This document shows positions 1-64,000 of a DNA stretch of 64,000 nt, piece by piece. How positions within the stretch are numbered: the stretch's first letter is position 1; each line of letters opens with the position of its first letter. Source of the DNA: Hydrogenophilales bacterium 28-61-23 (GTDB lineage Bacteria; Pseudomonadota; Gammaproteobacteria; Burkholderiales; Thiobacillaceae); assembly GCA_002281555.1 (NCBI GenBank), contig NCGJ01000002.1, positions 248,001-312,000 of the forward strand. Direction: 5' to 3'. A model generated the notes under the pieces. That model was not told the origin of the DNA. It saw only the letters and a program-made list of their open reading frames with translations, and ran no database searches. The position numbers and the translations under genes were made by a program.

Positions 1-512
1 TGTTGCCCGCGGCTGACATCGAGGGCGCCAGCGCGCGCTTGGAAGCCTTGATTCAGAATGTCGAACGGCTGAAGCCGGAATCCGACACCGAACCGCGCCG
101 CGCCGCCACGCGCGCTTCGGACACCGACAAGGTTGCATTGGGCACGGTCGATACGCTGGCGGAATTCTCCAGACAGGCCTGGAGCGAGTTCAAGGGCCTG
201 GTGCGCATCCGCCGGCTGGATCACCCGGAACTGCCGCTGCTGACGCCGTCGCAAAACTATTTCCTGCGCCAGAATCTGAAACTCCGGCTGCTCGCCGCGC
301 GGCTGGCGCTGCTGCAGCGCGACGAGACCGCTTTCCGCACCGATATCGCCACTGCGCGCGATTGGACCAACCGCTATTTCAATCGCCAGGACGAGGCCAG
401 CAAGGCGTTCGTGCTCAATCTTGAAGAGTTGCTGCGCGCGCCGGTGGCGCTCAAGGACGCGCAGATCTCGGCCAGCATGCAGGCGCTGCGCATGGCGCGC
501 GGAGCGCATTGA
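1..512 (+). CDS. hemX: HemX-like protein, C-terminal part (cut by window start)
   Basis: The frame is open from the first base and ends at 512, so only the last ~169 residues are visible. The visible part has helical, charged sequence followed by a block (AWSEFKGLVRIRRLDHPELP, then LLTPSQNYFLRQNLKLRLL) typical of the periplasmic portion of HemX, the protein annotated as uroporphyrinogen-III C-methyltransferase-like. HemX is an inner-membrane protein encoded after hemC/hemD; its biochemical role is not settled. The stop codon overlaps the next start (TGATG), and the next gene is hemY-like, matching the usual hemCDXY order. The N-terminal membrane anchor lies outside the window. Confidence 0.85.
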   Translation, partial: LPAADIEGASARLEALIQNVERLKPESDTEPRRAATRASDTDKVALGTVDTLAEFSRQAWSEFKGLVRIRRLDHPELPLLTPSQNYFLRQNLKLRLLAARLALLQRDETAFRTDIATARDWTNRYFNRQDEASKAFVLNLEELLRAPVALKDAQISASMQALRMARGAH

Positions 513-931
513 TGCGCGCCGCTTTGTGGGTGCTTGCACTGTTTGCGCTGGCCGTGGCGTTCACGCTGGCCGCGCGGCTCGACCAGGGTTACGTCATCAT
601 CGTTTATCCGCCCTGGCGGCTGGAACTTTCCTTCATGCTGGCCTTGCTGCTGCTGGCCGGTTTGTCGGTGCTGGCCTACCTCGTGCTGCGCTTGCTCGGC
701 ATCGCGTTGAACATTTCCGGCGATGTCCACGCCTGGCGCGAAAAGCGGCGCAAAGACAAGGCCGACCAGGCTCTGCTCGATGCGCTGCGCGCCTATCTGG
801 ACGGCGACCTGAAGCAGGCCGAAGACTTGGCCGACAAAGCGGGCGAGAGCACGTTGGCGCCGGATCTGATCGAGCGTTTGCGGCGGCCGGTTGCGGGCGT
901 CTCGACAACAAACCCGTCGAGTAGCCCGTAG
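512..931 (+). CDS. hemY: HemY-like protein, short form (N-terminal domain only)
   Basis: 139 residues starting at the ATG that overlaps the hemX stop. Two membrane segments are visible (about residues 2-22 and 38-63), separated by a short loop containing YPPWRLELS, then a basic segment (AWREKRRKDKADQALLDALRAYLDGD). This matches the HemY N-terminal domain and the beginning of its first TPR-like helices. HemY in proteobacteria is usually near 400 residues with a long TPR tail. Here the frame ends after IERLRRPVAGV with a low-complexity STTNPSSSP tail, and the opposite-strand gene ends only 20 bp further on, so the TPR region is absent and not hidden in another frame. It is either a naturally minimal HemY or a decayed copy. 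Confidence 0.75.
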   Translation: MRAALWVLALFALAVAFTLAARLDQGYVIIVYPPWRLELSFMLALLLLAGLSVLAYLVLRLLGIALNISGDVHAWREKRRKDKADQALLDALRAYLDGDLKQAEDLADKAGESTLAPDLIERLRRPVAGVSTTNPSSSP

Positions 932-951
932 ATACAAGGTTGCGGTTGGCT

Positions 952-1965
952 TCAGCCGCCGGTCTGGTAATCGAACGAGTCCGAAAAGAAGGCATCTTCC
1001 GGTAGGCCGCGCGCCTGAAATTCGCGCCGGGCGGCGGCGATCATCGGCGGCGCGCCGCAGGCGTAAACCTCATAGCCGTGCAGATCGGCGAAATCGGCCA
1101 GCACCGCCTGATGCACATAGCCGCTGCGGCCCGGCCAATTGTCTTCTACACGCGGTTCCGACAGCACCGGGATGAAGCTGAAGTTCTGGTGTTCCTGCTG
1201 CCACTGGCTCGGCACGCTGGCCTGATACAGGTCGGCCAGCGCCTTGGCGCCCCAATAGAGCACGAATTCGCGCTGTATCTCATGGTGGAAGGCGTGGTTC
1301 AACAGGCTCTTGATCGGCGCGAAGCCGGTGCCGCCGGCGACGAAGATCGCCGGTTTGTCCGACTCGCGCAGGAAGAAGCTGCCATAGGGGCCGGAGATGC
1401 GCATGATGTCCTTCGCCTTCATCGCGCCGAAGACGTGGTCGGTGAACTGGCCGCCGAGCACATGGCGAATGTGCAGTTCGAGCAAACCGTCGTCCTCGGG
1501 TGAATTGGCCAGAGAGAAGCTGCGCCGCTTGCCGTCCTTGAGCAGGAAGTCGATGTACTGGCCGGCGAGAAATTGCAGGCGTTCGTTGGACGGCAGTTTC
1601 AGCCAGACTGCCATCACGTCATCGGCCAGTTTTTCCATGCGCTCGACCCGGCAGGGTAGCGTCTTGATCGGAATGTCCTTCGCCGCGCCGACTTCCTTCA
1701 CTTCGATGCTCAGGTCGCTCTGCGCTTTCGCGCAGCAGAACAAGGCCAGGCCCTTTAGCTTGTCCTCATGCGTCAGCGCGCTGTCCTGATGCGCGCCGTA
1801 GTCCACCGAGCCGGCCAGCACCTTGCCCTTGCACGCGCCACAAGCGCCATTGCGGCAGCCGTAGGGCAGCGAAAAACCGGCATTCAGCGCTGCCGCCAGC
1901 AGGGTTTCATTGGGCTTGACGGTAAACTGGTGGCCGCTGGGTTGTATGGTGACCTGATGCGTCAT
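952..1965 (-). CDS. 2Fe-2S ferredoxin / FAD / NAD(P)H oxidoreductase (CDP-6-deoxyglucoseen reductase-like)
   Basis: 337 residues in three domains. The N-terminal plant-type [2Fe-2S] ferredoxin domain has cluster cysteines at C37, C42, C45 (GCRNGACGAC) and C77 or C78 (FCCAKA). A FAD-binding barrel follows with the R-S-F-S-L motif (KRRSFSLANS), then a nucleotide-binding domain with GGTGFAPIKS and a C-terminal YACGAPPM motif. This is the architecture of phenol hydroxylase P5 or AscD-type reductases that pass electrons from NAD(P)H to a partner oxygenase or reductase. No partner is adjacent, so the acceptor is unknown. The start is supported by AGAGGA upstream of the ATG. The divergent neighbour starts only 26 bp away. 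Confidence 0.9.
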   Translation of the reverse strand: MTHQVTIQPSGHQFTVKPNETLLAAALNAGFSLPYGCRNGACGACKGKVLAGSVDYGAHQDSALTHEDKLKGLALFCCAKAQSDLSIEVKEVGAAKDIPIKTLPCRVERMEKLADDVMAVWLKLPSNERLQFLAGQYIDFLLKDGKRRSFSLANSPEDDGLLELHIRHVLGGQFTDHVFGAMKAKDIMRISGPYGSFFLRESDKPAIFVAGGTGFAPIKSLLNHAFHHEIQREFVLYWGAKALADLYQASVPSQWQQEHQNFSFIPVLSEPRVEDNWPGRSGYVHQAVLADFADLHGYEVYACGAPPMIAAARREFQARGLPEDAFFSDSFDYQTGG

Positions 1966-1991
1966 GAATAAATCCTCTCGATGAAACTGTT

Positions 1992-2888
1992 ATGCGAATC
2001 CTGATTATTGGTTGCGGCGATGTCGGTCTGCGTTTGGCCCGCCTGTTACGCGGCCGCGCCACAATTTACGCGCTGAGCCATTCTCCGCAACGCTATGCCG
2101 AACTGCGCGCCGCGGGCGTCATCCCGATACCCGGCAACCTGGATGAGCGCGAAAGCCTGGCCCGGATCGCAGGTCTGGCCGATGCCGTGTTCCATTTCGC
2201 GCCGCCGCCCGGAGACGGGGAAACCGATCCGAGAACCCGGCGCCTGCTGGCGGCGCTGGCGCGGCGCGCGAGTCTATCACGTGGCTCGGAACTGAAAATC
2301 CACGCCATGACGAGGGAAAAAGCCCTGGTCTACATCAGCACCAGCGGGGTTTATGGCGACTGCGCCGGCGCCGTCGTCGCGGAAACCCGCCCGGCGCGTC
2401 CCAACAACACACGCGCCAAACGGCGCGCCGATGCCGAAGCGCAATTGCGCGCGCGCGGTCGCCGCGGCTGGCGCGTCGGCATCCTGCGCGCGCCCGGCAT
2501 CTACGCGCAGGACCGCATGCCGGCGGAACGGGTGCGCAAAAGCCTGCCGGCGATCGTCGCGGCCGATGACGTGCACACCAACCACATCCATGCGGAAGAT
2601 CTGGCCCGCTTGTCACTCGCCGTGTTTTTCCAGGGCCGGGCCAACCGGCTCTACAACGCGGTCGATGACAGCGGCCTGAAAATGGGCGACTGGTTCGATG
2701 TCGTCGCCGATCACCTCGGCCTGCCGCGCCCGCCACGCCTGCCGCGCGCCGCAGTCATCGCGGCCGTCACCCCCGCCATGCGCACCTTCCTGACCGAATC
2801 GCGCCGGTTGAGTAACCAGCGCGCCAAGGCGGAACTGCGCTTCCGGCTCAAATATCCGACCGTGCGGCAGGGTTTACTGCCTGTTTGA
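1992..2888 (+). CDS. NAD-dependent epimerase/dehydratase family (extended SDR, YeeZ-like)
   Basis: 298 residues. The N-terminus MRILIIGCGDVG carries the Rossmann glycine motif (G7, G9, G12). Other SDR features are the IPGNLDE segment after beta-3, the STSGVYGD motif with the catalytic-type Tyr, and the HTNHIHAEDLAR motif of the extended SDR family. Family members resembling E. coli YeeZ are annotated as putative sugar-nucleotide epimerases, but no substrate is established. The gene is divergent from the ferredoxin-type reductase (26 bp between starts). Its 3' end overlaps the convergent photolyase gene by 41 bp. Confidence 0.85.
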   Translation: MRILIIGCGDVGLRLARLLRGRATIYALSHSPQRYAELRAAGVIPIPGNLDERESLARIAGLADAVFHFAPPPGDGETDPRTRRLLAALARRASLSRGSELKIHAMTREKALVYISTSGVYGDCAGAVVAETRPARPNNTRAKRRADAEAQLRARGRRGWRVGILRAPGIYAQDRMPAERVRKSLPAIVAADDVHTNHIHAEDLARLSLAVFFQGRANRLYNAVDDSGLKMGDWFDVVADHLGLPRPPRLPRAAVIAAVTPAMRTFLTESRRLSNQRAKAELRFRLKYPTVRQGLLPV

Positions 2889-4263
2889 ACAGGTTGAGAG
2901 TGACCGCCCGCGCCCGGGCGTGATCGACGATGGGCGGCGGGTAATCAAGCGTGCTGGCGGTAAATTTCCACGGCGCGTGGATGAACTTGTCGGGCACTGC
3001 GGCCAGTTCCGGCAGATAGCGGCGGATGAATTTGCCTTCCGGATCGAAGTTTTCCGATTGCGTCACCGGGTTGAAGATGCGGAACCAGGGCTGCGCGTCG
3101 GTGCCGACGCCGGCGCTCCACTGCCAGCCGCCGATGTTGGCGGCCTGGTCGTAGTCGATCAGTTTTTCGGCGAAATAGCGTTCGCCCCGGCGCCAATCCA
3201 CATGCAAATCTTTGACCAGGAACGAAGCGACGATCATGCGCAGGCGGTTGTGCATGTAGCCGGTCCGGTTGAGCTGGCGCATGGCCGCATCGACGATGGG
3301 GTAGCCGGTGCGGGCTTCGCGCCAGGCTTCGAAATGCCCGGCCGGATTCGGCCAGGCCAGCGCGTCGAACTTGGCCTGGAAGGCGTGCGTGGCGGTGTGT
3401 GGATAACGCGCCAGCAGCATCTGGTAGAAGTCGCGCCAGATCAGTTCGGACAGCCAGGTTTCCGCGCCCGCGCCGCCATGCTGGTACGCGAAGCGGGCCA
3501 GTGCGCGGATGGATAGGGTGCCGAAGCGCAGATGTACCGAAAGGTAGGACGGGCCTTTGACGGCGGGAAAGTTGCGCGTGTCCTTGTAGTGCGAAATGCG
3601 TTGCTGGAAATCGGCGAACAGATTTTCCGCGCCAGCGGCGCTTGGGTTGATTTTCAGGTCGGCGAGATTGCTTGGGCGGAAGCCGAGATCGTTGAGTGTC
3701 GGCATCGAAACGCCTTCGCCGGTTGCCGGCGCCAGCCGGTCGAAATAGCGTTCAACCGGATAGGCCGCCAGATAAAAATCGTTCAACTTGCCCAGCCAGG
3801 CGCGCTTGTACGGCGTGAACACGTGATACGGCCCGCCGGCGGCGGTGAGGATTTCATCCCGCTCGAAAATGACGTGGTCTTTGATCAGGTTCAACGTGCG
3901 CCCGGCGGCCTCCAGTTCAGCCAATACCGCTGCATCGCGCTCAATGGCGAAGGGTTCGTAATCTCGTCCGGCATAAACCGTGTCGGCATCGATGCGGTTG
4001 GCGAATTCCGGGATCAGCTTGCGTGCGCTGCCCCGCAGCACATGCAGCGCGCCGCCGTGGGTTTCGAACTCCGCCTTCAGCGCCGCGACGCTGTGCCAGA
4101 TGAATTCGACGCGCCGGTCGGCCTTGTCCGGCAAGGTGTCGAGGATGTCGGTATCGAACACGAACACGGCATGCACCCGGCGCGCCGCCTTGAGGGCGTG
4201 GTAGAGGGCGGCGTTGTCGGCGCTGCGCAAATCGCGCCTGAACCAGATCAGAGCGGTATCCAT
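2848..4263 (-). CDS. phrB: Deoxyribodipyrimidine photolyase (class I)
   Basis: 471 residues, the normal size of class I CPD photolyases. The N-terminal Rossmann-like antenna domain begins with [17 protein letters not shown]. The C-terminal FAD-binding helical domain contains [39 protein letters not shown], the [10 protein letters not shown] segment, and [20 protein letters not shown], the flavin-pocket block with conserved tryptophans. The enzyme splits UV-induced cyclobutane pyrimidine dimers using blue light and FADH-. It is transcribed alone, divergently from yqgE, and its 3' end overlaps the convergent SDR gene by 41 bp. Confidence 0.95.
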
Positions 4264-4272
4264 GCGGGCATA

Positions 4273-4299
4273 TTGAGGGCTGCCGGCCGGCGTTACAAT
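4273..4299 (+). promoter_or_regulatory. Candidate sigma-70 promoter for yqgE-ruvX-pyrRBC'
   Basis: TTGAGG (4273-4278) and TACAAT (4294-4299) are separated by 15 bp in the 62-bp gap between divergent phrB and yqgE. The -10 box is good but the spacer is shorter than the preferred 16-18 bp. It is the only promoter-like signal before this tightly packed operon. Confidence 0.35.
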
Positions 4300-4325
4300 C
4301 GGGCAAACCTTACCGAGCGCCCATC

Positions 4326-4886
4326 ATGGACAACGCCAACTTCACCGACCATTTCCTGATCGCCATGCCCAACATGCTCGATCCCAATTTTTCCGGCACG
4401 CTGACTTATATCTGCGATCACGGCGATCAGGGCGCGCTCGGCGTGGTGGTGAACAAGCCGATCGAACTCGATCTGGAATCGTTGTTCAGCCAGATCGGCC
4501 TCGATCTGTCCGAAGCGCCTTTGCGCGGCGACCCGGTTTATTACGGCGGCCCGGTGCAGGTGGAACGCGGTTTTGTGCTGCATCGCCCGGTCGGCAAGTG
4601 GGGTTCGACCTTGTCGGTCAACGACCGGGTCGGCCTGACCACTTCGAAGGACATTCTTGAAGCCACCGCGCGCCAGGAAGGCCCGGCCGAAATTCTGGTC
4701 ACGCTCGGATACGCCGGCTGGGGGCCGGGCCAACTGGAAGACGAGATCAAGCAGAACGCCTGGTTGACCGTGCCGGCCGACCCGGAAGTCATCTTCAGTC
4801 TGCCGGCGAAAGACCGCATTCCCGCGGCGATGAAGCTGCTCGGTATCGACATGGCGATGCTCTCGGAAGTGGCGGGCCACGCCTGA
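4326..4886 (+). CDS. yqgE: YqgE/AlgH family protein (UPF0301)
   Basis: 186 residues, the usual length for the family. Diagnostic features are [20 protein letters not shown] at the N-terminus, [10 protein letters not shown], the [15 protein letters not shown] block and [15 protein letters not shown] near the C-terminus. The molecular function of the family is unclear; in Pseudomonas it is called AlgH. It is first in the operon yqgE-ruvX-pyrR-pyrB-pyrC', an order conserved in many beta- and gammaproteobacteria. Its stop overlaps the ruvX start (TGATG). Confidence 0.93.
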
Positions 4887-5389
4887 TGCAAGTGGTTGGC
4901 AGCCCGGAGCGTGGCGGCGTGCTGGCCTTCGATTTCGGTTTGAAACGTATCGGCGTCGCGGTCGGCGACTGGGAAAACAGCCTGGCGCACCCGCTCGAAA
5001 CGATTTCCGGTGATGACAACGACGCGCGTTTCGGCCGTATCGCAGCGCTGATTCAGGAATGGCGGCCGGTGCAACTGGTTTGCGGACTGCCCTTCTCGAT
5101 GGACGGCACCGAACACGATCTCACCCGCCGAGCGCGCCGTTTTTCCAATCAGCTACAGGGTCGCTTCAAGCTGCCGGTGGCGTTGGTGGACGAGCGGCTG
5201 ACCTCGTTCGATGCCGATCTTCGTTTGCGCGAAGCCGGCGTCAATTGGGCAGCCCGCCATGGCAGCGCCCGCAAAGGACTCAACGACGCGGTCGCCGCGC
5301 AGCAAATTCTTCAGGATTTTTTCGATCATGCCCACGCCCATGTCTCCGCAACCGAACTTGCCAACTCACTTACCGGCACTCACGCCTGA
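4886..5389 (+). CDS. ruvX: Holliday junction resolvase-like RuvX/YqgF
   Basis: 167 residues with an RNase-H-like fold. The N-terminal block FDFGLKRIGVAVGD carries the first catalytic aspartate (D16). VCGLPFSMDGTEHDLT and VDERLTSFDAD carry the other conserved acidic positions. RuvX/YqgF has been linked both to Holliday-junction processing and to maturation of the 5' end of pre-16S rRNA; the sequence does not decide between these. The gene starts within the yqgE stop codon, and its end overlaps the beginning of pyrR. Confidence 0.93.
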   Translation: MQVVGSPERGGVLAFDFGLKRIGVAVGDWENSLAHPLETISGDDNDARFGRIAALIQEWRPVQLVCGLPFSMDGTEHDLTRRARRFSNQLQGRFKLPVALVDERLTSFDADLRLREAGVNWAARHGSARKGLNDAVAAQQILQDFFDHAHAHVSATELANSLTGTHA

Positions 5390-5891
5390 GCAACTGATCG
5401 ACCGTCTGGCCGAACAGATCAAGCCGCACATCGAGTCCAACCTGCACGCCGATTGCGCCTTGGTCGGCATCCACACCGGCGGCGTCTGGATCATGGACGC
5501 GCTGGCCGAGCGCTTCAGAGTCGTTGGCACTCCGGACATTCCGCGCGGCGTGCTCGATATCGCGTTTTACCGCGACGATTTCTCGCGCATCGGCCTGCAC
5601 CCGGAAACCAAGCCCTCGCATCTGCCGTTCGACGTCGAAGGCCGCCACATTCTGCTCATCGACGACGTGCTCTATACCGGGCGCACCATCCGCGCCGCGA
5701 TGAATCTGCTGTTCGATTACGGCCGTCCGGCCACGATCAAGCTGGCGGTGCTGGTCGACCGCGGCGGGCGCGAACTGCCGGTCTGCGCGGACTATGTCGG
5801 CCTCAAGCTCGAGCTGCCCGCCGACCAGCACATTTCCCTGGAAAAGAGCGAAGCCGAAGGACTCCACTTCATCATGAAAAGGAAGCCATGA
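5328..5891 (+). CDS. pyrR: PyrR: uracil phosphoribosyltransferase / pyrimidine regulator
   Basis: 187 residues from the ATG at 5328; an in-frame ATG at 5340 is the alternative start. 5328 is preferred because AGGA lies about 11 bp upstream. The PRPP-binding signature [19 protein letters not shown] (DD at residues 112-113) and the [13 protein letters not shown] segment identify a PyrR-type phosphoribosyltransferase. In Bacillus PyrR is an RNA-binding attenuation protein. I see no PyrR-type leader here, so it may act mainly as a uracil phosphoribosyltransferase. The start overlaps the end of ruvX by 62 bp, and the stop overlaps pyrB by ATGA. Confidence 0.9.
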
Positions 5892-6844
5892 GCGCCAACC
5901 TGCAACTGACCGACGATGGCCGCCTGCGCCATCTGCTGACGCTGGATGGGCTGCCCGCGCGCATCCTGACCCAGATACTCGATACCGCCGCGTCGTTCAT
6001 CACGGTGACCGATTCGGAGCGGGATGTGAAGAAAGTGCCGCTGCTGCGCGGCAAGGCCATCTTCAACATCTTCTTCGAGAACTCCACGCGCACCCGCACC
6101 ACGTTCGAGATCGCGGCCAAGCGCCTGTCCGCCGACGTGGTCAACCTGAACATCAACGCGTCCTCGCAGAGCAAGGGCGAAACCCTGCTCGATACCATCG
6201 CCAACCTGTCGGCGATGCAGGCCGACATGTTCATCGTGCGCCATGCCGCCGCCGGCGCCGGCCATCTGATTGCGCGCCATGTCGCGCCGCATATCCATAT
6301 CGTCAACGCCGGCGACGGCCGCTGTTCGCACCCGACCCAGGGCCTGCTCGACATGTTCACGCTGCGCCACTACAAGGGCCCGTTCCACAACCTGCGCGTC
6401 GCCATCGTCGGCGATGTGCTGCATTCGCGTGTCGCCCGTTCGCAGATTCATGCCCTGACCACGCTGGGTTGCCCGGAAGTGCGCGTGGTCGCGCCGAAGA
6501 CCCTGTTGCCGCGCGATGTCGAGAATCTCGGCGTACACGTGTTCCACAAGATGGCTGAAGGCATCAAGGATGTCGACGCGGTGCTGATGCTGCGCCTGCA
6601 GAACGAGCGCATGCGCGGCTCGCGTCTGCCCACCGCCGGCGAGTATTACAAACACTGGGGTCTGACGCCGGACAAACTCAAGCTGGCCAAGCCGGATGCC
6701 ATCGTCATGCATCCCGGCCCGATGAATCGCGGTGTCGAAATCGATTCGGCGGTGGCCGACGGCATGCAGTCGGTGATCCTGTCGCAGGTCACCTTCGGCA
6801 TCGCGGTGCGCATGGCGGTCATGAGCATACTGGCCGGGAACTGA
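5888..6844 (+). CDS. pyrB: Aspartate carbamoyltransferase catalytic subunit
   Basis: 318 residues from the ATG that overlaps the pyrR stop (ATGA). It condenses carbamoyl phosphate with L-aspartate, the committed step of pyrimidine synthesis. The carbamoyl-phosphate loop STRTR is at residues 66-70 ([13 protein letters not shown]). HPTQ follows at 148-151, then the SQSKGE loop and the C-terminal aspartate-binding stretch [11 protein letters not shown]. No pyrI regulatory subunit follows. Instead pyrC' follows after 11 bp, as in Pseudomonas-type (class A) ATCases, where PyrB needs the inactive dihydroorotase PyrC' for assembly. Confidence 0.97.
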
Positions 6845-6855
6845 GGAATAGCGAG

Positions 6856-8211
6856 ATGAAGATTCATATCAAGAACGGCCGTGTCATCGATCCCGCTTCC
6901 GGCCTGGATGCCGTGCTGGACATCTACGTCGCCGCCAGCCACATCGTTGGTATCGGCGCGCCTGCCGCAGGGCCGTCCCAAGGCAGGCGTAGCGCCCCCT
7001 CGGGGGGCAGCGAAGCGTGGGGGCCGTCCATACCGGCCGATTTCCACGCCAATCAGACCATCGACGCCAGCGGCCTGATCGTCTGCCCGGGTCTGGTCGA
7101 TCTGTCGGTGCGTCTGCGCGAACCCGGCCTGGAATACATGGCGACGCTGGAAACCGAAATGCACGCGGCGGCGGTCGGCGGCATCACCTCGCTGGCCTGC
7201 CCGCCGGATACCGATCCGCCGCTGGACGAGCCCGGTCTGGTCGAAATGCTCAAGTTTCGCGCCAAGCACATGCCGGGCCCGCGCGTTTACCCGGTCGGCG
7301 CGCTGACGCGCAAGCTCAAGGGCGAAGGCATCACCGAAATGGCCGAACTCACCGAGGCCGGTTGTATCGCGTTCAGTCAGGCCGACGCGCCGTTGATCGA
7401 CACCCAGGTGTTGTTGCGCGCGATGGAATACGCCAAAACCTTCGAACTCTCGGTCTGGCTGCGCCCGCAAGATCCGCATCTGGCGCGCGAAGGCGTCGCG
7501 CACGATGGCGTCGTCGCGGCGCGGCTCGGCTTTCCGCCGATTCCGGTGCCGGCGGAAACCGTCGCGCTGTCGACCATTCTGCTGCTGGTGCGCGAAACCG
7601 GCGCGCGCGTGCATCTGGCCCGTCTGTCCAGCCGCGCCGGCATCGAGATGGTGCGCCACGCCAAGCAGGACGGCCTGCCGATCACCTGCGACGTGGGCAT
7701 CCACCACGTGCATCTGTCCGAAATGGATACCGCCGATTTCAACGCCCACTGCCATCTGATCCCGCCGCTGCGCAGCCAGCGCGACCGCGACGCGATCCGT
7801 CATGGCCTCGAAGATGGCACCATCGACGCGATCTGTTCCGATCACGCCCCGGTCGACGACGACGCCAAGGAACTGCCGTTTCAGGAAGCCGAACCTGGCG
7901 CGACCGGCGTCGAACTGTTGTTGCCGCTGACCCTGAAATGGGCGCGCGAAACCGGCCTGCCGCTGACCAAAGCGCTGGGCTACATCACGCAACACCCGGC
8001 CGCCATCCTCGGCGTCGATGCCGGCCGGATCGGCATCGGCCGGCCCGCCGACCTGTGCCTGTTCGACCCGGAAGCGACCTGGGTAGTGAACCGCGCCAAC
8101 CTCGCCAGCCTGGGCAAGAACAGCCCCTTCCTCGGCCTGGAAATGCAGGGCCGCGTGCAATACACGCTGATCGACGGGCATCTGGATTTCCGGCGCGGCA
8201 ATCATCATTAG
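6856..8211 (+). CDS. pyrC': Non-catalytic dihydroorotase homologue (PyrC', ATCase partner)
   Basis: 451 residues, amidohydrolase fold. In active dihydroorotases strand 1 ends in a metal-binding HxH. Here the matching segment GLVDLSVRLREPG has S84 and R86 in those positions. Later landmarks such as CDVGIHHVHLSE and CSDHAPVD remain. Loss of HxH together with the position right after pyrB is typical of the PyrC' proteins that form the dodecameric PyrB/PyrC' complex without DHOase activity. Residues ~36-59 (AAGPSQGRRSAPSGGSEAWG) are encoded by a GC-rich repeat inserted in frame. A GAGG-type ribosome binding site precedes the ATG. A catalytic pyrC must lie elsewhere. Confidence 0.9.
   Translation: MKIHIKNGRVIDPASGLDAVLDIYVAASHIVGIGAPAAGPSQGRRSAPSGGSEAWGPSIPADFHANQTIDASGLIVCPGLVDLSVRLREPGLEYMATLETEMHAAAVGGITSLACPPDTDPPLDEPGLVEMLKFRAKHMPGPRVYPVGALTRKLKGEGITEMAELTEAGCIAFSQADAPLIDTQVLLRAMEYAKTFELSVWLRPQDPHLAREGVAHDGVVAARLGFPPIPVPAETVALSTILLLVRETGARVHLARLSSRAGIEMVRHAKQDGLPITCDVGIHHVHLSEMDTADFNAHCHLIPPLRSQRDRDAIRHGLEDGTIDAICSDHAPVDDDAKELPFQEAEPGATGVELLLPLTLKWARETGLPLTKALGYITQHPAAILGVDAGRIGIGRPADLCLFDPEATWVVNRANLASLGKNSPFLGLEMQGRVQYTLIDGHLDFRRGNHH
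6963..7029. repeat. GC-rich palindromic repeat inserted in frame in pyrC'
   Basis: The segment contains a hairpin core GCCCCCTCGGGGGGC (6-bp stem, TCG loop, near 6996-7010) between two copies of GGCCGTCC (about 6971-6978 and 7022-7029). Similar GC-rich hairpin elements are common between genes in betaproteobacteria, from memory. Here it lies inside the coding sequence and adds about two dozen Gly/Ser/Arg/Pro-rich residues without breaking the frame. Confidence 0.6.
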
Positions 8212-8225
8212 TTTCATAGTTTCGT

Positions 8226-8308
8226 AGGATGGGTAGAGCGATAGCGAAACCCATCATTGCAACGTGGCGCGGTCGGATCGATGGGTTTCTCTATGCTCTA
8301 CCCATCCT
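8226..8308. repeat. Inverted-repeat element between pyrC' and the radical SAM gene
   Basis: Left arm 8226-8255 begins AGGATGGGTAGAGCGATAGC. Right arm 8280-8308 is its imperfect reverse complement and ends GCTCTACCCATCCT. The arms are about 29 bp and separated by 24 bp. It is a short non-coding mobile or REP-like element with no transposase. If transcribed it would fold into a long hairpin that could separate the pyrimidine operon from the next gene. Confidence 0.7.
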
Positions 8309-8341
8309 GCGCGGCTACTTATCTCACCGGGCTTGAACAGC

Positions 8342-10306
8342 ATGCGTGTCCTTTCAATCATCCCGCCGATGACGCAGCTCAACACGCCGTATCCGTCGAC
8401 GGCCTACCTGACCGGCTTCCTGCGTTCGCGCGGGGTCGACGCGGTGCAGGAAGACCTCGCGCTGGCGTTGGTGTTGCGGTTGTTTTCGCCGGCCGGCCTG
8501 GGGGCGATACGCGCCTGCATCGAGGCGCTGCCGAAGGCCAAACGCACGCCGCGGGTCAAAGCCTTCGATGAACAGTTCGACCGCTATCTCGCCAGCATCA
8601 CACCCGCCGTCGCCTTTCTGCAGGGGCGCGACCCCAGCATCGGGCATCGCATCGCCGGGCGCGGTTTTCTGCCCGAGGGCGCGCGCTTCGACTCGCTCGA
8701 TGTCTACGTGGACCCAAACGAAAACGACGATGGCGGCGATCCGCTGGCCTGGGCGTTCGGCGCGCTCGGCGTGCAGGATCGCGCCCGCCACTTCGCCACG
8801 CTGTACCTGAACGATGTCGCCGATGTGTTGCGCGACGCGGTCGATGCGCGCTTCGAATTCGTCCGCTATGCCGAATCGCTGGCGCAAAGCCAGCCGACGT
8901 TCGATCCCTTGGCCGAGGCGCTGGCCGCGCCGCTGAATCTGGTCGATCAAAGCCTGCGCGATCTGACGCTGGAATCGGTGGCGCGGCATGCGCCGGCTGT
9001 CGTGCTGCTGTCGGCGCCTTTCCCCGGCAACGTCTACGCCGCGTTCCGTATCGCCCAGGCGATCAAGGCGTCACACCCCGGCATCGTCACCGTGCTCGGC
9101 GGCGGCTACGTCAACACCGAGTTGCGCGAACTGAGCGAGCCGCGCGTGTTCGACTATTTTGACTATGTCTGCCTCGATGACGGCGAACGGCCGTTGCTGG
9201 CGCTGCTGGAACATCTGCGCGGCGAGCGCGGACAGGATCGCCTGGTGCGGACCTTCGTGCGCGGCGACGAAAAAGTCCGCTACATCCACTTCCCGGAACC
9301 CGACATTCCTTTCGCCGAAGTCGGCACGCCGACCTGGGACGGGCTGCCGCTGGATCGCTATCTGTCGGTGCTCGACATGCTCAACCCGATGCACCGGCTG
9401 TGGTCGGACGGGCGCTGGAACAAGCTCACCGTGGCGCACGGCTGTTACTGGAAGAAGTGCAGCTTCTGCGACGTCTCGCTCGATTACATCGGCCGCTACG
9501 ACGCCATCGCTGCGGCCACGCTGGTCGACCGGATCGAAGCCGTCATCGGCGAAACCGGCCAGACCGGCTTTCACTTCGTCGACGAAGCCGCGCCGCCGAA
9601 GGCGCTGAAAGCGCTGGCCGAAGAGTTGGAAAAGCGCAATCGCGCGATCTCCTGGTGGGGCAACATCCGCTTCGAAAAATCGTTCACGCCGGAACTGTGC
9701 CGGCAACTGGCGGACAGCGGCTGCATCGCGGTTTCCGGCGGGCTGGAAGTGGCCTCCGACCGGCTGCTGAAACTGATGCAGAAAGGCGTTTCGGTCGAAC
9801 AGGTCGCCCGCGTCACCCGCGCTTTCAGCGATGCCGGCATCCTGGTCCACGCCTACCTGATGTACGGCTTCCCGACCCAAACCGTGCAGGACACCGTCGA
9901 CGCGCTGGAATACGTGCGCCAACTGTTCGCCGCCGGCTGCATCCAGTCCGGCTTTTTCCACCGTTTCGTCTGCACCGTGCATTCCCCGGTCGGCCTGCAC
10001 CCGGAACAATTCGGCGTCACCTTGAAGCCTTTGCACCCGCAAGGGGTACGCCAGTTCCGTAAGGCGGCAGAGCCGCCAACGGCTCTGCTGCCGCCGGTCT
10101 CTTTCGCCAAAAACGATGTCGGCTTCGATGACCCGACCGGCGTCGACCACGACACGCTCGGCATCGCGCTGAACAAGGCGCTGTACAACTACATGCACGG
10201 CATCGGCCTGGATGACGATGTGCGGCAATGGTTCAGAGGCCACCCAACCGAGCGGGTGCCGCGTACCCGCGTGCCGCGCCACTTCATCGAGCGCGCGCTG
10301 GGCTGA
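8342..10306 (+). CDS. B12-binding-type radical SAM protein, function unknown
   Basis: 654 residues from the ATG preceding RVLSIIPPMTQLNTPYPSTA, the first codon of recognisable family sequence; an upstream in-frame start at 8264 would lie inside the repeat element. The middle contains a cobalamin-domain-like Rossmann segment (VVLLSAPFPGNVYAAFRIAQ, LGGGYVNTELREL, CLDDGERPLLALLE). The radical SAM domain follows with cluster motif C368-YWKK-C373-SF-C376, then FHFVDEAAPP and SWWGNIRFEKSF. The cysteine spacing is CX4CX2C rather than CX3CX2C. A 33-bp hairpin lies in the C-terminal coding region. The next genes on the strand encode a ThDP enzyme and a glycosyltransferase-like protein. The substrate is unknown. 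Confidence 0.85.
   Translation: MRVLSIIPPMTQLNTPYPSTAYLTGFLRSRGVDAVQEDLALALVLRLFSPAGLGAIRACIEALPKAKRTPRVKAFDEQFDRYLASITPAVAFLQGRDPSIGHRIAGRGFLPEGARFDSLDVYVDPNENDDGGDPLAWAFGALGVQDRARHFATLYLNDVADVLRDAVDARFEFVRYAESLAQSQPTFDPLAEALAAPLNLVDQSLRDLTLESVARHAPAVVLLSAPFPGNVYAAFRIAQAIKASHPGIVTVLGGGYVNTELRELSEPRVFDYFDYVCLDDGERPLLALLEHLRGERGQDRLVRTFVRGDEKVRYIHFPEPDIPFAEVGTPTWDGLPLDRYLSVLDMLNPMHRLWSDGRWNKLTVAHGCYWKKCSFCDVSLDYIGRYDAIAAATLVDRIEAVIGETGQTGFHFVDEAAPPKALKALAEELEKRNRAISWWGNIRFEKSFTPELCRQLADSGCIAVSGGLEVASDRLLKLMQKGVSVEQVARVTRAFSDAGILVHAYLMYGFPTQTVQDTVDALEYVRQLFAAGCIQSGFFHRFVCTVHSPVGLHPEQFGVTLKPLHPQGVRQFRKAAEPPTALLPPVSFAKNDVGFDDPTGVDHDTLGIALNKALYNYMHGIGLDDDVRQWFRGHPTERVPRTRVPRHFIERALG
10063..10095. 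repeat. Hairpin sequence inside the radical SAM coding region
   Basis: GGCGGCAGAGCC (10063-10074) and GGCTCTGCTGCCGCC (10081-10095) are complementary apart from a 3-nt bulge, around a 6-nt loop. They encode the low-complexity stretch RKAAEPPTALLPPV between otherwise conserved-looking segments, so this is probably an in-frame insertion of a small palindromic element. Confidence 0.5.
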
Positions 10307-10441
10307 TGCGCGTACTTGTGCAATCGCGTTAGCAAGAATAACCGCTTGATCCCGATGGATTTTTCCTCTCGTCGCAAGGTTCCCGCCCGGGGCGTCTTGT
10401 GCTCAAATCGCGCCCTTCGCCCGCACCAGTCTGGAGCGCAC

Positions 10442-10463
10442 CGGGGCTGAAGCTTCAGCCCCG
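10442..10463. repeat. Perfect palindrome just upstream of the ThDP-enzyme start
   Basis: GGGGCTGAAGCTTCAGCCCC (10443-10462) is a perfect 20-bp palindrome, 22 bp with the flanking C and G. It ends 8 bp before the ATG, where the ribosome binding site should be. No purine-rich Shine-Dalgarno sequence is visible there, so the hairpin may limit translation or bind a protein. Confidence 0.6.
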
Positions 10464-10470
10464 CAAGCAC

Positions 10471-12204
10471 ATGAAAATTACCGTCAGTGAATTGATCGTC
10501 AGATACCTGGAGCGCCTGGGCGTCGAAGTCATCTTTGGCATGCCCGGCGCGCATGTGCTGCCGATTTACGACCAGTTGCGCGACTCGAAGGTCAAGAGTG
10601 TGCTGGTCAAACATGAGCAAGGCGCGGCGTTCATGGCGGGCGGGTATTCGCGCGTTTCGCACCGGCATGGTTTGGACAAGATCGCGGCCTGCATCGCCAC
10701 GGCCGGGCCGGGCGCGACCAATCTGGTCACCGGCATCGCCAATGCCTATGCGGAGCGGCTGCCGGTGCTGATCATCACCGGCGAGACCTCGACTTATATC
10801 TTCGGCAAGGGCGGTTTGCAGGAAAGCTCCGGCGAGGGCGGCGCCATCGATCAGGGCGCGCTGTTTTCCAGCATCACCCGCTATCACAAGCTGATCGAAC
10901 GCACCGATTACCTGGGCCAGGTGCTCAACCAGGCGACACGGGCGCTGTTCTCGCGCGAGCCGGGGCCGGTGCTGTTGAGCATTCCCTACAACGTGCAGAA
11001 GGAGATGGTCGAGGACGATGTGCTCGATCAGCTGCACATTCAGGCCGCCGTGCCGCGCCAAGTGGACAACTGCGCGGCGCATGGCGTCGCGCTGGCGCAA
11101 CTGGCTGCGCTGATCCAGGCCGCGAAATATCCGGTCATCGTGGCCGGCTACGGCTGCATCAAGGCCGGCGCGCGCGATGTCGTCGCCAGCCTGAGCGAGG
11201 CGCTGCGAATTCCGGTGGCGTCCAGCCTGAAGGCCAAGGGCGTGGTCAGCGAGGGCGGCGCGTTGTCGCTTGGCTGCCTGGGCGTCACCTCGAACGGCCA
11301 GGCGTATCGCTATATCGTCGAGCACGCCGATCTGGTGATCTTTCTCGGCGCCGGCTTCAACGAGCGCACCAGTTATCTGTGGGACAAAAAGCTGCTGGCC
11401 GGCAAGAAGGTGGCGCAGGTGGATTGCGATGCCGGCCAATTGGGCAAGGTGTTCAAGGCGGATCTGGCGATACATGGCGATATCCGCGAGGTGTTGACCG
11501 CATTGCTGGCGGATCTGGCGGCCGAGGGCGCGAGTGTTGGTAAACCCGCTGGTAAACCCGGTGGCAGGCTCGACAAGCTGGACGACCATCGCGAAAACGA
11601 AAATCAGCCGCTGGCCGGAGCGGCCGCCGCGCAACACGCCAAGTTTCACCTGATGGAGGCGTTCTTCGCCGGCCTGGCCGAGCGTTTCCCGCAAGACGCG
11701 TTGATCTTCGACGACAACATCGTGTTCGCGCAGAGCTTTTTCGATGTCTCGCACGCCAACCACTATTTCCCGAATTCCGGCATTTCCTCATTGGGCCATG
11801 CCATTCCGGCGGCAATCGGCGCGCGCTTTTTTACCCAAGCTCGCTCGCAAGACGCGCCCACCTTCGCCATCCTCGGCGACGGCGGTTTTCAGATGTGCTG
11901 CATGGAGATCATGACGGCGGTGAACTACGGGATTCCGCTCAACATCGTGGTCATCAACAACGCCACGATGGGACTGATCCGCAAGAACCAGTTTCAGTTG
12001 TACGGCGAGCGCTACATCGACTGCGACTTCGTGAATCCGGATTTCGAACTGCTCGCCCGCTCTTTCGGCATCCAGCATCACCGCATCGTCGCCGAAGCCG
12101 ATCTCGATACGCTGTTCGCCAGCGCCGACCTGACCGGTACGATCAATCTGATCGAAATCCTGCTCGACAAGAATGCCTTCCCCACCTACCTGTCGGCACG
12201 CTGA
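10471..12204 (+). CDS. ThDP-dependent enzyme, acetolactate-synthase-like
   Basis: 577 residues. The N-terminal ThDP pyrimidine-binding domain has the catalytic-type glutamate E49 (LVKHEQGAAFMAGGYSR) and ATAGPGATNLVTGIANAYAE. The central domain resembles the ALS cofactor domain. The C-terminal PP domain has GDG at 469-471 (ILGDGGFQM) and the NNATMG metal-binding stretch. A hydrophilic linker of about 40 residues (GKPAGKPGGRLDKLDDH region) lies between the middle and C-terminal domains. No regulatory ilvN-type gene or ilvC is adjacent, so branched-chain synthesis is unlikely. The partner genes suggest a decarboxylation or carboligation step in an unknown pathway. The 3' end overlaps the next gene by 32 bp. 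Confidence 0.85.
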   Translation: MKITVSELIVRYLERLGVEVIFGMPGAHVLPIYDQLRDSKVKSVLVKHEQGAAFMAGGYSRVSHRHGLDKIAACIATAGPGATNLVTGIANAYAERLPVLIITGETSTYIFGKGGLQESSGEGGAIDQGALFSSITRYHKLIERTDYLGQVLNQATRALFSREPGPVLLSIPYNVQKEMVEDDVLDQLHIQAAVPRQVDNCAAHGVALAQLAALIQAAKYPVIVAGYGCIKAGARDVVASLSEALRIPVASSLKAKGVVSEGGALSLGCLGVTSNGQAYRYIVEHADLVIFLGAGFNERTSYLWDKKLLAGKKVAQVDCDAGQLGKVFKADLAIHGDIREVLTALLADLAAEGASVGKPAGKPGGRLDKLDDHRENENQPLAGAAAAQHAKFHLMEAFFAGLAERFPQDALIFDDNIVFAQSFFDVSHANHYFPNSGISSLGHAIPAAIGARFFTQARSQDAPTFAILGDGGFQMCCMEIMTAVNYGIPLNIVVINNATMGLIRKNQFQLYGERYIDCDFVNPDFELLARSFGIQHHRIVAEADLDTLFASADLTGTINLIEILLDKNAFPTYLSAR

Positions 12205-14008
12205 TCTGGTCGAGCAGATTGCCGCGCAACGCGCGGCCATCGTTCGTTTCGAGGCTGCGTTGTGGGACGGCGGCTTCAACGAAAACCTGCTCGCGTCGTA
12301 TCAATCGGCCTGGCGCCGACTGGAGGCGTTGATCGAACGCCAGGGCAACGACCCGCGCCACCATTTCGTCATCGCCATCCCGGTGGCGGACAGCCCGATC
12401 CACCTGAAAGACTGCCTCGAAAGCCTGCTGCAACTTTGCCGCGCCTACGGCTACGGCGGGCAGATGGGGGGCCAACCCAATGGCCGTTGGCGCAAGGTTT
12501 CCGTGCTGCTGGCCGACGATTCGAGCGAGGCGGAATCGATAGCACGGAATCGGGCCATCGCCCGGGAATTCGATGCCGCCGGTTTGAGCACCCAGTATTT
12601 CGGGCTGGAAGAACAACTGGCGCTGATGGGCAGACTCGCGGCGGTCGATCTCGCCGGCATCGTCGGCCATCACCCGCGCGACGCCTTCGGCCACAAGGGC
12701 CAGGCGATGATGCGCAACATCGCTTACCTCAAGCTCGCCGAGATGCGGTCAACGCTGCCGGACCAGCGCCTGCTGTTCTACACCATCGACGCCGACCAGG
12801 AATTCAAGGTCAATGTCGATAAACCCGTTGCCACGCCCGAAGGTGGCCGCGAGGTGACCAACGCTGTCTGCGCGGTGAACTTCCTTTATCACCTGGACGC
12901 CATCTTCAGCCGCACCGACGTCCAGGTGTTGACCGGAAAAGTGGTCGGCGACCCGCCGGTTTCGCCCGCCGTGATGGCCGGCAATTTTCTGGAGGACGTG
13001 ATCGGTTTCCTCTACGAAATGGCCGCCGTCGAGCCGGGCCAGGCATATCGACAGCCGGGTGTCGCCGCCACCGGTGACGCGGCGTATCACGACATGGCCG
13101 ACCTGTTCGGTTTCAAGCAAGCCGCCGAGGTGTATCGCTACCGTTGTCCAATCCAGGGCGAACCCGATAACGCCGCCTGCTTCGTCGAATTCTCTACCCG
13201 CCTGAACCGTTTTTTCCACGGCGAACATCCCACCCGCGTGACCTGGTATGAGCACGCCGATGTCATGCAAAGCGTGCAGCCGGCGCGCACCGTCTATACC
13301 GGCAATTACGTGTTCCGGCCCGAGGCGCTGGGCTGGTTCATCCCCTACGCGCTGTTGCGCCTGCGCATGTCCGGCCCGACCATGGGCCGCCTGCTGCAAG
13401 CCGAAATCGGCCCGCGTTTCGTCTCCGCCAATGTGCCGATGCTGCACAAACGCACGCTGGAGACGACCGGTCAATCCGAATTCCGCCCCGGCGTGGTGGA
13501 TCGATCCGCCAGCCCGCTGATCGATCTGTGCGGCGAATTCGAACGCCAGTTTCACGGCGACGTGATGCTGTTCGCCATGCAGCGCCTGACCGCGCTGGGC
13601 TACCCCGGCGAGGCGCTGGCGGAAGCTGTGGTGGACGAAACCTTGAGCGCGATGCAAAGCGAAATGCGCGAGAAATACCGGGTCAAACAAGAGGCGATTC
13701 TGCACCGCCACGACCTGCTTAAAAGCTTGCTGAATGACCCGGCAAACTGGTGGAACCGGATGCCCGAACTCGCCGGCGCGCGCGCCAATTTCCAGTCCTT
13801 CGCGGACAACATCGAACACAACTTCGGCGTCGCATCGAGCTGCCATGCGCGCATAGCCGACCCGGCCCGGCGCAACGACTGGAAAGCTCGGCAACGCGCA
13901 GCCATCCTCGGCTTAAGCGCCAACCGGCAAGTGTGGGCGCGGGCACTGTTTCAGATAGATCGCGCGGCGCTCGAAACCGGTAAGAAATCCAAGCAAACCC
14001 GGCCATGA
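12173..14008 (+). CDS. Glycosyltransferase-like protein of unknown function
   Basis: 611 residues. The N-terminal part looks like a GT-A fold: HFVIAIPVADSPIHLKDCLE resembles GT2 openings, VSVLLADDSSE follows, and FYTIDADQEF could be the DxD metal/nucleotide-sugar site. Further on are VAATGDAAYHD and GNYVFRPEALGWFIPYALLR. No transmembrane segment is evident, so it is probably cytosolic. The gene starts inside the 3' end of the ThDP-enzyme gene (32-bp overlap) and overlaps the DUF924 gene by ATGA, indicating co-translation. I do not recognise a characterised homologue; the glycosyltransferase assignment rests on motif resemblance only. Confidence 0.6.
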   Translation: MPSPPTCRHADLVEQIAAQRAAIVRFEAALWDGGFNENLLASYQSAWRRLEALIERQGNDPRHHFVIAIPVADSPIHLKDCLESLLQLCRAYGYGGQMGGQPNGRWRKVSVLLADDSSEAESIARNRAIAREFDAAGLSTQYFGLEEQLALMGRLAAVDLAGIVGHHPRDAFGHKGQAMMRNIAYLKLAEMRSTLPDQRLLFYTIDADQEFKVNVDKPVATPEGGREVTNAVCAVNFLYHLDAIFSRTDVQVLTGKVVGDPPVSPAVMAGNFLEDVIGFLYEMAAVEPGQAYRQPGVAATGDAAYHDMADLFGFKQAAEVYRYRCPIQGEPDNAACFVEFSTRLNRFFHGEHPTRVTWYEHADVMQSVQPARTVYTGNYVFRPEALGWFIPYALLRLRMSGPTMGRLLQAEIGPRFVSANVPMLHKRTLETTGQSEFRPGVVDRSASPLIDLCGEFERQFHGDVMLFAMQRLTALGYPGEALAEAVVDETLSAMQSEMREKYRVKQEAILHRHDLLKSLLNDPANWWNRMPELAGARANFQSFADNIEHNFGVASSCHARIADPARRNDWKARQRAAILGLSANRQVWARALFQIDRAALETGKKSKQTRP

Positions 14009-14559
14009 CCCAACAACACGACATTCAAGACCTGCTCGATTACTGGTTCTCGCCGCGCATCGGCAAATGCTGGTTTGCCTCGACGCCGGCGCTGGACGAT
14101 GAGATTCGCCAGCGCTATGAAGCGCTCTGGCGGCGCGCTGCGGCGGGAGAACTGGACAACTGGGCGGCAAGCCCGGAAGGCGTGCTGGCCCTGGCCATCG
14201 TGCTGGATCAATTGCCCCTCAACATGTATCGCGGCAAGCCGGCCGCGTTCAGCACCGAACGGCAAGCCGTGGAGGTCGTCCGCCAGGCCGTCGCGCGCGG
14301 CGACGACCAACGCCTGCCGCGCGACCGGCTCCTGTTCCTCTACATGCCGCTGATGCACAGCGAAAACCTGGCCGACCAGGACCAGTCCGTGGCCCTGTTC
14401 GAGCGCGCCGGCCTCGTCGCCAACCTCCGTTTCGCCGAGCACCATCGCGGCATCGTCCGCCGCTTCGGCCGCTTTCCGCATCGCAACGCCATCCTCGGCC
14501 GCGACAGCACGCCGGAGGAAATCGCTTATCTCGCCTCCGACCAGGCGTTCAAAGGGTGA
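14005..14559 (+). CDS. DUF924 family protein
   Basis: 184 residues matching the DUF924 family throughout: DLLDYWFSPRIGKCWFAS at the N-terminus, IVLDQLPLNMYRGKPAAF, FLYMPLMHSENLADQDQSVALF and a C-terminal RFPHRNAILGRDSTPEEIAYL. The family is a small all-helical TPR-like protein of unknown function, found singly in many proteobacteria. Its ATG overlaps the stop of the glycosyltransferase-like gene, so it is the last gene of that cluster. Confidence 0.9.
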   Translation: MTQQHDIQDLLDYWFSPRIGKCWFASTPALDDEIRQRYEALWRRAAAGELDNWAASPEGVLALAIVLDQLPLNMYRGKPAAFSTERQAVEVVRQAVARGDDQRLPRDRLLFLYMPLMHSENLADQDQSVALFERAGLVANLRFAEHHRGIVRRFGRFPHRNAILGRDSTPEEIAYLASDQAFKG

Positions 14560-14817
14560 GCAAAGGCGGGATACAGGCCAGACTCGGGCCAGATCCAAGG
14601 TCTGGACGCGCGTCGCCCCGAGTGAAACCGGCTATTCGGCAATGACCGATTTAAAATCGCCGAAACGATTCTCCGCCCTAAGGCCGTGCGGTGAATGGAT
14701 GCCTGAAAACAGCGCCGCTGTGATTGTTTTGGCTATAACCAAACGCATACGAGCGGAAAATGGAAAAAATGCCGACACGTTCCCTAAAAATCTTGTTGCC
14801 AAAGTGATGTTCGCCAT
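14560..14817. other. Non-coding gap before the CZB diguanylate cyclase
   Basis: 258 bp. A short inverted repeat CCAGAC/GTCTGG (about 14578-14602) follows the DUF924 stop but has no T-run, so it is a poor intrinsic terminator. The following 200 bp are less GC-rich than the neighbours and probably hold the promoter of the next gene, though I see no convincing -35/-10 pair. Confidence 0.4.
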
Positions 14818-15723
14818 ATGCACGAAATAGCCCTGGAACAGTTTGTTTCCGAATTGGATGCCGGCATGCAGTCGCATCTGGAGTGGTCGCGCAAAGTCCT
14901 GCGTTGCGCCGTGTTGCGGACCTCTCCAGGCGACGATGTGCTGAAGACCGAAGCGCACGAACTGTGTTGTTTTGGCCGCTGGTTCGTGCAACAGCGAGCC
15001 AATTTCGAGGCGCTGGATGCCAGCCGGACCCGATCTCTGGCAACCGAACACCAGGTCATGCACGATGCCATCCGCGCCATTTGTAGTCGTGTCATGGAAG
15101 GAAAGCCGGGCGAAATCGAGGATCTGGACAGATTCGAAACCACGCAACGCCGGCTTGTCGATCTTCTCGCGTACTTCAAAACATTGGCGGTCAGCCTGAG
15201 TTCGCAAATCGATCCCTTGACGGAATTGCCGTTGCGTCATCGCATGGAACAGGATTTCGATCTGCTCACCAAGCATATCCGTCATCGCGGCAGCGTTCAG
15301 TTGGTCATGATGGCGGATATCGATCATTTCAAAGCCGTCAATGACCGGTATGGTCACGCCGGAGGCGACATCGTGTTGAAGAACCTCGCGGCGACCCTGA
15401 AGCGGGTAATCCGGGACGACGATCTGGTCTATCGCTACGGCGGCGAGGAATTCCTGTTGCTGATGGAGTTGTCCGCGACAAATCATGCGGAAGAGCATGC
15501 GGCGCAGCGGGTGCTGGATGCGGTACGCGCGCTGTCGGTTGTCTTGCCGGATGGGGCGAGCGTGCGCCCTACCGTGACTATCGGTGTCGCTCTGGCGGGT
15601 GAGCATGAAAGCCTGGAAAGCGCGATCCAGCGTGCCGATGCCGCGCTGTATATGGGCAAGGCATCGGGCCGAAACCGCTATGTGGTCGCGGAAAATTCCC
15701 CGGGGGAAATGCCTGGCCAGTGA
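14818..15723 (+). CDS. dgcZ: Diguanylate cyclase with N-terminal zinc-binding CZB domain (DgcZ-like)
   Basis: 301 residues. The CZB domain occupies residues ~10-130 with zinc ligands H20 (HLEW), C51 (LCCFGRWF), H78 and H82 (EHQVMH). The order and spacing match E. coli DgcZ. A linker helix leads to the GGDEF domain (DPLTELPLRHRM, DIDHFKAVNDRYGH), active-site GGEEF at 208-212. It would make c-di-GMP from two GTP, with zinc inhibiting. No transmembrane segment is seen, so it is cytosolic. The last ~10 residues are disordered-looking. The opposite-strand neighbour is a second CZB-GGDEF protein. Confidence 0.93.
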   Translation: MHEIALEQFVSELDAGMQSHLEWSRKVLRCAVLRTSPGDDVLKTEAHELCCFGRWFVQQRANFEALDASRTRSLATEHQVMHDAIRAICSRVMEGKPGEIEDLDRFETTQRRLVDLLAYFKTLAVSLSSQIDPLTELPLRHRMEQDFDLLTKHIRHRGSVQLVMMADIDHFKAVNDRYGHAGGDIVLKNLAATLKRVIRDDDLVYRYGGEEFLLLMELSATNHAEEHAAQRVLDAVRALSVVLPDGASVRPTVTIGVALAGEHESLESAIQRADAALYMGKASGRNRYVVAENSPGEMPGQ

Positions 15724-15789
15724 ATCCAGCGTCTCCTGGGCGCCGGCGGGGAACATCCCCCGTTCAGGCTGGCCCGGGACAGTTGCGGG

Positions 15790-16716
15790 TTAGCGCGCTT
15801 CAACGTCGAATCCATCGTGCCAGATGCAGACCCGGTTGCCGCCTTCGGATTTGGCGATGAGCTGGGCGCGCTCGACGCGTTCGAGGATTTCGTCGATGAA
15901 AAAGACCGGCTCCAGATTGATGATGCCGAATGAGGCGGAAATCCGAATCTGTTTGCCGTCGACCTCGAATGCGTGGGCGGCGAAATCGTCGCGCAGGCGA
16001 TTGATCAGCGCGCCGGCCTGGTCCAGGTCGATGTTGGGTAGGCAGAGCAGGAATTCCTCGCCGCCAAGGCGGAAGATGGTGTCGTAGCCACGCAAGTGGC
16101 TGGCAAAGAAGCTGGCGGAGGCTTTAAGTACGGCATCGCCGATGAGTTGGCCGTGAGCTTCGTTGACATTGGCGAAATCGTCGAGGTCGACGAAACAGAC
16201 CGCGCAAGGTTGCCGGGTGCGTTGCACGCGCTCGATCTCCTCCGCCAGACGCAGATGCACGGCTTGGCGATTCCATAGCCCGGTCAGTTTGTCGACCGCG
16301 CCTAGGCATTCGGTCAGCTCCTGCTCCTTGCGCCGCAGCAGTTGCCTGACTCGCGCGGCAACCGCGACCAGCGCATCGTAGTCGGCGCCGGCGATCGGTT
16401 GGTTGGCGGCCTGGGCTTGCAGCAGATGGCTGGCGATTTCGTGCATCGATTGATGCGCGACCTCGAGCGCGGCATGGCTCGGATCCTGCTCGCCGCGCGC
16501 GGGTTCAAGCGCTTTCAGGGAGTGGCTCAACGGGCAGCGTCGATGGGCATCTTCGGCCAGATCGTCCGGGTTGGCCTTGCCGCCGCAGATCAATTGTCGA
16601 TTCAGCCGCGCCAGCCATTGTGCGTGTTGGGCGATGGCGCGATCCAGCGCATGCAGGCGTTGCAGAATATCGGCATGGGCTTCCGCGCTGCGTCCGACAT
16701 GTTCAGACGGTGTCAT
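15790..16716 (-). CDS. CZB-like/GGDEF diguanylate cyclase
   Basis: 308 residues. The N-terminal helical region carries a CZB-type set: H31 (QHAQW), C61 (RRCPLSHSL), H88 and H92 (HQSMHEIA). The sequence is otherwise unlike the CZB protein encoded at 14818. A coiled segment leads to the GGDEF domain (DKLTGLWNRQAVHLRL, VDLDDFANVNEAHGQ, RLGGEEFLLCL). It is predicted to be cytosolic and to make c-di-GMP. The start overlaps the stop of the upstream PAS-GGDEF-EAL gene (ATGA), so the two are translationally coupled, the last genes of an argA-headed operon. Confidence 0.88.
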   Translation of the reverse strand: MTPSEHVGRSAEAHADILQRLHALDRAIAQHAQWLARLNRQLICGGKANPDDLAEDAHRRCPLSHSLKALEPARGEQDPSHAALEVAHQSMHEIASHLLQAQAANQPIAGADYDALVAVAARVRQLLRRKEQELTECLGAVDKLTGLWNRQAVHLRLAEEIERVQRTRQPCAVCFVDLDDFANVNEAHGQLIGDAVLKASASFFASHLRGYDTIFRLGGEEFLLCLPNIDLDQAGALINRLRDDFAAHAFEVDGKQIRISASFGIINLEPVFFIDEILERVERAQLIAKSEGGNRVCIWHDGFDVEAR

Positions 16717-19514
16717 TGGGTGTTCCCCTTCTTGTCCTTGTTGAGGGCCGGGTGATCGGCTTGCGGTCGGTCGAGGTGATAACCCTGGGCTTTGTCGACG
16801 CCCAGTTTGGCCAGCAATTTGAGCGTGGCTTCATCTTCGACGCATTCCGCGACCGTGGTTTTGCCAAGTCCGCGCGCCACTTCGACCATGCCGCGCACGA
16901 AGACCTGGTTTTCGTGATCGTGCGGCAGGTTGCGGATGAACATGCCGTCCAGCTTGATGGTGTCGACGCGGATGTGTTTCAGATAGGCGAAGGAGGCGAA
17001 GCCGGCGCCGAAATCGTCCAGGCAGACGCCGCAGCCGGTTTGTTTCAGCGCCTCGATGAAACGCTCTGCATCGGTGAGGTCGGAGACGGCGGCGGTTTCG
17101 GTGATTTCGATCAGCAGGCGGGCCGGTTCGGCCCGGTGTTCACGCAGCAGATCGGCGATGTAGTCCGGCAAGGCGGGGTCGTCGAACGAGCGGCCGGAAA
17201 TGTTGACGGCGATGGGCGGCGCATAGGGCCGCTCGCTCAGCAACTGGATGGCTTGGCGCAACACCCAGCGGTCGATTTCGAGAATCTTGTTGCTCTTTTC
17301 GGCAATCGGAATGAACAGGCCGGGCGACACCAGTTCGCCGGTCGTTTCGTCGCGCAGCCGTATCAACGCTTCCAGATGCACCAGTTCGCGGGTTTTGGTG
17401 CTGTAGACGCCCTGATAATGCAGTTCGAACAGATTTTCACGCAGCGCACGCGCCAGGCGCTCGTTCCACGATAGTCGGCTGACCATTTCCGGCGTGGTGT
17501 CCAGTTCGGCGCGGTAAGCCCGCCAGGCATTCTTGCCGGCCTGTTTGGCCTGGTACATGGCGGTATCGGCGCAAGCGACAAGTTGATCCTGATCGGCCGC
17601 GTGCAACGGGTACAGCGCAATACCCAGGCTGGACGAGATGTGCAGCGGCTGGCCCTGTGCCTGGCCGGTAAAGCGGAACGGAATCTGGGCGATGGCGCGA
17701 ACCACCCGCTCGGCCAGGGCTTCGGCCTGGGTCTCGTCGGCGCCGGGCAACAGGATGGCGAATTCGTCGCCGCCCAGGCGGAACAGCATTTCGTTGCGCC
17801 GGGTCAGGCCGGAGACTTCTCCGGCCACTCGCACCAACATCGAATCGCCCGCCGTATGGCCGAAGTGGTCGTTGATGGTCTTGAATTCGTCGAGGTCGAA
17901 ATACAGGAGCGCGGAAGGGGGGCCGTGGCGGGCGGAGTCCGCCAGCATGCGTTCAAGTTCGGCTTGGAAGCGATGCCGGTTGTATAGCCCGGTAAGCGAG
18001 TCGCGTTCGGCCAGATAGAGCAGTTGCTCGGCGGTCTGGCGTTCGCTGGTGACGTCTTCGTAGACCCACAGGTGGCCGATAAAGCGGGCGTCGCGGTCAC
18101 GTACCGCGTAGCTCAATTGAGTCACGATGCGGCCATCGTGCAAGATGATTTCAAAACTGCCGGCGTCGATCTGCTGGCTGAGCACAAGCGCGATGTAATC
18201 CTGGTAAGCCGCGGGCTGAGTCAGTTCACAGGCGCTACGCGCGAATAGCGCATCGATGCTCTGGCCGACCAGATCGACACCTTCCGATAGCCGCCAGATA
18301 TGGTTGAAAGCCGGGTTGTGGTAGATCACGCGCTGATCGGTACCGATAAACAGGATGCCCAGGTTCATCGCCGAGAGCAGGGCTTGCAAACGGGCGCGTT
18401 CGGCTTCGGCGCCGGCCAGGTATTGCAACGCTTGTTCTTCGGACGCCTTCAGGTCTGAAATGTCGCGAATACTCGCGCGTATACCCAGAAACTGGCCTTC
18501 ACGGCTGTAAATGGAATGCCAGTTGACCGCGGCCCAGAAGCTCGAGCCGTCCTTGCGCGACATGTGGAACTGAAAGCCCTCGCCGGTAGCGCCGCCCAAT
18601 GCGGATCGAAAGTGGGTTGCCGCTTCAACCCGATCGTCTTCCGCGATCAAACAAAGCGGAAAACCGGGCAAGGAGAGGCATTCGTCCGGTTTGTAACCGG
18701 TGATCCGTTCCACCGAAAGATTGACCCAGATGGCCTGCCCGGTCGGGTTGATCCAGAGTTCCAGATCGTAGGTGTAGTTGGCGATGGCAAAAAACCGTTG
18801 CTCGCTGTCACGCAATTCGGATAGCCGTGACTTGAGCTGGTCCGACATGGCGCGAAAAGCGATCGCCAGTTGACCCACTTCATCGGGCCCGGATGAAGGC
18901 AGCAAAGCATCGAAATTCTGGTCCGCCAGCGCATGGCTGGCTTCGGTCAGTTGTTTTAGCCGCCGCGTCAGCAAATAGCCGATCAGGGCCAGGGTCAGGA
19001 AAGTGAGGGCGACCGCGATCAGTCCGACATAAATGCCTTGGCGCACGGCGCGCTCACGCGCCTGGGCAAGAAATTCGGTGCTGATCCCGAAGCGCAAGCG
19101 GCCATATTCAGTCCCCGCGAGACGAATGGGCATTTCCGTGTCGAAAATCCGATCCTCGCCAATACCGATGGCGTCGTTCAACTTCGGCAAAGCCGTGTGG
19201 TTGTCGAGACCCGCATGGGCGACCCGGCGTCCGTCCTTATCCAGCAGAACCAGATAGACGTAGGCGTCATTACCGCGCGCCTCGGCCAGGATATCGTGTA
19301 GCGCGCCATAGTCGCGCTGCATCATCGGGGTGGCGAGGGCGGCGTTGAGCAGGGGGACGGCGCTATCGATGCGCAATTGGGTTTTCTGGATCAACTCCGT
19401 TTCCATCAAACGGAGATTGCTCACCACCAGCAGGCCCAGCATCAGCGCTTCAACCAGCAATCCTGCCAGGGTGAGTTTGAGCCAGAGCGGAATACGCAGT
19501 TGAGGCTGTTTCAC
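16713..19514 (-). CDS. Membrane sensor with HAMP, PAS, GGDEF and EAL domains
   Basis: 933 residues. TM1 is about 12-32, a periplasmic sensor ~33-164, TM2 ~165-189 and HAMP ~187-240. Two PAS domains follow (ISDLKASEE closes the first, YEDVTSERQ the second). The GGDEF domain has RLGGDEFAIL. The EAL domain keeps EALIR, AVNISGRSF, EITET, CLDDFGAGFASF, IKLDGMFI and AECVED. Catalytic residues of both output domains look intact, so it could make or degrade c-di-GMP. It overlaps the preceding gene for a PhnD-like binding protein and the following CZB-GGDEF gene (ATGA both times). The binding protein is therefore a likely ligand-presenting partner for the periplasmic domain. Confidence 0.93.
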   Translation of the reverse strand: MKQPQLRIPLWLKLTLAGLLVEALMLGLLVVSNLRLMETELIQKTQLRIDSAVPLLNAALATPMMQRDYGALHDILAEARGNDAYVYLVLLDKDGRRVAHAGLDNHTALPKLNDAIGIGEDRIFDTEMPIRLAGTEYGRLRFGISTEFLAQARERAVRQGIYVGLIAVALTFLTLALIGYLLTRRLKQLTEASHALADQNFDALLPSSGPDEVGQLAIAFRAMSDQLKSRLSELRDSEQRFFAIANYTYDLELWINPTGQAIWVNLSVERITGYKPDECLSLPGFPLCLIAEDDRVEAATHFRSALGGATGEGFQFHMSRKDGSSFWAAVNWHSIYSREGQFLGIRASIRDISDLKASEEQALQYLAGAEAERARLQALLSAMNLGILFIGTDQRVIYHNPAFNHIWRLSEGVDLVGQSIDALFARSACELTQPAAYQDYIALVLSQQIDAGSFEIILHDGRIVTQLSYAVRDRDARFIGHLWVYEDVTSERQTAEQLLYLAERDSLTGLYNRHRFQAELERMLADSARHGPPSALLYFDLDEFKTINDHFGHTAGDSMLVRVAGEVSGLTRRNEMLFRLGGDEFAILLPGADETQAEALAERVVRAIAQIPFRFTGQAQGQPLHISSSLGIALYPLHAADQDQLVACADTAMYQAKQAGKNAWRAYRAELDTTPEMVSRLSWNERLARALRENLFELHYQGVYSTKTRELVHLEALIRLRDETTGELVSPGLFIPIAEKSNKILEIDRWVLRQAIQLLSERPYAPPIAVNISGRSFDDPALPDYIADLLREHRAEPARLLIEITETAAVSDLTDAERFIEALKQTGCGVCLDDFGAGFASFAYLKHIRVDTIKLDGMFIRNLPHDHENQVFVRGMVEVARGLGKTTVAECVEDEATLKLLAKLGVDKAQGYHLDRPQADHPALNKDKKGNTQ

Positions 19515-20389
19515 TTCAATGCCTTACGTGTTTCCTTGAGATAGACATCGGCGCGTTTCATGACCGTCTCGTTGGCCGCTATCAGTTTGTTGTAGCCGGT
19601 CTGGCCGAGGAAATCGATGCCCTCAACCTCATTCTGGAATGTCAGCAGCAGCGTCTTCAGGCGCTCGGCCTGGGCTTTATCCATATCGGCCCGGGCAATC
19701 AGAACGAAGGCGGGAATATCGGCGATGTGCTTTAACACCACCAGTTTGCGGCGCAGGTCATCCGGCATCTGCACCATGCCCTGGCTGGTCGTGACCGCGG
19801 CGGCGGACAAGCCGGAAATCAAGGCATAGGCCGCACTGGCATGGGTTCGGTGTTCGATAACCTGATAATCCTGATTGGCCTCGAGGCCTTGCGTGTCGAG
19901 AAATTGCAGTGTGGCGGTAACTGTGATGGCGAGCCGGTCGATGACCGCGAGTTGCTTGCCCTTGAGATCCTGGATAGTGCGCAGCGGCCGTTCGGCCGCG
20001 CAGATCAGCAATGCGTCGTGATCCGGCACAAACTGCGCCAGCGGTTGTTGGCCGGCATCTTTTTGCGCGAGCCGGGCGAAGTGGGCGGGTGTGATCGTCA
20101 GGTCGAAATCGCCGCGCAAGGTGCGTTCCTGGAAACGGCGAAAGTCCGGCGCGCTCTCGATACGAACCGGCTGTTTCAGCGCTTTTTCCAGGTAAGCGCG
20201 CAACGGTTCGTAACGTTCCGTCAATACCCGCGCGCTGTGCGCCGGGACGATGCCCAGAATGAAGGTGGTTTTGGCATATGCCGGGGCTGGCTCCGGAGGG
20301 TTGGGCGCGGCGCTCGCGACTGAGGCCGAAAAAATCAGGGTCGGTGGCAACAGCCAGGAGGCTATGGTCAGGATGGCTTGCAGGAACAT
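19511..20389 (-). CDS. PhnD/SsuA/transferrin-family periplasmic binding protein
   Basis: 292 residues with an N-terminal signal peptide (hydrophobic ~5-20, AxA-type cleavage around SVASAAPNPP). The mature part has the family pattern TFILGIVPAHSARVLTERYEPLRAYLEKAL, the FDLTITPAHFARLA segment, DLKGKQLAVIDRLAITVTA and a late AYALISGLSAAAVT. The family binds phosphate, phosphite, phosphonate or other oxyanions. No ABC permease or ATPase is adjacent. The gene sits 1 bp after argA and overlaps the PAS-GGDEF-EAL receptor gene, which suggests signalling rather than transport. Confidence 0.85.
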   Translation of the reverse strand: MFLQAILTIASWLLPPTLIFSASVASAAPNPPEPAPAYAKTTFILGIVPAHSARVLTERYEPLRAYLEKALKQPVRIESAPDFRRFQERTLRGDFDLTITPAHFARLAQKDAGQQPLAQFVPDHDALLICAAERPLRTIQDLKGKQLAVIDRLAITVTATLQFLDTQGLEANQDYQVIEHRTHASAAYALISGLSAAAVTTSQGMVQMPDDLRRKLVVLKHIADIPAFVLIARADMDKAQAERLKTLLLTFQNEVEGIDFLGQTGYNKLIAANETVMKRADVYLKETRKALK

Positions 20390-20390
20390 T

Positions 20391-21710
20391 TCAACCCTCG
20401 ATTTGCTTGATCAGCACTTTGGAACGCCGTTGCCAGTTGTAAAGCGCTTTGCGCGGCGCCGGCAGATCTTCCGGTGCGCCCAGGACGAAGCCGCGTTCGA
20501 TGAACCAGTGGGTGGTGCGCGTGGTGAGCACGAACAATTGAGTCAGTCCGAGCTCCATTGCGGCTTCTTCGACCGAGGCCAGCAGGGCGTCGCCGCGGCC
20601 GCCGCGCTGAAATTCCCGCGCCACCGCCAGACAAGCCATCTCGGCAGCGCCGGCCTCGGGAAATGGATACAGCGCCACACAACCGACGATGCGTCCATCG
20701 AGTTCGTCGACGAAGAACTGTTCGACTTCTTGCTCCAGCCGTTCGCGCGAACGGCGCACCAGAATGCCGTCGGCCTCGAGCGGTTCGATCACCGACAAGA
20801 TGCCGCCGACATCGTCAATTGTGGCCGGGCGCAGGTTTTCCACCGATTGCCGTGTAACCATGGTGCCGACGCCGGCATGGGTGAACAGCTCCATCAACAC
20901 CGCGCCATCGACATCCGCGCTGATCAGATGCACTTTGCCGACGCCTTTTTTGCAGGCGTGGACGGCGTGCGGCAGATACAGCTTCATGTCGCCTTCCGGC
21001 AGTTCGCGCAGCAGCTTGGGCACTTGCGCGGCGGTGACCCGGTTGATGCGCCGGCCTTTGGCGTCGACGGTATCGCCATGGTCGAGGATGAAGACCAGTT
21101 TGGCCGCTTCCAGCGCGATGGCCGCCTGGGTGGCTACTTCTTCCAGGGTCAGGTTGAACACCTCGCCGGTGGGCGAGTAGCCGATCGGCGAGAGCAGGAC
21201 GATTTCGCCGGCATTGAGGCGGTCGCGGATCGGCGCGACGGCAATCTTGCGTACCTCGCCGGTGAATTGCAGATCGACGCCATCGACCACGCCGGCTGGC
21301 TGCGCGGTCACGTAATTGCCGGATGCGACGCGAATCTCGGCGCCCGCCATCGGCGTGTTGGGCAGGCCGACTGAAAGCAGGCTTTCGATATCCACCCGCA
21401 CCGAGCCGACCGCATCCTTGACGTGCTCCAGGGCGTCGGCGTCGGTTACGCGGCGGCCGCGAACATATTGCGCTTCGGCGGCCAGGCGCTCTTCGACCTG
21501 AGGCCGCACGCCATGCACCAGAACCAGGCGCACGCCGAGCGCGCTGAGCAGGTTGATGTCGTAAATCAGATCGACGAAATCATCGCGCAACATGGCTTCG
21601 CCGCCGAACGCAAAAACAAAGGTTTTGCCGCGAAAAGCGTGGATATAGGGCGCCGCGGCGCGGAACCACTCCACGAATGAGGTGGCATCCGCCTGTGCGA
21701 TTTTCGCCAT
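20391..21710 (-). CDS. argA: Amino-acid N-acetyltransferase (N-acetylglutamate synthase)
   Basis: 439 residues. The start at 21710 (MAKIAQADATSFVEWFR) is chosen over an upstream in-frame ATG because AGGAG lies 7 bp before it. The N-terminal amino-acid-kinase-like domain (KTFVFAFGGEAM, VLVHGVRPQVEERL, LLSPIGYSPTGEVFNL) has the regulatory fold of ArgA. The C-terminal GNAT domain (VEQFFVDELDGRIVGCVALY, REFQRGGRGDALLASVEE) transfers acetyl from acetyl-CoA to glutamate, the first step of arginine synthesis. It heads a minus-strand run with three signalling genes, an unusual context. Confidence 0.93.
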   Translation of the reverse strand: MAKIAQADATSFVEWFRAAAPYIHAFRGKTFVFAFGGEAMLRDDFVDLIYDINLLSALGVRLVLVHGVRPQVEERLAAEAQYVRGRRVTDADALEHVKDAVGSVRVDIESLLSVGLPNTPMAGAEIRVASGNYVTAQPAGVVDGVDLQFTGEVRKIAVAPIRDRLNAGEIVLLSPIGYSPTGEVFNLTLEEVATQAAIALEAAKLVFILDHGDTVDAKGRRINRVTAAQVPKLLRELPEGDMKLYLPHAVHACKKGVGKVHLISADVDGAVLMELFTHAGVGTMVTRQSVENLRPATIDDVGGILSVIEPLEADGILVRRSRERLEQEVEQFFVDELDGRIVGCVALYPFPEAGAAEMACLAVAREFQRGGRGDALLASVEEAAMELGLTQLFVLTTRTTHWFIERGFVLGAPEDLPAPRKALYNWQRRSKVLIKQIEG

Positions 21711-21797
21711 GGCTGACTCCTGTATTTCTGGCAACGGATAAATGAACACTGTTGTTACGGCGCGGAGCCGAAAAACTTGAATGCCGTTACCGGAAAG

Positions 21798-22529
21798 TTA
21801 GAAATCGCCCCAGACCGCCTGCATGGCGGCAATCGCCGCCAGGGCGGCCGTTTCGGTACGCAGGATACGCGGCCCCAGTCTGACCCGTTGGCAACCGGCG
21901 GCAACCGCGGCCCCGCGCTCGATCGGGTCGAAACCGCCTTCCGGCCCAGCCAACAACAGGATGCGGCCATTCGGCGCGGGCAGGTCGCGCAGGCCGGTTT
22001 CCGCTTCCGGGTCGAGCAGGTAACTCTGCATGGCATCGGCCTGGTTTTGCTGTTGCCGCAGCCAGGACATGAATTCCTGAATCTCGCCGACCGGCGGAAT
22101 GCGGTTGCGGCCGCATTGTTCGCAGGCTGCAACCACCACGCCCCGCCAGTGTTGCAAGCGCCGCTCGGCCTTGTCGCCGCTGAGCTTGACGATGGAGCGC
22201 CGCATGAATACAGGCTGGATCGCGGCGACGCCAAGTTCCACCGATTTCTGCAGGGTCAGATCCATGCGTTCGCCACTGGAAAGGCCTTGCACCAGGGTGA
22301 TGTGCAGATTCGATTCGCGCTTGGGTTCGGCGCGCTCCGTCAACCGAACCGCCGCGCTTTTGCCTTGTTGCGCCAGCGTGCCGTGGTATTCGACGCCATC
22401 GCCATTGAACAGCGTCACCGGTTCGCCTTCGCGCAGTCGTAGCGCGCCGATGGCATGGCGGGCGGTTTCCACGGGCAGTTCAATCAGCCGGCCAACGGCC
22501 AGCGGCAGGTCACAGTAGAAGCGGGGCAT
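21798..22529 (-). CDS. rsmE: 16S rRNA m3U1498 methyltransferase RsmE
   Basis: 243 residues, standard for the family. The N-terminal PUA-like domain is MPRFYCDLPLAVG to ~70. The SPOUT/trefoil-knot domain carries ITLVQGLSSGERMDLTLQKS, ELGVAAIQPVFMRRS, the AGPEGGFDPIE SAM-binding motif and LGPRILRTETAALAAI. It methylates N3 of U1498 in 16S rRNA. It is transcribed from the minus strand, divergently from the thioredoxin-like gene. Confidence 0.95.
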   Translation of the reverse strand: MPRFYCDLPLAVGRLIELPVETARHAIGALRLREGEPVTLFNGDGVEYHGTLAQQGKSAAVRLTERAEPKRESNLHITLVQGLSSGERMDLTLQKSVELGVAAIQPVFMRRSIVKLSGDKAERRLQHWRGVVVAACEQCGRNRIPPVGEIQEFMSWLRQQQNQADAMQSYLLDPEAETGLRDLPAPNGRILLLAGPEGGFDPIERGAAVAAGCQRVRLGPRILRTETAALAAIAAMQAVWGDF

Positions 22530-22611
22530 GGGCTAGGGCCGGATCATGGAAGAAAGCGGGACGCAGGCTGGTGATAATATCGCGCCACCTGATTTGACTG
22601 GAGTTGGCGGC

Positions 22612-23166
22612 ATGGTGCGCATGGAAACCCCGATCTGCGATTTCGGCTGGAAAGCCCCCGATTTCGCCTTGCCCGGCGTCGATGGAAAAACCTATTCGTT
22701 GCAAGATGCGGCCGGACCGAATGGCCTGCTGGTGATGTTCATCTGCAATCATTGTCCTTATGTCAAAGCCGTCATCGAACGCATTGTGCGCGATGTCGCG
22801 GAGCTGAAGACGATGGGGATCGGCTCGATCGCCATCATGTCGAACGACGCGAGCGAATATCCCGAGGACAGTTTCGACAACATGCGTTTGCTGGCTGAAC
22901 AACTCTCTTTCCCGATGCCTTACGTGCTGGATGCGACGCAAGACGTCGCCAAGGCCTACGGCGCGGTCTGCACGCCGGATTTCTTCGGCTTCAATCGAAA
23001 TCTCGAGTTGCAATATCGCGGCCGTCTGGACGAATCGCGCAAGGAAGCCGCGCCCGCCGACGCCCGCCGCGATCTGTTCGAAGCGATGAAACTGGTTGCG
23101 ACGACCCAGCGCGGCCCCGCCGACCAGATTCCGAGCATGGGTTGTTCGATCAAGTGGCTTTCCTGA
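22612..23166 (+). CDS. Thioredoxin-fold protein (redoxin/AhpC-TSA-like)
   Basis: 184 residues from the ATG at 22612, chosen because GGAG lies 8 bp upstream; an in-frame ATG upstream (22546) and one at 22621 are alternatives. The thioredoxin-fold sequence FGWKAPDFALPGVDGKTYSL is followed by FICNHCPYVKA with a redox-type C45-x-x-C48, then AYGAVCTPDFFGFN with the cis-Pro region. Such proteins are annotated as thioredoxin-family or thiol-peroxidase-like; the exact substrate is not known. No signal peptide is seen. The next gene starts 4 bp after the stop. Confidence 0.85.
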   Translation: MVRMETPICDFGWKAPDFALPGVDGKTYSLQDAAGPNGLLVMFICNHCPYVKAVIERIVRDVAELKTMGIGSIAIMSNDASEYPEDSFDNMRLLAEQLSFPMPYVLDATQDVAKAYGAVCTPDFFGFNRNLELQYRGRLDESRKEAAPADARRDLFEAMKLVATTQRGPADQIPSMGCSIKWLS

Positions 23167-23170
23167 GTCC

Positions 23171-23965
23171 ATGGCCGACCTGAATCTTCTGGTCGAGCAG
23201 GTCATCGCCGCGTGCCGCATGGTCGGCCGCGAGGAAATCATGCCGCGCTACATGAAAGTCGCGCACGAGCGCAAGGTCGATGGCAGCCTGCTCACCGAAG
23301 CCGACATCGCGGCCCAGGCCGCGTTGTTTCGGCATCTGCGGGAAATTGCGCCTTATCCGGTGCTCGGCGAGGAAATGACCGAAGCCGAGCAACACGAGGT
23401 CTGGGGCCTGGGCGATGATGGTTTCTGGTGCGTGGACCCGATCGACGGCACCAGTAATTTCGTCAACGGTCTGCCGTTCTTCGCAATCTCCGTGGCGTTG
23501 ATCCGGAACCGGAAGAGCGTACTGGGCGTGGTTTACGATCCCAGCGCCGATGAGGCGTTTTATGCGGTTGAAGGCCAGGGCGCGTTCATGAACGGCGAAC
23601 GCTTGCCACTGAAAACGCCGCCGACTGACCTGAGCCGCTGCATGGCGGGAATCGAACTGAAGCGGATCGACCGCACACTGGCTGGCCGATTGGCGTTCGA
23701 GCATCCGTTCAGTTCCCAGCGCAATCTGGGCGCGAGCACGCTGGATTGGTGCTATGTCGCGGCTGGTCGTATGCATGTTTATCTGCATGGCGGGCAAAAG
23801 TTGTGGGATTACGCGGCGGGTTGCCTGATTCTGAAAGAGTCCGGGGGGGCGGCCTGCGCGCTTGATGGCTCCGACTTTCGTGGCGAAGACCCCTGGAGCC
23901 GTTCGGTGCTTGCCGCCCTGACCCCGGATTTGTTGCGACAATGGAAAACATGGATAGGCGTTTGA
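23171..23965 (+). CDS. Inositol monophosphatase family protein
   Basis: 264 residues from the ATG at 23171. Metal- and phosphate-binding motifs of the family are present: PVLGEEMTEAE (the GEE glutamate), WCVDPIDGTSNFVNG (D-x-I/L-D-G-T) and KLWDYAAGCLILKESGG (WD near the C-terminus). The family includes inositol-1-phosphatases (SuhB), CysQ-type 3'(2'),5'-bisphosphate nucleotidases and fructose-1,6-bisphosphatases; sequence alone does not settle which. It is probably cotranscribed with the preceding thioredoxin-fold gene. Confidence 0.88.
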   Translation: MADLNLLVEQVIAACRMVGREEIMPRYMKVAHERKVDGSLLTEADIAAQAALFRHLREIAPYPVLGEEMTEAEQHEVWGLGDDGFWCVDPIDGTSNFVNGLPFFAISVALIRNRKSVLGVVYDPSADEAFYAVEGQGAFMNGERLPLKTPPTDLSRCMAGIELKRIDRTLAGRLAFEHPFSSQRNLGASTLDWCYVAAGRMHVYLHGGQKLWDYAAGCLILKESGGAACALDGSDFRGEDPWSRSVLAALTPDLLRQWKTWIGV

Positions 23966-24264
23966 GATTGGGCTGACGACTTTCCTGCTACCGATCAATA
24001 AATCCCAAACGCTTCACGCATTGGCGGGTGCTATCTATAAACAGCCCTTCAAAGAATATAAAAATATTTAAATTTCCTCATGGGAACACCCTAAAACTCT
24101 AAAAAAACAATGTGATATGGTGTTTTCATAATGCATCGGTGTCATTTCGCATGTCAGGAGTCAGACCTCACTCAGCTTGCTCATGCTTGATTGGCTGCGA
24201 CATAATCAAAACTTTCCGCCCATCAGGGCCAAGATTTCGGTTTTTTCTTTGAGGAAACAAAGAC
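23966..24264 (+). promoter_or_regulatory. Upstream region of the tkt-gap-pgk-pyk-fba cluster, candidate promoter
   Basis: 299 bp, clearly richer in A and T than the surroundings around 24040-24210. The best promoter match is TTGCTC (24177-24182), an 18-bp spacer and CATAAT (24201-24206). A clear ribosome binding site (GAGGAAA) precedes the tkt ATG. An autotroph might carry a CbbR site here, but I cannot identify one with confidence. Confidence 0.4.
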
Positions 24265-26250
24265 ATGGCAACACGTAACGACCTCGCAAACGCAATCCGC
24301 GCCCTTGCAATGGATGCTGTCGAGAAAGCCAAGTCCGGTCACCCGGGCGCCCCGATGGGCATGGCGGAAATCTCTGAAGTGCTCTGGAATCATCACCTGC
24401 GCCACAATCCGGCCAATCCGAAATGGGCTGATCGCGACCGTTTCGTGTTGTCCAACGGCCATGGCTCCATGCTGATTTACGCCCTGCTGCACCTGACCGG
24501 GTACGACCTCGGCATCGACGACCTGAAGAATTTCCGCCAACTGCATTCCAGGACACCGGGCCACCCTGAACTGGGTTACACCCCCGGCGTCGAGACCACC
24601 ACCGGCCCGCTCGGCCAGGGCATCACCAACGCCGTCGGCATGGCGCTGGCCGAGAAGCTGATGGCGCACGAGTTCAACAAGCCCGGCCTCGACATCGTCA
24701 ACCACCACACCTATGTGTTCATGGGCGACGGTTGCATGATGGAAGGCATTTCGCACGAAGCTTGCGCGTTGGCCGGCACCTGGAAACTGAACAAGCTGGT
24801 CGCGTTCTGGGACGACAACGGCATCTCCATCGACGGCCACACCGACGGCTGGTTTACCGACGACACGCCGAAGCGTTTCGAAGCCTATGGCTGGAACGTC
24901 ATCGCCGGAGTCGACGGCCATGACGCCGTCGCCCTGGAAGCCGCCATCCAGAAGGCCAAGCAGTCCGCCGACAAGCCGACCCTGATCTGCTGCAAAACCA
25001 TCATCGGCAAGGGCTCGCCCAACAAGGAAGGCACCCACGACGTGCACGGCGCGGCGCTGGGCCAGGCGGAAATCGACGCCACCCGCGCGAATCTGGGTTG
25101 GAACCACGAGCCGTTCGTGATTCCGCAGGACGTCTACGACGGCTGGGATGCCAAGACCAAGGGCGAGGGCCTGGAAAAGCTGTGGAACAACAAGTTCGCC
25201 GAGTATGCCGCGCAGTTCCCGGCTGAGGCCGCCGAGTTCACCCGCCGGATGAACGGCGATCTGCCCGCCGACTGGTCTGGCCGCGTGCAAGCCGCGCTGG
25301 CGACCACGCTGGAGAAGGCGGAAACCGTCGCGACCCGCAAGGCCAGCCAACTGGCCATCGAGCGCCTGATTTCCACGCTGCCCGAGCGCGTTGGCGGTTC
25401 CGCCGACCTGACCGGCTCCAATCTGACCAACTGGCCCGGCTGCCACCCGCTGCATCGCAACGCCGGCGGCAATTACATTTCCTATGGCGTGCGCGAGTTC
25501 GGCATGAGCCACATCATGAACGGCATGGCGCTGCATGGCGGCATCTTCCCGTTCGGCGGCACCTTCCTGATGTTCTCGGAATACGCCCGCAATGCCCTGC
25601 GCATGTCCGCGCTGATGAAGCAGCGCGTGGTCTACGTGTTCACCCACGACTCCATCGGTCTGGGCGAAGACGGCCCGACCCACCAGCCGGTCGAGCAGAC
25701 CGCCACCCTGCGCATGATCCCCAACATGACCGTCTGGCGTCCTTGCGACACCACCGAAACCCTGGTCGCCTGGGCGGCCAGCGTCGAGAAAAAAGACGGC
25801 CCGAGCTGCCACATCCTGTCGCGCCAGAACCTGCCTTTCGTCAAGCGTTCCGACGCCCAGATCGCCGATATCCGCAAGGGCGGCTATGTGTTGTCCGATG
25901 CCGCCGACGCCAAGGTGGTGCTGATCGCCACCGGTTCCGAAGTGGAACTGGCGCTGAAGGCCCAGGAAGCCCTGAAGGCCGACGGTATTGCCGCCCGCGT
26001 GGTGTCGATGCCTTCCACCAACGAGTTCGACAAGCAGGACAAGGCCTACAAGGACAGCGTGCTGTTGCCCACCGTGCACAAGGTCGCCATCGAAGCTGGT
26101 GTCACCGACGGCTGGTGGAAGTATGTCGGTCTGCGCGGCGCCGTGATCGGCCTGGATCGTTTCGGCGAATCCGCCCCCGCTCCTCAGCTCTTCAAGGAGT
26201 TCGGTTTCACGGTCGAGAACGTGGTCGCCAAGGTCAAGGGCGTGCTGTAA
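24265..26250 (+). CDS. tkt: Transketolase
   Basis: 661 residues, full length. The N-terminal ThDP domain has [31 protein letters not shown] and [15 protein letters not shown] (GDG motif). The middle domain has [19 protein letters not shown]. The C-terminal domain follows. It moves two-carbon units between sugar phosphates in the pentose-phosphate pathway and the Calvin cycle. It is the first gene of the run tkt-gap-pgk-pyk-fba. The gap to gap is 40 bp. Confidence 0.97.
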
Positions 26251-26287
26251 CGTTTTTCCAGAATACTGTTTTCACACAAGGAGCTAA

Positions 26288-27289
<1,002 letters not shown>

Positions 27290-27297
27290 TGCAATGC

Positions 27298-27391
27298 GTG
27301 AAAAGTGAAGGGTGACTCGCCGCTCTGCGGCTCAAGTGAAATGTGGGACCGAATGGTTTTCACGTTTCACTTTTCACCCTTCACGTTTCAC
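27298..27391. repeat. GTGAAA-type dispersed inverted repeat, copy A (gap/pgk)
   Basis: Left arm GTGAAAAGTGAAGGGTGA (27298-27315) is answered by CACTTTTCACCCTTCAC within 27360-27391, so the element forms a large hairpin. It lies 8 bp after the gap stop, between two genes of an operon. The same words occur near 47.2, 48.9 and 53.5 kb. Confidence 0.75.
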
Positions 27392-27460
27392 ATTCTTTTT
27401 CTGAGTTGTAAGGCCTGAGCCCACTCAGCCCTTACCACTTACCTGATCAGGAGAATCCAA

Positions 27461-28645
27461 ATGGCCAAGTTCCTCCGCATGACCGACCTCGACCTCAAGG
27501 GCAAGCGCGTCTTCATCCGCGCCGACCTGAACGTGCCCGTCAAGGACGGCAAGGTCACTAGTGATGCCCGCATCACCGCGTCCATGCCCACCATCGAACA
27601 CGCACTGAAAGCCGGCGCCAAGGTCATGGTGACTTCTCATCTGGGTCGCCCCACCGAAGGCGAGTGGACGGAAGAGGTTTCACTCAAGCCGGTCGCCGAT
27701 GTCATGGCCGCCAAGTTGGGCAAGCCGGTGCGTCTGATCAAGGACTGGGTCGACGGCGGCTTCGAAGTCGCCGAAGGCGAAGTCGTGCTGTTGGAGAATT
27801 GCCGCGTCAACAAAGGCGAGAAGAAGAACGTCGAAGCCACCGCGCGCAAATATGCCGCGCTGTGCGACGTGTTCGTCATGGACGCTTTTGGCACCGCGCA
27901 CCGCGCCGAAGCCTCCACCTACGGCATCGCCCAATACGCGCCGACCGCCTGCGCCGGCAAGCTGGTGTCGGAAGAACTGGAAGCGCTCGACAAGGCGCTT
28001 GCCAACCCGGCCCGGCCGATGGTGGCCATCGTCGGCGGCTCCAAGGTTTCCACCAAACTGACCGTGCTGGAAGCACTGTCCGAGAAGTGCGAACAACTGG
28101 TTGTCGGCGGTGGCATCGCCAACACTTTCCTGGCCGCAACGGGTAAGAACATCGGCAAGTCGCTCTGCGAAGCCGACCTGATCCCGACCGCCCAGGCCCT
28201 GATGGCCAAGATGACCGCCCGTGGCGCCACCATCCCCATCGCCGTCGATGTCGTCTGCGGCAAGCAGTTCGACGCCAACGAACCCGCCGTGGCCAAGGCT
28301 GCCGGTGACGTGGCCGACGACGACATGATCTTCGACATCGGGCCCAAGTCTGCTCAGGAGCTGGTCGACATCATCATGAAGGCGGGTACCGTGGTATGGA
28401 ACGGCCCGGTCGGTGTGTTCGAGTTCGATCAGTTCGGCGCCGGTACCAAGGCCATCGCCATGGCCATCGCCAACACCAAGGCTTTCACACTGGCTGGCGG
28501 TGGTGACACCATCGCGGCCATCCAGAAATACGACATCTACGACAAGGTGTCCTACATCTCCACCGCCGGCGGCGCGTTCCTGGAATATCTTGAAGGCAAG
28601 GTTTTGCCCGCCGTGGATATTCTGGAAAAACGGGCCGCGGGCTGA
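27461..28645 (+). CDS. pgk: Phosphoglycerate kinase
   Basis: 394 residues, usual length. The N-terminal domain has [27 protein letters not shown] and [15 protein letters not shown]. The nucleotide-binding C-terminal domain has [25 protein letters not shown] and [11 protein letters not shown]. It interconverts 1,3-bisphosphoglycerate and 3-phosphoglycerate with ADP/ATP. The ribosome binding site CAGGAG lies upstream of the ATG. It is separated from gap by a repeat element and from pyk by another small inverted-repeat element. Confidence 0.97.
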
Positions 28646-28648
28646 TAC

Positions 28649-28720
28649 GTAGGAGCGCTGCTTTCGCGGCGCGATTTGCGTCTGATCGGCCCGCGGGACT
28701 TTTCTTCACGGGCCTCCTAC
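28649..28720. repeat. Short element with GTAGGAG/CTCCTAC inverted ends
   Basis: A 72-bp segment between pgk and pyk is bounded by perfect 7-bp inverted ends (GTAGGAG 28649-28655, CTCCTAC 28714-28720) with GC-rich inner sequence including GCGCTGCTTTCGCGGCGCG. It resembles the TAGGAGCG-type intergenic repeats of proteobacteria. It is non-coding, though pyk could in principle be read from an in-frame start inside it. Confidence 0.5.
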
Positions 28721-28732
28721 ATCGAGAAAAAC

Positions 28733-30166
28733 ATGCTGCGTAGAACCAAAATAGTCGCCACCCTTGGCCCCGCCTGTTCAGATCCAAAAATCCTGGACAA
28801 GATGATCGAGTGTGGCGTGGATGTCGTCCGCCTGAATTTTTCGCACGGCACCCCGCAAGAACATCAACAGCGTTGTGAACTGGTCCGCTCCATTGCCAAG
28901 ACGCGCGGCCGCGCGGTGGGGGTTCTGGTCGACTTGCAGGGCCCCAAGATTCGGATCGGCAAGTTCAAGGACGGCAAGATCACACTGAATCCCGGCGATC
29001 TCTTCGTTCTTGACGCCACCTGCGAACTCGGCGATCAAACCCGGGTTGGCCTCGACTACAAGGAACTGATTCGCGATGTGGCGCGTGGCGCGACCTTGTT
29101 GCTGGACGATGGCCGCATCGAAATGTGGGTCGAGGAAGTCCTCGACACCGAAGTCCATTGCAAGGTGGTACAGGGCGGCGTGCTGTCCAATAACAAGGGC
29201 ATCAACCGCAAGGGCGGCGGTCTTTCCGCCGCGGCGCTGACCGAAAAAGACATGGAAGACATCAAGACCGCCGCGATGATCAAGGCGGACTATCTTGCTG
29301 TTTCTTTTCCGCGCTCAGCCGCCGACATCGAACTTGCTCGTGGCTTGTTGCATGCGGCGGGCGGATCAGCCTGGATCGTCGCCAAGATCGAACGCGCCGA
29401 GGCGATCGAAGCACTGGAAGAGATCGTCGCGGCATCGGATGCGATCATGGTCGCGCGTGGCGACCTGGGTGTGGAAGTGGGCGATGCCGCCGTGCCGGCC
29501 TTGCAGAAACGCATGATTCGCGCCGCCCGTGAGCAGAACAAAGTCGTCATCACGGCTACGCAGATGATGGAATCGATGATTTCAAGCCCGATCCCGACCC
29601 GTGCCGAGGTGTCCGACGTCGCCAACGCGGTACTCGATGGCACCGACGCGGTGATGCTTTCCGCCGAAACGGCTGCGGGCCTGTATCCGGTAGAAGCCAT
29701 TTCGGCGATGAACCGGGTCTGCCTGGAAGCCGAGAAAGAACTGGAAGCGACCTTCGGCAATCGCATGCTCGATCACGGTTTCCTGCGTGTCGACGAGGCG
29801 ATTGCGATGTCGGCCGCATTTACCGCCATGCACCTCAATATCAAGGCCATTGCCGCCATGACCCAGTCCGGCTCCACGGCCTTGTGGATGTCGCGCATCA
29901 GCACGCATGTGCCGATCTACGCCTTGACGCCCGAAGTTGAAACCCGTAGAAAAGTCACCCTCTTCCGCGGTGTTTACCCCGTCAACTTCCGGCCATCGAC
30001 CCACGAACGCGATCAGCTTCTTTTAGAAGCAGAGGACGAACTTCGACGCCGAGGCGCTGTGCGCAACGGCGACCTGATTTTGCTTACCATAGGCGAGCCC
30101 ATCGGGAAACCGGGTGGAACCAACACCATGAAGATTGTTCGCGTAGGCGAACACAAGAAAGCTTGA
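28733..30166 (+). CDS. pyk: Pyruvate kinase
   Basis: 477 residues from the ATG at 28733 ([18 protein letters not shown]), which matches where the family begins; upstream in-frame codons lie in the repeat. Motifs: [28 protein letters not shown], the [14 protein letters not shown] active-site lysine region, [12 protein letters not shown] and TATQMMESM. The C-terminal allosteric domain is present. It converts PEP and ADP to pyruvate and ATP. Fourth gene of the central-carbon cluster, 28 bp before fba. Confidence 0.96.
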
Positions 30167-30194
30167 TTACTTTTATTTTTTAGGAGACTCCCAG

Positions 30195-31262
30195 ATGGCT
30201 CTGATTTCCCTACGTCAACTATTGGACCACGCCGCCGAAAATGGCTACGGTCTACCCGCTTTCAACGTCAACAACATGGAACAGGTTCAGGCCATCATGC
30301 AGGCCGCCGATGCCGCCAACAGCCCGGTGATCCTGCAAGGCTCCGCCGGCGCCCGTTCCTACGCCGGCGAGCCCTTCCTGCGCCACCTGATCCTGGCCGC
30401 CATTGAGCAATATCCGCACATTCCGGTCTGTATGCACCAGGACCACGGCGCCTCCCCCAGCATCTGCTTCCGCTCCATCCAGTCCGGCTTCAGCTCGGTG
30501 ATGATGGACGGCTCCCTGGGCACCGACGGCAAGACCCCGTCCACCTATGAGTACAACGTCGCCACCACCGCCCACGTGGCTGAACTGGCCCATGCCTGCG
30601 GCGTGTCCGTGGAAGGCGAACTGGGCTGCCTGGGTTCCCTGGAAACCGGCAAGGCCGGCGAGGAAGACGGCCACGGCGCCGAAGGCGTGCTGGACCATTC
30701 CGCCCTGCTGACCGATCCCGACGAGGCCGCCGATTTCGTCTCCAAGACCAAGGTGGACGCCCTGGCCATCGCCATCGGCACCAGCCACGGCGCCTACAAG
30801 TTCACCCAGAAGCCCACCGGCAAGGTGCTGCGTATCGACCGGGTGAAGGAGATCCACGCCCGCATCCCCAACGTGCACCTGGTCATGCATGGCTCCTCCT
30901 CGGTGCCGGAAGACTGGCTCGCCATCATCAACAGCTACGGCGGCGACATGGGCCAGACCTACGGCGTGCCGGTGTCCGAGATCGTCGAAGGGATCAAGAA
31001 CGGCGTGCGCAAGGTGAATATCGACACCGACCTGCGCATGGCTTCCACCGGCGCAATTCGCAAGCATCTGGTTGAAAACAAGGCCAATTTCGACCCGCGC
31101 AAGTTCCTCAAGGAAGCCACCAAGGCGATGGCTGGCATCTGCCAGGCGCGCTACGAAGCTTTCGGCGCCGCCGGCATGGCCAGCAAAATCACCAAGGTCT
31201 ATAGCCTGGAAGACATGCAGAAACGCTACGACAAGGGCGAGCTCGACCCCAAGGTCAATTGA
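30195..31262 (+). CDS. fba: Fructose-bisphosphate aldolase, class II
   Basis: 355 residues. Class II features: the [15 protein letters not shown] region, zinc-binding MHQDHGAS (H81, D83, H84), [29 protein letters not shown] and the [12 protein letters not shown] zinc-histidine region with the NIDTDLRMA motif. It cleaves or forms fructose-1,6-bisphosphate and, in autotrophs, sedoheptulose-1,7-bisphosphate. TAGGAGA ribosome binding site. Last gene of the cluster, followed by a strong intrinsic terminator. Confidence 0.97.
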
Positions 31263-31288
31263 TCTATCCGCGTTGAGTTCGCGCTAAC

Positions 31289-31323
31289 AAGGCGGCCTGG
31301 GTTTATACCCGGCCGCCTTTTTC
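31289..31323 (+). terminator. Intrinsic terminator after fba
   Basis: GGCGGCC-T-GGG (31291-31301), loop TTTATA, CCC-GGCCGCC (31308-31317), then TTTTT. The stem is about 10 bp with one bulge, GC-rich, with a T-run. It closes the tkt-gap-pgk-pyk-fba unit 26 bp after the fba stop. Confidence 0.9.
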
Positions 31324-31339
31324 AATTCAGGATGCTCCC

Positions 31340-32221
31340 ATGACCGATGCACTCTTCGAGACCACCATCACTTCTCTGCCGTTGATCCACAAGGGCAAGG
31401 TTCGCGACATCTATGCCATCGATGACAAGCGCATGTTGATCGTGACAACCGATCGCCTGTCCGCCTTCGATGTCGTCTTGCCAACGCCGATCCCCGGCAA
31501 GGGCAAAGTACTCACCGCCGTCGCCAATTTCTGGTTCGCCAAGCTGGCCGATATCCTGCCCAACCAGATGACCGGTGATGCGCCGGAGTCGGTGGTGAGC
31601 GCGTCCGAGCGCGATCAGGTAACTGGACGCGCGGTGGTGGTCAAAAGACTCAAGGCGTTGCCGGTGGAAGCTATCGTGCGTGGCTACCTGGTCGGTTCAG
31701 GTTGGGCGGAATACAAGCAGAGCGGACAGGTGTGTGGCATTCCGCTGCCAGATCGCATGCAACTGGCCGACCGTCTGCTGGAGCCGCTGTTCACCCCTTC
31801 GACCAAGGCTGCGGTGGGTGAGCATGATGAAAACATCGATTTCGAGCGTTGCCAGGCGCTGCTCGGCAAAACCGTTGCCGCCCAGGTGCGCGATGCCGCC
31901 ATCGCTCTATACAAGGCGGCAGCGGAATATGCGTTGACGCGCGGCATCATCATTGCCGATACCAAGTTCGAATTCGGCCTCGATGAGCACGGAACGCTGA
32001 CGCTGATTGATGAAGTGCTGACGCCGGATTCATCGCGCTTCTGGCCGCTCGACCAGTATCGCGTCGGCGAAAACCCGCCAAGCTACGATAAGCAGTATGT
32101 GCGCGACTGGTTGACCGCTTCGGGCTGGAACAAGCAGGCGCCGGGCCCTGTGCTGCCGCAAGAGGTTGTCGAACGCACCGCCGAGAAATATCACGAAGCC
32201 CTGCGCCTGCTGACAAGCTGA
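31340..32221 (+). CDS. purC: Phosphoribosylaminoimidazole-succinocarboxamide synthase
   Basis: 293 residues, the longer SAICAR-synthetase type. [29 protein letters not shown] covers the N-terminal ATP site. [16 protein letters not shown] and [30 protein letters not shown] carry the second family signature. It joins CAIR and aspartate in purine synthesis. It lies just after the fba terminator and so needs its own promoter, which I could not identify in the 16-bp gap. It is convergent with prsR. Confidence 0.96.
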
Positions 32222-32230
32222 ATGATAAGC

Positions 32231-32260
32231 GCGGGGCGCGGGCTATTTGATCAGCCCCGC
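32231..32260. terminator. Candidate bidirectional hairpin between purC and prsR
   Basis: GCGGGGC (32231-32237) and GCCCCGC (32254-32260) form a perfect 7-bp stem in the 42-bp gap between convergent genes. There is no T-run on either side, so intrinsic termination is uncertain. Confidence 0.4.
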
Positions 32261-32263
32261 CAG

Positions 32264-33634
32264 CTATTGTTTCAGGCCAAAGCGGTTCATCAGGTCGTAC
32301 AACGTCGGCCGTGACACACCAAGAAGTTCCGAAGCCTGCGCAACGCTGCCATTGCATCTGGCCAATGCTTTGATAACCGCGCCACGTTCGGCTTCGTCGC
32401 GTACCTGACGCAGATTGAGCGGTTCGTTTTCAATGTTAGCGTGGGTGGCGAGGCCGAGGTCGGCCAGGCCGACTTTGGGGCCGTCGGACATGATGACCGC
32501 GCGTTTGATGGTGTTTTCCATCTCGCGCACATTGCCCGGCCAAGGGTGTGCTTCGATAGCGTGCATGGCTTCTTGCGTGAAACCTCGCAACGGCCGCCCC
32601 TGTGTGATCACCATTCGTTCCAGGAAGGCATGCGCAAGGAGCGAGCTATCGCCCTGACGCTCGCGCAAAGGCGGAATATGCACCGAGATTTCCGACAGCC
32701 GATAAAACAAATCTTCCCGGAACTGGCCGGTCTTGATCTGTTCCGCCAGGTTTTGATGGGTCGCGGCGACAACACGCACGTCAACCGGAATTTCGCCACG
32801 GCCGCCAAGGCGTTCTATCACGCGCTCCTGCAAGAAGCGCAGCAGTTTTGCCTGCAGCGACATCGGCAGGTCGCCGATCTCGTCCAGGAACAGGGTGCCT
32901 CGATGCGCGTATTCGATCTTGCCGACTGTTTGCTTGGATGCGCCGGTGAACGCGCCTTTCTCGTAGCCGAACAGCTCCGACTCGAGCAGGTTATCCGGTA
33001 TTGCCGCGCAGTTGATTGCGATAAACCTTTCCTTGTTGCGCGGCGAAAGTTCATGCAAACCGCGCGCCAGCACCTCTTTGCCCGTGCCCGACTCGCCCAG
33101 CAACAGTACCGATGCATCGCTAGGCGCGACTTTTTCTATCGTGCGGCATACCTTGAGCATTTGCGGATCGCTGGTAAGCAGGCCTTGCAAAGGCTCCGAG
33201 CGGGTGCGCATCATCAGCACGCGATTCTCCTGTTCCAGCTCATAGACGCGGAATGCACGCGCAATCACCATTTTTAGAATCTGTTCTTCAAACGGCTTGT
33301 GATAGAAATCGAAAGCGCCCAGGCTGATCGCCTTGATGGCATTGCCCCGATCCTGATTTCCGGTGACCACGATGATTTTCGAGGCCGGGCAGAGTTGCAG
33401 AATTTGCTGCAGAGTCGCCAAACCCTCGGTTGCGCCATCCGGATCGGGCGGCAGGCCAAGATCAAGCAGCACGACGGCGGGTTCAAACCGACGCAGTTGC
33501 GCGAGCGCGGATTCACGATCTCCCGTTGCCAGAATCTCATAATCGTCCAGGCTCCATTTGATTTGCTTCTGAAGCCCGACATCGTCTTCTACCAGCAGAA
33601 TTTTCGGTGGTTTGTCGTTTGTTTTTTCGCTCAT
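32264..33634 (-). CDS. prsR: PEP-CTERM system sigma-54 response regulator PrsR
   Basis: 456 residues. Receiver domain (ILLVEDD, phospho-acceptor D58 in VVLLDLGLPP), AAA+ sigma-54 activator domain (LLLGESGTGKEVLARG Walker A, ELFGYEKGAFTGAS with the GAFTGA loop, LFLDEIGDLPM Walker B) and a C-terminal Fis-type helix-turn-helix (VAQASELLGVSRPTLYDLM). The family (TIGR02915) activates genes for PEP-CTERM/exosortase-linked surface proteins with RpoN. It overlaps prsK by ATGA, so kinase and regulator are co-translated. A PEP-CTERM substrate is encoded near 58 kb. Confidence 0.94.
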   Translation of the reverse strand: MSEKTNDKPPKILLVEDDVGLQKQIKWSLDDYEILATGDRESALAQLRRFEPAVVLLDLGLPPDPDGATEGLATLQQILQLCPASKIIVVTGNQDRGNAIKAISLGAFDFYHKPFEEQILKMVIARAFRVYELEQENRVLMMRTRSEPLQGLLTSDPQMLKVCRTIEKVAPSDASVLLLGESGTGKEVLARGLHELSPRNKERFIAINCAAIPDNLLESELFGYEKGAFTGASKQTVGKIEYAHRGTLFLDEIGDLPMSLQAKLLRFLQERVIERLGGRGEIPVDVRVVAATHQNLAEQIKTGQFREDLFYRLSEISVHIPPLRERQGDSSLLAHAFLERMVITQGRPLRGFTQEAMHAIEAHPWPGNVREMENTIKRAVIMSDGPKVGLADLGLATHANIENEPLNLRQVRDEAERGAVIKALARCNGSVAQASELLGVSRPTLYDLMNRFGLKQ

Positions 33635-35712
33635 GGTGTCGTCGATTCAGAGATTAACGGCAGGCGGATGGTGAATAGTGTGCCGCGCCCCGGTTGACTG
33701 GCAACCTGAATGCTGCCGTTCAATTCCTGAACATATTCTTTGCATTCATAGGCGCCAATGCCCATACCTGTACCTTTTGTTGATGCAAAAGGACGAAACA
33801 GACGTTCGCGGATGAATGCGGCGTCCATACCGGAGCCCGAATCCTCAACCGTCAAGACAGCCCAGTCATCCGCCCGGGCGAGTGTAACACCCACATTTCC
33901 CGTGTATGGCGTGGCTTCGATGGCGTTCTGGACCAGATGGCCGACCACTCGAACCAGCTTTTCGCGCTCGGCTTTGACGCGCATGCCGTCCGCCTCGACA
34001 CGCAATTGCGGCTTCAGGCTGAATGCGCTTTTCGATTGCATGACTTCCGCCAAGAGCCCAGTCAGGTCGACGGTGCTCTTGTCGCTGACCTCCGGTTCAT
34101 CGCTCAGTTTCAGCAGCATACGGTTCATACGAGCAACCGAGCTTTCAATCGTCGCCAGCATGTCCTCCTGGAATGCCGGTTTGTGTTTGTGTTTCTCGGC
34201 GTTGGCAAGCAACAGTGAAAGTTGCGCGACGAGATTTTTGATGTCGTGCACAACGAAAGCGGATGCCCGATTAAAGGATTCGAACTGACGTGCCACTGTC
34301 AACGCTTCGGCGGCCTGGGCTTGGGCCAGGTGGGCGGCGGCTTGGCGCGCGGCGGTTTTCAGCAGATCGTTGATTTCCCAATCCATGCCGGGTTGGCTCA
34401 TCGATGTGGCCAGGACAACGAAACCGGACAGACGGTCATGCCAGAGCAAGGGTATGACCAGCCATGCTTTTTCACACGCCAGCAGCCAAGCAGGAATATT
34501 TGCTTCCGCCAGTAATTCCGGTTGTTCTTTGCAATCTTTCAAGTTCAGGACAGATTGGCTGCGTGCCAGGAATGCTGAAAATGGGTGCTCCGCCGGCAGT
34601 TGCCCATCCAGCTCGCCGAAATTCCAATGCGCCACGCGTCGGTAAGCGCCATTTTCCTGTACCAGCCATAGCGTGGCCGCCGGGCTATCGACCAGACGAG
34701 CCATGGCTTGCATGCTGCGGTCATAAACCTGCGCATCCGGTTCGCCTTCGGTCAGCATCGAGGTGAAACGCAACCACTCTTCGCGATAATCGTAGCGGTA
34801 ACGGAAGAAATGTTTGGCCAGATAAACCCTTAACTTGGCGCGCACCGTGCTGGAAAAAACCGCTAGCAACAACACCAAAGCCGCACCGAACAAGAATACC
34901 GTCTGAAAAATCGCCCCCCATTCGCCGCCGGCAAAACGGATGTAGTAACCCGCTCCGGCCATCAACATCAGATACAGTCCCGCGCCCATGAGTGCCGCGC
35001 TGTGGAATGCCATGCGATGTGAAATCGCCAATTTCATATCGGTATTGGCCCGGCGGCGCAGGGAAATCCACAATAGCGGCACCAACAATGCATTCACCGC
35101 GCCACGCGCAACCCAGCCATCCTGCGAGATGGCCGCAAACAACATCGCTTCCGAGTAAAGATAGAAATCGAAGACGAATATGCCGCCCAATGCCAAACAT
35201 AAATGTTTGACGCCCCAGCGCTCTTGCTCGTTTGAGTTGCGATAAAACTGTTCGACCAGAACCATGCCGGCCACCGCAAATAATGCCGGATAGACCGCCT
35301 CGACCCAGTAAGCAAGTTTGTCGAAGGGGAAAAGCAGCGTGAAGACCTGGCTCGCAAACGCCAGTATCGCGAGTGCGCTCAAACCAAGGCCAAGGAATGA
35401 AAGGGGGTCGCCACGCTCGCTCTTTGCGCTGTCGCCCTTGACACGTAAGGCGCGCAAATTGCGCCACAGAAACCACACCCAGACCAGGTTGCGTCCGAGT
35501 TCCGCCAATACGGCCAGTTCATGCCCGGCGCGCAGCAATGCCTGGAAGGCGAGAACGCTTGCCCATAGAAAACTCGCGGCGGCCGGAACCGCCAGGCCAG
35601 GGACGCCGGGCGGGCCATCGCGGCCTCGGGAGGTCAGGGCAAGCAGTGCAAATGCAATAGCGGCCAAGCCATAACTTATGGCGGCAATGCTGACGCCGTG
35701 CTCTACAGACAT
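33631..35712 (-). CDS. prsK: PEP-CTERM system histidine kinase PrsK
   Basis: 693 residues. The N-terminal ~300 residues hold a series of hydrophobic membrane segments (SYGLAAIAFALLAL, ASFLWASVLAFQALL, LFAVAGMVLVEQFY and others). A GAF-like region follows, with a DHp helix whose phospho-histidine is in SAFVVHDIKNLVAQLSLLL. The HATPase domain (VVGHLVQNAIEATPYTG, LTVEDSGSGMD, TKGTGMGIGAYECKEYV) is C-terminal. This matches the PrsK family (TIGR02916), always paired with PrsR. The input signal is unknown. Confidence 0.93.
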   Translation of the reverse strand: MSVEHGVSIAAISYGLAAIAFALLALTSRGRDGPPGVPGLAVPAAASFLWASVLAFQALLRAGHELAVLAELGRNLVWVWFLWRNLRALRVKGDSAKSERGDPLSFLGLGLSALAILAFASQVFTLLFPFDKLAYWVEAVYPALFAVAGMVLVEQFYRNSNEQERWGVKHLCLALGGIFVFDFYLYSEAMLFAAISQDGWVARGAVNALLVPLLWISLRRRANTDMKLAISHRMAFHSAALMGAGLYLMLMAGAGYYIRFAGGEWGAIFQTVFLFGAALVLLLAVFSSTVRAKLRVYLAKHFFRYRYDYREEWLRFTSMLTEGEPDAQVYDRSMQAMARLVDSPAATLWLVQENGAYRRVAHWNFGELDGQLPAEHPFSAFLARSQSVLNLKDCKEQPELLAEANIPAWLLACEKAWLVIPLLWHDRLSGFVVLATSMSQPGMDWEINDLLKTAARQAAAHLAQAQAAEALTVARQFESFNRASAFVVHDIKNLVAQLSLLLANAEKHKHKPAFQEDMLATIESSVARMNRMLLKLSDEPEVSDKSTVDLTGLLAEVMQSKSAFSLKPQLRVEADGMRVKAEREKLVRVVGHLVQNAIEATPYTGNVGVTLARADDWAVLTVEDSGSGMDAAFIRERLFRPFASTKGTGMGIGAYECKEYVQELNGSIQVASQPGRGTLFTIRLPLISESTTP

Positions 35713-35735
35713 ATCATTGGCGCGGCACCTATGAG

Positions 35736-37124
35736 CTACCGCACTCCTTTGCCCAACACGACAACCTGGGTGGTTTGCAGAAGCACCATCAGATCTAGAA
35801 ACAGGCTGTGATTCTTGACGTAATAGAGGTCGTACTGGAGTTTATTCATGGCATCTTCAACGCTGGCGCCATAGGGAAACTTGACTTGCGCCCAACCGGT
35901 AATGCCAGGTTTAACACTATGGCGGGCATGGTAATAAGGAATCTGCGCGGCGAGTTCATTGACGAAGTAAGGCCGCTCCGGGCGCGGGCCGACAAAACTC
36001 ATGTGGCCAAAAAACACATTCAGGACCTGGGGCAGTTCATCGATGCGTGTGCGGCGGATGAAGCGGCCAACCCGCGTTGTGCGATCGTCTTTTTGTCGTG
36101 CCCAGACCGGCAGGCCATCCTTTTCCGCATCGGTAAACATGCTGCGGAATTTGAAGATGGTAAAAGGATGGCCAAACTGGCCGATACGTTCCTGGGTGTA
36201 GAACACGGGTCCTTTGCTTTCCAACCGGATCAGCGCTGCGGTAAGCAGCATGATGGGCATGCCCATCAGGAGGAATGAGCCGCTCACGACCAGGTCGAAC
36301 AGACGTTTGACCACATCTCTGCTGGATCCTTGAGTGAATCCTTCCGCGAAGATCATCCAGCTCGCATTGATCGCCTCCAGCGGCAATATGCCGGTCTGAC
36401 GCTCAAAAAAAGCCGGTAGATCGAGAATGTGCAGGCCGCGCAACTTGCATTCAAGCAAATCCGTCATGGGCAAACCGCCGCCCCGACGTTCTCGTACCGC
36501 CACCACAATTTCGCTGACGCCCAAGTGGGTCGCCGTTTCAAACAGGGAACGTTCCGTTTCCTCAAGAATCCGCTCGCGCGAGACATAGTGGTGCACCGCG
36601 CCAAGCGGCATGAAGCCCACGATGCACAGCCCCTGCGCCTCTCCGGAGGCGGTCAGTTCCTCAATCTTTGCCGCCCGAGTGCCGGTGCCGAGCACCAGGA
36701 TACGTTTCTTGAATAAATCGGTCTTGTCCCACTCCATAAACAACAACCGGATCAATATCGAGGCGAGTCCGGCAACAATGATGCCGACGAGGTATTCGGC
36801 CCCCACCGGGAAAACCTGCGGCAAGAACTGCCCGCCCAGCGCCAACACCCCAGCCGCGATGAACACGCTGCCAACGACGCGCGTTAAAAGACTGACCACC
36901 CCCTTGGTCCACTCCCAGTCATAAAGTCCAAAAGTGGAGTTCAGCAGAGTCAGGATCGCGGCGAACATGAACGGCTTGTAGGCCGCGTCGGAAATGGCGC
37001 CCAAAAGCTGCGCGTTGCCATATCGCTCGGATGCGAATTCGCTTACGTAATAAAAAAACAAAAACTCGACCAGGGTGAGCAGCAACATGCTCACGGGGAT
37101 GTAATGTCGAAAGAACCGGATCAT
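35736..37124 (-). CDS. PEP-CTERM-associated undecaprenyl-phosphate sugar transferase (EpsB-type)
   Basis: 462 residues. Several N-terminal membrane helices are followed by a CoA-binding-like domain (RILVLGTGTRAAKIEEL) and a C-terminal bacterial sugar transferase domain: RLFDLVVSGSFLLMGMPIML, GPVFYTQERIGQFG, TIFKFRSMFTDAE, DELPQVLNVFFGHMSFVGPR and KPGITGWAQV. It would load the first sugar phosphate on undecaprenyl phosphate for an exopolysaccharide. TIGR03013-type enzymes go with PEP-CTERM/exosortase loci. No other polysaccharide genes or exosortase lie nearby. It is upstream of prsK by 23 bp. Confidence 0.92.
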   Translation of the reverse strand: MIRFFRHYIPVSMLLLTLVEFLFFYYVSEFASERYGNAQLLGAISDAAYKPFMFAAILTLLNSTFGLYDWEWTKGVVSLLTRVVGSVFIAAGVLALGGQFLPQVFPVGAEYLVGIIVAGLASILIRLLFMEWDKTDLFKKRILVLGTGTRAAKIEELTASGEAQGLCIVGFMPLGAVHHYVSRERILEETERSLFETATHLGVSEIVVAVRERRGGGLPMTDLLECKLRGLHILDLPAFFERQTGILPLEAINASWMIFAEGFTQGSSRDVVKRLFDLVVSGSFLLMGMPIMLLTAALIRLESKGPVFYTQERIGQFGHPFTIFKFRSMFTDAEKDGLPVWARQKDDRTTRVGRFIRRTRIDELPQVLNVFFGHMSFVGPRPERPYFVNELAAQIPYYHARHSVKPGITGWAQVKFPYGASVEDAMNKLQYDLYYVKNHSLFLDLMVLLQTTQVVVLGKGVR

Positions 37125-37179
37125 GTCTGCGCTGATTCGAAAAAATTAGTTAGGAGGAATCGGCAAGCACTCGTCCGAG

Positions 37180-37788
37180 TCAGGATTGAGGCATGCAACT
37201 TTGGGGCGAGCCCGGCTCCGACCTTGGCGTCAACAAGAGCTTTTCCAGTTGCGACAGGTTGAGCTTGGGGCGCCTTGCGCCAGCATTCCCATGGTGGTTT
37301 TCGCCTGTGCCGATGCGCACCAACACGTCGGCGGGCTCGGAATAAATCAAATAAACCATACGCCCGCCCTTGTCCTGGGTCTTGAATTCAATATTTTTGT
37401 TGACCAGGTATTGCTCAAAATCTTTGCTTGAGTCCGAGTTGATATCCAGTTCGATGAGGCTGTGATCGGAAACCGCGCCAGAGGCGACTGTGCCTGTGAG
37501 ACTTGGTGAAAACGGCTCGAATACGCGCATTACAGCTAACGCCTGCTGGCGCAAGCCAAGTAACAATTCGGCCTGTTCTTCCGGTTCATAAAGCGATTGT
37601 CGGTAAATGAGCGCCGCGTCGATCTCGTCATTGCTGGGTAAACCGCTTCCATCCGGCAATCCCAAGCTGCGCGCCGCTTTGCGCTTGGCCAGGGCGTAAT
37701 CCTGAATGCCATGTTCCGCAATCAGCCGCGCCGCAAGATCAGCGATGCGTATTCGATTCTGCAGGGTATGCACATCTCGTACTGACAT
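37180..37788 (-). CDS. Conserved hypothetical protein (nucleotide-binding-like, unassigned)
   Basis: 201 residues starting at ATG 37788, 1 bp after the mrcA stop; an earlier in-frame start would overlap mrcA. The N-terminal part (LQNRIRIADLAARLIAEHGI, DYALAKRKAARSLGLP, GLPSNDEIDAAL) is a small helical domain found in many betaproteobacteria, often mis-named UDP-N-acetylmuramate-alanine ligase. The middle holds a possible small mixed alpha/beta domain (HSLIELDINSDSSKDFEQYL, IEFKTQDKGGRMVYLIY). No catalytic motif is recognised. It is cotranscribed with mrcA and lies before the PEP-CTERM genes. Confidence 0.75.
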   Translation of the reverse strand: MSVRDVHTLQNRIRIADLAARLIAEHGIQDYALAKRKAARSLGLPDGSGLPSNDEIDAALIYRQSLYEPEEQAELLLGLRQQALAVMRVFEPFSPSLTGTVASGAVSDHSLIELDINSDSSKDFEQYLVNKNIEFKTQDKGGRMVYLIYSEPADVLVRIGTGENHHGNAGARRPKLNLSQLEKLLLTPRSEPGSPQSCMPQS

Positions 37789-37789
37789 T

Positions 37790-40090
37790 TCATCCGGGCT
37801 CGAGGGGTGATATAGGAACCGCGGGCGCTTGCGGTTCACTCATTTCGACCGCGGGGGCAAATTCTTGAAAGAAATATTCACTAACCCCCTGTCCGGAATC
37901 GACAGGCTTGCCTGTTTCAGGGTCGATCTGAGCGGTAACCACACCGGCAGGCATCGTGAACGGCATTTCCGGCGAGGAACGCAGCGCCTCGCTCATATAC
38001 CGAATCCAGATAGGCAAAGCCGTGCCGCCGCCGGTTTCACCTGACCCAAGCGGGCGAGGCCGGTCATATCCCATCCATGCCACCGCTACACGCGTCGCTT
38101 GAAAACCTGCAAACCAGGCATCGTGATATTCGTTGGTTGTGCCGGTTTTGCCGGCGATATCGTTACGTCCAAGTTTTAGCGCGGCGGTTGCCGTTCCACG
38201 TCTGATGACGTCCTGCATCAGACTGGTCGTAATGAAAGCATTCCGCGCGTCGATCGCGACGCGGGCGGGTGGCGCCGAAAAACTCTCGAGCACGCGGCCA
38301 TCTTTATCGGTCACTTTCAACAAATGCCAGGGGGTAACCGCATGCCCGCCATTGGCGAAAACAGCATATCCCGCCGCCAAAGACAGCGGCGTCACTTCAC
38401 CCGCACCCAGGGCCATCGTCATATAGGGAGGGATTCGCGCCATATCGAAGCCAAACTTGGCGATGTGTTCATGCGTGAACTGTGTCCCCGCGCCTTGCAA
38501 CACTCGAATGGAAACCAGGTTTTTCGACTTGGCCAAGGCTTTGCGCATCGTGAGCGGACCTTCCATGGTCCCGTCATAATTCTTCGGTTCCCAATTTGTC
38601 CCGCCCGTCTCCGCAGGGTCGATGGCAATGGTTGCGTCATCGAACACCGTGGCGGGAGTGATGCCGCGCTCCAGCGCAGCGGAGTAAACAAAAGGCTTCA
38701 AGCTTGAGCCCGCTTGACGCCATGCCTGGGTGACGTGGTCAAACTGGTTGCGAGAGAAATCGAAACCACCAACCATCGCGCGAATTGCCCCATTGACCGG
38801 CGCAAGAGCGACAAATGCCGCCTCGACCTGCGGTAAATAGGTGAGTTGCCATGGAGCCCTCGCCTCGATTCGAGCCACGCGCACAATACTGCCCCGCGCC
38901 AGCCGCTTTTCCGGCGCGAGCTTGTTGGAAAGAAAGCGTTGCGCAAACTTGAGCTCGCTAGAGCCCAGAACGACTTCCTCTCCACTGCGCAGACGCACGC
39001 GGAGATGCGATTTGTCCAGACTGATTACGACCGCTGGCAGCAAACCGTTTGATTCCGCCCGCTCCAGCAGAGCATCCTCGATCAACTTGTCCGCCTCTCC
39101 GATGTCGTCAGGCAGTTTGACCCGTCCTTCAGGCCCGGCGTAACCCCGTCTGCGTTGAAATTCGAGTACGCCTTGGCGAACGCCATTGATGGCCGCTTTC
39201 TGGTCGGCAAGACGAAGCGTGGTAAAGACCTTCATGCCGCTGACATAAATATCGTCACCATATTTTTCGTGCATCCTCCGACGCACGAGTTCAGCCAGAT
39301 GCGGCGCTTCGGCCTCAAAGTTCTGGGGAGAATACTTAATGAGTAATTTTTGCGCTTTTGCCTGTTGATACACGCTGTCCGAGATGAACCCCAAGGTTTT
39401 CATTCTTCCCAGAACGTAGAGTTGGCGTGATCTCGCTCGGGCTGGATTGACGACCGGGTTATAGGCCGAGGGAGCCTTGGGAAGGCCTGCCAACATCGCG
39501 GCTTCGGCCACGCTGATTTTGATCAGGGGTTTGCCAAAGTAAATTTGGGACGCTGCGGCGAAACCATAGGAGCGCTGGCCAAGAAAAATGTGATTGAGAT
39601 AGAGCTCTAGGATTTCATCCTTCGACAACGCATGTTCAATCTTTATGGCAAGCAGCGCTTCGTTGATTTTGCGAGTGAGTGTTTTTTCGGAGCTGAGAAA
39701 GAAATTGCGCGCAACCTGCATTGTTATGGTCGACGCACCTTCTTTGGCGCCGCCAGAAACCAGATTGGAGAACGCGGCTCGCAAGACGCCCAGGGTGTCA
39801 ACGCCACCATGACTATAAAAACGCTCGTCCTCCGCGGCCAGGATCGCTTGCGTCAATGCCTTCGGCGTATCTCTGATACGAACCACCGCGCGCCTTTCCT
39901 CGCCAAACTCCCCAATCAAGGCGGCATCTTCGGTATAAATTCGCAGGGGTTGCTTGGGACGATAGTCCTTGAGCGATTCCAGGCTCGGAAGATTTGGATA
40001 GATAATGCCGGCGGCTAATACGGCGATTGCACTTATCGCTACGGCTAGGCCGGTCAATGCGGCCAGCAAGATTTGCCACCAACGAGTCAT
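37790..40090 (-). CDS. mrcA: Penicillin-binding protein 1A
   Basis: 766 residues. There is one N-terminal membrane anchor (~6-30). The GT51 transglycosylase domain has ILAAEDERFYSHGGVD, GASTITMQVARNFFLS, KINEALLAIKIEHALSKDEI and LYLNHIFLGQRSYGFAAAS. The transpeptidase domain has SSLKPFVYSAAL (SxxK), SKNL (SxN) and KTGTTNEYHDAWFAG (KTG). It polymerises and cross-links peptidoglycan. It is divergent from pilM, a common proteobacterial arrangement. Confidence 0.96.
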   Translation of the reverse strand: MTRWWQILLAALTGLAVAISAIAVLAAGIIYPNLPSLESLKDYRPKQPLRIYTEDAALIGEFGEERRAVVRIRDTPKALTQAILAAEDERFYSHGGVDTLGVLRAAFSNLVSGGAKEGASTITMQVARNFFLSSEKTLTRKINEALLAIKIEHALSKDEILELYLNHIFLGQRSYGFAAASQIYFGKPLIKISVAEAAMLAGLPKAPSAYNPVVNPARARSRQLYVLGRMKTLGFISDSVYQQAKAQKLLIKYSPQNFEAEAPHLAELVRRRMHEKYGDDIYVSGMKVFTTLRLADQKAAINGVRQGVLEFQRRRGYAGPEGRVKLPDDIGEADKLIEDALLERAESNGLLPAVVISLDKSHLRVRLRSGEEVVLGSSELKFAQRFLSNKLAPEKRLARGSIVRVARIEARAPWQLTYLPQVEAAFVALAPVNGAIRAMVGGFDFSRNQFDHVTQAWRQAGSSLKPFVYSAALERGITPATVFDDATIAIDPAETGGTNWEPKNYDGTMEGPLTMRKALAKSKNLVSIRVLQGAGTQFTHEHIAKFGFDMARIPPYMTMALGAGEVTPLSLAAGYAVFANGGHAVTPWHLLKVTDKDGRVLESFSAPPARVAIDARNAFITTSLMQDVIRRGTATAALKLGRNDIAGKTGTTNEYHDAWFAGFQATRVAVAWMGYDRPRPLGSGETGGGTALPIWIRYMSEALRSSPEMPFTMPAGVVTAQIDPETGKPVDSGQGVSEYFFQEFAPAVEMSEPQAPAVPISPLEPG

Positions 40091-40205
40091 TTCAGGATCG
40101 CAAGGTAACCAGAGTTGGGTACAAGGATAAAGGGAAAATCCTTGTGAAGATTAACAAGTTGTTGCTAGGATTTAACGTAGATTATTAAATAAGCGCTCAA
40201 AGTGG
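40091..40205. promoter_or_regulatory. Divergent mrcA/pilM intergenic region
   Basis: 115 bp, AT-rich (for example ATTAACAAGTTGTTGC and ATTATTAAATAAGC). It must hold promoters for both mrcA and the pil operon. TATTAA with an upstream TTGCTA is the only weak candidate towards pilM; spacing is 15 bp, so I do not name exact boxes. Confidence 0.4.
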
Positions 40206-41303
40206 GTGTCTGTGAAGGGGAATTTTTTGAAATTTGCTTTATTAGGCCCAGGTTCACGTCCATTGATCGGCGTCGATGTTAGCTCATCAGCCGTCAAAAT
40301 GCTTGAGCTGGCGGACAGCGGAAACGGTATGCGAAGAGTTGAACGCTATGCGATTTCGCCGCTGCCCAGAGACGCCGTTCAAGATGGCGCCATCACCAAG
40401 ACCGAGGTTGTCGAGGCCGCGATGCGAGAGGCATGGAAAGCCTTGGATACGCGCACTCGAGACGTTGTGATGGCTTTGCCAGCCTCATCGGTCATCACTA
40501 AAAAAATCATGCTGCCTGGCAATGCCAGTGAGGCGGAAATCGAGACGCAAGTTACCGCCGAAGCCAATCAGGTCGCCTCCTTTCCCCTTGGCGACATCAG
40601 CCTCGATTATCAAATTCTCGGCCCGAGCGAAAAAAACCCGAATGAGAACGACGCCCTACTCGTGTTGGCTCGACGCGAACGTGTCGAAGAGCGAGCCGCG
40701 CTTGCGGAATCCGTCGGCTTAAAAGCGACCATCATGGATGTCGATGCTTTCGCGACGTTGACCGCTTATGAGGAAATGGCATTTCAACTGCCTGATAACG
40801 GCAAGGGCCAGACTATCGCGGTGATCGACATTGGAGCGCATACAACCCATGTCAATGTGCTGCATGACAGTCAGATGGTTTACCAGCGCGAACATGCGCT
40901 GGGTGGCAGCGCATTGACCAATGAAATCAGCCGACGCTTCGACTTGCCGTCAGAAGAAGCCGAAGATGCAAAGCGCAAAGGCTTATTGCCCGACAGTTAT
41001 GAGTCCGAGGTTTTGCAGCCGTTTCTTGATTCCGTCGCCCAGGAAATTGGGCGAGCATTGCAATTGTTCTTTTCCGCCACCTCTTTTCAGCGCGTCGACC
41101 ATATTCTGCTGGCTGGCGGATGCGCCGCCATTCCCGGCTTGGATGATGTTGTTCACAGCAGAATGCAAACCAGCACATTGATTGCAAATCCCTTCGCCAA
41201 AATGGCCGTTTCCAGCCACGTCAAAGCACGCCAGCTCGCCTCCGAGGCGCCGGCCTTGTTTGTCGCGTGCGGCTTGGCGCTACGCAGGTTTGATCCAGCA
41301 TGA
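40206..41303 (+). CDS. pilM: Type IV pilus assembly protein PilM
   Basis: 365 residues from GTG 40206. GTG 40212 or TTG 40227 (preceded by AAGGGG at good spacing) are credible alternative starts. The actin-like ATPase fold is visible in PLIGVDVSSSAVKMLEL, TIAVIDIGAHTTHVNVLH, GGSALTNEISRRF and the LLAGGCAAIPGLDD motif. PilM is cytoplasmic and docks on the N-terminus of PilN, linking the alignment subcomplex to the cytoplasmic motor. It overlaps pilN by ATGA. Confidence 0.95.
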   Translation: MSVKGNFLKFALLGPGSRPLIGVDVSSSAVKMLELADSGNGMRRVERYAISPLPRDAVQDGAITKTEVVEAAMREAWKALDTRTRDVVMALPASSVITKKIMLPGNASEAEIETQVTAEANQVASFPLGDISLDYQILGPSEKNPNENDALLVLARRERVEERAALAESVGLKATIMDVDAFATLTAYEEMAFQLPDNGKGQTIAVIDIGAHTTHVNVLHDSQMVYQREHALGGSALTNEISRRFDLPSEEAEDAKRKGLLPDSYESEVLQPFLDSVAQEIGRALQLFFSATSFQRVDHILLAGGCAAIPGLDDVVHSRMQTSTLIANPFAKMAVSSHVKARQLASEAPALFVACGLALRRFDPA

Positions 41304-41902
41304 CGCCTATTCGCATCAACCTTCTCCCACATCGTCAGCTTCGAAAAGCGCGCCAGCAACGCTGGTTCGTCATTCTTGCCGCGATCGTCTTCGGCCTTGG
41401 TCTGGCTACCGTCGGGGCTGGTCAGGCCTACATTGCCAGCCTCAAATCCGATCAAGACGCCCGTAACGTCTTCCTGAAAACAGAACTGGCCAAACTGGAT
41501 AAACAGATCGAAGAAATCGCCCATCTCAAAGAAAAAACAAAAGATCTGCTTGATCGAAAGGAAGTGGTCGAATCGCTTCAAAACAACCGCAGCGAAGCGG
41601 TTCACATGTTTGACGAGTTAATGCGCCTGCTTCCAGACGGGCTTTACCTCAAGAGCGTGAAACAGACCGGAGATGCCGTTTCCCTGGCCGGTTATGCCCA
41701 ATCCAGTGCGCGCGTGTCTACCTTCATGCGCGCCCTCGAAGCGGCGACGCTATTCGATGAGCCCGTTCTGATCGAGGTCAAGTCGGCCATGGTGGGTCCG
41801 GTACGAAGCTATGAGTTTTCACTCAACGTCAAAATTGCTCGTATCGCACCCGACTCCGACAAGGACAAAAAGTCGAAGCATAAAACGGGCGATAAATCAT
41901 GA
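41300..41902 (+). CDS. pilN: Type IV pilus assembly protein PilN
   Basis: 200 residues. A short cytoplasmic N-terminus carrying the PilM-binding motif INLLPHR is followed by a membrane helix (~22-44), a coiled coil (LKTELAKLDKQIEEIAHLKE) and a periplasmic ferredoxin-like domain (LPDGLYLKSVKQTGDAVSLA). It forms the inner-membrane alignment platform with PilO. The C-terminal tail is Lys-rich (DKDKKSKHK). It overlaps pilM and pilO by ATGA. Confidence 0.95.
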   Translation: MTPIRINLLPHRQLRKARQQRWFVILAAIVFGLGLATVGAGQAYIASLKSDQDARNVFLKTELAKLDKQIEEIAHLKEKTKDLLDRKEVVESLQNNRSEAVHMFDELMRLLPDGLYLKSVKQTGDAVSLAGYAQSSARVSTFMRALEAATLFDEPVLIEVKSAMVGPVRSYEFSLNVKIARIAPDSDKDKKSKHKTGDKS

Positions 41903-42522
41903 ATTTTTCTGAACTGAACAACCTCGACCTCAAAGACATTACCAGCGCACCAGCACCCGTTCGAGCCATGGTTCTGGTTGTCCTGTTTTTGGCAATCCTT
42001 GCAGCGGGGTGGTATCTGGTCTGGTCGGACGCGCAGCGTGGGCTTGATGCGGCGCGTTTGGAGGAGAAGACACTTCGCGATAGTTACAGCATCAAGAAAG
42101 GCCAGGTTTTCCATTACGAGGAACACAAACGTCGCTTGGTGGAGGTTGAGCACTCATTGGCCGCGATGCTGCGCCAATTGCCGGACCGTTCACAAATGGA
42201 CGCGTTGCTTGCCGACATCAACCAGGCTGGGGTTGGGCGTGGGCTCGAATTCGATTTGTTTCGCCCAGGTGGCGAGACTCCGGCGGATTTTTACGCAACA
42301 TTGCCCGTGTCCATCAAGGTCAGCGGGAGTTATCACGACATTGGCGGATTCGTCAGCGATCTCGCCAAGATGCCGCGTATTGTCACGCTGCATGACGTTG
42401 CCTTGACTCCAGGCAAGGACAACCTCCTGAGCATGGACGCACGCGTCCAGACGTATCGTTATCTGGACGAAAACGAGATTGCCGCGGTGAAAAAACAAAA
42501 ACAGGCTGGAGCGAAAAAATGA
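41899..42522 (+). CDS. pilO: Type IV pilus assembly protein PilO
   Basis: 207 residues. The membrane helix is ~21-40 (VRAMVLVVLFLAILAAGWYL), then a coiled coil and a periplasmic domain with LPVSIKVSGSYHDIGGFVSDLAKMPRIVTL, the PilO hallmark. It heterodimerises with PilN and contacts PilP. It overlaps its neighbours by ATGA. Confidence 0.95.
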   Translation: MNFSELNNLDLKDITSAPAPVRAMVLVVLFLAILAAGWYLVWSDAQRGLDAARLEEKTLRDSYSIKKGQVFHYEEHKRRLVEVEHSLAAMLRQLPDRSQMDALLADINQAGVGRGLEFDLFRPGGETPADFYATLPVSIKVSGSYHDIGGFVSDLAKMPRIVTLHDVALTPGKDNLLSMDARVQTYRYLDENEIAAVKKQKQAGAKK

Positions 42523-43055
42523 AGCTGGCAGGCTTGCTTTCTACTCGTGGGCGCTTGTTATTGGTTATTTCAGGCGTGGCTTTTCTAGGCGGATGCAGCC
42601 AGGACAAGTTTGCCGATCTGCGTGAGTTCATGGCGCATGCCGGCAGCGCCGGACACCAGCCTTTGGAATCATTACCCCCGGTCAAGCCACAGGAAATTTT
42701 CAGTTACGAGCCTGGTGAAATGCCAGACCCGTTCAAACCGCGCAATCTAAAGCCCGCCAAGGGGGGCGGTGCTTTTCAACCGGATCTCAGCCGTCCAAAG
42801 GAAGTGCTGGAACAGTTTCCGCTTGATGGTTTGAGCATGGTGGGTACCTTGCTCAAGGGCGGACAAATTTATGCCTTGGTGCGAACGCCTGAAAACACCC
42901 TTTATCGGGTCAGGAAGGGCGATCACATGGGACACAACTTCGGTATTGTCGTCGGTATCTCCGACACCGCTATCGAACTCAGGGAAACCGTCCAGGATGG
43001 CGTTGGCGACTGGACCGAATCGAAGGCCATCTTGGCCCTTCAGGAGCAGAAGTGA
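42519..43055 (+). CDS. pilP: Type IV pilus lipoprotein PilP
   Basis: 178 residues. Lipoprotein signal with lipobox FLGGC, cysteine C26. The C-terminal HR-type beta domain has LSMVGTLLKGGQIYALVRTP, YRVRKGDHMGHNFG and the family end ESKAILALQEQ. It links the PilNO platform to the PilQ secretin. The stop overlaps the pilQ ATG by one base. Confidence 0.94.
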   Translation: MKLAGLLSTRGRLLLVISGVAFLGGCSQDKFADLREFMAHAGSAGHQPLESLPPVKPQEIFSYEPGEMPDPFKPRNLKPAKGGGAFQPDLSRPKEVLEQFPLDGLSMVGTLLKGGQIYALVRTPENTLYRVRKGDHMGHNFGIVVGISDTAIELRETVQDGVGDWTESKAILALQEQK

Positions 43056-45271
43056 TGAAAACAAAGCAACCCAAACCATTCGGCTTGGCCGCTTACCTGT
43101 TGTTGCTGGCCCTGTTTTTTGCCGGGCCCGGCTATGCGGCCAACGTCCTGAACAATATCTCGGTGGCGGAGGGGCAGAACGAAAGCCAGGTCATCAAGAT
43201 CATGCTGAAAGATCCGGTCGAGGCCATGCCGGTCTCGTTCACCACCAGCAATCCACACCGTTTGGTGTTGGATTTCGCCAATACCAGCAATAGCCTGGGC
43301 CGCGTCAAGGAGGCGATGAACAATCTCAGCATCAAGGATTATCAGATCGTTCAAGCCGGCGCACGCACCCGTATCGTATTCAATCTCAACGCGCCGGCCA
43401 GCCACGAACTGCGCATGGACAAGAATTTGGTGCTTGTCGTGCTGCACACGGCGCCCCAGCAAGCTGGCAGCCCGGCTCCGGTGAGCGCGCCGGCCCGCTT
43501 TGCGGACGCTGGCAAGCAACGCGAATATGGCATCCGCGATGTCGATTTCCGCCGTGGCAAAAATGGGGAAGGCCGCGTCACGATCAGCCTGACCGATCCC
43601 GGCGTCGGCATCGACATCCAGCAGAAGGGTCACGCCATTCAGGTCGATTTCCTGAACACCACGCTGCCTTCCGGCTTGCAACGCAAGCTCGACGTGGCGG
43701 ATTTCGCCACGCCCACGCAACTGATCGAAACGTTCGAGCAAGGCAAGAACACGCGCATGCTGGTCACCCCCAAAGGCAAATGGGATTACTCGGCTTACCA
43801 GACGGGTAGCCAGTTCATCATGGAAGTCCGTTCGCTCGACGACCCCAATCTGGCCAAGAACGAAAAACCGCAATACAACGGCGAGAAATTGACCCTGAAT
43901 TTCCAGAATGTGGAAGTGCGGGCGGTGCTGCAAGTGATTGCCGACTTCACCGGCCTGAACATCATTGCCAGCGACACGGTTACCGGCAATGTCACTTTGC
44001 GTCTCAAAGACGTGCCCTGGGATCAGGCGCTCGACATCATCCTGCGCGCCAAAGGCCTCGACAAACGCGCTACCGGCAGCGTGATCTGGGTCGCCCCACG
44101 CGACGAACTGGCCGCCAAGGAAAGGCTGGAACTGGAATCGAAAAAATCCATCGCCGACCTGGAGCCGCTGACCACCCGCAGCTACCGGCTGAACTATTTG
44201 CGCGCCGATGAGGCGATGGCGGTGCTTTCGGGAGATTCGCGTTCCATCAATGCCAACCAGGAAGCGGCGACCTGCTCGCCGAGTTCGACCGGCATCAAGG
44301 CGGATGTCGCGGCGGGCGGCAGCGGAGCGGCAAGCAGCACTACGACCGGTTCCGGAAGCACCACGACCAGAAAGGTGAATCGCGTCTTGTCCGATCGTGG
44401 CGGCGCCTCGCATGACCTCACCACCAATACCCTGGTCGTGACCGATACCCTGGATCGCCATGCCGCCATCGAGGAAGTGCTCAAGAGCGTCGATCTGCCA
44501 TCCAAACAGGTGATGATCGAAGCCCGAATCGTATTGGCAGACGATACCTTCAGCCGCGATCTAGGCGCCAAGCTGGGTATTCGCGCCAACGGAGCCCGGG
44601 GCAGTGTTTCGAGTGCGCTATCCGCCAATCAAGTCGACTCCAACTTGCTGGCGACCGGTGGGGCAAGCACTAATCCTCTCAACGTTAATCTGGGCGTGAC
44701 CACAGCCGAGGCCCCCTCGCTCGGCTTTACCATTTTCAATTCGGCGTCGAATGTTTTGTTGTCGCTGGAATTGCAGGCTTTGGAGGCTGACAACCGCGGC
44801 AAGATCGTGTCCAACCCGCGTGTGGTGACGACCAATCTTCGCCCGGCTGTCATTTTGCAGGGTACGCAAATACCGTATCTTTCAAGCTCAGGTACGAATG
44901 GACCTACAACATCATTCAAAGATGCGTTGTTGTGCTTGTTGGTCTCGCCGCAAGTGCTTAATAACGACTCGATAATTCTGAACGTCGAAGTCACCAAGGA
45001 TGCTGTTGGTAGCAACACCGGCAATGCAGGCCCCGCAATCAATGTGAAAAGAGTCAAAACCCAGGTGCGTGTCAACAACGGTGAAACCGCCGTTCTAGGC
45101 GGTATCTTTGAACAGACCCTGCGCAACGACACCGAAAAAGTGCCGTTCCTGGGCGATGTGCCTGTTCTTGGCAATCTGTTCAAGAAAAATAGCAAATCCG
45201 ATGTCAAATCCGAAATGCTGATCTTCCTGACCCCGCGCGTGCTGGACGAATCGCTGGGTAGCATTCGTTGA
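43055..45271 (+). CDS. pilQ: Type IV pilus secretin PilQ
   Basis: 738 residues from ATG 43055 (GGAG 8 bp upstream). Signal peptide ~1-30, two N-terminal AMIN (peptidoglycan-binding) regions (VSFTTSNPHRLVLDFANTS; GVGIDIQQKGHAIQVDFL), N0/N1 domains (KLTLNFQNVEVRAVLQVIADFTG) and the secretin pore (VMIEARIVLADDTFSRDLGA, VNNGETAVLGGIFEQ, VPFLGDVPVLGNLFK, LLIFLTPRVL-like end). A Ser/Thr/Gly-rich insert (~SGAASSTTTGSGSTTT) lies in the N1-to-secretin linker. The usual aroK-aroB genes do not follow; the next gene is convergent tsaC. Confidence 0.95.
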   Translation: MKTKQPKPFGLAAYLLLLALFFAGPGYAANVLNNISVAEGQNESQVIKIMLKDPVEAMPVSFTTSNPHRLVLDFANTSNSLGRVKEAMNNLSIKDYQIVQAGARTRIVFNLNAPASHELRMDKNLVLVVLHTAPQQAGSPAPVSAPARFADAGKQREYGIRDVDFRRGKNGEGRVTISLTDPGVGIDIQQKGHAIQVDFLNTTLPSGLQRKLDVADFATPTQLIETFEQGKNTRMLVTPKGKWDYSAYQTGSQFIMEVRSLDDPNLAKNEKPQYNGEKLTLNFQNVEVRAVLQVIADFTGLNIIASDTVTGNVTLRLKDVPWDQALDIILRAKGLDKRATGSVIWVAPRDELAAKERLELESKKSIADLEPLTTRSYRLNYLRADEAMAVLSGDSRSINANQEAATCSPSSTGIKADVAAGGSGAASSTTTGSGSTTTRKVNRVLSDRGGASHDLTTNTLVVTDTLDRHAAIEEVLKSVDLPSKQVMIEARIVLADDTFSRDLGAKLGIRANGARGSVSSALSANQVDSNLLATGGASTNPLNVNLGVTTAEAPSLGFTIFNSASNVLLSLELQALEADNRGKIVSNPRVVTTNLRPAVILQGTQIPYLSSSGTNGPTTSFKDALLCLLVSPQVLNNDSIILNVEVTKDAVGSNTGNAGPAINVKRVKTQVRVNNGETAVLGGIFEQTLRNDTEKVPFLGDVPVLGNLFKKNSKSDVKSEMLIFLTPRVLDESLGSIR

Positions 45272-45310
45272 TCGCAACGAGGTAAACAGATCTCGGAAAA
45301 ACCTCGGGAA

Positions 45311-45889
45311 TCAAAGCCTGAAGGTTTTTCCGCTCACCGGCTCGATGATGCGGGAAGGCCGCTTGCGCCGGCCGATGCGACCAGCCAGAGTCAGAACGCG
45401 ATCTCCGAAGGTTTTGTCGCAAGTTCCGGCATCCTTGATTGCCGATTGGCCGGCCCGATTCGCGCTGGTTGAAACCAGGGCCATATCCAGCGCACGGCAA
45501 AGACGAGCGGTTTCCCGATGCGCCGTGACGCGCACCGCAAGCGTGTCATGGTCTCCGCTTAGCCAGCGCGGGCATCGCTTGGAGGCGGGCAGCAGCAGCG
45601 TATTCGGCCCAGGCCACCATTCATGCAAACGTGCGATCAGTTCGCCTGAAACAGGCGCGAGGTAACGCGCGAACTGCCTGATATCCGCGCCGATCAGGAT
45701 CAAACCTTTGCTTTGCGGTCGGCCTTTGAGTTTCAGGATACGCAGTACGGCGTGTCGATTCGTCGGGTCGCAGCCCAAGCCGTAGCAAGACTCGGTCGCA
45801 TAGGCGATGACGCCGCCGCGCCGCAAAAAAACGCGTAAACGACGGATATTGGGCAGCGGCGTGATCAACGTAAAAGCGCCAACCCGCAC
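45311..45889 (-). CDS. tsaC: L-threonylcarbamoyladenylate synthase (TsaC/YrdC/Sua5 family)
   Basis: 192 residues from a GTG start 8 bp after the purD stop. Motifs: GGVIAYATESCYGLGCDP, ILKLKGRPQSKGLILIG (KxR), LPASKRCPRWL and VSTSANRAGQ (SxN). It makes threonylcarbamoyl-AMP from threonine, bicarbonate and ATP for the t6A modification of ANN-decoding tRNAs. It is the last gene of the dusB-fis-purH-purD run. The first ~25 residues are less conserved, so the exact start is uncertain. Confidence 0.9.
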   Translation of the reverse strand: MRVGAFTLITPLPNIRRLRVFLRRGGVIAYATESCYGLGCDPTNRHAVLRILKLKGRPQSKGLILIGADIRQFARYLAPVSGELIARLHEWWPGPNTLLLPASKRCPRWLSGDHDTLAVRVTAHRETARLCRALDMALVSTSANRAGQSAIKDAGTCDKTFGDRVLTLAGRIGRRKRPSRIIEPVSGKTFRL

Positions 45890-45897
45890 ACAAGCCG

Positions 45898-47199
45898 TTA
45901 CTTTTTCTTGCGGCCGATGGCGCGCCAGCCGATGTCGCGACGCATCTGGCGGCCGGCGAAGTCGATGTCTTCCGCCGCCCGATAGGCGCGCGTCTGCGCC
46001 ATCTTCACCGTATCACCTAGCGCCGTGACGCAAAGCACGCGGCCACCGGCGGTGACGATCTGGTCATCCTGCACAGCGGTGCCGGCATGGAAAACGTGGT
46101 AATCGTTGCCGCCGCTGTATTTGCCTGGTGCGCCAGCCTCGTCCAGTCCGGTGATGGCGTCGCCCTTGCGCGGGTTGTCCGGGTAGCCCGCGGCGGCCAT
46201 CACCACGCCGAGCGCGAAACGCCGATCCCACTCGGCCTCGACCTGGTCGAGGCGGCCATCGACTGCGGCTTCCAGCAGGGTGACCAAATCGGACTTCAGC
46301 CGCATCATGATCGGCTGGGTCTCCGGGTCGCCCATGCGGCAGTTGAATTCCAGCACCTTGATCTGGCCATCGGGAGAAATCATCAGGCCGGCGTAGAGAA
46401 AACCGGTGAATGTCGCGCCTTCCGCCTTCATGCCGGCCACCACCGGACGGATCACCTCGCGCATGGCCTTGGCGTGAATTTCCGGCGTGACTACCGGCGC
46501 CGGCGAGTAAGCGCCCATGCCGCCGGTATTGGGGCCCAGGTCGCCATCGAGCAGACGCTTGTGATCCTGGCTGGTTGCCAAAGGCAATACCTGCTCGCCA
46601 TCGACCATGACGATGAAGCTGGCTTCTTCGCCGAACAGGCATTCCTCGATGACGACGCGCGCGCCCGCATTTCCAAGCGCATTGTCAGCCAGCATCATGT
46701 CGACGGCGGCATGCGCCTCTTGCGGTGTCGCGGCAACAACCACGCCCTTGCCGGCGGCGAGGCCGTCGGCCTTGATGACAATCGGTGCGCCCCGGGCATC
46801 GAGATAGGCATGCGCAGCGGTGGCATCGGAGAAAGTCGCAAAAGCGGCGGTGGGTATGTTGTGCCGTGCCATGAACTGCTTGGCGAAATCCTTCGAGCTT
46901 TCCAGTTGCGCGGCGGCTTGCGTCGGGCCGAAGATCTTCAGGCCGGCGGCGCGGAACGCGTCGACCACGCCAGCCGCCAGCGGCGCCTCGGGCCCGACCA
47001 CGGTGAGATGGATGCCTTCTTTCAACGCAAAGGCAACCAATTCAGGGATCGCACTGATGTCGATGTTTTCGACGCCTTCTTCGCGCGCCGTGCCGCCGTT
47101 GCCGGGCGCGACGTAAACCTTCTGGATGCGGGGCGATTGCTTGAGCCGCCAGGCCAGTGCGTGTTCGCGCCCGCCGGAGCCGATGACGAGGAGTTTCAT
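45898..47199 (-). CDS. purD: Phosphoribosylamine-glycine ligase
   Basis: 433 residues, full length. The N-terminal domain is [17 protein letters not shown], with [14 protein letters not shown]. The ATP-grasp domain has [17 protein letters not shown] and [14 protein letters not shown]. The PurD signature region [18 protein letters not shown] is present. It condenses phosphoribosylamine with glycine in purine synthesis. It is separated from purH by a dispersed repeat. The C-terminus is basic (RKKK). Confidence 0.96.
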
Positions 47200-47208
47200 G
47201 AGAGCACC

Positions 47209-47282
47209 GTGAAATGTGGAACGTGAAATGTGAAACGTGGGGCGGGTATCAAGCTTTCATCCTTCACGTTTCGCTCCTCACC
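47209..47282. repeat. GTGAAA-type dispersed repeat, copy B (purH/purD)
   Basis: GTGAAATGTGGAACGTGAAA and GTGAAACGTG run into CTTCACGTTTCGCTCCTCAC on the other side. It fills almost the whole 84-bp gap between purH and purD. Same family as the elements near 27.3, 48.9 and 53.5 kb. Confidence 0.7.
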
Positions 47283-47283
47283 A

Positions 47284-48840
47284 TTAATGCCGGAAATGCC
47301 GTACACCGGTAAATACCATCGCGATGCCATGTTCGTCCGCCGCCGCGATGACTTCATCGTCACGCATCGAGCCGCCGGGCTGGATCACGGCGGTAATGCC
47401 GGCGGCGGCGGCGTTGTCGAGGCCGTCGCGGAACGGGAAGAAGGCGTCGCTGGCCATGACCGAGCCGGGCACGGCCAGGCCGGCTTGTTCGGCCTTGATC
47501 GCGGCGATGCGGGCGGAGTTGACGCGGCTCATCTGGCCGGCGCCGACACCCACCGTCATGCGGTCCTTGGCGTAAACGATGGCGTTGGATTTGACGAACT
47601 TGGCGACACGCCAGGCGAACAGCAGGTCTTCCATTTCCTTCGGCGTCGGCGTCCGCTTGGTGACCACCTTCAACTCGCCGTGCAACAGGATGTCGGCGTC
47701 CTGCACCAACAGGCCGCCGGCGACGCGCTTCATGTCCATTTGTGCGACTCCGCCAGACCAGACACCGCATTCGAGCAGACGCACGTTTTTCTTGGCGGCG
47801 ACCGCCTCGCTGGCTTCCGGGCTGACTTCCGGCGCGATGATGACTTCGACGAACTGGCGCTCGACGATGGTCTTCGCGGTCTCGCCGTCGAGACGGCCAT
47901 TGAACGCGATGATGCCGCCGAACGCGGATTCCGGATCGGTCTGGTAGGCGCGGTTGTAGGCATCGAGCAGGTTGGCGCCATAGGCCACGCCGCACGGGTT
48001 GGCGTGCTTGACGATGACGCATGAAGGGGCCGCGTCGAACAGCTTGACGCATTCCAGCGCCGCGTCGGTGTCGGCGATGTTGTTGTAGGACAGTTCCTTG
48101 CCCTGAATCTGTTTCGCGCTGGCGATGGTGCCGGCCGGCGCATTGGCTTCGATATAGAAGGCGCCATTTTGATGCGGGTTTTCGCCGTAGCGGCAGGTCT
48201 GCGCGCGGGTGAATTGCAGCGTCAGCTTCTCGCCGAACTGCACCTTGCCACCATCGGGGGTGAGCGAGGTCAGGTAGTTGCTGATGTGGCCGTCGTACTG
48301 GGCGGTATGGGTGAACGCCTTTTTCGCCAGATCGAAGCGGGTGGCATCGCTCAACGCGCCGTTGTTCGCGCCCATCTCCGCGACTAGGCCAACGTAGTCA
48401 GCCGGGTCGGTGACGATGGCGACGTGCTTATAGTTCTTGGCCGATGAACGCACCATGGCCGGGCCGCCGATGTCGATGTTCTCGATGGCGTCGTCCAGCG
48501 TGTGTGGCTTCGACACCGTCTGCACGAACGGGTAGAGGTTGACGCAGACCAGATCGATGTAGCCCAGGCCGTGCTCGTTCATGGTGGCGACATGCGCGGC
48601 GTTGTCGCGCACCGCCAGAATGCCGGCATGCACTTTCGGGTGCAGCGTTTTCACGCGGCCGTCGAGCATTTCCGGAAAGCCGGTGAACTCGGACACGTCT
48701 TTCACCGCCAGGCCGGCATCGCGAATCGCCTTGGCGGTGCCGCCGGTGGAGAGGAGTTCGACACCTTGCGCGGCGAGCGCGCGGGCGAAATCGATGAGGC
48801 CGGTTTTATCGGAGACGGAGAGAAGGGCGCGTTTGATCAT
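47284..48840 (-). CDS. purH: Bifunctional AICAR formyltransferase / IMP cyclohydrolase
   Basis: 518 residues. The N-terminal MGS-like IMP cyclohydrolase domain has [48 protein letters not shown]. The C-terminal AICAR transformylase domain has [49 protein letters not shown] and [12 protein letters not shown]. It catalyses the last two steps of IMP synthesis. It lies downstream of fis and upstream of purD, with repeat elements on both sides. Confidence 0.97.
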
Positions 48841-48864
48841 GCTGGATGCGGTGGATTGGAAAAC

Positions 48865-48936
48865 GTGAAAAGTGAAAGGTGGGATCGGTGAAATTACTTT
48901 TCACCGAAGCCGCGCAGCGGCAAGTCACCTTTCACG
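48865..48936. repeat. GTGAAA-type dispersed repeat, copy C (fis/purH)
   Basis: GTGAAAAGTGAAAGGTG on the left and GTCACCTTTCAC on the right, with TTTTCACCG and CGCGCAGCGG between. It occupies the 98-bp gap between fis and purH, 2 bp from the fis stop codon. Confidence 0.7.
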
Positions 48937-48938
48937 CC

Positions 48939-49214
48939 TTATTTGATGCCGTGCTGCTGCATTTTCTTGCGCAGCGTGTTGCGGTTGATGCTGAGCCAAT
49001 CGGCGGCGCGGCTCTGGTTGCTGCCGGCGCGGTCGAGGATGACTTCCAGCATCGGCTTTTCGACGCAGTTGAGCACCATCTCGTAAATGCCGGCTGGCGG
49101 CTCGCCATCCAGATCCTTGAAGTATTTGTGCAATTCGCGCCTGACACAGGAGGCGAGTTCGCTTTCATCGATCATCGGGGGTTCCATGGTGCGGAGTACC
49201 TCGGCGTCACTCAT
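48939..49214 (-). CDS. fis: Fis-family DNA-binding protein
   Basis: 91 residues, close to E. coli Fis in length. The C-terminal helix-turn-helix is strong: VLDRAGSNQSRAADWLSINRNTLRKKMQQHG. The N-terminal dimerisation part (ASCVRRELHKYFKDLDGEPP) is looser. Fis bends DNA and regulates growth-rate-dependent genes. The start overlaps the dusB stop (ATGA), the classic dusB-fis pairing. Confidence 0.93.
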   Translation of the reverse strand: MSDAEVLRTMEPPMIDESELASCVRRELHKYFKDLDGEPPAGIYEMVLNCVEKPMLEVILDRAGSNQSRAADWLSINRNTLRKKMQQHGIK

Positions 49215-50254
49215 GCCGCGGCGCGTTGGTCCGGCGCGGCGTCGAGAAAGTCGGGCTCCGCGCGATAGATCAGTCGGCTGGAGCGTTCGCGCGTGCGCCA
49301 GAAAAAATCGTTTACCGCCCCGAGTTGGGCATGCGTGCCTTCGAGCTGATTCATGGTGTGGCGGAAGCTGGCCGAATCGGCCAGACCGCGGGTGTACCAG
49401 GCAATGTGTTTGCGCGCCATGCGGCTGCCGGCGAGTTCGCCGTAAAAGCGATAAAGATCGTCCAGATGTTCGAGCAGGACGTTGTGAATCTCGGCCACCT
49501 CCGGCGCGGGAAGGTGCTCGCCGTGGGCCAGAAAATGGCTGATTTCACGGAACAGCCAAGGCCGGCCCTGCGCCGCGCGGCCGATCATGATGGCGTCGGC
49601 GCCGGTGTTGTCCAGTACGAATTTGGCTTTTTCCGGCGTGGTGATGTCGCCGTTGGCGATGATCGGAATGCGTGCTTCCGCCTTCACGGCGGCGATGGTT
49701 TCGTATTCGGCGTCGCCCGAATAACCGCAGGCGCGGGTGCGGCCGTGGATCGCCAGCGCCTGGATGCCCGATTCCTGCGCGATATGCAGAATCCTCAAAG
49801 CGTTGCGGTGCGATTTGTCCCAGCCGGTGCGAATCTTCAGCGTGACCGGGGTTTCCGGCACGGCTTGCACGACAGTTTCGAGTATGCGCGCCACCAGCGG
49901 TTCATCCTGAAGCAGCGCGGAGCCGGCCATGACGTTGCAGACTTTCTTGGCCGGGCAGCCCATGTTGATGTCGATGATCGCCGCGCCACGCTCGGCGTTG
50001 TAGCGCGCGGCTTGCGCCATCATCGCCGGGTCGGCGCCGGCGATTTGAACGGATACGGGCTCCACCTCGCCTTCGTGGTTGGCGCGGCGCTGGGTCTTTT
50101 TCGAGCCATACAGCAGCGAGTTGGAGGTCACCATTTCGCTCACCGCCATGCCCGCGCCCATCTGTTTGCACAGCTGGCGGAATGGCCGATCGGTCACCCC
50201 GGCCATGGGCGCGACGATCAGATTATTCTTGAGCCGGTAGGGGCCGATCTGCAT
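49211..50254 (-). CDS. dusB: tRNA-dihydrouridine synthase B
   Basis: 347 residues from the ATG at 50254 (MQIGPYRLKNNLIVAPMAGV); an earlier in-frame start adds 16 residues of unlike sequence. The FMN-barrel signature is DRPFRQLCKQMGAGMAVSEM. IDINMGCPAKKVCNVMAGSAL carries the catalytic cysteine. IHGRTRACGYSGDAEY and MIGRAAQGRPWLFREI follow. It reduces uridines in tRNA using NADPH. It is followed, overlapping by ATGA, by fis. Confidence 0.95.
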   Translation of the reverse strand: MQIGPYRLKNNLIVAPMAGVTDRPFRQLCKQMGAGMAVSEMVTSNSLLYGSKKTQRRANHEGEVEPVSVQIAGADPAMMAQAARYNAERGAAIIDINMGCPAKKVCNVMAGSALLQDEPLVARILETVVQAVPETPVTLKIRTGWDKSHRNALRILHIAQESGIQALAIHGRTRACGYSGDAEYETIAAVKAEARIPIIANGDITTPEKAKFVLDNTGADAIMIGRAAQGRPWLFREISHFLAHGEHLPAPEVAEIHNVLLEHLDDLYRFYGELAGSRMARKHIAWYTRGLADSASFRHTMNQLEGTHAQLGAVNDFFWRTRERSSRLIYRAEPDFLDAAPDQRAAA

Positions 50255-50553
50255 GGAAAAGTTAACGCCTGGACGAAACGGAATTGCGGATTTTATACGC
50301 AACCGGGCGTCGGCAAAAGCGCGTACATGGTCTGTTTCTTGTACTGCAGACCCAGTTCCATATTGGGCAATACTTCAGGTTCTTGTTGCGCCAGCCGCGT
50401 TGGCCGCGCTAGCTTTAGGGGATTGTTGGATCGACAATATCGGCCGCATGCCGCTTTTCAGGGAACTGTCATGCGGGCGCGTCTGTGTATGCATCATGAC
50501 GGAGTCAAGCTTCGTTCAATCGACCACAAACTGAGACAGCAAGGATAGCCACC
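50255..50553. other. Intergenic region upstream of dusB and the REC-PAS-GGDEF-EAL gene
   Basis: 299 bp between divergent genes. No tRNA, repeat or strong promoter was identified. It must carry the promoters of the dusB-fis-purHD operon and of the regulator gene. Confidence 0.4.
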
Positions 50554-52623
50554 ATGTCGGACGCATTTTCCAGCGAGTTGACTTCAGCCCGCGTACTGGT
50601 GGTGGAAGACGGCGCGGCGTTGAGCCTGTTGATGCAAAAAACCATTGCGGCCGGCGGAGCCGAAGTGCGCGCCGCCGCCAATGGCGCCGAGGGGCTCTCG
50701 ATCTGGCGCGCCTGGCAACCGGATCTGGTGGTTACCGATATCGACATGCCGGTCATGGATGGTCTGGCCATGAGCCAGGCGATACGCGCCGACAATCCGG
50801 ATGCACAGATCGTCGTCGTCAGCGCTTCTTCCGATATCGGCCACCTGCGCCAGGCGCTCGATATCGGCGTCGATCGCTATGTGCTCAAACCGCTTGACGT
50901 CCATCTGCTCGAAGACGCGGTCAGCAAATGTCTGCGCGACGCCACGCGCTTACGTGACTTGCGACTGGCCAGACTGGCATTCGACTCCGCCAGCGAGGGC
51001 ATGATGGTGACCGACGCCGAAGGCTTGATTCTGGCGGTCAACCCGGCGTTCAGTGAGATCAGCGGCTATCGCGCCGACGAAGCGGTCGGAAAAACCCCCG
51101 CCATCCTGGCATCCGGCGAACATGACAAGGATTTTTTCCGGCGTATGCGTGACATCCTGACCAGCGCCGGACGCTGGTCGGGAGAAGTGATCAATCGACG
51201 CAAGTCCGGCGAGCTTTACTCGGAATGGCTTTCCGTCGTCGCCGTCAGCGGGGTCGGCGGCCGCATCACCCGCTATGTCGGTCTGTTTTCCGACATCACC
51301 GAACGCAAACGCGAAGAAGACCACATCCGCCGTCTGGCCCATTTCGATGCGCTGACCGGCCTGCCCAACCGTACCCTGTTCGCCGATCGATTGCGTCGCA
51401 TGCTGTCCCTGCTGGAGCGGCGCAACGGCCAGATGGCCTTGCTTTACCTCGATCTCGATCGTTTCAAGCCGGTCAACGACGAATATGGCCACGCGTTCGG
51501 CGACAAGGTCTTGATCGAAGTCGCCCGACGCATGTCCGCCTGTGTGCGCGACAGCGACACCCTGAGCCGGCGCGGAGGCGATGAATTCGTCGCGCTATTG
51601 GAAAGCTCCGACCCCAAGAGCAGCGCCGCGCTGGTCAGCCGCAAACTGATCGACGCCATCGCGCGGCCATTTTTGATCGATGGCCGCACCGTCAACATCG
51701 GCGCCAGCATCGGCGCGGCGATGTATCCCACCGACAGCGATGATGCCGAAGGCCTGTTGGAAGCGGCTGACCAAGCTCTCTACAACGCCAAGCAAGATGG
51801 GCGCGGCGACTTCCGTTTCTACCGCCACGAAGACCAGTCCGTCGCGCAGGCCCAGCTTTCTCTCGATGACGCCTTACGGCGCGGACGCGATGAAGATCGC
51901 TTTCAATTGCGCTTCCTGCCGGAAATCGACCTGGTCAGCGGGCGTGTCACGCGCATCGAAATGTTGCTGCGCTTCCAGCATCCGGACTTGGGGTTGCTCG
52001 ACGCCGACCGTTTTGTCGAGCACGCCGAAAAGCTCGGCTTGATGCCGGGCCTGGGCATCGAATCCCTGCGCATCGCGGCTGAAACGCTCGCCCGTTCAGG
52101 TCTGCGCGACATCGGCCTGAGCATGGATCTATCGGCTCGCCAACTGGCCGCGCTCGCCGACCCCGCGCCGGTTCTGGCGGCGTTGAGCAGCAGTGGCCTG
52201 AACCCGGGCGCGGTGTCCTTCGAATGCCCGGAAAGCGCGCTAACCCGGAATGACGAGGGGCTGCGCGGCCTGTATGCGCTTGCGCAAGCCGGCTTCCAAT
52301 GCACGCTGGACGACTTTGGCGCCGGTTATTGTTCGTTCGCCTTGTTGCAGCAATTGCCGCTCACCGCGCTCAAGATCGACCTGACCTTCATCGAGGAAAT
52401 CGACCACAACCCGCAAAGCCGCGAACTGGTTGCCGCGCTCCTCGCCTTCGGCAAACGGCTCGGCTTGCGCACGATCGCCGAAGGCGTAAACAGGGCCGAG
52501 CAACTCCAATTCTTGCGCGCCAACGGCTGCGATGCCGCTCAGGGCTTCCTGTTTGGCCAGCCCCTGGCGGCGGAAGAACTCGACGGCTATATCAAGGCGG
52601 AAAGCTGGCGTCGGCAGTTGTAG
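50554..52623 (+). CDS. Response regulator with PAS, GGDEF and degenerate EAL domains
   Basis: 689 residues. Receiver domain (VLVVEDG, phospho-acceptor D62 in VVTDIDMP, VLKP lysine), PAS ~135-255 (ITERKREED end), GGDEF (RRGGDEFVALL) and EAL ~430-680. In the EAL domain the signature reads IEMLLRF instead of EALxR. The usual metal-site Asn is Asp (SMDLSARQL). FECPESAL, TLDDFGAGYCSF, LKID and IAEGV are kept. It may bind c-di-GMP without efficient hydrolysis, while the cyclase domain looks intact. It is transcribed alone. Its sensor kinase is not in the window. Confidence 0.92.
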   Translation: MSDAFSSELTSARVLVVEDGAALSLLMQKTIAAGGAEVRAAANGAEGLSIWRAWQPDLVVTDIDMPVMDGLAMSQAIRADNPDAQIVVVSASSDIGHLRQALDIGVDRYVLKPLDVHLLEDAVSKCLRDATRLRDLRLARLAFDSASEGMMVTDAEGLILAVNPAFSEISGYRADEAVGKTPAILASGEHDKDFFRRMRDILTSAGRWSGEVINRRKSGELYSEWLSVVAVSGVGGRITRYVGLFSDITERKREEDHIRRLAHFDALTGLPNRTLFADRLRRMLSLLERRNGQMALLYLDLDRFKPVNDEYGHAFGDKVLIEVARRMSACVRDSDTLSRRGGDEFVALLESSDPKSSAALVSRKLIDAIARPFLIDGRTVNIGASIGAAMYPTDSDDAEGLLEAADQALYNAKQDGRGDFRFYRHEDQSVAQAQLSLDDALRRGRDEDRFQLRFLPEIDLVSGRVTRIEMLLRFQHPDLGLLDADRFVEHAEKLGLMPGLGIESLRIAAETLARSGLRDIGLSMDLSARQLAALADPAPVLAALSSSGLNPGAVSFECPESALTRNDEGLRGLYALAQAGFQCTLDDFGAGYCSFALLQQLPLTALKIDLTFIEEIDHNPQSRELVAALLAFGKRLGLRTIAEGVNRAEQLQFLRANGCDAAQGFLFGQPLAAEELDGYIKAESWRRQL

Positions 52624-52641
52624 CGGGCCTGCTGCAGATAA

Positions 52642-53433
52642 TCAGGCCGCCTTCTTCAGGTGCTTCTGATACAGGAACTCCAGCACCTGGCCGCGCAGAT
52701 GGTGATAGGCCGGGTTTTCCGCCAGTTTCAGACGGTCGCGCGGGCGTGGCAGGTCGACTTCCAGGATTTCGCCGATGGTCGCGGACGGGCCGTTGGTCAT
52801 CATCACGATGCGGTCCGACAGCAGCACGGCCTCGTCCACGTCGTGCGTCACCATCAAGGTGGTGGCCTGGGTTTCCTTGACGATGCGCATCAGCTCATCC
52901 TGCAGGCCGGCGCGGGTCAACGCATCGAGTGCGCCGAACGGTTCGTCCAGCAATAGCACTTTCGGTTCCATCGCCAGCGCGCGGGCGATGCCGACGCGCT
53001 GTTTCATGCCGCCGGAGATTTCGTTGGGATGCTTGTGGATGGCATGGCTCAAGCCGACGAGTTCCAACGCGGCCTGAGTGCGTTCCTTCAGTTTGCTCTT
53101 GGGCTCCTTGGCGCCGAATACCCGCTCCACCGCCAGGTAGACGTTGCCGAAGCAGGTCAGCCAGGGCAGCAGGCTATGGTTCTGGAACACCACGCCGCGT
53201 TCCGGTCCCGGCCCCTTGATTTCCTTGTCCGACAGCAGCAGCACGCCTTGGGTCGGTTCGGTCAGTCCGGCGACCAGATTCAGCAGCGTGGATTTGCCGC
53301 AGCCGGAGTGGCCGATCAGCGCGATGAACTCGCCCTGTTTGACGTCCAGGTTGATGTCGGTCAGCGCGGTGAATTTGCCCTTTTTGGTGTCGAACACCAT
53401 CTTGGCGTTGTCGATGTGCAGGTAGCTGTGCAT
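52642..53433 (-). CDS. nrtD: Nitrate ABC transporter ATP-binding protein
   Basis: 263 residues from ATG 53433, preceded by GGAG at 6 bp; an upstream ATG at 53445 is the alternative. ABC motifs: Walker A GHSGCGKST, signature EISGGMKQRVGIARAL, Walker B VLLLDEPFGALD and the switch VTHDVDEAVLLSDR. It belongs to the nitrate/sulfonate/taurine importer ATPase group (NrtD/TauB/SsuB) and powers nitrate uptake with NrtA and NrtB. There is no NrtC. It is the last gene of nrtA-globin-nrtB-nrtD. Confidence 0.93.
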   Translation of the reverse strand: MHSYLHIDNAKMVFDTKKGKFTALTDINLDVKQGEFIALIGHSGCGKSTLLNLVAGLTEPTQGVLLLSDKEIKGPGPERGVVFQNHSLLPWLTCFGNVYLAVERVFGAKEPKSKLKERTQAALELVGLSHAIHKHPNEISGGMKQRVGIARALAMEPKVLLLDEPFGALDALTRAGLQDELMRIVKETQATTLMVTHDVDEAVLLSDRIVMMTNGPSATIGEILEVDLPRPRDRLKLAENPAYHHLRGQVLEFLYQKHLKKAA

Positions 53434-53447
53434 TTGAAACTCCATGT

Positions 53448-53555
53448 AGGGTGATGCGGCTGCGCCGCTGGTGAAATGTGAAACGTGAAGGGTGATGCGG
53501 CTGCGCCGCTGGTGAAACGTCAGGTGTGCGCTTTTCACATTTCACCCTTCCCCCT
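53448..53555. repeat. GTGAAA-type dispersed repeat, copy D (nrtB/nrtD), with internal tandem duplication
   Basis: Contains GTGAAATGTGAAACGTGAAG on one side and CTTTTCACATTTCACCCTTC on the other. A 29-bp unit beginning AGGGTGATGCGGCTGCGCCG is present twice (53448-53476 and 53489-53517, period 41 bp). It fills the nrtB/nrtD gap. Confidence 0.75.
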
Positions 53556-54473
53556 TCACTCGTAATTGAAGCGATTCGCGATCATCACCAGCACCTGTTC
53601 CAGCAGCAGGCCGACGATGCCGACGATGAAGATGGCGATCAGGATGTGTTCGACGTTCAGGTTGTTCCACTCGTCCCAGACCCAGAAACCGAGGCCGGTG
53701 CCGCCGGTGAGCATTTCGGCGGCGACGATGACCAGCCAGGCCACGCCGATGGACAGGCGGATGCCGGTCATCAGATGCGGCAGCACCGATGGGAACAGGA
53801 TGCGGGTGAATATCTTCCACTCGGACAGATTCAGCACCCGCGCCACGTTGAGGTAATCCTGCGGTACGCGCGAAACTCCGGCGGCGGTGTTCAGGATGAT
53901 CGGCCAGATGCTGGAGATGAAGATCACCCACAAGGATGCGGGCTCGGTCTCCTTGAACACGTACAGGCCGATGGGCAGCCAGGCCAGCGGCGACACCGGA
54001 CGCAGCAGGCTGATGATGGGCGAGGCCATGCCGGAGAGGAACTGGAAGCGGCCGATCATGAAACCGAGCGGAATGCCGACCAGCGCGGCCAGACCGAAGC
54101 CGGCGCCGACGCGGTAGAGGGAATGCAGGATGTTCCAGCCGATGCCCTTGTCGTTCGGGCCGTTGTCGTAGAACGGGTCGGCGAACAGCAGCTTGGCCGA
54201 TTCCCAGGTCTTGGCCGGGCCGGGCAGGCCGCTCTCGCCGCCGCTGACCGAGACCATCTGCCAGAGCAGGATGAACAGCGCGATACCGAGGATGGGCGGC
54301 AACACGGCGCGGAAGAATTTTCCGATGGCTTCGGCAAAAGCCAGTCCGCGCTCGGTTTGCAGAAAGGGTGTGGGGCGCGCTTCGGCTACGGAAACGGCCG
54401 CTGGCAACGGGGTGGTATCGGGCGAGTTCATGATGTCTTTCAGACTGTTTTCGTTGATGGTCACGGCGCTCAT
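53556..54473 (-). CDS. nrtB: Nitrate ABC transporter permease
   Basis: 305 residues. A ~65-residue hydrophilic N-terminus is followed by about six membrane helices (AVLPPILGIALFILLWQMV first). The binding-protein-dependent permease signature is around NVARVLNLSEWKIFTRILFP (EAA-like loop). The sequence matches the NrtB family of nitrate importers. A good ribosome binding site (CAGGAGA) precedes the ATG. It is downstream of the globin gene, with a strong 15-bp hairpin between them. Confidence 0.92.
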   Translation of the reverse strand: MSAVTINENSLKDIMNSPDTTPLPAAVSVAEARPTPFLQTERGLAFAEAIGKFFRAVLPPILGIALFILLWQMVSVSGGESGLPGPAKTWESAKLLFADPFYDNGPNDKGIGWNILHSLYRVGAGFGLAALVGIPLGFMIGRFQFLSGMASPIISLLRPVSPLAWLPIGLYVFKETEPASLWVIFISSIWPIILNTAAGVSRVPQDYLNVARVLNLSEWKIFTRILFPSVLPHLMTGIRLSIGVAWLVIVAAEMLTGGTGLGFWVWDEWNNLNVEHILIAIFIVGIVGLLLEQVLVMIANRFNYE

Positions 54474-54500
54474 GGCGGTCTCCTGAGTAACGACTGTGCC

Positions 54501-54542
54501 TTCCGGCCGCTTGCCCGCGCTTGTCGGCGGGCAGGGCCGGAA
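54501..54542 (-). other. Strong hairpin between globin gene and nrtB
   Basis: TTCCGGCC pairs with GGCCGGAA and TGCCCGC with GCGGGCA: two stacked stems of 8 and 7 bp with an 8-nt loop and small bulges. There is no T-run, so it is unlikely to terminate. It may stabilise or set the ends of the upstream nrtA-globin mRNA, giving more binding protein than permease. Confidence 0.55.
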
Positions 54543-54545
54543 CTG

Positions 54546-54959
54546 TTACGCCGGAGCGTAGGCTGCCTGTTTCATGGCGGATGCCAGCGTGCCGTAGGCT
54601 TCCAGCCATGCATCCTCGACGGCCGGGGTGAACTGCTCGCCCAAGCCCTTGCCCAGAGTCCAGATCAGGGCGCTGCCCACGGTGTCGTAATGCGCTTCCG
54701 TTACGCCGTATGCGACATGGCGACGTCCCATTTCCTCGATCGTCTCAAGAATCGGGGCGAGCTTGTCCAGACTGTTGACGACCGTGTTGAGCATCGCCAT
54801 CAGCTTGCGGCCTTGCTCGACCATATCGCCCTTGAACAGGGCGCGCAGGGCAGGATCGAGTTCGAACAACTGGCCGTAGAACAACTGCGCCGCTGTGTCC
54901 TTGATCGGGAGAACCTGCTGCCAGCTAGTGCGCACCAGTGCAATTTTTTCGGGTGTCAT
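54546..54959 (-). CDS. Single-domain bacterial haemoglobin (globin)
   Basis: 137 residues. It resembles the globin domain of flavohaemoglobins and Vitreoscilla haemoglobin: LVRTSWQQVLPIKDTAAQLFYGQLFE with Tyr28 at B10, proximal-type H81 (GRRHVAYGV) and a C-terminal WLEAYGTLASAM. No FAD/NAD reductase domain is attached. Such globins bind O2 and NO. Its position between nrtA and nrtB suggests a role against NO or nitrosative stress arising from nitrate or nitrite reduction (inference). Confidence 0.9.
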   Translation of the reverse strand: MTPEKIALVRTSWQQVLPIKDTAAQLFYGQLFELDPALRALFKGDMVEQGRKLMAMLNTVVNSLDKLAPILETIEEMGRRHVAYGVTEAHYDTVGSALIWTLGKGLGEQFTPAVEDAWLEAYGTLASAMKQAAYAPA

Positions 54960-54983
54960 GACAATGCCTTTTCTTGAGTGAAA

Positions 54984-56264
54984 TTAAGCTTTGATCTTGA
55001 AGCCGTCGGCATACGCCTTCGGGTTCTTGCCGTCCCAGACCACGCCGTCGATCAGCTTGGACGTGCGCATCTCGGACTTCGGCAGCGGCGTCTTGGTCAT
55101 CGCGGCGGCTTCCTTGTACAGCTTGATCTGGTTCACCTGCTTGGCCACGGCCAGGTAATCCGGGTGTTCCTTCAGCAAACCCCAGCGCTTGTGCTGGGTC
55201 AGGAACCACATGCCGTCCGACAGGTAGGGGAAGTTGACCTTGCCGTCGTTGAAGAACTTCATGTAGTTGGCGTCCTGCCATTTCTTGCCGATGCCGTTGT
55301 CGTACTGGCCCAGCATGCGGTCTTCGATGACGTCGAACTCGGTATTCACATAACCCTTGCCGGAAATGATGCGGGCGGTTTCCGAGCGGTTGCTCATGGT
55401 GTCGATGTACTTCGAGGCATCCAGGATCGCGGCGATCATGGCGCGGGTGGTGTTGGGGTACTTCTGCACGAACTCCAGCGTCGTGCCGAGCACCTTTTCC
55501 GGGTGATCGGTCCAGATATCCTGGCTGGTCGCGGCGGTGAAGCCGATCTTGTCGTGAATGGCGCGCGCGTTCCACGGCTCGCCGACGCAGTAACCGTCCA
55601 TCTTGTCGACGCGCATGTTGGCGACCATCTGCGGCGGCGGCACGGTAATCACCTTCACTTCCTTGAACGGGTCGATGCCGTAATTTGCCATCCAGTAATA
55701 CAGCCACATGGCATGGGTGCCGGTGGGGAAGGTCTGGGCGAAAGTCCATTCCTTCGGCTCGGCCTTGACCAGTTTGGCCAGGCCGGCGCCATCGACGACG
55801 CCCTTGGCCTTGAGCTGGTTGTTCAGCGTGATGGCCTGGCCGTTGTGGTTCAGGTTCATCAACACGGCCATGTCTTTCTTCGCCCCGCCGATACCGAGTT
55901 GCAGGCCGTAGACCAAGCCGTAGAGCACATGCGCCGCGTCCAGTTCGCCGTTGCTCAACTTGTCGCGCACGCCGGCCCAGGACGCTTCCTTGCTCGGCAC
56001 GATCTTGATGCCGTACTTCTTGTCGAAGCCCTTCTCGGCGGCCATGACGACGCTGGCGCAATCGGTCAGCGGAATGAAGCCGATCTTGATTTCGGTCTTT
56101 TCCGGTGCATCGGAACCGGCGGCCCAGGCGGCGCTGCGTACACCGGGGGGGACTAGAGACATGATGGCTGCGGCGGCTGACATTCCTGCGGCTTTCTTCA
56201 AAAAATCACGTTTACCGTCGTTGACGACGACCAGGTTGCTGCTGGGCGGAAGCGGGTTATCCAT
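54984..56264 (-). CDS. nrtA: Nitrate ABC transporter substrate-binding protein
   Basis: 426 residues from ATG 56264, preceded by TTGGAG at 8 bp; an upstream ATG lies within the leader hairpin. The N-terminus has a Tat-like signal (GKRDFLKKAAGMSAAAAIMS; KR in place of RR) with cleavage near AWAAG. The mature protein follows NrtA/CmpA: EIKIGFIPLTDCASVVMAAE, KEASWAGVRDKLSNGELDAAHVL, YCVGEPWNARAIHDKIGF, and a C-terminal KLIDGVVWDGKNPKAYADGF. It captures nitrate (or nitrite) in the periplasm. Expression is probably controlled by the leader described separately. Confidence 0.94.
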   Translation of the reverse strand: MDNPLPPSSNLVVVNDGKRDFLKKAAGMSAAAAIMSLVPPGVRSAAWAAGSDAPEKTEIKIGFIPLTDCASVVMAAEKGFDKKYGIKIVPSKEASWAGVRDKLSNGELDAAHVLYGLVYGLQLGIGGAKKDMAVLMNLNHNGQAITLNNQLKAKGVVDGAGLAKLVKAEPKEWTFAQTFPTGTHAMWLYYWMANYGIDPFKEVKVITVPPPQMVANMRVDKMDGYCVGEPWNARAIHDKIGFTAATSQDIWTDHPEKVLGTTLEFVQKYPNTTRAMIAAILDASKYIDTMSNRSETARIISGKGYVNTEFDVIEDRMLGQYDNGIGKKWQDANYMKFFNDGKVNFPYLSDGMWFLTQHKRWGLLKEHPDYLAVAKQVNQIKLYKEAAAMTKTPLPKSEMRTSKLIDGVVWDGKNPKAYADGFKIKA

Positions 56265-56276
56265 TTCTTTGACTCC

Positions 56277-56315
56277 AAAAAAAACGGCATCCAACCCCGA
56301 AGGGAAGGACGCCGT
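56277..56315 (-). terminator. Leader terminator (attenuator) before nrtA
   Basis: On the minus strand ACGGCGTCC pairs with GGATGCCGT (9 bp, one G-U). CCC-UUCG-GGG stacks inside as a UUCG-capped hairpin, then eight Us follow. It sits directly upstream of the nrtA ribosome binding site, so it must be bypassed for expression. Its left arm shares bases with the second ANTAR-type hairpin. Confidence 0.85.
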
Positions 56316-56320
56316 TGTCC
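56307..56320 (-). promoter_or_regulatory. ANTAR-type target hairpin P2 in the nrtA leader
   Basis: GGAC-AACGGC-GTCC: 4-bp stem and six-base loop with A at position 1 and G at position 4. The GTCC strand is also part of the terminator stem, so the two structures are mutually exclusive. Confidence 0.65.
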
Positions 56321-56359
56321 ATATTGATCAGACCAAAATACTGCGAAGGAGCGACATGG

Positions 56360-56379
56360 CCAGCGCGCCATTGCACTGG
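56360..56379 (-). promoter_or_regulatory. ANTAR-type target hairpin P1 in the nrtA leader
   Basis: CCAGTGC-AATGGC-GCGCTGG: 7-bp stem (one G-U) and a six-base loop with A1 and G4. It starts just after the expected transcription start. About 39 nt separate it from P2. Confidence 0.7.
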
Positions 56380-56392
56380 TCGCTTAGTCATG

Positions 56393-56409
56393 AGCAATGC
56401 CCGTGCCAA
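56393..56409 (-). promoter_or_regulatory. Sigma-54 promoter of the nrtA operon
   Basis: Minus-strand TTGGCACGGGCATTGCT matches the RpoN consensus TTGGCACG-N4-TTGCT at every fixed base, with correct -24 GG to -12 GC spacing. Transcription would begin near 56382, giving a leader of about 118 nt before the nrtA ATG. Confidence 0.88.
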
Positions 56410-56519
56410 GCCTGATAAAAGTCAATAAATCATTGAAATAAAAGAGGTTATTCGTGAATTACACCGCGTTGGCATGGTCCGGTCGGCGCGATGTGCACCG
56501 TTGCTGTGCCGAATTCAAG

Positions 56520-56545
56520 CAAATAACGCCATTTCGGCGCATTCG
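56520..56545 (-). terminator. Weak candidate terminator after the DUF302 pair
   Basis: On the minus strand CGCC-GAAAT-GGCG is followed by TTATTT. The stem is only 4 bp, so termination is uncertain, but the position directly after the stop codon fits. Confidence 0.3.
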
Positions 56546-56546
56546 C

Positions 56547-56984
56547 TTACTGGTTCACGAAGTCGTCCAGCATGGCTTTCAATTCCGCCCGCCAGGCTTC
56601 GATCATCGAATGCGCCGGGGCATCCGGAAATTCCGTCAGCCAGAGGGCGAAGTCGTCGCTGATTACGCTCATCCGGCCTTCCCTCTGGATCAGGGTCAGG
56701 CGCAGCGGCAGCAGATTGAGCAGGCGCGGTTCCACGGCCTCCGCCCAGCGCACGGCGGATTCGCTGCCGATGAACAGGATGCGGATGCCCGGGTTTTCAA
56801 AGCCGCGTTTGGCCAGCGCGGTGTCGATGGGTTGCATCTTCACCAGCACCAGTTCGTGGTTGGCGGCCGCCAGGGCCAGATCGTCCAGCGCCTGACGCAT
56901 ATCGACCGCCTTGCTTACGCTGAGCGGCTCGGCCTGCGCGGACAGGCTCAGGGCCAGGATGATAGGAAGGGCGAGGCGTTTCAT
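56547..56984 (-). CDS. Exported DUF302-like protein (second copy)
   Basis: 145 residues from ATG 56984, which overlaps the preceding stop (ATGA). Signal peptide MKRLALPIILALSLSAQA. The mature part (DMRQALDDLALAAANHELVLVKMQPIDTAL, GIRILFIGSESAVRWAEAVEP, LLPLRLTLIQREGRMSVIS) resembles DUF302, a small alpha/beta domain of unknown function. The second of two adjacent related genes between the PEP-CTERM gene and nrtA. Confidence 0.7.
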   Translation of the reverse strand: MKRLALPIILALSLSAQAEPLSVSKAVDMRQALDDLALAAANHELVLVKMQPIDTALAKRGFENPGIRILFIGSESAVRWAEAVEPRLLNLLPLRLTLIQREGRMSVISDDFALWLTEFPDAPAHSMIEAWRAELKAMLDDFVNQ

Positions 56985-57469
56985 AACGAGGCTTCTTCCA
57001 GTATCGCCAGATAGTCGCGCTTCAACTCCTGGCATTCCTCATGCAGGCCCGGCATGTTCTGCGCGACCCAGGCCGGATTCACCGCAATCAGTTCAACCCC
57101 GGTCGGGGTTTCCACCAGGGTGACCCGGCAGGGCAGCACTTGCGAGGCGCGTGCATCCAGACGCAACGCCTTGTCCATCTTGGCGAAATTGCAGAAATAG
57201 ACCAGACGCATCGAGCGCACCTCCTCGGCGTAAGGCACCAGCCGGCTGTCGATGGCCTGCTGCCGCACGAAGGTGTAGTTGTGGTTGACGATAGCCTGGT
57301 TCAGCGCCGCGACGGCCGCTTCCATGCCACGGCCGCGGGCGGTGGCGGTGAGGATCATGGGTTCTGGCGCAAGCGCGGGCACGGACTCGGCGGCGGACGT
57401 CACGCCGGCCAGGAACAGCGCCAGAAGCGGGAACAGGAAACCGATGCGGGCACGGATGAACCGAGTCAT
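56981..57469 (-). CDS. Exported DUF302-like protein (first copy)
   Basis: 162 residues from ATG 57469 (AGGAGGT ribosome binding site). N-terminal signal peptide with hydrophobic FLFPLLALFLAGVTSAA. The mature part has GMEAAVAALNQAIVNHNYTFVRQQ, RLVYFCNFAKMDKALRLDAR and LPCRVTLVETPTGVELIAVNP, typical of DUF302-like proteins. The function is unknown; some relatives are linked to sulfur or redox proteins. Two cysteines (in YFCNF and LPCRV) could bind metal or form a disulfide. Confidence 0.75.
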   Translation of the reverse strand: MTRFIRARIGFLFPLLALFLAGVTSAAESVPALAPEPMILTATARGRGMEAAVAALNQAIVNHNYTFVRQQAIDSRLVPYAEEVRSMRLVYFCNFAKMDKALRLDARASQVLPCRVTLVETPTGVELIAVNPAWVAQNMPGLHEECQELKRDYLAILEEASL

Positions 57470-57583
57470 GAAACCTCCTGTTGCGATAAAGCGGGTTGTG
57501 CGCAACATGCTCGAACAGAAAAGTTATAGTAAGCCGAATGCCTGGAAATCAGCGCGTGCGATCCGGATCGCTGGCGCGGAAAT

Positions 57584-57608
57584 GAAAAACCCCGCGCGCG
57601 GCGGGGTT
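57584..57608 (-). terminator. Intrinsic terminator after the PEP-CTERM gene
   Basis: Minus strand AACCCCGC-CGCGC-GCGGGGTT followed by TTT: an 8-bp GC-rich stem 23 bp after the stop codon of the PEP-CTERM protein gene. Confidence 0.8.
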
Positions 57609-57630
57609 CGTTCGGTGCGAAAAAACTAGC

Positions 57631-58749
57631 TCAGCTAAGGGCGGCCGAGCGTCCACGCTGACGCAAGCGCAGCCCGATCAGGCCGACGCCGACCAGCAGC
57701 ATGGCGTAGGTTTCCGGTTCCGGGACGGCCGCGACATTCAGGTTCGCGGCCGCGTTCTGTGCGCCGATGTAAGTGCCGATTTCGCTCTCAACCGGATTTG
57801 AATTGTCGATTACCAACAAGGCTTCGTGATCTTCCGCTTTGTATTCGCCGCTGTATTTGTAGAATTCATAGCGACGCACGATGGATGCGGCATTGGGGCC
57901 TACCGGGATGCCGTAGCCGCTTTCCAGAACGCCCGAGGCGGGATGCTTCGGGTCGTATTGCAGGAGTTGCCATTCCACTTCGGTGACCGCGTTATCAATC
58001 ACCGGGTTGCCACCGATCAGGTCTTCCAGTTCCACCTCATTCTCCAGTTCGGTGGTAAAGACCTTGACCCAGATCGCCTCGCCAAACTGGGCTTCGTTCT
58101 CGGGAATGGGGGCTTCAATGACCGCCTCGACGATAGGCGGCGCGGGCGGCGCTCCAACCGGCACAACGGCGGGAATCACATTCCAGGCCGGCGCGGGCAG
58201 GGAGACCACGCCGTTGGCATTGGTCAATACACCCGCGCCTGTATCGTGCAGCCAGCTATAGGTGGTCTTGGTCGCATTCTTGGTGGTGCCGACGCCGAAG
58301 TGATCGCAAGGCGTGCTGGCGTTATAGCCGCCGGCAAGGCCGCCGCCGGACCAGCAGTTGTCTCCGGGCGTGGCGAATTGACCCACAGGCACCGTCGGCG
58401 TGCCGTAATCCCATTTGGTGCCATCGAAAACTCCGAAGTAGGTCACTTTGGTGCCGAAGATCGCGCCGTTCGTATATTCGGTGATGCTGGGGGCGCCGTA
58501 ACGCACGACGCTGGTGGCGGAATCATAGCCGCGGCCACTCGGAAACCAACGGCCCTCGCCGCCGAAGGTGTCGGTAATTTCGTAACTGTGCAGGCCTTCC
58601 AGCTCGATTTCGAAACCGTGTGCGGTGCTGCCGGTGTCGTTGATGACATCGAAATTGCCCAAAAAGCCAACGACGGAAGCGGAGCCGATGTTAGGCGCCA
58701 GGGCCAGGGACATCGTTACCGCCAGGGTGGAGAGTTTTAATTTCGCCAT
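57631..58749 (-). CDS. PEP-CTERM sorting-domain surface protein
   Basis: 372 residues. Signal peptide 1-24 (MAKLKLSTLAVTMSLALAPN). A Gly/Ser/Thr-rich extracellular region follows, then a proline-rich stretch (VVPVGAPPAPPIVEAVIEAP) and an acidic segment. The C-terminus from V342 (VPEPETYAMLLVGVGLIGLR then basic residues) is a canonical PEP-CTERM signal: VPEP motif, membrane helix, Arg-rich tail. It would be processed by an exosortase, not present in the window, and anchored or released with exopolysaccharide. A GAGGAG-type ribosome binding site precedes the ATG. The biological role is unknown. Confidence 0.9.
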   Translation of the reverse strand: MAKLKLSTLAVTMSLALAPNIGSASVVGFLGNFDVINDTGSTAHGFEIELEGLHSYEITDTFGGEGRWFPSGRGYDSATSVVRYGAPSITEYTNGAIFGTKVTYFGVFDGTKWDYGTPTVPVGQFATPGDNCWSGGGLAGGYNASTPCDHFGVGTTKNATKTTYSWLHDTGAGVLTNANGVVSLPAPAWNVIPAVVPVGAPPAPPIVEAVIEAPIPENEAQFGEAIWVKVFTTELENEVELEDLIGGNPVIDNAVTEVEWQLLQYDPKHPASGVLESGYGIPVGPNAASIVRRYEFYKYSGEYKAEDHEALLVIDNSNPVESEIGTYIGAQNAAANLNVAAVPEPETYAMLLVGVGLIGLRLRQRGRSAALS

Positions 58750-58935
58750 GATCCGGAACTCCTCGATCTAAGATTTTTCATCAGGGTTGAAGCGCAAAAG
58801 GGTTGCGCCGAGTGCGCGTGTAAAAATTGCACACCGATATTCCAACATGATGTTCGATTAGTCAATGACCCGTTGAATTAAAGGGTTAATTTTGTGCCGA
58901 GTATTCGTGCGTTGGCATGCGGCCGCGGACTCGGA

Positions 58936-59520
58936 TCAGTCTCCGAAGCCGTCCAGCACCAGCCGCGCGATATCGGCCAGACGTTTTCGATGCGCCATCG
59001 CCTCCCGGCGCAGCGCCTGGTAAGCCGCTTCCTCGCTCAGATTTTGAGTCTTCATCAGACGGCGCTTGGCCTGTTCCACCAGTTTGTGTTCCTGCAGCTC
59101 CTGGCGCGCGCGCAGGGTGTCTTCACGCATGGCCTGCCAGGCTTCGAAGCGGACCTGGGCGAGTTGCAACAGCGGCTGGATGCGTTCGTTTTCCAGGCCA
59201 TTGACCACGTAGCAGGCGACACCGGCGGAGACCGCGCGGCGCATGGCATCCTGCGATTCGTCCTGGCTGAACATGACGATGGGGCGCGGCGTGCGTTCGC
59301 TCATCACCACTACCTGTTCCAGCGTGTCGCGGCTGGGCGATTCGGTGTCCATGATGATCGCGTCCGGTTCCAGTTCCGCCACCCAGCCGGGCAGGTCGAT
59401 GGCGCGGTCGAGGCGGCCGACCAGACGGTGTTCGGGCGCGCTTGCCGTCAGCGCTTCCATCAGGTTGTCGAGCCGGCGGCGCGAGGGGCTGACGATCAAT
59501 ATGGTGAGACCTGCATTCAT
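58936..59520 (-). CDS. nasT: ANTAR-domain RNA-binding regulator, NasT-like
   Basis: 194 residues. The N-terminal pseudo-receiver begins ILIVSPSRRR, lacking the acidic pair of true receivers, with only a single Asp in IIMDTESPSRD. A helical linker leads to the C-terminal ANTAR domain (~135-190): HKLVEQAKRRLMKTQNLSEE, then AAYQALRREAMAHRKRL. ANTAR proteins bind twin six-base-loop hairpins and prevent terminator formation, activating nitrate-assimilation genes. The start overlaps the nasA stop (ATGA). The predicted target is the nrtA leader. No NasS sensor is visible in the window. Confidence 0.92.
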   Translation of the reverse strand: MNAGLTILIVSPSRRRLDNLMEALTASAPEHRLVGRLDRAIDLPGWVAELEPDAIIMDTESPSRDTLEQVVVMSERTPRPIVMFSQDESQDAMRRAVSAGVACYVVNGLENERIQPLLQLAQVRFEAWQAMREDTLRARQELQEHKLVEQAKRRLMKTQNLSEEAAYQALRREAMAHRKRLADIARLVLDGFGD

Positions 59521-62195
59521 GGCCGTTGCAGCAAGCGCTTCAGTTCGGGGATGCAGGAACCGCAGTTGCTGCCCGCTTTCAGTTCGATGCCCAGAGCTTC
59601 CACCGATGCGGCACCCGATGCAATCGCCTGGTTGAGCTCGTTTTCGCCGACGCCGAAGCAGGCGCAGACGATGCGGCCGCAGTCGGGCACGGCCTGGCTG
59701 GGGCGGCCGAGCAGCAAGGCGCTACGTTCGTCGTTGGACAGCGCTTCGCGTTCAAACAGGGATTCCAGCCAGTGGCGCGGCGGCAGTTTGGCGGCCTCGC
59801 GTTCCAGGAAATAGACCGCCTGCACCTGTTCATCGCGAATCAGCGCGCCGCGATAGCGGCCCGCCGCGCGGTCGGCCATCTCGATCCAGTCGCCCGGAAG
59901 AGCCAGCCAGTCGCGCATGTGTTTGGACCAATCCGCTGGCCAGTCGGCGGGCTGATCGATTCCGGCGATTTCATGTCGCCAGCAGGCTTTGCCGCGGATC
60001 TTGCTCCAGTAACCCGTTTGCTTGCCGCAATCGAGCGGTGCACGGGTCATGACAAAACCTTGCCAGGTGGCGGCATAGGCCTCGACAGCCACCGGTGTTT
60101 GCTTGAATTCAGGTTGGCCGGAGATCGGGTCGGTCACCGCATGCGCCAGCACATCGACGCGACCGCGCGCGCTGAACTGGGCATTCCAGTGTATCGGCGC
60201 GAACACGCTGCCGCGTTGCTGCGCGGCGCCGACTTGCACCCGCGCCAGCAGTTCGCCGTGGGCGTTGCTGACGCGGGCCAGGGCGCCTTCGGTCAGGCCT
60301 GCGCGGCGGGCGTCGTCGGGGTGAATCTCGATATACGGTTCGGCGATGTGCGCCAGCAACTTGGGCGTCATCGCCGTGCGCGTCATGGTGTGCCACTGGT
60401 CGCGGATACGGCCGGTGTTGAGCGTGAACGGGTGCGCGGCATCGACAGCGTGAACCGGCGCGCGCGGGCTGATCGGCACCATGCGGGCGCGGCCGGAGGG
60501 GGTGAAGAAGCGGCCGTCGGCGAATAGACGCGATGTGCCGCCTTGCGCCGTGACGGGCCATTGCACCGGTTGCAGGGCGTCGTAGTTTTCCGCGCTCATT
60601 CCTGTTTTCACCGGCATGGCCGGGAGCAAGCCGCTCAAGTCGAAATCCCGCGCGGTGTCATTCTCGAACCCCGACAGCGCCGCGTGTTCATTGAAAATCT
60701 GCGCCGGGCCGGTGAACGCAAAGGCCGCCGCATGGCCCATGCGGCGCGCCACTTGGTCGACGATCCACCAGTCCGGCCGCGCCTCGCCGGGCAAGGGCAG
60801 GAAGGCGCGCTGGCGGGAAATGCGGCGTTCCGAGTTGGTCACCGTGCCGTCCTTCTCGCCCCAGGCGGCGGCGGGCAGGCGGACGTGGGCATGGACGCTG
60901 GTGTCGGTGCGGGCGACGACATCGGAGACGACGACGAAAGGACATTTTCGCAGCGCCGCGACCACGTCATCCGCTTGCGGCAGGCTGACCGCCGGGTTGG
61001 TGGCGATGATCCAGAGCGCTTTGATGCGGCCGTCATCCACGGCTCGGAACATGTCCACCGCCTTGAGGCCGGGTTGTTGCGCCATGTTCGGCGCGCGCCA
61101 GAAACGGCCGACGCGGTCGATAGCCTCGGCGCTGAAATCCATATGCGCGGCCAGTTGGTTGGCCAGGCCGCCGACTTCGCGCCCGCCCATCGCATTGGGT
61201 TGGCCGGTAATGGAAAACGGCGATGCTCCGGGCAATCCGACGCGGCCGGTGGCGAGGTGGCAGTTGATGATGGCGTTGCCCTTGTCGACGCCGGACGATG
61301 ACTGGTTGATGCCCTGCGAGAACAGCGTGACGGTCCTGGGCGTGTGCGCGAACAGGCGGAAAAACGCGGCGACGTCGGCTTCGGTCAGGCCGCAGGCCTG
61401 AGCCACTTGTGGAATCGACACGCCGCTCACCGCCTGCAAGGCCGCGCCGAAACCTTCGACGTGCGCTTCGATGTAGGCCCAGTTCAGCGCATCTTCGCGT
61501 TTGAGGTGGTTGAGCAGACCGTTGAACAGCCAGGCATCGGCGCCGGGTTTGATCGCCAGATGCAGATCGGCCCCGGGTTGCAAAATCTCGGCGGTCGCGG
61601 TGCGGCGCGGGTCGATCAACACCACTTTCATTTCCGGCCGCGCCTTCTTCGCCGCGACCAGACGCTGGAACACAACCGGATGCGCCCAGGCGGCGTTGGA
61701 GCCGACCAGCACCACCAGGTCGGCCAGTTCCAGGTCTTCGTAACAGGCGGGCACGCTGTCGGCGCCGAAGGCGCGTTTGTGCGCGGCGACGGCGGAAGAC
61801 ATGCACAGGCGCGAGTTGGTGTCGATGTTGCCGGAGCCGATGAAGCCCTTCATCAGCTTGTTGGCGACGTAGTAATCCTCGGTCAGCAACTGGCCGGAAA
61901 CGTAGAAGGCGACGGCGTCCGGCCCGTGTTCGGCGATGACGTCGCGAAAGCGATTCGCCACGGTATCGAGGGCGATGTCCCAGCTGGTTGCCACGCCGTC
62001 GATTTCAGGATGCAGCAGGCGGTCGTCCAGGCTCAGCGTTTCTCCGAGCGCCGCACCTTTCGAACACAAGCGGCCCAGGTTTGCCGGGTGCTCGGGATCG
62101 CCGCGCACTTTGTAGTCATCATCCTCGCGGCTGACCAGAACGCCGCAGCCGACACCGCAGTAGGGGCAGGTGGTGCGGATGGGGGAGAGGGTCAT
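59517..62195 (-). CDS. nasA: Assimilatory nitrate reductase catalytic subunit
   Basis: 892 residues from ATG 62195 (MTLSPIRTTCPYCGVGCG); longer upstream frames are not family-like. The N-terminal [4Fe-4S] cysteines are C10, C13, C17 and C44. Molybdopterin domains follow (DTNSRLCMSSAVAAHKRAFG with the Mo-ligand Cys region, NPAVSLPQADDVV, the C-terminal dinucleotide domain LNTGRIRDQWHTMTRT). The last ~60 residues form a BFD-like [2Fe-2S] domain (IVCACFGVGENEL, SNCGSCIPELKRLL), so electrons probably arrive through this added cluster. It reduces nitrate to nitrite in the cytoplasm. Confidence 0.96.
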   Translation of the reverse strand: MTLSPIRTTCPYCGVGCGVLVSREDDDYKVRGDPEHPANLGRLCSKGAALGETLSLDDRLLHPEIDGVATSWDIALDTVANRFRDVIAEHGPDAVAFYVSGQLLTEDYYVANKLMKGFIGSGNIDTNSRLCMSSAVAAHKRAFGADSVPACYEDLELADLVVLVGSNAAWAHPVVFQRLVAAKKARPEMKVVLIDPRRTATAEILQPGADLHLAIKPGADAWLFNGLLNHLKREDALNWAYIEAHVEGFGAALQAVSGVSIPQVAQACGLTEADVAAFFRLFAHTPRTVTLFSQGINQSSSGVDKGNAIINCHLATGRVGLPGASPFSITGQPNAMGGREVGGLANQLAAHMDFSAEAIDRVGRFWRAPNMAQQPGLKAVDMFRAVDDGRIKALWIIATNPAVSLPQADDVVAALRKCPFVVVSDVVARTDTSVHAHVRLPAAAWGEKDGTVTNSERRISRQRAFLPLPGEARPDWWIVDQVARRMGHAAAFAFTGPAQIFNEHAALSGFENDTARDFDLSGLLPAMPVKTGMSAENYDALQPVQWPVTAQGGTSRLFADGRFFTPSGRARMVPISPRAPVHAVDAAHPFTLNTGRIRDQWHTMTRTAMTPKLLAHIAEPYIEIHPDDARRAGLTEGALARVSNAHGELLARVQVGAAQQRGSVFAPIHWNAQFSARGRVDVLAHAVTDPISGQPEFKQTPVAVEAYAATWQGFVMTRAPLDCGKQTGYWSKIRGKACWRHEIAGIDQPADWPADWSKHMRDWLALPGDWIEMADRAAGRYRGALIRDEQVQAVYFLEREAAKLPPRHWLESLFEREALSNDERSALLLGRPSQAVPDCGRIVCACFGVGENELNQAIASGAASVEALGIELKAGSNCGSCIPELKRLLQRP

Positions 62196-62248
62196 GGTCT
62201 TGGCGATTTGGGTTTCGACATCCCCGCGCGGGCGGGAATGACCGCGGG

Positions 62249-62587
62249 TTAGCGATTCGGGCAGCCGTCTTCCGGCGTCAGCGACAAACTGACCCGGCCA
62301 TCCTCCACCCGCACCGGGTAACGCGCCGCGCAGCCCACGTCGGGGGCGACGGCGAGGCCGGTATCGAGATTGATCTTCCAGTCGTGCAGCGGGCAAGCCA
62401 CCTTTTTGCCATGCACGATGCCTTGCGACAGCGGGCCGCCCTTGTGCGGGCATTTGTCGCGCAGGGCGAAGATTTCGTCATCGACGGTGCGGAAAACGGC
62501 GATTTCGCCGGCCGCCGTGGTGATGACGCGGGCGCCCTGGCGGGGAATGTCGTCGACGCGTCCGACCTGAATCCAGTTCTCGTTCAT
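62249..62587 (-). CDS. nirD: Nitrite reductase (NADH) small subunit NirD
   Basis: 112 residues from the second ATG (62587), which has AAGGA at 7 bp; the first ATG (62593) is too close to it. Rieske-like fold: QVGRVDDIPRQGARVI, CPHKGGPLSQG and CPLHDWKINLDTG keep both Cys-x-His pairs, so a [2Fe-2S] centre is likely, unlike some NirD proteins that lost it. It works with NirB in siroheme-dependent nitrite reduction to ammonium. It lies between nirB and nasA in the operon. Confidence 0.94.
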   Translation of the reverse strand: MNENWIQVGRVDDIPRQGARVITTAAGEIAVFRTVDDEIFALRDKCPHKGGPLSQGIVHGKKVACPLHDWKINLDTGLAVAPDVGCAARYPVRVEDGRVSLSLTPEDGCPNR

Positions 62588-62603
62588 GTTCATTTCCTTG
62601 TCA

Positions 62604-64000
62604 TCAAGCCAGCGCCGCCATCGGCGTGAACTCGTGTTTTTGTCCGCCGTCGGCCCGCTCTTTCCACGGATCCACCTGAGCCGGCTTCTGCGAGATCAAA
62701 AAACGCTCGGCCAAAATTTTGCGGTTCGTCTCGTCTTCCACCACCCTGGCCTTGATGTGGCTTAAACCGACGCGCTCCACCCAGGGCGCGGTGCGCTCCA
62801 GATAGTGCGCCTCCTCGCGGTAGAGCTGGGTGAAGGCGGCGCAGTATTCCATCACCTGCGCCTCGGTCTCGACTTTGCACAGCAGGTCGGTGACGCGCAC
62901 CTTGATGCCGCCATTGCCGCCGACGTGCAGTTCGTAGCCGGAATCGACGCAGACCACGCCGAAGTCCTTGATCGTCGCCTCGGCGCAGTTGCGCGGGCAG
63001 CCGGACACCGCCATCTTGTATTTGTGCGGCGTCCACGAACCCCAGGTCATCTGCTCCAGCTTGACGCCCAGGCCGGTGGAATCCTGCGTGCCGAAACGGC
63101 ACCAGTCGGAACCGACGCAGGTTTTCACCGTGCGCAGCGCCTTGCCGTAGGCGTGGCCGGAGACAAAGCCGGCGTCGGACAAATCCTTCCACATCGCCGG
63201 CAGGTCTTCCTTCTTGACGCCGAACAGATCGATGCGCTGGCCGCCGGTGACTTTCACTTCGGGCACGTTGAATTTCTCGGCCACGTCGGCGATGGCGCGC
63301 AGTTCCTTCGGGTTGGTCAGGCCGCCCCACATGCGCGGCACCACCGAGAAGGTGCCGTCTTTCTGGATGTTGCCGTGCGCGCGCTCGTTGATGTAGCGCG
63401 ACTGGGCGTCGTCCAGATATTCGGTCGGCCAGGCGCAGAGCAGGTAGTAGTTCAGCGCCGGGCGGCATTTGGTGCAGCCGTCCGGGGTTTTCCAGCCCAG
63501 CGCCCGCATGGTTTCCGGCATCGTCTTGAGCGTGTCCTTGAGGATGGCGGCGCGGATTTCGTCATGGCTGTGCTCGGTGCAGCCGCACAGCGGTTTTTTC
63601 GACGGCGCGGTGGAGTAGTCGCCGCCCGCGGTGGCCGCCAGGATGGTTTCGACCAGACCGGTGCAGGAGCCGCAGGAACCGGAGGCCTTGGTATGCGCGC
63701 GCACTTCGTCCAGCGTGAACAGTTTCTTCTCGCGCACCGCCTTGATGATGTCGCCCTTGCAGACGCCGTTGCAGCCGCAGATTTCGGTTGTATCCGGCAA
63801 GGCCATGACGCGTGAAATCTCGTCGCCCAGGCCGCCGCCCGCGCCGGAATCGCCGACGTGGTGGCGACCGAACAGCAGCTTGTCGCGGAAGTCGGTCACA
63901 TCGGTGGCGTCGCGCATCAGCTCGAAATACCAGGCGCCGTCGAGCGTGTCGCCATAGAGCACGGCGCCGGCCAGCTTGTTGTCCTTCAGCACCAGTTTCT
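62604..64000 (-). CDS. nirB: Nitrite reductase (NADH) large subunit NirB, C-terminal part (cut by window end)
   Basis: The frame is open to the window edge, so the FAD/NADH-binding N-terminal half is outside. The visible ~464 residues hold two BFD-like [2Fe-2S] Cys sets (ICGCNGVCKGDI; GSCGSCTGLVE), a third Cys group (CGCTEHSH; DGCTKCRPALNYY), then the ferredoxin-like half-domain and siroheme/[4Fe-4S] region: TCVGSDWCRFGTQDS (CX5C) and VSGCPRNCAEA (CX3C). It reduces nitrite to ammonium with NADH. It is the first visible gene of nirB-nirD-nasA-nasT, whose promoter lies beyond the window. Confidence 0.97.
   Translation of the reverse strand, partial: KLVLKDNKLAGAVLYGDTLDGAWYFELMRDATDVTDFRDKLLFGRHHVGDSGAGGGLGDEISRVMALPDTTEICGCNGVCKGDIIKAVREKKLFTLDEVRAHTKASGSCGSCTGLVETILAATAGGDYSTAPSKKPLCGCTEHSHDEIRAAILKDTLKTMPETMRALGWKTPDGCTKCRPALNYYLLCAWPTEYLDDAQSRYINERAHGNIQKDGTFSVVPRMWGGLTNPKELRAIADVAEKFNVPEVKVTGGQRIDLFGVKKEDLPAMWKDLSDAGFVSGHAYGKALRTVKTCVGSDWCRFGTQDSTGLGVKLEQMTWGSWTPHKYKMAVSGCPRNCAEATIKDFGVVCVDSGYELHVGGNGGIKVRVTDLLCKVETEAQVMEYCAAFTQLYREEAHYLERTAPWVERVGLSHIKARVVEDETNRKILAERFLISQKPAQVDPWKERADGGQKHEFTPMAALA

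Follow-up and report, generated by a model that had tools for sequence, protein, structure and literature searches.

How is the nitrate transporter gene nrtA of this bacterium switched on, and what is to be made of a leader in which two hexaloop hairpins stand 39 nt apart? The reading which we favour, and consider very likely, is that the nrtA leader is a NasT-controlled transcription attenuator lying behind a sigma-54-type promoter. The source genome (G000; 3.5 Mb, 98% complete) carries the following genes in the window, by which we mean the whole 64-kb stretch of DNA that was analysed:

52642..53439, minus strand: nrtC, ATP-binding protein (TIGR01184 above cut-off; start approximate)
53556..54473, minus strand: nrtB, permease (PF00528)
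54546..54959, minus strand: single-domain globin gene between nrtA and nrtB (PF00042)
54984..56264, minus strand: nrtA, nitrate ABC transporter binding protein (PF13379, 351 bits)
58936..59520, minus strand: nasT, degenerate receiver plus ANTAR domain (PF03861, 53.6 bits)
59517..62195, minus strand: nasA, assimilatory nitrate reductase (start approximate, by eye; NasC, NasA and NapA models matched below their cut-offs)
62249..62593, minus strand: nirD (Rieske domain)
62604..63992, minus strand: nirB, 3' part (TIGR02374; the gene and its leader extend beyond the window)

Read along the strand, the order is nirB leader, nirB, nirD, nasA, nasT, a PEP-CTERM protein, two small proteins, nrtA leader, nrtA, globin, nrtB and nrtC, with an overlap of 4 nt between nasA and nasT. 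In a PF03861 search nasT was the sole match in the genome, and its end lies 2.67 kb upstream of the nrtA start, in agreement with the first-pass annotation, which had placed a NasT-like ANTAR gene about 2.7 kb upstream. Its receiver scored 22.8 bits against PF00072, below the cut-off of 30.2. By eye, the start of NrtA resembles a Tat signal (KRDFLKK). Between nasT and nrtA there is a small overlapping gene pair, one of them DUF302, at 56547-57508; of 80 related loci, 7 have the pair immediately before nrtA and another two have it elsewhere in the vicinity. The globin gene between nrtA and nrtB is also seen in several Thiobacillus and Sulfuricella relatives, and it perhaps serves NO protection while nitrate is assimilated.

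The leader spans 56277-56379 of the minus strand and consists of P1, a 39-nt linker, P2 and a terminator with U8, behind a promoter-like site:

56408-56394, minus strand: sigma-54-type promoter by sequence pattern, TGGCAC-N5-TTGC, TGGCACGGGCATTGC
56379-56360, minus strand: P1, CCAGUGC-AAUGGC-GCGCUGG, 7 bp, loop at 56372-56367, at the predicted 5' end of the RNA
56359-56321, minus strand: linker between P1 and P2, 39 nt, carrying CGCUCCUU
56320-56307, minus strand: P2, antiterminator hairpin, GGAC-AACGGC-GUCC, 4 bp, loop at 56316-56311
56316-56283, minus strand: intrinsic terminator stem of 10 bp plus CCC/GGG and a UUCG cap, which excludes P2
56284-56277, minus strand: U8 tract of the terminator, its first two Us also paired in the stem
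56276-56273, minus strand: nrtA ribosome binding site GGAG, directly after U8, with the nrtA ATG at 56264

As the first-pass annotation had described, both hexaloops (AAUGGC in P1, AACGGC in P2) carry A1 and G4, P2 has a stem of 4 bp (GGAC/GUCC), and eight Us stand right before the ribosome binding site of nrtA. It had also given P2 a GUCC strand in common with a 9-bp, UUCG-capped terminator. The sharing and the cap hold good; the length does not, as the arms AACGGCGUCC (56316-56307) and GGAUGCCGUU (56292-56283) form 10 contiguous pairs, topped by a UU/UU internal loop, CCC/GGG and the UUCG cap, and the 5' arm takes in the whole P2 hexaloop as well as the GUCC 3' arm of P2. In the predicted fold of the free leader RNA P1 and the terminator are formed (-58.2 kcal/mol, an energy reached by 1 of 200 shuffles; z -2.9), and the 39-nt linker has no stable fold of its own (z 0.91). 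The P2 pattern GGACAANGNNGTCC occurs once in the 64-kb window against 0.00 expected. This terminator, with its interrupted stem, is absent from the output of a simple terminator scan of the window.

The window contains a single exact match to the promoter pattern; with one mismatch allowed, matches are fewer there than in shuffles, and the pattern alone is not significant. The call gains its weight from relatives, because 93 of the 110 nrtA leaders fetched, a set that includes near-duplicates, have a relaxed form of the pattern upstream of the gene; in alignment A2, of 20 leaders, the promoter is invariant, those 20 having been picked using that very pattern. The predicted transcript start lies about 12 nt downstream of the promoter GC element, at P1, which itself starts 13 nt after the promoter.

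The relatives also bear on the hairpins. An NrtA search of 61 genomes matched 45, from which 30 loci were obtained, and a contig search supplied the best 80 of 325 relatives (Thiobacillaceae, Hydrogenophilales, Sulfuricella, Rhodoferax, Herbaspirillum, Cupriavidus and others), a set that overlaps the 30 loci. In a first scan 90 of 110 leaders showed an A1/G4 P2 overlapping a terminator; at least the one in L054 is probably spurious. When near-duplicates and leaders shorter than 300 nt were dropped, 91 of the 110 remained, and a scan blind to the loop letters found a hairpin with a 6-nt loop overlapping a terminator in 80 of these non-redundant leaders; A1 was present in 70 and G4 in 72 of the 80 loops. 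Upstream of P2, the 66 nrtA leaders with a recognised promoter and P2 contain 45 A1/G4 hexaloop hairpins (stem of at least 5 bp), whereas 200 shuffles gave 1.1 on average and never more than 5. Such a hairpin is lacking in 14 of 77 nrtA leaders, and P1 loops without G4 also occur (AAAAGC in L058).

Among 20 window-type leaders P1 pairs in 93.7% of cells, with both sides changed at 4 of 7 pairs, in rows chosen after the hairpins had been seen and columns set by the alignment. Its covariation score over 18 distinct rows is 0.591, against 0.256 when shuffled and no more than 0.242 when slid; 7 of the 18 rows, mainly in the Thiobacillus group, cannot form the outermost pair. P2 hardly varies within the close set and has no stem covariation there; in 18 wider leaders, several of them picked by a pairing rule, it scores 0.478 versus 0.250, with the stem variants GGAC/GUCC, AGAC/GUCU, CGAC/GUCG and AGGC/GCCU. 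The terminator stem covaries among relatives too. Covariation or conservation of the two loops in relatives was the test which the first-pass annotation had set beforehand for its ANTAR-type attenuator layout; it was run, the leader passed, and the P1/P2 covariation and the conserved loops support that layout.

Across genomes the element accompanies ANTAR genes, which were found as PF03861 in 39 of the 61. R1, a covariance model of P2 and the terminator trained on 24 leaders, matched at E<=1e-4 in 24 of 35 genomes with an ANTAR gene and in 0 of 16 without one (51 genomes, each at least 90% complete and at most 5% contaminated; Fisher p 1.9e-6, a value which is overstated because the genomes are kin and R1 was trained on some of them). 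The other 11 of the 35 near-complete ANTAR genomes had no R1 match at this threshold. Over all 61 genomes the counts are 28 of 39 with and 2 of 22 without, the two being G012 (58% complete) and G013 (84%), which have a strong leader match and no ANTAR gene found. Of the 28 genomes whose NrtA match is long and reaches at least 68%, the two without an ANTAR match (G031 and G012) have no recognisable nrtA terminator (L017, L003). That the leader decays where NasT is gone is only suggestive, because G058 (L026) has an ANTAR gene yet fails the same terminator scan, and G012 is 58% complete with an intact nirB leader. By eye, the nrtA cluster of G012 (L204) abuts gyrB-, dnaN- and dnaA-like genes, with no nasA or nasT seen upstream.

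Some of the residues by which an ANTAR protein reads its target are present in NasT. In EutV, according to Walshe 2022 (PMC8934654), Tyr164 and Met172 read the hexaloop, and R142, K143 and K147 make further contacts. NasT Tyr167 and Met175 align with the first two, given an inferred 2-residue offset of the EutV crystal chain; the Met is kept in 59 of 59 related loci and the Tyr in 55 of 59. The three further contacts correspond to His145, Lys146 and Gln150, of which only the second is kept. The receiver is degenerate, as in a NasT-type ANTAR protein: the usual Lys is found in 0 of 59 related loci (one being unaligned there) and Asp58 in 35 of 59.

The same P2 and terminator recur in a second leader, before nirB (G000:C11:313103-313149), 1.1 kb outside the window. 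An exact 14-base search with the P2 string found four places in the genome, these two leaders and two others (L038, L041), which appear by eye to lie within coding sequence and were rejected as leaders. The P2 pattern with one mismatch is rarer in this genome than its reversed control, and its matches were assessed only by covariance model search. Under strict filters R1 was strong only at nrtA (E 3.4e-11) and nirB (E 4.6e-11), both of them training rows, and found no further strong site, the next new one having E 0.155. Among relatives, the P2 pattern stands before nirB in 25 of 30 fetched loci (30 of 39 matches were fetched). The first-pass annotation had missed this leader, the sigma-54-type promoter and the apparent absence of NasS, to which we return below. 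In three of the nirB loci (L178, L179, L187) a GC-rich repeat of about 70 nt, in at least one copy, is seen by eye around the nirB start, between the leader and the conserved coding part.

The following sequence of events is proposed. RNA polymerase would start at the sigma-54-type promoter, so that P1 is the first RNA structure made. In the absence of active NasT, the nascent RNA would go on to form the terminator, leaving nrtABC silent. Active NasT, presumably in answer to a signal, would dock on the A1/G4 hexaloop of P1, of P2 or of both and keep P2 closed; this would remove ten bases of the 5' arm of the terminator, and the polymerase would read into nrtA, globin, nrtB and nrtC. The same NasT should also act on the leader of nirB-nirD-nasA-nasT. 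As nasT lies downstream of the nirB leader, its own likely target, and would be transcribed together with nirB, NasT is probably self-amplifying.

The spacing of its hairpins sets this leader apart from known cases. Published ANTAR models describe either a simultaneous grip of both hairpins or a successive hand-over from P1 to P2; both are based on EutV and both require close hairpins. Ramesh 2012 (PMC3369931) gives linkers of 5-12 nt for the Enterococcus faecalis eut leaders and reports that 3 or 14 nt strongly lowered eutP induction, and Walshe 2022 (PMC8934654) that 20 additional nt in the EutV linker abolished antitermination in vitro; a survey of actinobacteria accepted linkers of 2-25 nt (PMC8164766). 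These are measured or curated limits, standing outside the 2012 search definition of ANTAR-target leaders, which has a linker of variable length. With 39 nt the present leader is beyond the known EutV range and is therefore a variant of the motif, as the first-pass annotation, which had given the same length, had guessed.

It is one of many. When the nearest A1/G4 hexaloop (stem of at least 5 bp) to P2 is taken in 63 nrtA leaders, it lies 2-12 nt away in 24, 13-22 nt away in 8 and 23-56 nt away in 31, many of the last being from close Thiobacillus relatives; in 29 of these 31 no nearer hexaloop appears even if a 4-bp stem is allowed. The idea that a fold of the linker brings P1 and P2 together was rejected, as the 31 long linkers are no more stable than expected (mean z -0.33) and the CCAUGU/AUAUGG helix lacks compensatory changes in the alignment. 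Inspection by eye also suggested a leader peptide read from the linker (ATG TCG CTC CTT), which was discarded because some relatives lack its ATG. The number of hexaloops varies as well as their spacing: 11 of 77 leaders have two A1/G4 hexaloops (at least 4 bp) upstream of P2, possibly by chance in L118, and in those three-hexaloop leaders with a recognised promoter the first hexaloop comes about 10-24 nt after it. From their sequences it is plausible that the two-hexaloop leaders with long linkers arose by loss of a middle hairpin.

These observations raise a version of the attenuator model, compatible with the favoured reading, in which NasT acts through P2 alone, P1 is accessory or recruiting, distance hardly matters and one, two or three hexaloops all work; we give it slightly less than an even chance. 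It accords with linkers ranging from 2 to 56 nt, the long ones without excess stability, and with the nirB leaders, of which 1 of 20 has an upstream A1/G4 hairpin (stem of at least 5 bp) compared with 42 of 66 nrtA leaders; the nirB leader of this genome has an upstream hairpin with the loop UUCCUC. Walshe 2022 (PMC8934654) likewise reports binding of EutV to P1, P2 and the pair without significant difference. Against it stand the requirement of EutV for both hairpins at short spacing in antitermination (PMC3369931, PMC8934654), the report from Paracoccus denitrificans that a mutation in hairpin I is severe and one in hairpin II mild (PMC5424462), and the covariation of P1, by which P1 is kept and so does something in nrtA leaders. 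Since nirB leaders mostly have one hexaloop, one NasT should read one- and two-hexaloop leaders in the same cell. In two nirB leaders (L170 in G017, L185 in G022) long insertions, seen by eye, separate the 5' hairpin region from P2, which offers a natural test of any role of the sequence upstream of P2. More generally, nature provides related leaders with one, two and three hexaloops and linkers of 2-56 nt, probably read by related NasT proteins, so that the rules of spacing and copy number can be tested directly on natural sequences, with no need of artificial constructs.

With NasS apparently absent, the question arises what informs NasT of nitrate. No signal-less, NrtA-like sensor of the NasS kind was found in this genome, 98% complete: an NrtA query at E<=10 returned only NrtA, and a Phyllobacterium NasS query at E<=1e-5 (alphaproteobacterial, so named as it lies beside an ANTAR gene and has no signal) matched only NrtA, at 32%. 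PF13379 found four more weak proteins (39-71 bits) and one below cut-off; two NasS proteins score 198 and 248 bits. In relatives nasT is within reach of nrtA in 58 of 80 loci, and in the locus DNA covered a second NrtA/NasS-like gene was present in one of these 58 (L051). The L051 protein and two family members have no signal in the frames as cut, and no such copy was found in the present genome. In a tree with a midpoint root and a long-branch warning, these signal-less proteins group with the NasS-like protein encoded beside nasT in G222 (99/98), and this group stands next to betaproteobacterial NrtA (82/89, joint fork 84/88). In G019 and G022, P2-terminator leaders (L198, R1 E 2.3e-8; L199, R1 E 3.1e-7) are found at a transporter protein that resembles NrtA (41-46% identity) and bears a Tat-like signal; it is the only NrtA match at E<=1e-30 in those genomes. 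The suggestion that NasS takes the place of NrtA in G019, G022 and G005 was dropped after reading by eye, because the G019/G022 protein has that signal and adjoins permease and ATPase genes, and because the G005 match begins in a signal-like stretch.

A nasS mutant of P. denitrificans has lost nitrate control (PMC5424462), from which it follows that NasT here is either free, with only its amount mattering, or held by another protein. One conceivable holder, in an unlikely reading built from gene content and protein sequences, is NrtA itself, which in the cytoplasm before Tat export would hold NasT as a nitrate sensor, NasS being dispensed with and the spacing of one to three hexaloops being irrelevant. 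It is suggested by NrtA being the only close-family protein found in the genome, by its Tat-like signal, by the nearness of nasT to nrtA in relatives and by the tree position of the NasS-like protein of G222. If true, the binding protein of the transporter would gate its own gene.

Another possibility, very unlikely in our view, is that the leader acts mainly through RNA structure and translation, CGCUCCUU in the linker pairing with the GGAG of nrtA and NasT being secondary. CGCUCCUU and its neighbours (56339-56359) are kept in most window-type leaders of alignment A2. In favour of the pairing, 11 of the 12 window-type leaders aligned have CUCC in their linker (the exception is L049); against it, CUCC is missing from 8 of 8 Thiobacillus-type leaders of the same alignment, where GGAG is kept. 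A second candidate linker helix is without a compensatory pattern. That the U-tract hairpin is simply a terminator of the upstream gene pair, or insulation, with an incidental hexaloop look, is extremely improbable: it does follow the gene whose end is at 56547, and this stretch has no more terminator-like sites than shuffles have, but a promoter-like site lies between that gene and the hairpin, as in most relatives, the same element precedes nirB and other nitrate genes, the hexaloop letters and P1 pairing are conserved, and the element tracks ANTAR genes across genomes.

The NasT-controlled attenuator may also explain two Rfam families. One of them, RF00625 ('Pseudomonas sRNA P11'), has been described before as a Pseudomonas small RNA of unknown function. 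Its consensus, like that of RF03032 ('narK RNA'), has promoter-like letters GGCAC..UGC and the P2 hexaloop, and that of P11 also contains the terminator; the P11 consensus structure places pairs inside the apparent promoter DNA. At gathering scores Rfam found nothing in the window and only a tRNA in 15 related loci; under lax thresholds the window leader reached 29.1 of 70 bits against RF00625 (E 5.8e-5) and 19 of 43.2 bits against RF03032 (E 0.11), both below the gathering cut-off. Among 274 sampled genomes of the class P11 matched 2 and narK RNA 5. One of them, G222, has a P11 match (126 bits) before nirB and a narK match (55 bits) before a gene which resembles narK in sequence; both matches contain a pair of A1/G4 hexaloops, separated by 3 and 4 nt respectively (L235 1480-1680, L237 1480-1600), compared with 39 nt in the window leader. 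Judging from these sequences, the two families are likely ANTAR (NasT) attenuators before nirB and the narK-like gene, and the P11 RNA probably arises by termination within a NasT leader, so that both gain a likely identity as NasT leaders.

Among known systems, the eut leaders read by EutV (Ramesh 2012, PMC3369931; Walshe 2022, PMC8934654) have the same two A1/G4 hexaloop hairpins, the second mutually exclusive with an intrinsic terminator, and share with this genome the ANTAR-domain Tyr and Met (PMC8934654); they differ in their linkers, which are short in E. faecalis (PMC3369931). P. denitrificans, as described in PMC3795266 and PMC5424462, also combines an ANTAR protein of the NasT type with leader hairpins ahead of genes for nitrate assimilation, but there nasTS form a separate unit upstream of nasA, whereas here nasT ends the nirBD-nasA run, and NasS is present there and was not found in the genome here. 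The nasF leader of Klebsiella oxytoca (PMC7496416, PMC3369936) likewise precedes nitrate genes and has two hairpins with A1 and G4; its protein NasR has a NIT nitrate sensor of its own, whereas NasT here has only a degenerate receiver. In the titles and abstract openings of the open-access papers surveyed, no report of NasT leaders with one or three hexaloops or of NasT without NasS was found. The type of switch, an ANTAR leader, is already known; what is unusual in this one and its relatives is the long spacing of the hairpins and the varying number of hexaloops.
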